A DNA stretch of 32,580 nt, taken from Bacillota bacterium (lineage in GTDB: Bacteria > Bacillota_I > Bacilli_A > Izemoplasmatales > Hujiaoplasmataceae). The translations under genes and the position numbers were made by a program. Shown piece after piece: positions 1 through 32,580 of the stretch. Under the pieces are notes generated by a model that saw nothing but the letters and a program-made list of their open reading frames with translations, did not search any database and was not told the origin of the DNA. The stretch spans positions 23,050 through 55,629 of the forward strand of contig JAKLGB010000003.1 of the NCBI GenBank assembly GCA_022710895.1, given 5' to 3'. Positions within the stretch are counted from its first letter, which is position 1. Each line of letters begins with the position of its first letter.

Positions 1-389
1 ACCGCTTGGTTGCGGGCTTCATACAGACCCAAAGTCCGCAGGAGGGCTTCATAATCGATGGTTTTCCGATAGAGACCGGCAAAATAGGCCAGATTCTCCA
101 AAGCCGTCAACTTGTTGAAGTGAACGGGCATTTCGAAACCGACGCCGATGTCTTCGTAAAACGGCTTTCCGAAAGAGCGCAGGTCTTTGCCGTTGTACAA
201 GATTTCCCCCGAATAGCCTTCCAGCAATTTCGTCAAAATTTTCTGAGTCGTCGACTTTCCGGCGCCGGAGGGTCCGAGAAGGCCGAACACCGTCCCTTTG
301 GGGATGGAGAAGGTCAGTCCCTTCAAGGTCGGTTCCGGTTTCCCGGGATACGAAAAAACCAAATTCCTGATCTCAAATACGTTGTTCAT
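1..389 (-). CDS. ABC transporter ATP-binding protein (partial, 3' end beyond the left edge)
   Basis: Only the first 129 or so residues are in the window. The reading frame starts at ATG 389, after a good ribosome site (GGAGAAACAGG). It has a Walker A motif GPSGAGKST at residues 39-47. Where many ABC proteins have a Q-loop glutamine, this one has a VGFEMP segment followed by LTALENL. That is the pattern of the bacitracin/antibiotic-export type (BcrA/CcmA-like) ATPases rather than of importers. The Walker B and signature motifs lie outside the window. The gene overlaps the end of the upstream TetR-family gene by 17 bases, so the two form one operon. The likely role is the ATPase of a drug or peptide exporter whose membrane subunit would follow to the left. 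The substrate cannot be read from the sequence. Confidence 0.9.
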   Translation of the reverse strand, partial: MNNVFEIRNLVFSYPGKPEPTLKGLTFSIPKGTVFGLLGPSGAGKSTTQKILTKLLEGYSGEILYNGKDLRSFGKPFYEDIGVGFEMPVHFNKLTALENLAYFAGLYRKTIDYEALLRTLGLYEARNQA

Positions 390-987
390 CCTGTTTCTCC
401 ATTCCGCGAAAAACGCACTTCATATATTCGAAGCATTCGATCCGGGTTTGATCGGAAAACACAAACCCGGGATGATCCGTGACATACATCGCTTGCAGAC
501 CGGCGAGGGCGATCCGGAGGTTTCGGATCACGTCCTCCCGGGATAGTTCCGGACGGATGCGATCCATCGGCAGGTCGGCGAAGAACCGTTCGATGGACAG
601 TTGTTGCAAAACATCGATTTTTCCCTTCAGACGCGAGACCAAGGCCTGGGGGGGATTCGTAAGCAAATCGGTCATGACTTGAGTGCCTTCGGGGTGGGCG
701 CGGGCATAGTCGATTTTCCATAGGATCGCCGCAGAAATTCGTCGCATCGGATCGGTCTCCGAAGCTAAATCCAAATCTTGAAAAGCCGCGAGCATCCGCT
801 CCATTTCCTCGAGGAACACCGCCCAGAACAAATCGGCTTTGGCGGGAAAATATTTGAAGATCGACCCTTTGGACACCCCCGCCTGCGCACAGATGACGTT
901 GGTCGAAGCCGTGGCATACCCGTGGGCGGCGAACTCGGTCCGGGCCGAAGCCAAGATTTTTGATCGAGTACTGATTTTAGGTTCCAC
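373..987 (-). CDS. TetR/AcrR-family transcriptional regulator
   Basis: This is a 204-residue protein if it starts at GTG 987, which has GGAGGGG six bases upstream; ATGs at 1002 and 1017 are possible but poorly placed. The N-terminus is a classic TetR helix-turn-helix (AGVSKGSIFKYFPAKADLF, about residues 35-53), preceded by the usual ILASARTEFAAHGY helix. The rest is a helical ligand-binding domain too divergent to name an effector. The gene is first in an operon with an ABC exporter ATPase. The promoter just upstream carries a 14-bp palindrome at the transcription start, so the protein probably represses itself and the transporter until a ligand is bound. The repressor role is inferred; the family and the operator are visible. 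Confidence 0.92.
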   Translation of the reverse strand: MEPKISTRSKILASARTEFAAHGYATASTNVICAQAGVSKGSIFKYFPAKADLFWAVFLEEMERMLAAFQDLDLASETDPMRRISAAILWKIDYARAHPEGTQVMTDLLTNPPQALVSRLKGKIDVLQQLSIERFFADLPMDRIRPELSREDVIRNLRIALAGLQAMYVTDHPGFVFSDQTRIECFEYMKCVFRGMEKQDEQRI

Positions 988-1010
988 TGCCGACCCCTCC
1001 ATTGCTATAG

Positions 1011-1024
1011 TGACCACATGGTCA
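1011..1024. promoter_or_regulatory. Palindromic operator at the tetR-ABC promoter
   Basis: TGACCA-CA-TGGTCA is a perfect 6+6 inverted repeat with a 2-base spacer. It lies a few bases downstream of the -10 box on the minus strand and covers the expected transcription start. Its position and symmetry fit autorepression by the adjacent TetR-family protein; binding itself is inferred. Confidence 0.6.
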
Positions 1025-1029
1025 TTTTC

Positions 1030-1058
1030 ATTGTATCATCCAAAAATGGGATTGTCAA
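1030..1058 (-). promoter_or_regulatory. Promoter of the tetR-ABC operon
   Basis: On the minus strand, TTGACA (1058-1053) and TACAAT (1035-1030) are separated by 17 bases. This is a near-consensus vegetative promoter. It starts immediately after the rluD terminator, so the tetR operon is transcribed independently of the upstream operon. Confidence 0.85.
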
Positions 1059-1064
1059 CCCATG

Positions 1065-1096
1065 AAAAAAAGCTTTCGCATCGAAACGAAAGCTTT
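1065..1096 (-). terminator. Intrinsic terminator of the rluD operon
   Basis: The arms AAAGCTTTCG (1069-1078) and CGAAAGCTTT (1087-1096) enclose an 8-base loop. On the minus strand the stem ends in a run of seven T (1071-1065). The rluD stop codon lies directly at the stem (1098-1100). Confidence 0.85.
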
Positions 1097-1097
1097 T

Positions 1098-2024
1098 TTA
1101 CTCCAGACGAAGATTTTCGAGAAAGCGGGTGAATCGCTCGGGCAACGGAGCGGAAAATCGCAACGCCTGCCCGGTGCGAGGATGAGTGAATCCCAACGTG
1201 GCCGCATGGAGAAATTGCCCATAGGGGTCTTCCGAAGGCCGGCGGTTGTAGACGGGATCGTTGGTCACCGGAAATCCGATCGAGGCGAGATGAACCCGGA
1301 TTTGATGCGTTCTTCCCGTTTCGAGCACGCACCGAAGCAACGTGTGGGCGCGAAACCGTTCCAATACCTGAAAATGGGTCACGGCGGGTTTCCCCCCGGG
1401 AACCACCGCCATCCGTTTGCGGTCGCGGGGATCCCGTCCGATCGGCTTGTCGATCGTTCCCCGGTCGATGGCGATCACGCCGTCCACCAGGCACAGATAC
1501 TCGCGTTCCGTCTTCTTGAGCGCCAATTCGGCCGCCAAAGCCGCATGGGCGGCATCGTTCTTCGCCACCATCAAGAGTCCGCTGGTGTCTTTATCGATGC
1601 GGTGAACGATGCCGGGACGAATCGGGCCGTTGACCGAAGATAACGCGCGGACATGATATAACAGAGCATTGACCAACGTGTGCTCGTAAGCTCCCGGGGC
1701 GGGATGGACGACCATCCCCGCGGGTTTGTCGACGACGAGAACATCGTCGTCTTCGAACACGATGTGAAGCGGAATGGCTTCCGGTTGCAGGTCCATCTCT
1801 GCGATTGGAACGTCCAATACGACGATCAGGTCTCCGGGGACGACGATGTAATTGCTTTTCCGGACGACTCCGTTGACTTCCAACAAACCTTCGGAAATCG
1901 TCTTTTGAACCAACGTCCGCGAGAACTGCGGATACAGACGGGCCACAAACTTATCCAACCGGATGCAGTCGTCGGTCGGGGAGACGAGGTACTCGAGGGT
2001 TTCTTCCCGTTCATTGTCCGCCAT
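1098..2024 (-). CDS. rluD: Large-subunit rRNA pseudouridine synthase, RluD/YlyB type
   Basis: A 308-residue protein that converts uridines in large rRNA to pseudouridine. An S4 RNA-binding domain occupies about residues 20-67. The catalytic RluA-family domain follows, with the signature HRIDKDTSGL at residues 141-150; Asp144 is the expected nucleophile. Further family blocks are VVDKPAGMVVHP (about 97-108) and TGRTHQIRVHL near residue 240. Length and layout match RluD/YlyB. The gene overlaps lspA by 14 bases and ends in an intrinsic terminator; lspA-rluD is a common order in Bacillota. It is the last gene of the operon that begins at the AI-2E transporter. The exact target uridines cannot be read from the sequence. 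Confidence 0.95.
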   Translation of the reverse strand: MADNEREETLEYLVSPTDDCIRLDKFVARLYPQFSRTLVQKTISEGLLEVNGVVRKSNYIVVPGDLIVVLDVPIAEMDLQPEAIPLHIVFEDDDVLVVDKPAGMVVHPAPGAYEHTLVNALLYHVRALSSVNGPIRPGIVHRIDKDTSGLLMVAKNDAAHAALAAELALKKTEREYLCLVDGVIAIDRGTIDKPIGRDPRDRKRMAVVPGGKPAVTHFQVLERFRAHTLLRCVLETGRTHQIRVHLASIGFPVTNDPVYNRRPSEDPYGQFLHAATLGFTHPRTGQALRFSAPLPERFTRFLENLRLE

Positions 2025-2511
2025 CGGTTTTTTTCACCCTCTTCGGTTCCAAAAACAGCTGGTCGAACAAAAACAAACCGATGCCGATGCACAGACACAT
2101 GTCCGCGACATTGAAAACGTAGGGCCAAATCCCGCGAAAATCGATGAAATCGACCACTTGATGGTCGAATTGGAAAATTCGGTCGATCAGGTTCCCGGCG
2201 GTTCCGGCCATCAACAGTGACAACGACAGGGCGTACCACCGGGTCCGTTTGTCGCCAAAATTATTCTTGGCGAACATCACCGCAAAGAGCACCGTCGCGG
2301 CCAAAGCCGCGAAAATGAAGAAAAACAAGAGCCATCCGTGATCGCCGCCGATGCCGAACACGGCGCCCGAATTGCGCACGTGGGTGAAATGGAAAAAATC
2401 CCGGATGATCGGCAACGTGTCGGTCTCCACCGGCAGGTTCACCATCACCAACGCTTTGGTCACTTGGTCGATCACCACCAAGCCCACCGATAATGCCAAT
2501 AGCCACAACAT
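2011..2511 (-). CDS. lspA: Lipoprotein signal peptidase (signal peptidase II)
   Basis: A 166-residue inner-membrane aspartyl protease that removes the signal peptide of diacylglyceryl-modified prolipoproteins. There are four hydrophobic segments. Conserved family blocks are VRNSGAVFGI (45-54), AGNLIDRI (105-112) and FNVADM (133-138); Asp110 and Asp137 are the expected catalytic pair. The start ATG 2511 follows GGAGGAGATTGCG. Its substrates include at least the two lipoproteins encoded in this window (17426-18703 and 26376-28187), both with a lipobox cysteine at residue 20. The gene overlaps rluD and follows a small membrane protein by 15 bases. Confidence 0.97.
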   Translation of the reverse strand: MLWLLALSVGLVVIDQVTKALVMVNLPVETDTLPIIRDFFHFTHVRNSGAVFGIGGDHGWLLFFFIFAALAATVLFAVMFAKNNFGDKRTRWYALSLSLLMAGTAGNLIDRIFQFDHQVVDFIDFRGIWPYVFNVADMCLCIGIGLFLFDQLFLEPKRVKKTDGGQ

Positions 2512-2526
2512 CGCAATCTCCTCCGC

Positions 2527-2895
2527 TCAAATCCAAATGATCGGCATCAGGACCCATGTCCATAACAGCCCGCCCGCCAAACCGAGGGCGGCGCCGAAGG
2601 CCCCATGGACCTTCCGCAAGAAAACCAGATCGCACCCGTGATCGGGGCGTTTGAGTCCCAACGACTGAAACCACCAATGGGCAACCAAATAGAAATATCC
2701 CATCGCCGCGAGCGTAATGATCAAGAACAGCCAGACTTTCCATTGCATGAAAACGACGATCAATTCCGCTAACGCAAGAAAGACGGGAGCGAAAGCCAAA
2801 GTGGCCAGAAGCCACGCCCCGAAGAGGGCGTCCAGCACCATCATGAGGGAATATTCGCTCTTGAGCGATTTCCATTCTCCGAGCCATCGCTTCAT
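2527..2895 (-). CDS. Small integral membrane protein of unknown function
   Basis: A 122-residue protein I do not recognise. ATG 2895 is chosen because it sits one base after the stop of the upstream protease gene; longer versions of the frame run into that gene. Hydrophobic segments lie at about residues 20-50 (long enough for one or two passes), 53-75 and 98-120. A polar loop with KRPDHGCDLVFLRKVHG (82-98) separates the last two. There is no signal peptidase site or catalytic motif. It is sandwiched between the membrane S16 protease and lspA in a tightly packed operon, so it is probably translated by coupling. A role in envelope protein processing is only guilt by association. Confidence 0.75.
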   Translation of the reverse strand: MKRWLGEWKSLKSEYSLMMVLDALFGAWLLATLAFAPVFLALAELIVVFMQWKVWLFLIITLAAMGYFYLVAHWWFQSLGLKRPDHGCDLVFLRKVHGAFGAALGLAGGLLWTWVLMPIIWI

Positions 2896-2896
2896 C

Positions 2897-3952
2897 TCAA
2901 TCACCGAGCCCTTCGAGATAATCCAGACAGTCTTGGAACGTCTGGACGGGAATGATCCACGAAGTGTCCTGGATGCCCAGTTCCTCACAGGCCGCCAACG
3001 CTTCGACATAGTCGTCGTAGACATTGGTGTCACTGTGATGATCGACGAAAAACAGATCGGCGCCGTACACATAAGCCGCGGCGATTTTCTGCTTGACGCC
3101 GCCGATGTCTCCGGCGGTGCCGTCATAGCCAATCGTCCCGGTCCCGGCAATCTTCAGCCCGCGAGTGATGTCGACGGGGGAAAGAACGTTGTAAATATAC
3201 AGGGCTTGCATCAATCCGCCCGACGGGCCGCCGATGTCGACACTGTGCTGGGTGAATTTCGGATAGGTCTCCTCCTCGTTCACGAGGCGGAATGGAGCGA
3301 ACGTCAATCCGAATTTTCCCGTTTGGGGTTGTTTCAAAACCTCGAGAGTATACTCGGTTCCCGCTGCCGTACGGAAGGTAAAGGGATAGAGATTTCCCAC
3401 GGTCGTGAAAGTGCCGATTTGGGTATAGTCAATCACCAATTCCCCGCCGTCGCCGAGAACGGAGACGAACTCGTCTCCCAGACCGATGTCGGCGTAGTGG
3501 GACAAATACGAGGCTTTCCCGTAAACGAGGACTTTGTCTTCATAGACGATGCGGATGGCGGGATTGAGGGCCGCCATCGCCTCGTAGGCGACGATGATCG
3601 AAGCGTCCAACGAGGTGACATGGTCCAAATAGGCGATTTGTTCGTTTTGGACCGGGTCCTCCGCCAATTGGGCGGGGGTTAACTGCCCGCTATCGTTATA
3701 GGGTGAAAAATACGCCGCGAAAAATTCGAAAAACGTCGGTTTTCGGACATAAATCACGTACGTCGAAGAGAACGAGCCCGCAATCGGTTTGCCGGCGTCG
3801 AAATCGATCGAAATCGATTTTCCGACATCGGACAATCCCCCGGGCGCGGTGACATAATAATCAATCGGATAAACGAGCAAAAAGAAGATGAAAAGATAGG
3901 GCAGGATCAGCGCTCGGATCGCCGGCCAATGTTTTTCGAGCAGTTCATTCAT
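2897..3952 (-). CDS. Membrane-anchored S16 (Lon-like) serine protease, YlbL type
   Basis: A 351-residue protein with one N-terminal membrane anchor (about residues 12-31), so most of it is outside the membrane. Residues 150-220 resemble a divergent PDZ module ([15 protein letters not shown]). The C-terminal Lon-type proteolytic domain has GGPSGG with nucleophile Ser244 and GGVKQKI with Lys289 at the catalytic-lysine position of E. coli Lon (Lys722). There is no AAA+ ATPase domain, as is typical of the YlbL/LonP-like family. The region between anchor and PDZ is long and lacks clear motifs. The gene overlaps the deaminase by 8 bases and is followed by a small membrane protein. The substrate is unknown; an envelope or secreted-protein quality role is inferred from topology. 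Confidence 0.88.
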
Positions 3953-4421
3953 CGCGGATCACCCGAAGGGAATACCTCTCCAACTTTCGGGAAGAAACCC
4001 CGGCGGCCGTAAACAACCGTTTGGCCGCCTGATCGCTTTCCGATCCCGCATATTTATCCGAAAGGTAGATCACTTCGCGGATGCCGGACTGGATGATCAG
4101 TTTGGCGCATTCGTTGCACGGAAACAATGTCACGTAGATCCGCGAACCTTCCAGGGGCACGGTGGCGTTGAGGATCGCGTTGGGCTCGGCATGGACGACA
4201 TAGGGATATTTCGTTTGGAGATAGTCGCCCTCGCGGTCCCAAGGAAATTCGTCGTCGGAACAACCGATGGGGAGGCCGTTGTAGCCGATGCCGACGATGC
4301 GGTTCTTCTGATTGACGATGCAAGCACCCACTTGGGAAGAGTCATCTTTAGAGCGCAGGCTGGAAAGATAGGCCACGCCCATAAAATATTCGTCCCACGA
4401 CAGATATCCTTGACGTTTCAT
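3945..4421 (-). CDS. comEB: Deoxycytidylate (dCMP) deaminase, ComEB type
   Basis: A 158-residue zinc enzyme that deaminates dCMP to dUMP, feeding thymidylate synthesis. ATG 4421 is chosen because it forms an ATGA overlap with psuG; the longer frame upstream has no support. The zinc site is clear: HAE (His77, proton-shuttle Glu79) and PCNEC (Cys102, Cys105). The SWDEYFMG start, SQVGACIV and GYNGLPIGC blocks are typical of dCMP deaminases rather than cytidine or guanine deaminases. It is in operon with psuG, another pyrimidine nucleotide enzyme. Allosteric control by dCTP/dTTP is common in the family but cannot be seen here. Confidence 0.94.
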
Positions 4422-5344
4422 CGGATGCCCTCGCCTTCGGCATACGCTTTGGCGATTCCGGCCGCCAGCCGGCAATTGTTCAAAACCAGGGCGATGTTCG
4501 CTTTCAGCGATCCGCCCGCGGTGATTTCATTGATGCGTTTGAGCAGATACGGAGTGGCATCTTTGCCTTTGACGCCTTCACTTTCCATATCGGTCAGCGC
4601 TTCGCGAATCGCCTTTTCGATCAATTCGGCATCGAAGGCATCGGCCTCGGGAACCGGATTGGCAACGATGATGCCCGTGTCCAGACCCAAATTCCAATGT
4701 TCGCGGGCCAAGGCGGCGACGGATTCCGGATTTTCCAACCGGAAAGGAACCCGATAAGGGGAGGTTCGAGCGAAAAAGGAGGGCAAGAATTCGGTTTGAT
4801 ACCCGACGACGGGAACCCCGCGGGTTTCCAGATATTCCAAGGTTTTCGCTTGGTCGAGGATGGATTTGACGCCGGCGCAGACGACGCAAACGGGGGTTTT
4901 TCCCAATTCCTCAAGGTCGGCCGAGACATCCATCGTCACTTCGGCGCCGCGATGGACCCCGCCGATGCCACCGGTGGCGAAAAAGCGGATTCCCGCCAAA
5001 CGGCAGGCGATCATGGTTCCGGCGACGGTGGTCGCTCCCGCCAACTTCCGACTGAGGACATAGCCGAAATCACGTCGCGAAGTCTTGACCACGGCTTCGC
5101 CGAGACGGGCAATCGTTTCGATTTGCGCTTGGGTAAGGCCGACGACAAGCGTTCCGTCGAGCAGGGCAATCGTGGCGGGAAGGGCGCCCCCTTCGCGGAC
5201 GGCCTGTTCGCAGCGCAAAGCGGTTTCGGCGTTTTGCGGCCACGGCATTCCATGGGAAATGATCGTCGATTCGAGGGCGACGACCGGATGGCCTTCGCGC
5301 AAAGCGAGGGCAATATCGGGACGAATGACAAGCGGAATTGGCAT
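4418..5344 (-). CDS. psuG: Pseudouridine-5'-phosphate glycosidase
   Basis: A 308-residue enzyme that cleaves pseudouridine 5'-phosphate into uracil and ribose 5-phosphate (a reversible reaction). The whole length matches the PsuG/IndA family. Characteristic blocks are [12 protein letters not shown] (24-34, with conserved Glu25), [14 protein letters not shown] (122-135) and CAGVKSILD (156-164, with Lys160 as the expected Schiff-base lysine). The C-terminal NPVPEADA and [20 protein letters not shown] segments are also family hallmarks. The start ATG 5344 has GGAGGG upstream. No pseudouridine kinase (psuK) is adjacent, although the two are often linked. The same operon encodes a pseudouridine synthase (rluD). 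Confidence 0.96.
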
Positions 5345-5354
5345 AAAAACCCTC

Positions 5355-5849
5355 CTACCGGCGTTCTTCGGGTTTCAAGAGCCCGAGATTGATGTGGCAA
5401 TATCCGCCGGGATTTTTATCGAGATACTTCTGATGATATTCTTCTGCGGGATAAAACGGAGTCGCGGCTTTGACATAGGTGGCGATCGGTTTTCCGATTT
5501 TTTTCCGATAATTTTCCAAATAAGTCCGGATCGGGGCTTCGTCAGCCGGGTCGGTAAAAAAGACGGCGTTGCGGTATTGGATCCCGACATCGTGCATTTG
5601 ACGGTTGACTTGGGTCAAATCGACGACGCGGACAAAGTGATCGAGGATTTTGTCTAAAGAGAGCACGGTTTCTTCATAGGATATGAGGATGGCTTCGACA
5701 TGACCGACACTTTGGCAGACATCCCGATAGGTCGGGTTTTCGGTGGGGCCGTCGGTATACCCGACGGTGGTGGAAACGACGCCTTTGAGGCGGGAATAAT
5801 AGGCTTCCATGCCCCAAAAACAGCCTCCGGCGAGAATCACGGTTTTCAT
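5355..5849 (-). CDS. msrA: Peptide methionine (S)-sulfoxide reductase MsrA
   Basis: A 164-residue repair enzyme that reduces methionine-S-sulfoxide in proteins. ATG 5849 overlaps the tcdA stop as ATGA and is preceded by AGGAGG; the upstream extension of the frame is spurious. The catalytic motif GGCFWGMEA puts the nucleophilic cysteine at residue 10. Other family blocks are GYTDG, GHVEAI and the C-terminal GGYCHINL. The length is that of a stand-alone MsrA; no MsrB domain or gene is in the window. It lies 10 bases before psuG in the long operon. Confidence 0.97.
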   Translation of the reverse strand: MKTVILAGGCFWGMEAYYSRLKGVVSTTVGYTDGPTENPTYRDVCQSVGHVEAILISYEETVLSLDKILDHFVRVVDLTQVNRQMHDVGIQYRNAVFFTDPADEAPIRTYLENYRKKIGKPIATYVKAATPFYPAEEYHQKYLDKNPGGYCHINLGLLKPEERR

Positions 5850-6550
5850 GGTTGTTCCTCCTGGGCGGCCTCGCTCAAACGGTTCAGGACGATGGAGGCC
5901 AACATCAGTCCGGCGACGGCGGGGACGGTGGCCGAGGACGGCAGTCCCTGCGTCGGGGTTTCCGCGGATTGGGGCATTTCGTCCGACCAAACCACGGGCA
6001 AATCGAGATCCATCGCTTCTTTTCGCAGACGCTGACGAAGAACTTTCGCCAACGGACAGACGGACGTGTCGGCCAACGTGCCGATCCGGACGCGTTCGGG
6101 ATGCCGCTTTTTGGCGAATCCCATCGCCGAAGCGACGGGGATTCCCCGGGTCTTGGCTTCCCGGATCAAAGCGACTTTGGCTTCGAGGTCGTCAACGGCG
6201 TCAATGACGAAATCGAGCGGAAAACGGAACGCCTCACCGACGTTGGCCGCGGTGATCCGCAGACCAAGGGGGTGAAGGACCATGGCGGGATTGATGTCGG
6301 AAAGGCGCCGGGCGGCGACTTCGATCTTGGGTTGTCCCACCGTGGAGGTCAGGGCCCAAAGTTGGCGGTTGAGATTGCTCCAATCGACCACGTCGGGGTC
6401 GACGAGGACCAGCGTGCCGATTCCGCTGCGGGCAAGGGCTTCGCAGACAAAGGAACCCACCCCGCCGATCCCGGCGACCAAAACCGAAGCCCCGGCGATC
6501 CGTCGGGCCGCCGAAGCGCCCACGAGGGCTTCAAACCGTTGGAATCGCAT
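5846..6550 (-). CDS. tcdA: tRNA threonylcarbamoyladenosine dehydratase (TcdA/CsdL), ThiF/E1-like
   Basis: A 234-residue E1-like adenylating enzyme expected to cyclise t6A37 of tRNA to ct6A. ATG 6550 is chosen because GGGAGGGGGGATCGC precedes it; an upstream start 15 codons earlier would enter the hairpin of the previous gene. The N-terminal RFQRFEALVG block is typical of TcdA. The nucleotide-binding GIGGVGS is at residues 27-33, with Asp51 and NRQ (61-63) following. The DDLEAKVALI and SAMGFAKKRHPERVRIG segments also match the family. A MoeB or ThiF assignment is less likely because the zinc-binding CxxC pairs of those proteins are absent. It overlaps msrA by four bases. Confidence 0.93.
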   Translation of the reverse strand: MRFQRFEALVGASAARRIAGASVLVAGIGGVGSFVCEALARSGIGTLVLVDPDVVDWSNLNRQLWALTSTVGQPKIEVAARRLSDINPAMVLHPLGLRITAANVGEAFRFPLDFVIDAVDDLEAKVALIREAKTRGIPVASAMGFAKKRHPERVRIGTLADTSVCPLAKVLRQRLRKEAMDLDLPVVWSDEMPQSAETPTQGLPSSATVPAVAGLMLASIVLNRLSEAAQEEQP

Positions 6551-6573
6551 GCGATCCCCCCTCCCAACAAAGA

Positions 6574-6592
6574 AGGCTGCGATCGGCAGCCT
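6574..6592 (-). terminator. Hairpin after the small membrane protein gene, possible weak terminator
   Basis: AGGCTGC (6574-6580) and GCAGCCT (6586-6592) form a 7-bp stem with a 5-base loop just after the stop codon at 6592-6594. On the minus strand it is followed by TTCTTTGTT, a poor T-run, so it probably reduces rather than stops transcription into tcdA. Confidence 0.5.
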
Positions 6593-7035
6593 CATTTCTT
6601 TTTCATGTAATCGGTGTTGTAAAACTTACGTCCCAACCGCAGGAGCACATAGATCAGGACGGCGCTCAACACCACAAGGATGTTGGCGATATAAGCCCGA
6701 TCACCGCCCGCATAGTCGTAGAGGACGCAAAACCCCAAGACTCCGAAGGCCGTCACGAAGATGAGGTACAGGTATTCCGTCCGATAGACGGGCTTGACCC
6801 GACGTTTCAGATGATCGCGTCGCCACAACAATCCCAAAGTGCCGAAGACGGTCACGATCAGGACCCCGCCTGCCAGCCACAGGATGAAAGCGTCGATGTT
6901 CAGCTTGCGATCGAGTTCAAACGCATAGGTGACCAGCAAGACGATCGGCAATAACCAGATGCAGGTGGTGTAGAAATTGATGACGGCGATTTCGTAGCGG
7001 GAATAGATTTTGGTTTTCCTTCTGAGCGCCATCAT
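6592..7035 (-). CDS. Four-helix integral membrane protein of unknown function
   Basis: A 147-residue protein I do not recognise. It starts at ATG 7035, overlapping the upstream transporter stop as ATGA; a second ATG follows immediately. Hydrophobic segments lie at about residues 20-40, 48-68, 88-107 and 115-133. They are separated by short charged loops, and the C-terminus (YMKKK) is positive, suggesting it faces the cytoplasm. No catalytic or binding motif is visible. Its translation is probably coupled to the AI-2E family transporter, so the two may act together, but this is only inference. Confidence 0.8.
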   Translation of the reverse strand: MMALRRKTKIYSRYEIAVINFYTTCIWLLPIVLLVTYAFELDRKLNIDAFILWLAGGVLIVTVFGTLGLLWRRDHLKRRVKPVYRTEYLYLIFVTAFGVLGFCVLYDYAGGDRAYIANILVVLSAVLIYVLLRLGRKFYNTDYMKKK

Positions 7036-8186
7036 CCCGATTCTTTGGCCCCCTTGGCGACCTCCCCGCCCTCTTTTTGAAGGCGAAGTTCTTTAAAGAA
7101 TTGGAAGAAAACGCGAATGGAAGCGGCGATGGGGCTGGCAAAGACGACGCCGAGCGTCCCGAACAAAGACCCGAAGAACAAAATCGAAATCAAAATGACC
7201 AGCGGATGAATTTCCATCGCTCTTCCCATGATGATCGGTTGGAAAATATTGCCTTCGATGAACTGCAAAACGATGTTGACCCCGAGCACCGTGAACCACT
7301 GCGGTCCGGGGTTGCCCATCGCATTAGCGATGAAAGCATAAAGAATCGGGGGAATCGCGGCGATGATCGCCCCGAAATAAGGAATGATGTTGGTGATTCC
7401 GACGATGATGCCGAAAACATAGAAGTATTGAAGGCCGATCAGTTTGTAAACGATCGTCGCCACCGAGCCGATGGCGGCCATCAGCACCAGTTGTCCGCGC
7501 AGGTAAGCCCCGACGGTCTGGTTGAGCCGACTCCCGAGTTCGGCGGCGTTTTTCTCATGTTTCTGCGGAATGATGCCGCGGAGCCGCTCGCCGATCATTT
7601 CATAGTCCAGCAAATAATAGATCAAAAGGAACGGCAATACCGATACCACGGTGATGATCGGACCGGCCACGCTCGTCAGGGACGCGATCAGCGTGGGCAG
7701 GAAATTGTTGAGGAGGTTATTGATAAAGTCCGTTTCGGCAAGGTATTCGGCGATCTTGTCGTAGATGTCGACTCCGAGGAAGAAATCGGTGCGCATATCG
7801 GTTTGGATATAATCGGTGATCGTCACCAAATCGGTGGTGAAGAAATCACGGATTTCGTTGACGACCATCGGAATCAAGAAATAGAAAGCGGCGAAAACAA
7901 CCCCGACCATCAAAATGAAAACGATGGCCAACGACAGTCCCCGGGGACCGATGCCTTTCTTTTCGAGCAGTTTGATGAGCGGGAAAATGATCAAAGAAAT
8001 CAAGTAAGCCAAGGCGACGGGAACGATGACGGCTTTGACGGCGTCGAGGATCCAATTCCACAAATCGGAGAATTGCAAGGCCATGAACAAAATCGCCAAA
8101 GCGAGGAGGGCAATGACCAAAAACTTGATGATGCGGGTCAAATTCTCGTCCGAAAACAGCTTCTTGCGCACGTTATCACTTCCCAT
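7032..8186 (-). CDS. AI-2E family transporter (YdbI/PerM-like permease)
   Basis: A polytopic membrane protein of 384 residues, or 379 if GTG 8171 is the start. It has about eight hydrophobic segments. The family's hallmark C-terminal region is present: GITNIIPYFGAIIAAIPP, then QFIEGNIFQPIIMGRAMEIHPL and FGTLGVVFASPIAA. Members export diverse small molecules or act in Na+/H+ exchange; true AI-2 transport is shown for few, so no substrate is assigned. It is the first gene of a ten-gene operon. The promoter is so close that ATG 8186 would have a leader of only about three bases. GTG 8171 has a GGGAAG ribosome site and may be the real start. Confidence 0.9.
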   Translation of the reverse strand: MGSDNVRKKLFSDENLTRIIKFLVIALLALAILFMALQFSDLWNWILDAVKAVIVPVALAYLISLIIFPLIKLLEKKGIGPRGLSLAIVFILMVGVVFAAFYFLIPMVVNEIRDFFTTDLVTITDYIQTDMRTDFFLGVDIYDKIAEYLAETDFINNLLNNFLPTLIASLTSVAGPIITVVSVLPFLLIYYLLDYEMIGERLRGIIPQKHEKNAAELGSRLNQTVGAYLRGQLVLMAAIGSVATIVYKLIGLQYFYVFGIIVGITNIIPYFGAIIAAIPPILYAFIANAMGNPGPQWFTVLGVNIVLQFIEGNIFQPIIMGRAMEIHPLVILISILFFGSLFGTLGVVFASPIAASIRVFFQFFKELRLQKEGGEVAKGAKESG

Positions 8187-8195
8187 CGTTTTTTT

Positions 8196-8204
8196 ATTAT
8201 ATCA
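8196..8204 (-). promoter_or_regulatory. Extended -10 promoter of the ten-gene AI-2E-to-rluD operon
   Basis: On the minus strand this is TG-A-TATAAT (TATAAT at 8201-8196). The -35 region is poor, consistent with an extended -10 promoter. The start point is predicted near 8189, three bases before the first ATG of the transporter gene. Confidence 0.75.
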
Positions 8205-8208
8205 TATG

Positions 8209-8231
8209 GGAGAGCAAAAAACACTCTCTCC
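8209..8231. repeat. Inverted repeat between hisS and the AI-2E transporter promoter
   Basis: GGAGAG (8209-8214) and CTCTCC (8226-8231) form a short inverted repeat covering the -35/spacer area of the next promoter. The T-run lies in the loop, so it is not a regular terminator for hisS; it could be a weak operator. Confidence 0.4.
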
Positions 8232-8239
8232 ACTAAAAC

Positions 8240-9556
8240 TTAACAATCTTCCGAGCAATCGGCGCATTCGCCCCCGCAGTGATGGGCATGCTCGCGAATT
8301 TTCTGGACCAAATACGGATACAATTGGGCCCATTCGACGGTCTCTTGGACTCCGGTCTCGGTGTCCTTGACGTTGATGACCCCTTTGGCGAGCTCATCAT
8401 CGCCCAGAATCAGGCAAAACCGTGCCCCAAGCCGTTCGGCTTGTTTGAATTGGCCCTTGAGCGGACGATCCATGAAGTCGGTGTCGCAAATCAGTCCCCC
8501 ATGGCGGAGCCTCAGCAGCAGTTCCGAAGCTTTGGTTCGCGCTCCCTCACCCAAAGCGATCAAAAAAGCGTGAATCGGTTCGGGCTTTTCCGCTTCTCCG
8601 AGACTTTCCAGTGCCAAAAGCAGCCGTTCCATCCCGAAGGCGAAACCCACCGCGGGAAACGAAGGGCCTCCGAGGGTTTCGACGAGGTCGTTGTAGCGAC
8701 CCCCTCCCCCGATCGTAGCCTGAGCTCCGAGCGTGGGAAGATCGGCTTCGAGTTCAAAAACGGTGTGGGTGTAATAATCGAGACCGCGCACCAGCGATTT
8801 GTCGATTTGGACTTCCAGTCCCATCCCGCGGAGATGTCCGAGGACGGCTTCGAAGTGCGCTTTCGCTTCCGGGGTGAGAAAATCAAGGGGTTTCGGCGCT
8901 TCGGCGAGAATCGGAGACTCTTTGTCGACTTTACAGTCCAACACGCGCAGCGGGTTGTCCAGAAAACGTGCGCGGCAATCTTCGCACAATCCGTCGATCC
9001 GGGGTTGTAAGTACGCCATCAATTGATCGCGGTAAAGGGCTTTGCTGGGGGTATCGCCCAACGAATTGATCTTGACGCGGACCTTGGGCAACCGCAGGGC
9101 GGCCAACAAGGTGGTGGCGTAAGCGATCATTTCGGCGTCGACTTGCGGCGAATAGGAACCCATCGCTTCCGCTCCGAATTGGTGAAATTGGCGTTGACGG
9201 CCTTTTTGCGGACGTTCGTAACGGAACATCGGACCGACGTAATACATCTTCAGCGGCAGGGAGGGCTCGGCGTACAGTTTGTTTTCGATGACGCTGCGAA
9301 CCACCGAAGCGGTGCCTTCGGGACGCAGGGTGACCATCCGGTCCCCGCGGTCGGCGAAGTCATAGGTTTCCTTTTTGACGATGTCCGAAGTGTCCCCCAC
9401 CGAACGGTGGAACAATTCCGATGCCTCGAAGATCGGGGTGCGGATTTCCCGAAACCCGTACAAGCGGGAAACTTGGAAGATGACATCTTCCAGATCTTGC
9501 CAACGCCGGCTCTCGGCGGGAAGAATGTCTTGGGTGCCTTTGATTTTGGTGATCAT
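8240..9556 (-). CDS. hisS: Histidyl-tRNA synthetase
   Basis: A 438-residue class II aminoacyl-tRNA synthetase. Motif 1 lies in the first 50 residues (GFREIRTPIFE at 35-45). Motif 2 is YVGPMFRYERPQKGRQRQFHQ (from 106). The histidine-specific blocks are RGLDYYTHTVFE (258-269) and ATIGGGGRYNDL (280-291). Motif 3 is GFAFGMERLLL (304-314). An anticodon-binding domain ends near residue 420. The last 16 residues are an unusual Cys/His-rich tail, HHCGGECADCSEDC, that the family does not need. The start ATG 9556 follows AGGAG. A hairpin terminator with a seven-T run lies three bases upstream of that ribosome site, so the gene is apparently read by leakage through it. Confidence 0.97.
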   Translation of the reverse strand: MITKIKGTQDILPAESRRWQDLEDVIFQVSRLYGFREIRTPIFEASELFHRSVGDTSDIVKKETYDFADRGDRMVTLRPEGTASVVRSVIENKLYAEPSLPLKMYYVGPMFRYERPQKGRQRQFHQFGAEAMGSYSPQVDAEMIAYATTLLAALRLPKVRVKINSLGDTPSKALYRDQLMAYLQPRIDGLCEDCRARFLDNPLRVLDCKVDKESPILAEAPKPLDFLTPEAKAHFEAVLGHLRGMGLEVQIDKSLVRGLDYYTHTVFELEADLPTLGAQATIGGGGRYNDLVETLGGPSFPAVGFAFGMERLLLALESLGEAEKPEPIHAFLIALGEGARTKASELLLRLRHGGLICDTDFMDRPLKGQFKQAERLGARFCLILGDDELAKGVINVKDTETGVQETVEWAQLYPYLVQKIREHAHHCGGECADCSEDC

Positions 9557-9572
9557 GCCAATCGCTCCTTTG

Positions 9573-9600
9573 AAAAAAAGTCGTCCCTCAAAAGGACGAC
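9573..9600 (-). terminator. Intrinsic terminator between acpP and hisS
   Basis: GTCGTCC (9580-9586) and GGACGAC (9594-9600) form a 7-bp stem with a 7-base loop. On the minus strand seven T follow (9579-9573). The hisS ribosome site begins three bases later. A smaller CCTCG-AA-CCGAGG-like stem precedes it. The space from the acpP stop is about 35 bases, too short for a T-box leader. Confidence 0.85.
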
Positions 9601-9634
9601 ATCCTCGGTTCGAGGTGATGGGTCAAGAAACGGA

Positions 9635-9895
9635 TTAATCGAAATATTTGGCGTTGACGTGTTCGATGACGTAATCGACCAAATCGCCCACCGCGTGCAT
9701 CTTGGTGGCGGCTTCGTCGGAGATCGAAACGAGGAATTCGCTCTCGATTTGATTGAAAAGTTCCAGAGCGTCTAGGGAGTCCGCGCCGAAATCATCGGCC
9801 AAGCAGGCTTCCAATACGACTTTTTCCGGTTTAACGCCGAGTTCGGAAACGATGATGCCTTTGATTTTGTCGAATACGATTTGTTTCTTATCCAC
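9635..9895 (-). CDS. acpP: Acyl carrier protein
   Basis: An 86-residue, acidic, helical carrier protein for fatty-acid or phospholipid synthesis. The phosphopantetheine site is FGADSLDALEL with Ser40. The start codon is GTG 9895, supported by GGAGG eight bases upstream; no ATG fits. It has its own strong promoter, whose -35 box overlaps the dtd stop codon, and its own terminator, so it is a single-gene unit as often seen for highly expressed acpP. It is slightly longer than E. coli AcpP because of a C-terminal VNAKYFD tail. No fab genes are in the window. Confidence 0.95.
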   Translation of the reverse strand: MDKKQIVFDKIKGIIVSELGVKPEKVVLEACLADDFGADSLDALELFNQIESEFLVSISDEAATKMHAVGDLVDYVIEHVNAKYFD

Positions 9896-9938
9896 AGGTT
9901 AGTCCTCCATAGGTTCAATTTGATGATATCTATTGATA

Positions 9939-9967
9939 ATTATAGACGGTTTTGGGTTTGAAGTCAA
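9939..9967 (-). promoter_or_regulatory. acpP promoter
   Basis: On the minus strand TTGACT (9967-9962) and TATAAT (9944-9939) are 17 bases apart. The -35 box overlaps the TGA stop of dtd (9966-9964). Confidence 0.85.
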
Positions 9968-10437
9968 ATAGAATTACCGTCGATGGATTGCTTCTTCCGA
10001 CTTTCCAGAAGGATCGTCACCGGTCCGTCATTGGTGAAGCGGACTTCCATGTGCGCTCCGAAGCGTCCCGTGGCGACCCGGAGCCCGTACATTTCCGCAA
10101 AAAGCTCGTTGAAACGGTTGAAAAGCGGCTCGGCCGCTTCGCCGCGGCTGGCCGCGGTAAAGGAAGGACGGTTGCCGTCGGCGGTGTCGGCATAGAGGGT
10201 AAATTGCGAAATCGACAGAATCGCTCCGCCCGCTTGAAGAATATTACGGTTCATTTTCCCGTCTTCATCGGGAAAGATCCGCAGGTTGGCGACTTTTCGG
10301 GCCAGAAAGGCGACGTCGTCTTCGGTGTCGGAAGGGGTGAAACCGACCAGCAGCACCAAGCCGGCCTCGATCGAACCCAACAGGGTTCCTGCCACGGAAA
10401 CGGAGGCCCGGAGGGCTTTTTGGACAAGGACCCTCAT
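9964..10437 (-). CDS. dtd: D-aminoacyl-tRNA deacylase
   Basis: A 157-residue proofreading enzyme that hydrolyses D-aminoacyl-tRNA (and glycyl-tRNA-Ala). ATG 10437 overlaps the rel stop as ATGA; the frame extends much further upstream, but only as an antisense-like artefact inside rel. Family hallmarks are MRVLVQKA at the start, SQFTLYAD (77-84) and the cross-subunit Gly-cisPro motif in NDGPVT (136-141). Its position directly after rel and apt is the common rel-dtd arrangement in Bacillota. The end of the gene doubles as the acpP -35 box. Confidence 0.96.
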
Positions 10438-12620
10438 TTGCACACCCGCTCGATCGAAAAGACGCCTTTGACGCGTTGGATCGTGTTGATGATCTGATCG
10501 AGTTCCAAAAGATTGCCGATTTCCAAACGCATTTTGATCAGGGCGTCGGTGACATGAGTGACCTGGGCGGACACTTGATTGACCTTGCCTTTGTTGTTGG
10601 TGGCGGCGTTGATGATGTCGGCGAGAATGTTGTCGCGGTTGGTGACGGTGATCCGCAGATTGGTCTCGTACCGACGGGTGGCGCTGGTCCCCCAGTAAAC
10701 TTCGATCAACCGTTCGGTTTCGAAGGCGTGGACGTTTTTGCATTCGCGACGGTGCACGGCGATGCCGGTGCCTTTGGTCACAAACCCGACGATGTCATCC
10801 CCGAGCACCGGGGTACAGCATTTCGCCAGTTTGACCGAGGGATTCGTGAGACCTTCGACAATGACGTTGATGTCCGAATGCAGCGTGCGAAGCCGGGCTT
10901 TCTGCTTTTGGTCGGGGATTTTGTTGATGGACTCGATCAGCGCTTCTTCGGTCATCTCTTCTTTGCCGGTCAAACTGTTGACGGCGGTGATCGGAGAAAG
11001 GATGTTTTTGCCGATTTCAAAATACAGATCATCGACCGAATGAACGCCCTTGGTCTGGAAGATCTTCTCGCATTGCTCGTCGGAAAGATCCATTTTCAAA
11101 TGACGGGCCGTAAGTTCTTTTTCGAATTCGGCTTTTCCTTTTTCGACGAGATAATCACGGCGTTGCCGATTGAGAAAATTCTTGATTTTGGAACGCGCGT
11201 TCGACGTTTTGGCGATTTTCAGCCAGTTGTCATTGGGGCCGACGGCGTTTTGGCTGGTCTTGATTTCGACGACGTCCCCGGTCTTGAGGGTATATTCCAA
11301 GGGGACGATTTTGCCGTTGACGATGGCCCCGACGGTTTTCTCCCCGAGGTTGGTGTGGATCCGGAAAGCGAAATCCAGGGGCGTGGCTCCGGCGGAAAGG
11401 TCGATGATGTCCCCCTTGGGGGTGAAGACGTAAACGTTGGCGTTGAGAATGTCATCGGTGAAGATGCTGAGGATTTCTTCGTCGGTATTCGGCTCTTCGG
11501 TGTAGCGGATCAGTTCGGAATACCACCGCAGTTTCGAAGAGACGATGTCTTCGATGTTCTTTCGGGTGGAACCCTGGGTTTCTTTGTATGCCCAGTGGGC
11601 GGCGACCCCTTTTTCCGCGATTTCGTCCATTTCTCGGGTCCGGATTTGGATTTCGAAAATCTTCCCATGATAAATGACCGTCGTATGCAAGGATTGATAC
11701 ATGTTGGGTTTGGGCATGGCGATGTAATCTTTGAATCGCCCCGGAACCGGAACGAATTTCGAATGGACGATGCCGATCGCCCGATAACAGTCGGAGATCG
11801 TATCAACGATGATTCTTAACGCCAGCAAGTCGTTGATTTCTTCGAACTCGAGGCCCTTCAGCTGCATCTTGCGGTAGACCGAATAGATGTTCTTGATCCG
11901 ACCGTTGATGGTGAATGGCAGTTTCTCTTCGGTAAGCAATTCCTCCAGTTCGGCCTGCATCATATTGACGTCGGCTTCGCGAGACCCTTTTTTATCCTTG
12001 ATCAGCCGGGCGATTTCCTGGTATTCTTCCGAAAAAAGGTATTTGAAGGCGATGTCTTCCAATTCAGCCTTGAGACGGTACATCCCGAGACGATGGGCGA
12101 TCGGGGCGAAAATGTCGAGGGTTTCGCGGGAAATCCGCACCTGACGTTCGCGATCCAAATGGGACAGCGTCCGCATATTGTTCAAACGATCGGCCAATTT
12201 GACAAAAATGACCCGGATGTCCTTGGCCATGGCCAAAACCATTTTTTGATGGTTGCGGACCTGTTCGGAAGCTTTGGATCCTTCGTATTGCAACAAATGC
12301 AATTTGGTCAACCCTTCGACGATGTCGGCGACTTCTTCTCCGAAGAGGGATTTCACCTCATCGTAGCGGGTGTCGGTATCTTCGAGAATGTCGTGCAGGA
12401 GTCCGGCGGCGATCGTCGTCGGATCCACGCGAAAATCCGCCAGGGTCAAAGCGACCTGGACGGGATGGATGATGTAGGGTTCTCCGGATTTCCGCAGTTG
12501 CCCGCCGTGTTTGTCATACGCAAAATCGAACGCTTTTCGGATGAAATCCAAGTGTTCGGGACGGCTCAGATAGGCAGAAAGGGATTCTCGCAGAGGTTGG
12601 TATGTCTCGTCGCGCAGCAT
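10434..12620 (-). CDS. rel: Bifunctional (p)ppGpp synthetase/hydrolase, Rel/SpoT family
   Basis: A 728-residue stringent-response enzyme. Domains in order: HD hydrolase (about 30-180; His52, His76-Asp77 and LADRLNNMR at 142-150), synthetase (about 230-345), TGS (about 393-455), a zinc-finger-like region with Cys601-Cys602, His623 and Cys627, and a C-terminal ACT domain (about 655-728). The synthetase loop reads RFKD (295-298), the RXKD form of bifunctional Rel enzymes rather than the EXDD of RelA, and the HD residues are intact, so both activities are expected. One position that is usually His in LADRLHNMR is Asn146. ATG 12620 follows GGAG. It lies between apt and dtd. Confidence 0.95.
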
Positions 12621-12651
12621 AAAACCGACTCCTTCGAAAGAGGAAGGTTAG

Positions 12652-12672
12652 GACGAACCGGATCCGGTCGTC
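12652..12672. repeat. Intercistronic palindrome/hairpin between apt and rel
   Basis: ACCGGATCCGGT (12657-12668) is a perfect 12-bp palindrome, extended on both sides by GACG/CGTC with one bulged base. It directly follows the apt stop codon. There is no T-run on either strand, so it is more likely an mRNA-stabilising or processing hairpin, or a protein site, than a terminator. Confidence 0.55.
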
Positions 12673-13183
12673 AGTAATGAATCAGGGCGTGGAGGGGATA
12701 CTTGGCAAATTTCTTGCGGCCGGCCAGTTCTTCGAGTTCAATCAAAAATCCCAAACCGGCCACGGCACCCCCGGCGGTTTCCACAAGCTTGATCGTCGCT
12801 TCGATCGTCCCCCCGGTGGCGAGCAGATCGTCGATGATCAAAACGCGTTGACCCGGACGGATGGCATCTTGATGCATGCACAGAATGTTTTTCCCGTATT
12901 CGAGATCATAATCGTATTGGATCGTCGGACGCGGCAATTTTCCGGGCTTACGGACCGGAACGAAACCGACGCCGAGGGCGAATGCCACGGCGGAACCGAT
13001 GATGAAACCGCGGGCGTCGGGGCCCACGACGATTTCTGCGCCTTGCTCCCGACCAAAGGCGGCGAGCCGTTCGACGGCTTCGCGGAAAGCCTCGCCGTCG
13101 CCGATCAGCGGCGTGATGTCTTTGAATTGAATGCCCGGAATCGGGAAATCGGGAACGTTTTTGATGTAGTCAGTCAGTTTCAT
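12671..13183 (-). CDS. apt: Adenine phosphoribosyltransferase
   Basis: A 170-residue purine salvage enzyme joining adenine and PRPP to give AMP. ATG 13183 overlaps the recJ stop as ATGA. The start [16 protein letters not shown] (11-26) is diagnostic for Apt. The PRPP-binding loop [13 protein letters not shown] is at 114-126, and VRKPGKLP (78-85) is the conserved flexible-loop region. The length is normal. The recJ-apt-rel order is a familiar one in Bacillota and links purine salvage with stringent control. Confidence 0.97.
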
Positions 13184-15288
13184 GAGTGGATGGCCTCCAA
13201 AAGATGGGTGAGATAGGTGCGAATGCGGGACAACGGTTCTTCGGTCAGAAAAGCCCATTGTCGTTGTGCTTCCATCAAACGGTTGTAGGTGCGGGAATCG
13301 GCCAGATTGCGCTTCTCCTGCGGTTCTTGAAGGGCGATATGCCCTTCGGAACGAATGACGAGATGTAAATCCTCAAACACTTGAACGATCGGGGCGATGG
13401 CCCACTCCGGGGCTTTCGCTTCCGCCATGAGGGTATCCATCGTCGTTTCCGGCCGTTTTTGAATCAAGCGGAAGATGGATCCGATCCCGTCTTTGTTCAG
13501 AAAACGATCCCACAGAGGACGATGTTTGTTGAGTCGGACCGCGACGGTCGTCGGACGTTTTTTTTGCACTAATTCCGGAACGTCGAACGCTTCGGGAGGG
13601 ATGGTCTCGTCCAAAATCAGTTCTTCCGGAGCCGGAGCGTACCCCGGTGGTTCCCCGGCGGCATCTCTCCGCCAGTCCAAAACTTGGAAATGTCGGCAGG
13701 CAAGATCCTTGATCAGGATCTGAATCGTTTCTTTCCCCCGCCAGCTGTTGATGGACAGGCCGCCGACCACATCGATGCGGTCGCCGACTTCCAACCGGCG
13801 GAAATAATCCAGATGATTGAAATCGATGGCTTCCACGGTTTTGTCTCCGTCGGTCACCGATAGTTTGGTATGTTTCCCCGTCATCACGGTCTTGCCCACA
13901 ACGGTCAGATCGGAAAACAGGAAACGCGCTGTAAAAAAGGAATAATGGTCCAGTTTCCGAATCGTTGCGAGCGACACTTCCGACAAACGGACTTGCATGT
14001 CGATGGGCAAATCGGGAACCGGTTGGGCAACGGCCAAGCAATCGAGCCGTTCCTGAAAACGGGGGATATTGGCGATGTCGATCGCCAAGCCGGCCGCTTG
14101 GGAGTGACCGCCGTAACGGACCAGAAGATCCGCACTCTCCTTGAGAAAACCGAGGATGTCGTCATTTCCGAACGAACGCATCGATCCTTTGCCCAACTGG
14201 TCTTCCCCGGTGCAAATCACACAGGTCGATTTTTGGTATTTTTCGGCGATTTTTTGCGCACAGATGCCGATGACGCCTTCATGAAGTCGTGGACTCGCGA
14301 GGACGAGGACGTTATGACCGTCTTCCACCAAGCGTTCGCATTCGGCGTACGCCTCATCGGTCAGATCCTTGCGTTCCGCATGGTTGGCTTCGATGTCAAG
14401 GATCAAGCGGTTGACTTCTTCTTCGGAATCGGAGATCAACAGCCTTACGGCGTCTTTGGCTCTCCCCATCCGTCCCGAACTGTTGATCTTTGGGGCAATT
14501 TTGAAAGCGACGGCGGTGAGATTGATTTCCTCCAGATGCGAAAATTGAATCAACTTTTTCAATCCCGGATTGGTGGTTTTGGCCAAGCGCGCCAAACCCA
14601 GATTGACGATCGCCTGGTTTTCTCCGTCCAGCAAGACGAGATCGGCGATCGTTCCGACGGCCACGAGGTCAAGCGAGGCGTCCAAGGTCGACCCGAGGAC
14701 GGCGGAGGCCAGTTTGTAACTGACACCGACGCCGGCCAACTCCTTGAAAGGATAAGTGGCAGAGGTGGGGGCGTGCAGGATCGCATACGCTTCGGGTTTA
14801 TCTCCGACGAGTGAATGATGATCGGTCACGATTGTGTCGATCCCCGCATCGCGCAGACGGGCGATTTCCGCCCGGCAGGTGATGCCGTTGTCGACGGTGA
14901 TGACGAGTTGAACGCCTTGATGGATCAAATCTTCCACGGCTCGCATGTTGAGTCCGTATCCGTCGCTGAAACGGTCGGGAAGATCGAAGGCCACTTCGGC
15001 TCCGAGGGATCGCAGGGCACGAAAAAGGACGGCGATGGCGGTGATTCCGTCGCAGTCATAATCGCCGTAGATGACGATTTTCTCATGAGCAGAAATCGCC
15101 TGGATGATCCGACGCACCGCTTTGTCCATGTCTTCAAAGCCAAAGGGGTCGTGAAGGGATTCTTTGCCCATACGGAAAAAGCGGTCGACATCGTCGATTC
15201 CGCGATTTTTCAGGATGTGATCAAAGATCATTGCATCGGGGACGATGGCGGGAACCGCCACCTTCCAACCGTACTTGGCCTTCAGCAT
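13180..15288 (-). CDS. recJ: Single-stranded-DNA-specific 5'-3' exonuclease RecJ
   Basis: A 702-residue DHH-family nuclease for recombination and repair. ATG 15288 is chosen because GGGTGAAGG lies just upstream and the promoter places the start of transcription about 20 bases away. DHH motifs: YGDYDCDG (74-81), TVDNG (131-135) and TDHH (155-158). The DHHA1 part contains [16 protein letters not shown] and [10 protein letters not shown]. An OB-fold region follows, then a C-terminal extension of about 150 residues as in Bacillus-type RecJ. It is the first gene of the recJ-apt-rel-dtd operon. Confidence 0.96.
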
Positions 15289-15313
15289 TCCTTCACCCGA
15301 TTTCCGACAACTC

Positions 15314-15319
15314 ATTATA
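15314..15319 (-). promoter_or_regulatory. -10 box of the recJ-apt-rel-dtd promoter
   Basis: TATAAT on the minus strand, about 26 bases upstream of the recJ ATG. The -35 region (TGTTCA at 17 bp) is weak. I see no hairpin terminator between nadC and this box, so some read-through from nadC is possible. Confidence 0.65.
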
Positions 15320-15351
15320 CAAAATTGCGTCCGTTTTGAACAGGCAAAAAA

Positions 15352-16173
15352 TCAAAATTTCAACGAAATGTCCAACGAAGAAAAGGAATGGGTCAAAGCC
15401 CCGACGGAAATATAATCGACGCCGGTGCGTGCCACCGAAGGAACCCGTTCCAGGGTCATGTTGCCACTGGCCTCGAGTTTCTTCCCGGGGTGGGGAATTT
15501 TGACGCAGGCGGCCATCAGTTCAAGCGACATATTGTCCAGCATGATGACATCCGCCGGGGTTTGCAAGGCTTCCTTGTACTGATCCAGAGTTTCCACTTC
15601 CACTTCGATGAGAATCCCGAAGGGGAGTTTCCGTTTGACTGTTTCCACGGCTTGCCGAATCGACCCGGCGGCCTGAATGTGGTTATCCTTGATCATCGCC
15701 ATGTCGGAAAGGCTCATCCGATGGTTGGCGCCCCCGCCGGCCTTGACCGCCATTTTCTCCAGTCTGCGGAGGGTCGGGGTCGTCTTTCTGGTATCGAGGA
15801 TCTTCGTTCCCGTCCCTTCGACCGCATCGACGAAGCGACGGGTCAGGGTGGCGATGCCCGACATCCGCTGCATGAAGTTCAGGGCCAGCCTCTCGCCTTT
15901 GAGGATCGACTTGGTCAACCCGGAAACAGAAGCGATCTTGGTCCCTTTTTTCAAAGTTTCCCCGTCTTGGACGAAGGCGGTGAAGAGAACGGAATCGTCG
16001 ATGACGGAAAAAACCGATTTTGCCACTTCGATGCCTGCCAGAACCCCGGCCTCCTTGGCATAAAAGACGGCCGTCGAGCGTTGGTCGGTGAACAACGCTT
16101 CGGAAGTGATGTCGCCGTTGGGCATATCTTCCGCCACTCCGCGGCGGATGAGATCGAGAATCGAGGGATCCAT
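15352..16173 (-). CDS. nadC: Nicotinate-nucleotide pyrophosphorylase (quinolinate phosphoribosyltransferase)
   Basis: A 273-residue enzyme that converts quinolinate plus PRPP to nicotinate mononucleotide for NAD synthesis. Clear family blocks are EDMPNGDITSEA, LNFMQRMSGIAT, the ILDTRKTTPTLR loop, AVKAGGGANHR, MIKDNHI, IEVEVE and the C-terminal DYISVGALTHS. ATG 16173 is chosen because GGGAGG lies nine bases upstream. ATG 16179, two codons earlier, overlaps the previous stop as ATGA but is too close to that ribosome site. The upstream gene encodes a Fic-like protein with a winged helix. nadA and nadB are not in the window, so quinolinate could be made elsewhere or salvaged. Confidence 0.96.
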   Translation of the reverse strand: MDPSILDLIRRGVAEDMPNGDITSEALFTDQRSTAVFYAKEAGVLAGIEVAKSVFSVIDDSVLFTAFVQDGETLKKGTKIASVSGLTKSILKGERLALNFMQRMSGIATLTRRFVDAVEGTGTKILDTRKTTPTLRRLEKMAVKAGGGANHRMSLSDMAMIKDNHIQAAGSIRQAVETVKRKLPFGILIEVEVETLDQYKEALQTPADVIMLDNMSLELMAACVKIPHPGKKLEASGNMTLERVPSVARTGVDYISVGALTHSFSSLDISLKF

Positions 16174-16175
16174 CG

Positions 16176-17273
16176 TCATTGTCCTCCCAAATCGAGATTG
16201 AGTTGTTCCATGAGATTCTTCTTCGTTTCTTTTTTGTACAGCTTGATCCATTTGGCGCTTCGCCCTTTTCCCAAAGGCCGGATTTTGTTTTCCGCCTGCA
16301 TCCGTTGGAGGGTGCGGTTGATCGTAGAATCGGAGATCAAGGGGTGCCGGAGGCGGATGTCCTCTTTGGAGAACACTTCGTTCAATTTGTCGATCGTGTT
16401 TTCCACATAGTCGGATTTGGAAATTTCCAAGCTCGATTCGTATTCGAAATCCCGCGCCTGTTCGCCCAAATCATGATACATGTCCCGGTAAATCTGGAGA
16501 AACAGCCGTTGCAGCGGCATCAGTTCGGCATATCCTTCTTTCCAGTTGAACCGCGTTTTTTCCAAAGCGCTTTGATATTCCTTGAGATGGAAGTTCAGTT
16601 TCCCAAAAAAAGAGACATACCGGAAAACGATGAGTCGGTCCTGCAAGCCCAGGATATAATAGACCAACAGAGCCACAATGGCGTTTTCGCGGAATTTATA
16701 GATTTCAAGATTGAGGAAATCGACCATGAAATGCAAAGCCAAATAAGAATCTTCGTACTCGTTCTTTTTGCGGATTTCTTGATACAGGAGGATCAATTTT
16801 TCCAAGGTTTCCCGTTTGGAGGAGGATTCCGTCGACAACAGCGAGGTTCGGGGACGATCGAGTTTCTGATAGGCGATCTGGTCGGGGGAAAGGTACTCCT
16901 TGAACAGGAGTTTGACTAAATCGTTGATCTCCGTGACATTCAGATGGAACGTGGGCGCCTTGGGGTCATGGATGATGCGAAAAACCGCGAGAATGTTCTT
17001 GTATAACGACTCGGCTTTCGTCTTCGCCACCGTCGAATCGAGTTGGAGGGTTCGCATCCTCGCCTCGTTGATCCGATTTTCGGACGCGAAAAAGCACTTG
17101 AAGAAATAATAGGCTTCGCGAAGGGCGTTCTGATGGGAAAAGACCTCGATGTCGGGAGTGAACAGTTTTTCGTAATACTCGTTCTTTCCGATTTCGAGAT
17201 AGAGTTTCAACGTGCTCATCAGCACATCGTTGGGGATTTGCGTGCGAACCAGATTCGACAGACAGTTCATCAT
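16176..17273 (-). CDS. Fic-fold-like protein with C-terminal winged helix, active-site motif absent
   Basis: A 365-residue soluble protein without a certain family. Its plan follows Fic proteins: a helical N-terminus, a LNVTEINDLVKLLF helix (111-124), a region before the core with RPRTSLLSTESS (140-151), and a helix pair in which YLALHFMVDFLNLEIYKFRE (177-196) stands where Fic enzymes have HPFxxGNGR. Next comes ALLVYYILGL with a YVSFFGKLNFHLKEYQSALEK-like segment as in Fic, then a winged helix near 293-346 (DSTINRTLQRMQAENKI). The catalytic His and GNGR are not there, so AMP transfer is unlikely. It starts at ATG 17273 (or 17270) after AGGTGAT. It is coupled to nadC; a DNA-binding regulator of NAD synthesis is a speculative reading. 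Confidence 0.7.
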   Translation of the reverse strand: MMNCLSNLVRTQIPNDVLMSTLKLYLEIGKNEYYEKLFTPDIEVFSHQNALREAYYFFKCFFASENRINEARMRTLQLDSTVAKTKAESLYKNILAVFRIIHDPKAPTFHLNVTEINDLVKLLFKEYLSPDQIAYQKLDRPRTSLLSTESSSKRETLEKLILLYQEIRKKNEYEDSYLALHFMVDFLNLEIYKFRENAIVALLVYYILGLQDRLIVFRYVSFFGKLNFHLKEYQSALEKTRFNWKEGYAELMPLQRLFLQIYRDMYHDLGEQARDFEYESSLEISKSDYVENTIDKLNEVFSKEDIRLRHPLISDSTINRTLQRMQAENKIRPLGKGRSAKWIKLYKKETKKNLMEQLNLDLGGQ

Positions 17274-17289
17274 CGATCACCTGTGGAAT

Positions 17290-17295
17290 ATTATA
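17290..17295 (-). promoter_or_regulatory. -10 box of the Fic-like/nadC promoter
   Basis: TATAAT on the minus strand, 16 bases before the first ATG; the -35 region is weak (TTTCAT at 17 bp). The upstream stretch 17362-17380 carries two TCATGA palindromes 13 bp apart, of unknown meaning. Confidence 0.65.
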
Positions 17296-17390
17296 CCGTA
17301 AAGGCCGGATGAATGAAATGATTTCTGCGGATTTTTCGGCCGATTAAACAAAAAAATATAGTCATGACGGCTGATCATGAACATGTTTCG

Positions 17391-17414
17391 AAAAAAAAAC
17401 GGCCTTGCGGCCGT
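17391..17414 (-). terminator. Intrinsic terminator of the parE-parC-lipoprotein operon
   Basis: ACGGCC (17399-17404) and GGCCGT (17409-17414) form the stem with a TTGC loop. On the minus strand nine T follow (17399-17391). An outer ATGAACAT/ATGTTCAT pair flanks it. Confidence 0.88.
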
Positions 17415-17425
17415 AAAGAATATGT

Positions 17426-18703
17426 TCATTCCGTCGGATAGGAATATTGGTCGAGAACGGCGATCGCGCTATCGTACCAAGCCGAATCGTTCCAACCGAG
17501 AGCCGTTTGATACCAGGTCGCCGAGGCGAGGTTCTCGGCGGTCACGGCCGTCCCGCCCGTTACGGTGGGAACCGTTGCCGATTGCGTCAGGAATCTGGCT
17601 CCTTGGGCAGTGGCGGAATCCTCAAAGAACCCGGCGACACCGCCGTAAGTGACCGTTTGTCCTTCGGAGGGAGTGATGGCGACCACCGATTTCACCACGG
17701 AATCCAGGACGGTTTGCGTCCAACTTTCCCCGACCAAGCCGCCCACGGAAAGCAGGGCTCCGGCCGCGGTGATTTCGGAATAGGCGAAACAATCTTCCAG
17801 ATGACCGAGCCCGTCATAGCCGAACAACCCTCCCACCAAGGCTTTCGTTCCCCGGGAAACGACCGAAATCTTGGAGACAGCGGCACAGCGCTCGGTGAGG
17901 ACGAACGGATCGCGTTCGATGGCGTCCGCATGGCCGGCCAGATATCCCCCGTAATTATGTCCGACGAGGCCCCCGACGTACAAACGGTCGGTTTCGGCGG
18001 AAGCCGTGAGGGATGCGGTCGATCGGCAGTCGTTCAGTTCGACGTTGAAGGTTTTGCCAACCAATCCGCCCACATAACCGAACAATTTCGTGGCGACGGT
18101 GAGACGCCCTTCGGCGCGGCAACCGCGGAGGACGCTCTCGATGAAATCGGTGGGAACGTCCATCTGTTCGACGGGAGTCGTGGCGAATCCCGCGAGCAAT
18201 CCGGCATAGGTGCTGCCGGCGGCGTTGTTGACGGTCAGGGTTCCGTTGACTTGGATATTGGTGAGGTTGCCGGTCAAATAACCGACCAACAGGCCGGCAT
18301 AAAAAGCCCGGTTGGGATTGACGTTGACCGTCACATCCGTCAAGCGCAGGTTCTTAATGTCTCCAGTGACGTATCCGAAGAAACCGGCGTACCCGTCGTT
18401 GGAACGAGTGATGGTAAAATCGGAGATGGTGTGGTTTTGACCTTCAAACGTTCCCGAATACGGAGCGGTGTCGGTGCCGATCGGAGTCCACTCCGCTCCG
18501 GCAAGATCGATGTCGGCGGTGAGGCGGTAGTTTTTCCAAGGATCCATCGCCAAGAGATCCGCCGCATTGGCAATGTCGTAGACGTTGGGATCATCGGCGG
18601 TCGTCGTGGTCGTGACCGTTGTGGTCGTGGTGCCAAAAAGGTCGCAGCCCAATAACGCCAGGCCAAGACCCAATACAAACAGCAGGACAAACAGTTTTTT
18701 CAT
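17426..18703 (-). CDS. GLUG-repeat surface lipoprotein
   Basis: A 425-residue secreted lipoprotein. The signal peptide ends in a lipobox LALLGC with Cys20 as the lipidated residue. A Thr-rich spacer (residues 25-35, almost all Thr) follows. The body has about eight GLUG-type repeats, each a YxGGLVG-like core followed by a short beta segment, at about 104, 135, 167, 210, 242, 289, 319 and 353. Such repeats are thought to form a beta-solenoid and occur in adhesins and other surface proteins, so a surface-binding role is possible but unproven. ATG 18703 follows AAGGAG, only 12 bases after the parC stop, with no terminator between. It is therefore carried on the topoisomerase IV operon, an unusual place for a surface protein. 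Confidence 0.85.
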   Translation of the reverse strand: MKKLFVLLFVLGLGLALLGCDLFGTTTTTVTTTTTADDPNVYDIANAADLLAMDPWKNYRLTADIDLAGAEWTPIGTDTAPYSGTFEGQNHTISDFTITRSNDGYAGFFGYVTGDIKNLRLTDVTVNVNPNRAFYAGLLVGYLTGNLTNIQVNGTLTVNNAAGSTYAGLLAGFATTPVEQMDVPTDFIESVLRGCRAEGRLTVATKLFGYVGGLVGKTFNVELNDCRSTASLTASAETDRLYVGGLVGHNYGGYLAGHADAIERDPFVLTERCAAVSKISVVSRGTKALVGGLFGYDGLGHLEDCFAYSEITAAGALLSVGGLVGESWTQTVLDSVVKSVVAITPSEGQTVTYGGVAGFFEDSATAQGARFLTQSATVPTVTGGTAVTAENLASATWYQTALGWNDSAWYDSAIAVLDQYSYPTE

Positions 18704-18715
18704 GAGGACTCCTTT

Positions 18716-21355
18716 TCAGAATAAGGTTTGCTGGATGACTTTTTCGCCGTCCGGATCATCTTCGGAAGCGTTGATGTTGATGATTTTTTCCAAGGCGTCC
18801 ATCACGTCGTCGGTCTCAACTTCCGTGGGCTCGGGAGGAGGAACGTTTTCCGTCTCGGAGGCTTCGGGCAGGTCTTTACGGCGCTCTTTGGCCAGTTTTT
18901 TCTGGATGTCGTCGATGGCTTCCTTGTCTTGTTCGTCGAACAACAGCCGAAGGGGGACGAACTCCTTGTCCAACAGCGGCACGCCGTGTTCGAATTTGTC
19001 GACGGGCAGATCGATTCCCGTAAAGGTCACCACGTTCTTGTCGGTGATGATTCGTAACAGGAGATGCTCTTTCAAGCGGAAGACGTTGGCGGAGACCATG
19101 CCGACGAATTGATAGGGATTGGTTTTGACGCTCTTGAGGAACATCTTGCCTTTGGCGGGACGGTGACTGGTCTCGATGTTGGCGACGAACTCCCGCTTAA
19201 GGGTCCCGCGGTTGATCAAAAACAACACTTCGTCTTTGGTGATGTCGGTGACCGCGCAGGCCCCGACGAGAGCGTCGTCGCGGAGGTTGATGGCTTTGAC
19301 CCCGCGGGCACCCAACGATAGGACCGGAACTTCTTCTAAACGATATTTCAGGACATACCCGTTGCGGGAAGCGCATATGACGGCGGTATCGTATTCCGCC
19401 ACGAGATCGACCGCAACCAGGGGATTGTCGACCGAAGCCGGGATGGCGCCGTAGGAACGAAGAGTCCGAGAAGGGAGGAATTCTTTCAGTTGGACGAGTT
19501 TGATCAATCCTTCCTGGGTCGCCAGGAGGATGCGGCGATCGTCAAACTGGTTGATAAGGAGGAAATCGAGAACCGATTCCTCCGATCCGATCGGGGCGAT
19601 CGATCCGATGTATTCGCCGATTTCCTTCCATTTCTTGTCAGGAATCTTGTAGACGGGGAGGTAAATATAATTCCCGAGGTTGGTAAAAACGAGAATGGTT
19701 TGTCTGGTGTTGACTTCGATTTGTTTCAAGATACAATCGTTGGGTTTGAGACCGACGTCGCCGTTGGTGGCCATCACCGATTTGAGGGACGATCGCTTCA
19801 AATATCCGTCGCGCGTCAGGGCGACGACGACGTTTTCGTGTTCATAGAGATCCTGCTCGGAAATCGCGACTTTTTCGATCGTTTCGGAAATGGTCGTCCG
19901 CCGCGGCGTCGGATTCTTTTCCGAAAACTGGGCCAATTCCTTCTTGATGACCCCTTGCAGTTCGGATTCGTTCTTGAGAATGCGATTCAACCAGTTGATC
20001 TGACGCGATAAGTCGGTAGCTTCGGCACGCATCTCTTCGACGTCGGTGGCGGAAAGACGGTAGAGTTGGAGCGTGACGATCGCTTCCGCTTGCGCTTCGG
20101 TAAAGGCGAACTTCGAGACCAAAGCCTCCATTGCCGATTTCTTTCCCGAAGCGGCGCGGATGGTGGCGATGACTTCATCGAGGATGTCGACCATCTTCAG
20201 AAAACCTTCGACGATGTGTCGCCGTTTTTCCGCTTTCATCAAATCGAAGTTGGACCGATTCCGGACCACTTCTTTCTGATGTTGGATATAGCTGTCGAGA
20301 ATTTCCGTCAACCCCATCAGATGCGGACTGCGGTTGTCGATGGCTACCATATTATAATTGAAGGATAGTGATAAATCGGTGTTTTTATGCAAATAGGCTA
20401 AAATAACGCCGGATTCCATCTCTTTTTTCTTTTCAACGACGATCCGGAGGCCTTCGCGATCGGATTCGTCGCGAACTTCGACGATTCCGTCGATTTTACG
20501 GTTGGTGCGGATCTCGTCGATTTTTCGGACCAGATCGGACTTGTTCACTTCGTAGGGGATTTCGGTGATCACCAATTGGGTCTCCGACATTTCCACCTTG
20601 CTTTTCATCACGATCCGGCCGCGCCCGGTCCGAAAAGCGCGTTTGATCTCTTCGAGGCCTTCGACGATTCCGCCCGTGGGGAAATCCGGCCCTTTGACAA
20701 AAGCCATCAGGTCTTCGATGGAGCAATCGGGATTGTCGATGCGGTGGATGACCGCTTCGATGATTTCGTTGAGATTGTGCGGAGGAATGTTGGTGGCGTA
20801 ACCGGTGGCCATCCCCATCGATCCGTTCACGAGCAGATTGGGGAACTTGGCGGGAAGAACCACGGGTTCGTATTCTTCGTCGTCGAAATTGGGAACGAAG
20901 GCCACGGTTTTCTTGTCCAGATCCGCAAGCAGGGCTTCGGCCGTGGGCGACAGGCGCGCTTCGGTGTAACGCATGGCCGCGGGGCCGTCCCCGTCTTGGG
21001 AACCGTTGTTTCCGTGCATATCGATCAGAATCGAGCCCATTTTCCACGTCTGTGACATCCGGACCATGGCGTCGTAGACGGAAGTATCGCCGTGGGGATG
21101 GTACTTGCCGATGACCTCACCGACGATGCGGGCTGACTTCTTATAGGGTTTGTCGGATCCCATCCCGAGTTGATTCATCGCGAACAAAATCCGGCGCTGG
21201 ACCGGCTTGAGGCCGTCGCGGACATCGGGAAGGGCGCGATCTTGGATGATGTATTTGGAATAGCGTCCGAACCGTTCGCCGATGATGTTTTCGAGCAACT
21301 CGTTTTGGATCTTTTCGTTGACGAACACGTCGACTTTGTTTTTGGCAGAAGCCAT
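18716..21355 (-). CDS. parC: DNA topoisomerase IV subunit A
   Basis: An 879-residue subunit of topoisomerase IV, the DNA-cleaving partner of ParE, which unlinks daughter chromosomes. ATG 21355 is chosen because GGAGG lies nine bases upstream; a GTG two codons earlier is too close. The winged-helix/tower core has PDVRDGLKPVQRRIL, YHPHGDTSVYDAMVRMSQ and AAMRYTEARL with catalytic Tyr130. The Ser80/Glu84 quinolone positions of E. coli ParC correspond to Thr91 and Asp95 here. ParC rather than GyrA is favoured by TWKMGSILIDMHGNNGSQDGD-like sequence after the helix and by a C-terminal beta-pinwheel without a clear GyrA box. The acidic tail after about residue 800 is low in complexity. Confidence 0.94.
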   Translation of the reverse strand: MASAKNKVDVFVNEKIQNELLENIIGERFGRYSKYIIQDRALPDVRDGLKPVQRRILFAMNQLGMGSDKPYKKSARIVGEVIGKYHPHGDTSVYDAMVRMSQTWKMGSILIDMHGNNGSQDGDGPAAMRYTEARLSPTAEALLADLDKKTVAFVPNFDDEEYEPVVLPAKFPNLLVNGSMGMATGYATNIPPHNLNEIIEAVIHRIDNPDCSIEDLMAFVKGPDFPTGGIVEGLEEIKRAFRTGRGRIVMKSKVEMSETQLVITEIPYEVNKSDLVRKIDEIRTNRKIDGIVEVRDESDREGLRIVVEKKKEMESGVILAYLHKNTDLSLSFNYNMVAIDNRSPHLMGLTEILDSYIQHQKEVVRNRSNFDLMKAEKRRHIVEGFLKMVDILDEVIATIRAASGKKSAMEALVSKFAFTEAQAEAIVTLQLYRLSATDVEEMRAEATDLSRQINWLNRILKNESELQGVIKKELAQFSEKNPTPRRTTISETIEKVAISEQDLYEHENVVVALTRDGYLKRSSLKSVMATNGDVGLKPNDCILKQIEVNTRQTILVFTNLGNYIYLPVYKIPDKKWKEIGEYIGSIAPIGSEESVLDFLLINQFDDRRILLATQEGLIKLVQLKEFLPSRTLRSYGAIPASVDNPLVAVDLVAEYDTAVICASRNGYVLKYRLEEVPVLSLGARGVKAINLRDDALVGACAVTDITKDEVLFLINRGTLKREFVANIETSHRPAKGKMFLKSVKTNPYQFVGMVSANVFRLKEHLLLRIITDKNVVTFTGIDLPVDKFEHGVPLLDKEFVPLRLLFDEQDKEAIDDIQKKLAKERRKDLPEASETENVPPPEPTEVETDDVMDALEKIININASEDDPDGEKVIQQTLF

Positions 21356-21357
21356 CT

Positions 21358-23301
21358 TCACTCGCCTCCTTTGATCCGGAAATCATCCTCGGAGGTGAAA
21401 CTGACATTCGTATCGATCCATTCTTTGCGGGGATCGACATCGTCACCCATCAAGATCTGAATCCGGGATTCGGCGTCGGCGAGATCTTCGATGGTGACGC
21501 GGATCAAGGTGCGGGTTTCCGGATTCATCGTCGTTTCCCACAACTGCGGAGCATTCATTTCTCCCAAGCCTTTAAAACGCTGGATGTTATACGCTTTGAA
21601 GGATTTGCAAATGTCTTCACGTTCCTCTTCGTTCCAAGCATATTTGGTTTCTTCTTTTTTCCCGGTCTTGGTGATCTTGTATAACGGCGGGAGGGCGATA
21701 AACAGTTTCCCGGCTTCGACGAGCGGGCGCATGTATCGGAAAAAGAAGGTGATCAAGAGGATCTGAATGTGGGCGCCGTCGGTATCGGCGTCGGTCATGA
21801 TGATGATTTTGTTGTAATTGGATTTGTCGATTCGGAAATCCGAACCCAATCCCGCCCCGACCGTAGAGATGATGGTTGCGATTTCCTCGTTTTTGAGAAC
21901 GTCTTCCATCTTCTGCTTTTCGGAGTTGATGACTTTTCCCCGCAGGGGAAGGATGGCTTGGAACCGGCGGTCGCGGCCTTGTTTGGCCGAACCCCCGGCG
22001 GAATCGCCTTCGACGAGAAACAATTCATTGATCTTGGCGTTTTTGGTTTGCGCAGGCGACAGTTTTCCCGACAAAATCGTCTCGGTTTTGGAAACTTTTT
22101 TGACGAGACGGGCATCTTCGCGAGCTTTTCGCGCCGCCTCGCGAGCATTGCGGGCGTTGAGCGCTTTTTCCAACAAAGAACCGGCCAATTGCGGGTTTTC
22201 GGTCATAAAAATGGCCAATTGTTCGCCCACGACGTTTTCCACCGCCGGGCGTGCTTCGGGGGTCCCGAGCTTGTTTTTGGTCTGACCTTCGAATTGCAGG
22301 AGATTCTCGGGAATGCGGACGGATACGACGGCGGACATCCCTTCGCGGATGTCGGCCCCATCCAAGCCTTCGTCCTTTTCTTTCAAAAGACCGATGCGCC
22401 GACCGAAGTCGTTGAAGACTTTCGTGAAGGCCGATTTGAAGCCGGTTTCATGGGTTCCGCCGTCTTTGGTACGGACGTTATTGACGAAGGAAATGAGATT
22501 TTCGCTGTAGGATTTGGTGTATTGGAAGGCGACTTCGACTTCGATGTCGTTGGATTTGGACGCCAAAGAGACCGTCGGATGGACAACGGTGCGGTTGGCG
22601 TCCATAAAATCGACATACTCCTTGATACCGTCTTCATATTGATAGGTTTCCCGCTGACGACTCCGTTCGTCAATCAGCTGGACTTTAAGGTTCTTGATTA
22701 GAAAAGCACTTTCGCGGAGCCGCTCTTGAAGGGTTTGGAAATTGAAAAGGGTGGTGGAGAAAATCGTCGGATCCGGTTTGAACCAGACATCGGTTCCGGT
22801 TTTTTTGGTTTCACCGATGACGATCAGTTCTTTGACCTTTTTTCCGCCTTTTTCAAAACGCATCTGATACATCAATCCGTCGCGATGGACGGTAACCTCG
22901 AGAAACTCGGAAAGCGCGTTGACGACCGAGGCTCCGACGCCGTGGAGACCCCCGGCGACCTTGTAGGCGCTCCCCGAACCGCCGAATTTACCGCCGGCGT
23001 GTAATTTGGTGAAGATGACCTCGACGGCGGAACACCCCGAGGCATGCATGTCCACGGGCATTCCGCGGCCGTCATCGGAAACGATGACGGAGTTATCTTC
23101 CTTGATCACTACGCGAATCGAGGAACCGTATCCGCCCAAAACTTCATCGATGGAGTTATCGACGATTTCCCAAACGAGATGATGGAGCCCGCGTCCGTCG
23201 GTAGAACCGACGTACATGCCCGGACGCTTCCGGACGGCTTCCAAACCCTCAAGGATTTGAATGGATTGGGCATTGTAGGTTTCTTTGCTTTTCTCTGCCA
23301 T
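21358..23301 (-). CDS. parE: DNA topoisomerase IV subunit B
   Basis: A 647-residue ATPase subunit of topoisomerase IV. The GHKL ATPase domain has WEIVDNSIDE (44-53, with Glu45 and Asn49), DDGRGMP (76-82) and GGLHGVGASVVNALS (117-131). The transducer domain contains TKDGGTHE (278-285). The Toprim domain has EGDSAGG (431-437), ILPLRGKVINSEK and TDADTDGAHI. The last 60 residues include the IQRFKGLGEMN block. GyrB is not excluded by motifs alone, but the partner directly downstream is ParC-like. ATG 23301 follows GAGG; the promoter is an extended -10 type, divergent from plsY. Confidence 0.95.
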   Translation of the reverse strand: MAEKSKETYNAQSIQILEGLEAVRKRPGMYVGSTDGRGLHHLVWEIVDNSIDEVLGGYGSSIRVVIKEDNSVIVSDDGRGMPVDMHASGCSAVEVIFTKLHAGGKFGGSGSAYKVAGGLHGVGASVVNALSEFLEVTVHRDGLMYQMRFEKGGKKVKELIVIGETKKTGTDVWFKPDPTIFSTTLFNFQTLQERLRESAFLIKNLKVQLIDERSRQRETYQYEDGIKEYVDFMDANRTVVHPTVSLASKSNDIEVEVAFQYTKSYSENLISFVNNVRTKDGGTHETGFKSAFTKVFNDFGRRIGLLKEKDEGLDGADIREGMSAVVSVRIPENLLQFEGQTKNKLGTPEARPAVENVVGEQLAIFMTENPQLAGSLLEKALNARNAREAARKAREDARLVKKVSKTETILSGKLSPAQTKNAKINELFLVEGDSAGGSAKQGRDRRFQAILPLRGKVINSEKQKMEDVLKNEEIATIISTVGAGLGSDFRIDKSNYNKIIIMTDADTDGAHIQILLITFFFRYMRPLVEAGKLFIALPPLYKITKTGKKEETKYAWNEEEREDICKSFKAYNIQRFKGLGEMNAPQLWETTMNPETRTLIRVTIEDLADAESRIQILMGDDVDPRKEWIDTNVSFTSEDDFRIKGGE

Positions 23302-23327
23302 GGATACGACCTCGTTTTCTTGATTCC

Positions 23328-23336
23328 ATTATACCA
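23328..23336 (-). promoter_or_regulatory. parE-parC operon promoter (extended -10)
   Basis: TG-G-TATAAT on the minus strand (TATAAT at 23333-23328), with a weak -35. It faces away from the plsY promoter; the two -10 boxes are about 45 bases apart. Confidence 0.7.
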
Positions 23337-23374
23337 AAATACCGCAAAAACCGCACTTCCTTTTTTCCGTTTGC

Positions 23375-23392
23375 ATGGTATAATTTTACCAT
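23375..23392 (+). promoter_or_regulatory. plsY promoter with inverted repeat over the -10 box
   Basis: TG-G-TATAAT (TATAAT at 23379-23384) is an extended -10 box with a weak -35. It is embedded in a perfect inverted repeat ATGGTA-N6-TACCAT (23375-23392) that reaches to the predicted start of transcription. This looks like an operator; the regulator is not known. Confidence 0.6.
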
Positions 23393-23403
23393 AAACGGAG
23401 TTG

Positions 23404-24054
23404 ATGCCTTTGGTACGTTGGCTTTTTCTGGTTTTTGCATATTTGTTGGGGTCGATTCCCTTTTCTTTCCTCTATGGAAAGCTGTTCCGCGGTCAGGATA
23501 TCCGGAAACTCGGCAGCGGGAATCTCGGAACGACGAACGCTTTTCGGGTCTTCGGAAAACCGATCGGGTTCGCCACCTTGGTTTCCGACACGCTGAAAAG
23601 CGGTTTGTTGGTGTTTTTGATGCTTCATACCCCGTGGTTTTCCGGGCTGGATTTATTCCATCCGCTCGTCTACGGTCTGGCCTCGGTCGTCGGCCATATC
23701 TTCCCGGTCTGGTTCCATTTCAAGGGGGGAAAAGGCGTCGCCGCATCCTTCGGTTTGTTGCTGGTCTATAATGTCTGGATCGCCTTGATTGCGGCGGCGG
23801 TGTTCCTGCTGACGGAATATCTCACCAGGTATGTGTCGGTTTCTTCGACCGTCGGCGCCCTATTCACGTTGTTTCTGGTGGCTTTCCGTCATTTCTTCAT
23901 TCGGGACTGGGCATTACTGCTGGTTTCGGCGGCATTGGTGGGACTCATCATCCTCCGCCATCGAGCCAATTACAAACGTTTGAAATCCGGTACGGAAAAT
24001 CGGGTGAAGTTGTTCGACCCGATCGACCGGTGGTTTGAAAAGAAAAAAAAGTAA
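23404..24054 (+). CDS. plsY: Acyl-phosphate glycerol-3-phosphate acyltransferase PlsY
   Basis: A 216-residue inner-membrane enzyme that moves the acyl group from acyl phosphate to glycerol 3-phosphate, the first step of phospholipid synthesis in most Gram-positives. Motif 1 GSGNLGTTNAFR is at 37-48, motif 2 GHIFPVWFHFKGGKGVA at 97-113, and motif 3 RHRANYKRLKSGTE is near the C-terminus. About seven hydrophobic segments are visible. The start is uncertain: GGAG (23397-23400) touches TTG 23401, is three bases from ATG 23404 and nine from TTG 23410. With transcription starting near 23391, the leader is very short. It is divergent from parE and ends in its own terminator. Confidence 0.95.
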   Translation: MPLVRWLFLVFAYLLGSIPFSFLYGKLFRGQDIRKLGSGNLGTTNAFRVFGKPIGFATLVSDTLKSGLLVFLMLHTPWFSGLDLFHPLVYGLASVVGHIFPVWFHFKGGKGVAASFGLLLVYNVWIALIAAAVFLLTEYLTRYVSVSSTVGALFTLFLVAFRHFFIRDWALLLVSAALVGLIILRHRANYKRLKSGTENRVKLFDPIDRWFEKKKK

Positions 24055-24077
24055 GGGATCGGGTATTTCATTTCCCC

Positions 24078-24105
24078 AAAGACCGTCGGATCGACGGTCT
24101 TTTTC
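24078..24105 (+). terminator. plsY terminator
   Basis: AAAGACCGTCG (24078-24088) and CGACGGTCTTT (24092-24102) form an 11-bp stem with a 3-base loop and end in a T-run on the plus strand. Confidence 0.88.
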
Positions 24106-24132
24106 AAGAAAAAAGAGACTCAAGGTCTCTTT
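24106..24132 (-). terminator. yneF terminator
   Basis: AAAGAGAC (24112-24119) and GTCTCTTT (24125-24132) enclose a 5-base loop. On the minus strand TTTTTTCTTG follows. It stands back to back with the plsY terminator, insulating the two convergent genes. Confidence 0.85.
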
Positions 24133-24145
24133 GTTTGGATACGGA

Positions 24146-24364
24146 TCACTTGGCTTGTTTCATCGAAGCCATGACTTGACGTACTTGCTTTTCCGAAGGG
24201 GTTCTTCCCATCTGGGTCATCATCGCACGAATCATGTTTTCATTGACCGGCGGATTTTTTTCCAAATACCGTTTAAAATACGCTTTCGCCAAAAAGAAAC
24301 CGGCGACCGCACCTGCCAAGAGCGCGCCGATGCCGATCAATAATACTCCCCACCATACCATCAT
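24146..24364 (-). CDS. yneF: YneF family (UPF0154) small membrane protein
   Basis: A 72-residue protein with one N-terminal membrane helix (about residues 3-27, ending GFFLAKAYFKRYLEKNPP) and a short cytoplasmic tail with NENMIRAMMTQMGRTPSEKQVRQVM. This is the typical YneF pattern, a conserved Bacilli protein without a known molecular role. ATG 24364 is chosen because AGGAG is nine bases upstream; a TTG two codons earlier is too close. It has its own promoter and terminator. Confidence 0.9.
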   Translation of the reverse strand: MMVWWGVLLIGIGALLAGAVAGFFLAKAYFKRYLEKNPPVNENMIRAMMTQMGRTPSEKQVRQVMASMKQAK

Positions 24365-24391
24365 ATGCAATCACTCCTTCTTTCGGTGAAT

Positions 24392-24420
24392 ATTGTATCA
24401 AAAGAAGAGGGGATATTCAA
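24392..24420 (-). promoter_or_regulatory. yneF promoter
   Basis: On the minus strand TTGAAT (24420-24415), 17 bases, TACAAT (24397-24392), with an extended TG before the -10 box. Confidence 0.8.
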
Positions 24421-24544
24421 GAAAAAACACGGGAATCGCGCAAAAACATCCGCCCCGGAAAATACCGGGTTCCCCGACCATCCCCGGGAGTCGCGACATT
24501 GTCTTTCCTGCGGGAAGATTCGCGGGGTGTTCCTGCGAAAAACA

Positions 24545-24573
24545 TTTACAAAAACCCCTCTATCGGGTACAAT
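24545..24573 (+). promoter_or_regulatory. Ferredoxin gene promoter
   Basis: TTTACA (24545-24550), 17 bases, TACAAT (24568-24573). The start point is expected near 24580, giving a leader of about 35 bases with GGGAGGG before the ATG. Confidence 0.8.
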
Positions 24574-24615
24574 AGAACCGTAATGACGTCGTCTGCCTAA
24601 GAGGGAGGGTTGTCT

Positions 24616-24783
24616 ATGCCAAGAAGAATCACGGATGCCTGCATCGCTTGCGGCACCTGCAAATCCAATTGTCCCGTGGATTGCATCGCCGAAGGAGATA
24701 TTTACGTCATCGATCCCGTCGCGTGCATCGATTGCGGAGTTTGCCAAACAAACTGCCCCGTGGATTGCATCGTGACCGAATAA
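24616..24783 (+). CDS. Small 2[4Fe-4S] ferredoxin
   Basis: A 55-residue clostridial-type ferredoxin, an electron carrier of the cytoplasm. Two cluster motifs are complete: Cys9, Cys12, Cys15, Cys19-Pro and Cys37, Cys40, Cys43, Cys47-Pro; each is followed by VDCI with a further cysteine (23 and 51). The two halves are near repeats (CPVDCI in both), as expected from the ancient duplication. The start ATG 24616 follows GAGGGAGGG. The gene stands alone with its own promoter and a bidirectional terminator. Partner enzymes are not in the window, but its presence suggests an anaerobic or fermentative lifestyle. Confidence 0.95.
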   Translation: MPRRITDACIACGTCKSNCPVDCIAEGDIYVIDPVACIDCGVCQTNCPVDCIVTE

Positions 24784-24799
24784 TTCCGATCCATTCCGA

Positions 24800-24829
24800 A
24801 AAAAACAGCCCCCACCAAGGCTGTTTTTT
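24800..24829. terminator. Bidirectional terminator between ferredoxin and the MarR gene
   Basis: AAAAAACAGCC (24800-24810) and GGCTGTTTTTT (24819-24829) form a stem with an 8-base loop and T-runs on both strands. It serves the two convergent genes. Confidence 0.88.
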
Positions 24830-24834
24830 CTTTA

Positions 24835-25269
24835 TTATGGTTTACGGAAATAGGAGGCGACTTTTTGCAAAGAGGCGATTAGGACTTCGTCTTCCGCGAC
24901 ATTGAGATCGCGGAAAATGGCGTCCAGCATCTTTTCGTGATACTCCTGATGAATCTTCAGGACCTCTCTGGCGGAGGGGGCCAAGGAAACCAACACTTTT
25001 CGGCGATCTTCTTCGCCTACCGACCGCGAGACATACCCCTTTTGAACCAAGGTATTGATGGCGGTGGTGGCGGAACCGACGGTGATTCCCAATTTTTTGG
25101 CGATGGCCGACATGGAAGGTTCGGGAACCACGGTCACGGCTTCCAGCACATGGACTTCGTTCATCGATATCCGGACACCGGATCGACGCAACTCTTCGCC
25201 CTCGATGGCGAGAATGCGATTGAAGATGTCGACGAGCAGTTCATTGACCAATGCTTTGGCTTCGGTCAT
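24835..25269 (-). CDS. MarR-family regulator, FabT-like
   Basis: A 144-residue winged-helix regulator. ATG 25269 is preferred (AGGTGG upstream); GTG 25278, three codons earlier, is also possible. The order of features follows FabT, the fatty-acid-synthesis repressor of streptococci: VNELLVDIFNRILAIEGEELR at the N-terminus, then the MNEVHVLEAV helix, the recognition region ITVGSATTAINTLVQKGYV and the wing EEDRRKV. It lies just after degV (a FakB-type fatty-acid-binding protein) and begins 10 bases after its stop, so the two are co-transcribed. Two FabT-type palindromes on the degV promoter suggest it represses its own operon. FabT identity is inferred from pattern and context, not from a search. 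Confidence 0.85.
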   Translation of the reverse strand: MTEAKALVNELLVDIFNRILAIEGEELRRSGVRISMNEVHVLEAVTVVPEPSMSAIAKKLGITVGSATTAINTLVQKGYVSRSVGEEDRRKVLVSLAPSAREVLKIHQEYHEKMLDAIFRDLNVAEDEVLIASLQKVASYFRKP

Positions 25270-25278
25270 CGTCCCCAC

Positions 25279-26130
25279 CTACCGGTTGGCGACGTAACCG
25301 AGCCCCATCGTTCCGGGACCCGCATGACAACCGACGACCGGGGTCAGAGGCACCATGCGGATGTCCTTCTGTCCGGTTTTGGCGATCAGTTCGGCTTTCA
25401 GTTCCAGCATTTCGTCGAAATTATTGGTGTAAATGAGGAAGATTTCCGCGTTTTTGCCGGCAATTTCCTTGAGAAAACGATCCAGCATTTCCTGACGGGC
25501 TTTTTGTGTGGTCCGGATTTTGTCGAGTGTTATGACTTTGCCTTCTTTGGAAATTTCCAATAACGGTTTCAGTTTGAGCATCGTTCCCAAGAAACCGGCA
25601 GCCCCGGAAAGGCGGCCGTTCTTGACAAGATACTTCAAGGTGTCGACGGTGACATAGATGTGATGATTATCGCGGAAAAATTCAAGGGCTTCCAAAATTT
25701 CCCGAGCGGATTTGCCCTCTTTGGCCATCTGTTGGGCGATATGGGCCATTTTGGCTTCGGGGTAGGAAACTGTTCGGGAATCGAACACATGGATCGGCAT
25801 GTCTTCCATCATCTTGGCGGCGAGAACCGCATTTTGATAGGTTCCGGAAAGATGAGAAGAAATCGTGATGACGATCAGTTCTTCGAATCCTTCTTTCTGC
25901 ATTTCCTCGTACATGGCGTGAATGACGCCCGTGGAGGTTTGAGCGGTGTGGATGTCGATGTCGGGATCTTTGACCAGTTGATCGTAGAATTCGTCGGCGT
26001 CGATGTCGACGAAGTCTTCGTACTCTTTGCCTTTCATGACCAGTACCGATCGGAAGATTCGGATTTTGGAATCATGCATGGCGTAATCGATTCCGGAATT
26101 GCCGCATACGGCGATGCCGATTTTTTGCAT
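25279..26130 (-). CDS. DegV family protein (FakB-like fatty-acid-binding protein)
   Basis: A 283-residue DegV-fold protein. In Bacillota such proteins (FakB) hold a fatty acid while the kinase FakA phosphorylates it, giving the acyl phosphate used by PlsX and PlsY. Family elements are HTAQTSTG (61-68, with Ser66), ISSHLSGTYQNA (90-101), DSRTVSYPE, YLVKNGRLSGAAGFLGTMLKLKPLL and GCHAGPG with His269 near the end. These are the residues expected around the lipid carboxylate. ATG 26130 follows AAGGAG. It is in operon with the FabT-like regulator; its promoter carries two FabT-type palindromes. No fakA is in the window, and the fatty acid preferred cannot be read. Confidence 0.93.
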   Translation of the reverse strand: MQKIGIAVCGNSGIDYAMHDSKIRIFRSVLVMKGKEYEDFVDIDADEFYDQLVKDPDIDIHTAQTSTGVIHAMYEEMQKEGFEELIVITISSHLSGTYQNAVLAAKMMEDMPIHVFDSRTVSYPEAKMAHIAQQMAKEGKSAREILEALEFFRDNHHIYVTVDTLKYLVKNGRLSGAAGFLGTMLKLKPLLEISKEGKVITLDKIRTTQKARQEMLDRFLKEIAGKNAEIFLIYTNNFDEMLELKAELIAKTGQKDIRMVPLTPVVGCHAGPGTMGLGYVANR

Positions 26131-26148
26131 GGTGTGAGGGCTCCTTTT

Positions 26149-26181
26149 AGTTTGATTTTCAAATTATTTGATGTTCAAAAT
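26149..26181. promoter_or_regulatory. Two tandem FabT-type operators at the degV-marR promoter
   Basis: TTTGA-TTT-TCAAA (26151-26163, with outer A and T at 26149 and 26165) and TTTGA-TGT-TCAAA (26167-26179) are two palindromes with centres 16 bp apart. They match the known FabT binding pattern (TTTGATNNTCAAA-like). The second covers the predicted transcription start, so bound repressor would block initiation. Confidence 0.7.
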
Positions 26182-26183
26182 AT

Positions 26184-26212
26184 ATCATATCATGCGGTCC
26201 TCGCTCTGGCAA
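26184..26212 (-). promoter_or_regulatory. Promoter of the degV-marR operon
   Basis: On the minus strand TTGCCA (26212-26207), 17 bases, TATGAT (26189-26184), with an extended TG-A before the -10 box. The start point is expected near 26177, within the FabT-type palindromes. Confidence 0.75.
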
Positions 26213-26272
26213 GCAAAAAAGCACACGGTCGATCTTTTTTTGCTTTCTAAATTCTATCCTCATCGATTTCGG

Positions 26273-26301
26273 TTGCGTCCCTCTTACGGCGGCGATATAA
26301 T
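26273..26301 (+). promoter_or_regulatory. Promoter of the esterase lipoprotein gene
   Basis: TTGCGT (26273-26278), 17 bases, TATAAT (26296-26301). It predicts a leader of about 68 bases before ATG 26376. Confidence 0.75.
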
Positions 26302-26375
26302 GGAAACTGGTCACGATTAATGTCTTCTCCTGCCCTTGCCAATTTGCCCGGTCTCCCGGAGAAAAGGATCATCTT

Positions 26376-28187
26376 ATGAAAAAAATCGGCTTGACGATCG
26401 GTTACCTGCTGCTATTGACCCTCCTCGGGGCTTGCGCTTCCCCGGTGGAGACAACTTCCACTTCTTCGACGACATCATCCGTAACGGAGACCACGACCAC
26501 CATGACGACGACATCTTCCACCACCGAAACGACATCATCCACCACGACAACGACCACAACGACCACGACGGGGTCGACGAGTTCATCGACGACGACAACC
26601 ACTTCTCGCACCCTGCGCGAAGATGAAACCGCCAATATCGTCTTGGATTTCGATCTCAACGCTTTTTCTTTTGTCCCCCCGACCCGAGCGGTTTCGCTCC
26701 GCAGCGTGATTTCGGATCACGCCGTTCTCCAACAAGGCAAGCCGATCCGCATCTTCGGGGCGGCGACCCCCGGAACCCTAGTCCTGGCGAAACTGGTTCG
26801 CAACGACGATCCCGGACAATCGGAAAAAGCGGCGGTCATCGCCGCCGAAGACGGAACATTCTTGCTGGAACTTCCGGCCCTGACGGCCTCGTTCTCTTCT
26901 TACACCCTCACCGTCGCCGACACCGTCCATGAACTTCGGGTTCACGACCTGTTGATCGGCGAAGTCTGGCTTTCGGGCGGCCAGTCCAACATGGCGATGG
27001 AAGTCGAAGAAGCCGACGGCGGAGCAGCCCAGTTAGCGGCTGCCGATCAACCGTTGATCCGGCTTTTTTACCAAAACTCCGGAGATCACAACGCTAATTA
27101 TCCTTATCAACCGGCCGCCGACGTCGTCGGCGGAATTTGGAAGACCGCCGATGCCCCCGAGCGAATCAAAGATGCCTCGGCCGTCGCTTATGCCTTTGCC
27201 CGACGCCTGTTCCGACTGCTGTCGGAAGAGGGTCTCGAATGCCCGATCGGCATCATTCAGTCCGCCAAAGGGGGATCGATGATCCAATCGTGGCTACCCC
27301 GACCCGCCCTTCAAGCCTCCCCGACCATGGTTTCCTACATCGCTTCCCGCGGTTTTGATTTCAACATCGTCCCCTACAATCCCAACGATTGGGAGAACTT
27401 CCAACGTCCCGGGGCTTTGTACAACGCCAAAATCGCTCCGTTGTTCCCCTACGGGATCCGCGGAGTCCTGTGGTATCAAGGCGAAAGCGACGCCTATTAC
27501 GAACCCAATTTGACCGCCATTCCGATGCTCATCGATACCTGGAGCGCGGGGTTCAATCCCGACGGGGAACTGCTTCCGTTCGTGATGATTCAGCTGCACC
27601 CCTATGACGGGGGCGACCCCATGACCGCTTCTTCGACCCATTGGTATTCCGGTTATGTCCAACACCGTCAGGCCCAGGCGGAAGTTGCCGCCTCGGAACG
27701 CTATGCGGCGACCACCGAAATCGTGCCGATCTACGAAATCAATTTGCTTTGGGACGTTCCGGTCGAGCAATTCGTTTGGAAAGACCCGATCCACCCGGTG
27801 ACCAAGATCCCGGTGGGTGAACGGGCCGCCAATCAGGTCTATAGTCGCTTTTACTGGGGCGTGATCGATTTTCTCCCCCCGCAGGTGACGGGAATCCAAC
27901 GGGAGGGCGACGTCTTAACAATCGATTTCAACCACGTCGGGAGAGGACTGGCCTTGTTCAAGAATGCCACCGCCGGGGTGACGACGGTACAGATCATCCG
28001 TACCAACGGTCTCAAGCAGTTCGTCGCCTGCGAGATCCTCGACGCCGATTCGATCCGATTGACGATCGAAAACCCGGATACCGCGGCGTATGTCGCATAT
28101 GCATGGCTTTCCCGCAATGAAGCGGCGAACCTCGGAAATTCCCGACAAATCCCCGTTCTGCCGTTCCGAATCCCCATCCCCCGTTGA
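26376..28187 (+). CDS. Secreted SASA-family esterase lipoprotein (sialate O-acetylesterase-like)
   Basis: A 603-residue lipoprotein with signal peptide, lipobox LLGAC and lipidated Cys20. A Thr/Ser tract fills residues about 26-79, acting as a flexible tether to the cell surface. The catalytic part is an SGNH/SASA hydrolase: GEVWLSGGQSNMAME with nucleophile Ser204, WYQGESDAYYE in the middle, and WKDPIHP with Asp470 and His473 as the remaining catalytic residues. A beta-sandwich domain (about 103-190) precedes it, as in sialate O-acetylesterases. The family removes acetyl groups from sialic acids or from plant and animal glycans such as xylan; the substrate here is open. The start ATG 26376 follows AAGGA. 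It is a single-gene unit with its own promoter and terminator. Confidence 0.9.
   Translation: MKKIGLTIGYLLLLTLLGACASPVETTSTSSTTSSVTETTTTMTTTSSTTETTSSTTTTTTTTTTGSTSSSTTTTTSRTLREDETANIVLDFDLNAFSFVPPTRAVSLRSVISDHAVLQQGKPIRIFGAATPGTLVLAKLVRNDDPGQSEKAAVIAAEDGTFLLELPALTASFSSYTLTVADTVHELRVHDLLIGEVWLSGGQSNMAMEVEEADGGAAQLAAADQPLIRLFYQNSGDHNANYPYQPAADVVGGIWKTADAPERIKDASAVAYAFARRLFRLLSEEGLECPIGIIQSAKGGSMIQSWLPRPALQASPTMVSYIASRGFDFNIVPYNPNDWENFQRPGALYNAKIAPLFPYGIRGVLWYQGESDAYYEPNLTAIPMLIDTWSAGFNPDGELLPFVMIQLHPYDGGDPMTASSTHWYSGYVQHRQAQAEVAASERYAATTEIVPIYEINLLWDVPVEQFVWKDPIHPVTKIPVGERAANQVYSRFYWGVIDFLPPQVTGIQREGDVLTIDFNHVGRGLALFKNATAGVTTVQIIRTNGLKQFVACEILDADSIRLTIENPDTAAYVAYAWLSRNEAANLGNSRQIPVLPFRIPIPR
26446..26612 (+). 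repeat. Low-complexity ACN/TCN codon tract in the esterase gene
   Basis: A run of mixed ACA, ACC, ACG, TCC and TCG codons encodes about 54 residues of nearly pure Thr and Ser. Codons are varied, so it is a protein-level linker rather than a pure microsatellite, but short repeats such as ACGACC could still slip. Confidence 0.75.
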
Positions 28188-28191
28188 AAAT

Positions 28192-28224
28192 AAAAAACGC
28201 ACATCCGACAGGAGTGCGTTTTTT
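28192..28224. terminator. Bidirectional terminator between the esterase and nif3 genes
   Basis: AAAAAACGCAC (28192-28202) and GTGCGTTTTTT (28214-28224) form an 11-bp stem with T-runs on both strands. It ends both the esterase unit and the dnaG-rpoD-trmK-nif3 operon. Confidence 0.88.
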
Positions 28225-28231
28225 CGTTGAT

Positions 28232-28996
28232 TCAGACGCGACGATAGGGATCGGTGTCGACCGCCGATTCCCGGACATCGATGTCGGGAAAAGCTTCGCG
28301 GAGACGACGCGCGATCGCGGTCTTGAAAATAGCCTCGGCGTAATGGCCGATGTCCAAAACGTTTTGCCCCATCTGCCGGCAATCCAGCGCCGTGTGATAA
28401 GTCACGTCTCCGGTGAGATAGAGGTCGCAGTTTTTGCGTTGGGCAGCACCGACATGGTTCGAGCCCGAACCTCCGGAAATCCCGACGGTACGGATGTTGA
28501 TCCCGGAGCGGCCGATATAGCGGGCATCTTTGACGTTCAGGGTCCGTTGGACGAAAGCGATGAAATCCTCCAGTGGTACCGGGTCGATCGTCCCGTAACG
28601 GCCGATCCGATCGGTTTCGTCGAGCAACTGAACTTCGCGGAGCCCGAGCGCGGCGGCGAGTTCGTCATTCATTCCGCCTTCGGCCAGATCATAGTTGGTA
28701 TGGGCGCTGTACAGGGCGATTTTGTGTTGGATCAATTGCGCAATCACCCGGCCGCGGGGAGATTCGGTGGCGACGTTATAGATCGGTTTGAAGATCAGCG
28801 GATGGTGGGAAATCACCAGTTCGGCCTTCAAGGCCACGGCCTCTTCGACGACTTCTTTGGTGACGTCGAGGGTGACGAGAACGGTTTGGCAACGTCGGTT
28901 CAACGAACCGACCTGCAAACCGACGTTGTCCCATTCGTAAGCCAACTCTTTGGGAAAGTGGGTTTCCAACCATTTGACGACGTCGATGGCATTCAT
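28232..28996 (-). CDS. Nif3-like dinuclear metal centre protein (YqfO family)
   Basis: A 254-residue member of the NIF3 family, often labelled GTP cyclohydrolase 1 type 2. Metal-binding blocks are VISHHPLIF (His64-His65), HTNYD near residue 100, GDVTYHTA and DIGHYAE. The length is that of the short form without the central PII-like insert of Bacillus YqfO. It overlaps trmK by the four bases ATGA and is last in the operon. The true reaction of most Nif3 proteins is unsettled, so the enzyme name should be treated with caution. Confidence 0.93.
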   Translation of the reverse strand: MNAIDVVKWLETHFPKELAYEWDNVGLQVGSLNRRCQTVLVTLDVTKEVVEEAVALKAELVISHHPLIFKPIYNVATESPRGRVIAQLIQHKIALYSAHTNYDLAEGGMNDELAAALGLREVQLLDETDRIGRYGTIDPVPLEDFIAFVQRTLNVKDARYIGRSGINIRTVGISGGSGSNHVGAAQRKNCDLYLTGDVTYHTALDCRQMGQNVLDIGHYAEAIFKTAIARRLREAFPDIDVRESAVDTDPYRRV

Positions 28997-29649
28997 CGAA
29001 TCAACTCCTCCAAATTGCGGATGCGAATTTCGAGTTCTTGGCGTTTGTCGGGATCTCGTGCGAGCGAACGGGCTTCCGAGAGGGCGGCGATTTTCTGCCG
29101 AAGATGGCCAAGAAGCCCCTCGTTGCGGGTTTTCAACAGAATCGGACCATAGGTGCGTTCATCCGGACACAGACTCATTTTCCCCGGAACGGCGGAAATC
29201 AGTTGGTAATCATGACCGCGATCGCGGACGAACCGTTCGTCGGCGATTCTCCACCCGTGGTCTTCCAACCAGCCGCGGACGGCGGCGTGATCGTTGTTGG
29301 GGCCCAAAATCAGCTGCTCCACCGCCGAAAGATCGGCGGCATCCAAGATGCGTTCGATCAGGAATCCGCCCATCCCCATGATGGAGACGGCGGCGATGTC
29401 GACCCTCAGAAAAGACAGCCCGTCGGCGAGAACGAGATCGATGCGATCCTGAAGACCGGAACGGGCGATATGCTCCGCGGCGGTGGCCAGCGGTGCGGGT
29501 TTGTTATCGGAAGCGACGGCTCGTGAGGCTTTTCCGCTTTGAACGGCGGCGATTGGGAAATACCCGTGATCGGTACCGACGTCGGCCAGACAGCGGACCT
29601 CCGTCAGCAGGTCCAAAGCCGCCAGAAGCCGCGGGCTCTTGGGCAGCAT
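28993..29649 (-). CDS. trmK: tRNA (adenine(22)-N1)-methyltransferase TrmK
   Basis: A 218-residue SAM-dependent methyltransferase that makes m1A22 in tRNA. The SAM-binding LADVGTDHGY is at 21-30, then SIMGMGG (89-95) and LGPNNDH (about 114-120), all typical of TrmK. A C-terminal helical coiled-coil-like part (LLGHLRQKIAALSEARSLAR) follows. ATG 29649 directly abuts the rpoD stop (TGAATG) and lacks a clear ribosome site, so it is probably translated by re-initiation. The order rpoD-trmK-nif3 is conserved in Bacillota. Confidence 0.94.
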   Translation of the reverse strand: MLPKSPRLLAALDLLTEVRCLADVGTDHGYFPIAAVQSGKASRAVASDNKPAPLATAAEHIARSGLQDRIDLVLADGLSFLRVDIAAVSIMGMGGFLIERILDAADLSAVEQLILGPNNDHAAVRGWLEDHGWRIADERFVRDRGHDYQLISAVPGKMSLCPDERTYGPILLKTRNEGLLGHLRQKIAALSEARSLARDPDKRQELEIRIRNLEELIR

Positions 29650-30957
29650 TCAGCGACCGTTGGTGAAGTCTTTGAGTTTCTTGGAACGGGAGGGATGGCG
29701 CAGTTTGCGCAGCGCCTTGGCTTCGATCTGACGGATACGTTCACGGGTGACGCCGAATTCTTTCCCGACTTCTTCGAGGGTGCGGGTCCGTCCATCCAGG
29801 AGTCCGAACCGCATCCGCAGCACTTTTTCTTCCCGATCGGTCAAGGTTTCCAATACCGCGTCGAGTTCCCGTTTGAGCATTTCTTTGGAAGTGTATTCAT
29901 AGGGAGTGGGGGTATCGGGATCGGGGATGAAATCCCCCAAGGAAGAATCTTCTTCTTCGCCGACCGGGCTTTCCAAGGAAATCGGTTCTTGTGCGACTTT
30001 CTGGATGATCTGGACTTTGTCGACGGAGATCTTCATCTCGGCGGCGACTTCTTCCGGATACGGCTCGCGTTTCAGTTTTTGCGTGAGGGTCCGTTGGGTG
30101 CGGACGAGTTTGTTGATGGTTTCGACCATATGCACCGGAATCCGGATCGTCCGGGCTTGATCGGCGATCGCACGGGTGATGGCTTGGCGGATCCACCAAG
30201 TGGCGTAAGTGGAAAACTTGAAGCCTTTCGTATGGTCAAATTTATAGACGGCTTTCATCAGGCCCATGTTTCCTTCCTGAATGAGGTCGAGAAACTGCAT
30301 GCCCCGACCGACGTAGCGTTTGGCAATGGAAACAACGAGGCGGAGATTGGCTTCGACCAATTTCTTCTCGGAAAACTGTCCGCGTTTATACAGTTCTTCG
30401 ACTTCAAGGCGTTCCTCGTCGAAGACTTCTTCCCCGTTTTGAATCTTCTGATCGTAGGCATCTTTGGCTTTGCGGGCCCGGCTGATCAAAGTGGCGAGTT
30501 CGTATTCTTCGTCGTTGGACAACAGTTCGACGCGTCCGATTTCTTTCAGGTACATGCGGACCGGGTCATCGACTTTGATGGAGACGGAAGAATCATATTG
30601 CTTTTCCAACATCAGTTCTTCTTCGATTTCCTTGGCATAATCGAAGTCGACCAGTTCGTCTTCGGAAATGTCCTCGTCGGAGAGTTCGTCCAAATCGATG
30701 AAATCGTCTTCTTCCTCTTCGGGAGCTTTGGCTTCCGCTTCGGCGGGTGCTTCGGGGGTTTCGTCTTCCAAGCCGTCGTCGAGGGCGGGAAGATCGATGG
30801 GTTCCTCGGGGTAGATGCCTTCGGTCTCCAGATCGATCAAGACGTCATCGAACATCGTGGAATCTTCGGGAACGAGTTTGCGAACATCCTCGAGGGTGAG
30901 ATTGCCTTGTTCTTCGTTGAGTTTAATCAATTTTTTGAGGATTTCTTTTTTTTCCAT
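29650..30957 (-). CDS. rpoD: RNA polymerase primary sigma factor (sigma-70/SigA)
   Basis: A 435-residue housekeeping sigma factor. ATG 30957 is chosen for AAAGGA upstream and the typical sigma 1.1 start; the frame continues upstream only inside dnaG. Region 1.1 is followed by a very acidic linker (about 50-105). Region 1.2 has [17 protein letters not shown]. Region 2 has the conserved [13 protein letters not shown] and the -10-binding [20 protein letters not shown]. Region 3 follows, and region 4 has the -35-binding helix-turn-helix [27 protein letters not shown]. The TATAAT and TTGACA boxes seen across the window fit this factor. The 5' end overlaps dnaG by 35 bases. Confidence 0.97.
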
Positions 30958-32580
30958 GGATGGCGTCCTTTCGTTTCTTTTCCTCGACGACTTGCTGCGC
31001 CAATTGGGCGATCTCGAGGTTTTGGTCGGTGCCCCGCAACACATCGATGCGGGCTTTCAAATCAGAGATTTTCTGGTCGATCTGGCGCAGTCGGATTCCG
31101 TCGATACAATCGAGCAATTCCTGAACACTGTATTCATGCTGATGAAAGGCCAGGATTTTTCGGACGTCGTCACGATTTTGCGAATAACGGAGCGGCACGG
31201 TTTCGAACGGATCCGCCCCGGGGTCATCCTTCAGAACATCGTCGATCGTCAGAAGAATGGAATAATTGAAGGAGTCTTTACAGAAGAATTCCGGCAACTC
31301 GGCCCGGATGATCTCCCGGTATTCCTTCGCTTTGGCATAATAGGCAAGCAATATCATTTCCGACTGCATGTCGCGGGGAAGAATCCGGATATCCGTTTCG
31401 CGGGTTTTCCGTTTTTCTTCCAGTTGATGGGATAACGCTTTGGAAATCCGGAAATGCCGGAAATCGGATTGGATCGCCGACAGATCGACGCCGGCGTCCT
31501 TTGCGAGGGTTTTCAGGAAAAGTTCCTGGATCGTCTCGGAGGCTTGTTGCAGCAGATACGTGAACAAGGCGATTTTGAAGCGTTCGATGTCGGCCGCTTT
31601 GGAAAAGTCGGCGTGTTTCTTGAGGTGACGGTAATAGAATTCGTATTTGTCAACCTGATTTTTCTCAACATAATCCGCATATTGTTGCGGGGAATACTTC
31701 TTGAGATAATCGTCGGGATCCAGCCCTTCCGGCAGCAAGAGCAAGGTAACCGCCAACCCCGCCCCTTCGAGGATCGGGATGGCTTTGGCCATCGCCTCGA
31801 AACCGGCGGAATCGCCGTCGTAACACAACAGGACGTTGTCGCTGTACTTCTTGATCAGTCGCGCTTGTTGCGGGGTGAGCGCGGTTCCCATCGAAGCCAC
31901 GGCTTCTTTGAGACCGGCGCGATACGAGGCGATGACATCCATGAAGCCTTCATATAGAATCACCCGTTTTTGGGTCCGGATCGCGGGTTGAGCGCGGTCG
32001 AGGTTATATAGGAGTTCCCCTTTGGTGAAGATCGTCGTGAAGGGACTGTTCACATATTTGTTGGGTTCGTTGGCGTTCTCGCGGAACAGACGTCCGCTGT
32101 AGCCGACGACTTTGCCAAATTCGTTACGGATCGGGAAGATGATCCGGTCACGGAACAGATCGTAATACGTGCCTTCCGCCGTTTTTTTGATCAACCCCAG
32201 TTCCAACAGATCCAATTCCTGGAATTTGGGTTTCAACGCTTGATAGAGGGAATCGAACTCGTTGGGAGCGAGGCCGATTTCGAAATACTGGACGGTGCGG
32301 ATGTCCAGCCCGCGGTGCTTCAGATAGTCTAGAGCCGGTTTGCCCGAAGCGAGATTCGTGAGGGCAAGGCTGTAGAATCCGGCCGCGGATTCGGTGATTT
32401 CATAGAGCCGTTTTCCCTTTTCGTCGGGACCGGCGCCGAGGGAAACGTCCAAGTCGATGTGATAACGGTCGGCCAGGGTGCGGAGGGCTTCCACGAAGGA
32501 CATCCGTTTGTATTTTTGCAAAAAGGAAATGGCATTGCCGTTTTCGCCACAGCCGAAACAATGGAAGGTTTTCTTTTCGG
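30923..32580 (-). CDS. dnaG: DNA primase (partial, 5' end beyond the right edge)
   Basis: About 552 residues are present; the first few dozen are missing. The frame enters from the right edge with [19 protein letters not shown], the second half of the CHC2 zinc finger, so the gene does not start at the in-frame TTG 32521. The RNA polymerase domain includes [22 protein letters not shown]. The Toprim core has [11 protein letters not shown] (near 31950) and [10 protein letters not shown] (near 31820), with further block [14 protein letters not shown]-terminal helicase-binding region, rich in charged residues, ends in KRNPQKID. It makes RNA primers for replication. It is upstream of rpoD, whose start it overlaps by 35 bases. 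Confidence 0.96.

Follow-up and report, generated by a model that had tools for sequence, protein, structure and literature searches.

A Fic-like protein without the active-site motif as a candidate DNA-binding factor at its own operon and beside dif in deep-branching Bacilli

Fic proteins AMPylate ParE or GrlB, and the catalytically dead Fic-1 H135A still binds ParE (excerpts of PMC7479194). Topoisomerase IV of E. coli binds and cleaves at dif via XerC and is modulated by MatP in excerpts of PMC4865107, and MatP with its matS sites is presented there and in parts of PMC4738335 as a terminus factor linked to dif and to topoisomerase IV. On plasmids, ArgR (with PepA) acts at cer; according to excerpts of PMC2409434, this site has one Arg-box only, which precedes the XerC site by 98 bp.

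Here, a stretch of DNA of 32,580 nucleotides (the window) from an Izemoplasmatales MAG was analysed, in which a gene for a Fic-like protein, termed pseudo-Fic, lies directly upstream of nadC and downstream of parE and parC (Table 1). Read from the sequence were its Fic homology, the loss of the active site, the winged helix, the linkage to parEC, the tail, the layout of two sites, the fixed spacing of one of them and the absence of a dif-side site from genomes without the gene. We know of no Fic protein that binds DNA in the role of a terminus factor. To our knowledge, control of Xer through accessory sites is known from plasmids (cer, psi) and not from chromosomal dif. None of the literature matches listed combined a Fic or Fido domain with dif or chromosome dimer resolution.

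Class II Fic proteins with a C-terminal winged helix (8uqu from Bordetella; SoFic, 3eqx/3zcn) share full-length homology and domain order with pseudo-Fic, and 8uqu additionally has the wing motif GKGRxAKWIK in common with it. In contrast to these proteins, the pseudo-Fic orthologues examined all lack the canonical motif and have conserved partner genes, DNA sites and mostly a clamp-like tail. Like ArgR at cer, pseudo-Fic would be a repressor-type DNA-binding protein that has an operator and, roughly 100 bp ahead of the XerC arm (about 102 bp here), a single accessory site; however, the proteins are unrelated, the site lies at chromosomal dif instead of on a plasmid, and no PepA partner is known here. 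With MatP, pseudo-Fic would share the role of a terminus factor, but no array of sites of the matS type was present, only the dif site and the operator standing above noise, and the MatP fold differs from that of pseudo-Fic. RTP, a winged helix protein, and Tus act as DNA-binding proteins at the terminus, whereas a single symmetric site at a set distance from dif was found here. The likeness to NiaR and NrtR, which are unrelated proteins, is limited to adjacency to nadC in two families, without a conserved NAD linkage.

Table 1. Positions of genes, protein segments and DNA elements in the window
Feature	Positions	Strand	Remarks
nadC	15352..16179	(-)	start overlaps pseudo-Fic stop; not all of the lineage has nadC at this locus
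pseudo-Fic protein gene	16176..17273	(-)	365 aa; N-terminal and core domains Fic-like, followed by a winged helix at the C-terminus
QLNLDL, clamp-binding-motif-like hexapeptide (QLxLxL)	16188..16205	(-)	residues 357-362, at the C-terminus
winged helix	16239..16418	(-)	residues 286-345; shows the highest conservation within the family
remnant of Fic motif region	16674..16730	(-)	residues 182-200, FMVDFLNLEIYKFRENAIV; catalytic His and GNGR gone; from 8uqu alignment and column counts
TATAAT, -10-like box	17290..17295	(-)	upstream of pseudo-Fic; read by eye
imperfect inverted repeat ATATAGTCA-N13-TGAACATGT	17356..17386	(.)	upstream of pseudo-Fic; candidate operator, same family as the dif-side repeat
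GLUG-motif protein	17426..18703	(-)	between parC and pseudo-Fic; family f1 only
parC, topoisomerase IV subunit A	18716..21361	(-)	C-terminus QQTLF (18719-18733), also clamp-motif-like
parE, topoisomerase IV subunit B	21358..23301	(-)

Fic homology, motif loss and C-terminal tail

The likely start of pseudo-Fic is the second ATG (MNC..., 17270), where relatives begin. No Pfam domain above the cut-off was detected in the window protein, and the Pfam Fic domain was detected in 7 of 22 family members, the window protein not among them. A phmmer search aligned the protein with the Fido protein PDB 8uqu_A (E 1.8e-6), placing FLNLEIYKFRENA of the window opposite FLCIHPFPDGNGR of 8uqu at the motif; the family profile matched 8uqu at E 1.2e-33, and hhalign of the family against active HPFxxGNGR paralogues from related genomes gave 99.8% (E 1e-29, 328 columns). 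The canonical HPFx[D/E]GN[G/K]R motif was present in 0 of 129 orthologues, a few of which are fragments. The catalytic His was kept in 2 of 124 long orthologues (L064 and L065), both without GNGR, and since many orthologues retain P, F and one N of the motif, its decay looks common to the whole family. Judged on homology and motif content, the window ORF is homologous to Fic proteins over its full length, belongs to the Fic/Fido family by fold and has lost HPFxxGNGR; nucleotide transfer activity would be expected to be absent because the catalytic residues are missing. The Fic layout without catalytic motif and the C-terminal winged helix, both read by the initial annotation, were borne out. 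An AlphaFold model of low confidence (pLDDT 50, input of 3 sequences) supports the Fic layout weakly: each of its eight best PDB matches was a Fic protein, with E values no better than 6.7e-3.

Several genomes with pseudo-Fic (L085-L091) carry a second, paralogous Fic protein. Most of these paralogues have an intact or near-intact HPFxxGNGR and no clamp-like tail. Pseudo-Fic orthologues were not found in viral contigs, and the defence-system models that were run gave no match.

Within the winged helix, K286, F301, K303, P311, S314, T317 and R320 were invariant in 78 aligned sequences, and G337 and R338 were conserved in 97%. Of the 127 orthologues whose C-terminus is complete, 91 had a tail of the QLxLxL or QLSLF type, window protein included, as compared with a mean of 1.6 for shuffled tails and with 1 of 395 other ORFs of the loci. 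Both forms are described as versions of the sliding-clamp-binding motif in excerpts of PMC4564189 and PMC12309361. Tails of the form Q[LIMT]x[LFM]x[LIVFM] were present in families f1 (29/29), f3 (41/41) and f5 (2/3), and those of the form Q[LIMV]x[LI]F in f12 (10/12), f16 (4/4) and f22 (5/8). No tail motif was found in the orthologues of f2, f7, f10 and f18, and clamp binding therefore cannot be essential to the family. As positive control, PolC of the same genomes carried the terminal motif in 17 of 29 cases, and GyrA in 2 of 30. The pseudo-Fic tail has the sequence form of sliding-clamp clients, and DnaN is its putative partner. ParC also ends in QQTLF/QVSLF-like clamp motifs (QxxLF in 40/83, and in 13/13 in f1 loci; 0/30 for GyrA), and topoisomerase IV itself may bind the clamp via the ParC tail. 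A function as replacement of YabA was considered and dropped: none of the 395 class genomes had a YabA (PF06156) match above the cut-off, which left nothing to contrast.

Genomic partners and the repeat upstream of the operon

Of 101 relatives, 87 had a match to pseudo-Fic at E ≤ 1e-3, a few of these being more distant matches to active Fic proteins. In a profile search of 395 class genomes, 184 had a match at E ≤ 1e-15, the weaker group of these (about 1e-18 to 1e-47) being mostly active Fic paralogues in a split judged from the scores. The nearest named relative (Candidatus Izemoplasmatales bacterium) had 74% identity in the pseudo-Fic protein, and proteins across families were mostly 26-42% identical to that of the window.

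The window nadC scored 333 bits to TIGR00078. Its start and the pseudo-Fic stop overlap as ATGA with GGAGG just upstream, which agrees with the overlap or abutment initially noticed, and the region 17290-17390, named at that time as a target for a binding test, holds the conserved operator-like repeat at 17356-17386. The initial annotation had suggested a possible NAD regulator of a new type, with a dead Fic domain as sensor of a nucleotide or of NAD in control of nadC. The degenerate Fic domain, a DNA-binding winged helix, the nadC overlap and the operator-like repeat stand, and a dedicated regulator of NAD or nadC is not supported. The ATGA overlap and the repeat-bearing promoter ahead of pseudo-Fic-nadC speak for such a regulator. 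However, nadC lies directly downstream at only 41 of 83 loci (some of which are cut by contig ends), all of them in the two Izemoplasmatales families f1 and f3, and pseudo-Fic persists without nadC: nadC is missing from G019 and G025, two single-contig genomes of 96% and 94% completeness that encode pseudo-Fic. In G043, G060, G067 and G068, nadC adjoins nadA elsewhere while pseudo-Fic stays with parC. The nadC genes beside pseudo-Fic in G041 (L033) and G037 (L057) were unusually divergent, with 36% and 33% identity to the window nadC, and no nadA match was found in either genome; these nadC genes possibly have another substrate or a salvage role.

The wider genomic partner of pseudo-Fic, as read from gene order, is topoisomerase IV (parE-parC upstream) and not nadC. 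Among 60 extended loci, 48 had parC upstream in the same orientation, and 49 had parE or parC. The gap between parC and pseudo-Fic in f2 was at most 9 bp, or the genes overlapped, while a uridine-kinase-like gene (f12, f16) or the GLUG protein (f1) was inserted elsewhere. The linkage to parEC was absent from f7 (0/6) and rare in f22 (3/8, with parC 4-6 kb off). An inhibitor, protector or adaptor of topoisomerase IV that acts by ParE binding alone, a Fic toxin turned decoy for which the DNA sites are minor, would be in line with the linkage in 48 of 60 loci, with the AMPylation of ParE and GrlB by Fic proteins and with the binding of ParE by a dead mutant (excerpts of PMC7479194). It is, however, the winged helix and not the Fic surface that is best conserved, conserved DNA sites exist, and the linkage fails in f7 and mostly in f22; we regard this alternative as improbable.

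The inverted repeat has the consensus TATAGTCA-N11..14-TGACTATA, i.e. TATA(G/C/T)TCA-N11..14-TGA(C/G/A)TATA, and was found in the intergenic region before pseudo-Fic in f1 and in the nadC-bearing f3. A half-site matrix was built from 18 sites upstream of pseudo-Fic and run over 1.66 Mb of loci. Scores of at least 18 were obtained before pseudo-Fic in f1, f3, f5, f7 and f22; in f12 and f18, sites of this strength preceded parE. In both arrangements, the site lies in front of the first gene of the operon to which pseudo-Fic belongs. Among the families outside the training set, the repeat preceded pseudo-Fic in f7 (L133), f22 (L140, L141) and f5 (L166), and parE in f18 (L123, L125, L127, L130, L131) and f12 (L148, L149, L151, L152), and thus the common factor of these operons is the pseudo-Fic gene. 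From this co-occurrence we infer that the binder of the repeat is pseudo-Fic. Where pseudo-Fic sits in the parEC operon (f12, f18), the repeat before parE would be a candidate operator of a putative regulation. No RNA gene or tRNA was found in the gaps beside the repeat. Assignment of the repeat to the ArgR/AhrC boxes was set aside, as the orientation of its half-sites is unlike the Arg-box consensus.

The repeat beside dif

Further matches to the repeat were located beyond nadA-nadB-PHP and before the asparaginase gene. In such gaps, a dif-like sequence, typically ACTTCCTATAATATATATTATGTTAACT, was present in 10 of 10 genomes examined; it is two bases off the B. subtilis dif given in excerpts of PMC3025954. 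By eye, no small ORF was conserved between the repeat and the asparaginase gene, the gap containing dif. dif occurred once per genome in 28 of 30 genomes tested and was not found in two, the window's own included (G000), in which there was no dif at 3 mismatches and no repeat-profile match at E ≤ 0.1. As to its surroundings, dif lies between a PHP-domain gene and the asparaginase gene, next to nadA-nadB, in f1 and f3 (L282:960-2322, L283:1130-2614), and in f16 the asparaginase gene comes after pseudo-Fic and dif.

The repeat starts 129-133 bp before dif, with its inner edge about 102 bp from the XerC arm, and it lies on the XerC side. This spacing was kept even though identity to the window protein is mostly 26-42% in the families concerned. 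In the offset profile of f1, f2, f3, f5, f12 and f22, obtained with the matrix from the 18 sites upstream of pseudo-Fic alone, 31 of 39 contexts fell into one 8-bp bin (-134..-127), as compared with a mean of 0.085 and a maximum of 1 in other bins and with 1 of 780 for shuffled flanks. In total, the dif-side repeat was present in 32 of 65 contexts, namely in f1 (10/10), f3 (7/7), f2 (2/2), f12 (6/9), f22 (5/8), f5 (1/3) and f7 (1/7), the rest of f5 and f7 having mostly degenerate versions; it was absent from the contexts of three families with pseudo-Fic (f16 0/4, f18 0/11, f10 0/4). Contexts L303 and L307 had been dropped before this count for too little flank, and L144 and L146 of f22, with a poor dif match, were scored as misses. 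Part of the f1 and f3 contexts had been reached via the repeat, and therefore the fair test is that of contexts chosen by the dif pattern only: the repeat was present in 14 of 26 with pseudo-Fic as compared with 0 of 32 without the gene (Fisher p 1e-6, an overstatement of independence because all contexts are related by descent). The 32 gene-less contexts comprise 9 and 23, two of the 23 being from one genome; four further gene-less dif matches (extra copies in G116 and G102) were left unscored.

In a whole-genome profile search of 57 genomes, all sites at E ≤ 1e-3 were dif-side or operator sites, most of them training sites that match by construction. Outside the training set, G019 had a site at E 0.00101, located at -131 from its own dif. 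The 14 genomes without pseudo-Fic gave noise only in this search (best E 0.0165). In position, at a fixed distance on the XerC side, the repeat resembles the sites of Xer accessory factors, with pseudo-Fic as its putative binder.

Three of the alternatives can be weighed against this arrangement. The adjacency of dif to nadA-nadB-PHP and the asparaginase gene in f1 and f3 could be taken as a further point for the NAD regulator; however, the repeat near nadA-nadB sits 130-131 bp from dif, and its spacing is tied neither to the nad promoter nor to the nad start. Taken with the loci described above, control of nadC by a nucleotide-sensing pseudo-Fic appears extremely improbable. A replication fork trap near dif of the RTP/Tus kind, with the clamp motif touching the replisome, would accommodate the winged helix, the terminus site and the clamp-like tail. 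Yet each genome has one symmetric site near dif and no polar sites on both sides, this site keeps a set distance to dif and the tail is missing in several families, which makes a fork trap very improbable.

Alternatively, pseudo-Fic may be a pure autoregulator of its own, often parE-parC, operon, the dif-side repeat being used by another protein or regulator. The repeat lies 16-94 bp before the first gene of the operon (525 bp in one case, in which the parE ORF is broken), and f18 has the repeat before parE and none at dif. The constant 129-133 bp to dif despite varying coding neighbours and distances is, however, not promoter-like, and five families show a linkage of the pseudo-Fic gene with dif, the two being 56-1922 bp apart in those loci of f5, f7, f16, f18 and f22 that hold both. 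Autoregulation as the sole function is therefore considered unlikely.

Proposed role at the chromosome terminus

Given that its likely binding site precedes the operon of pseudo-Fic and recurs at constant spacing next to dif, pseudo-Fic probably helps in chromosome separation and does not control NAD synthesis. On balance, it seems rather probable that a dead Fic protein of the class II type has turned into a sequence-specific DNA-binding protein, which would autoregulate its operon and serve as an accessory factor at dif. In the proposed mechanism, the winged helix would bind the inverted repeat described above. At the promoter of its own operon, which often opens with parE-parC, pseudo-Fic would repress or tune transcription. 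At the single chromosomal copy beside dif, it would assist, as an accessory or terminus factor, when chromosomes are finally separated by Xer recombination, decatenation by topoisomerase IV or both, much as ArgR does at plasmid cer. Going further, the Fic fold may still have its ancestral affinity for ParE, and the protein may be tethered to the sliding clamp by its C-terminal QLxLxL/QLSLF motif. Contact of pseudo-Fic at dif with topoisomerase IV would fit the findings on topoisomerase IV at dif of E. coli and on Fic and ParE, but is a guess.

For deep Bacilli in large part (Izemoplasmatales, Acholeplasma-type and related families), a broader reading can be put forward tentatively, its chances being somewhat below even. 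These bacteria would use the dead Fic protein as a dedicated terminus factor, which would bind at an accessory site some 102 bp away from the XerC arm, autoregulate topoisomerase IV and contact the clamp, thereby coupling the end of replication, decatenation and Xer resolution in one nucleoprotein complex. Such an arrangement would bear on the coordination of decatenation and dimer resolution outside E. coli and is directly testable, as a small gene, a single DNA repeat and a constant spacing make up the whole system; it would also show clearly how an enzyme family of the toxin type can be taken over for the maintenance of chromosomes. Acholeplasma laidlawii (genome G176) presumably carries all parts.

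Additional elements were observed in the flanks of dif. Boxes of the TGTGGATAA type, the reverse complement of the DnaA box, occurred at +66 and +75 from the dif start as a 9-bp direct repeat (e.g. L295, L299, L310) and at -36 in f1. The +66 boxes were present in 46 of 60 contexts with pseudo-Fic as compared with 0 of 32 without it; this element follows the presence of the gene even better than the repeat does, and thus another factor may matter. Between the repeat and dif (-103..-60; f1, f2, f3, f5, f12, f22), GAGAAG-like words were found in 8 of 37 contexts as compared with 0.3 in shuffles; these words resemble SRS/KOPS, the guide sequences of SpoIIIE/FtsK.
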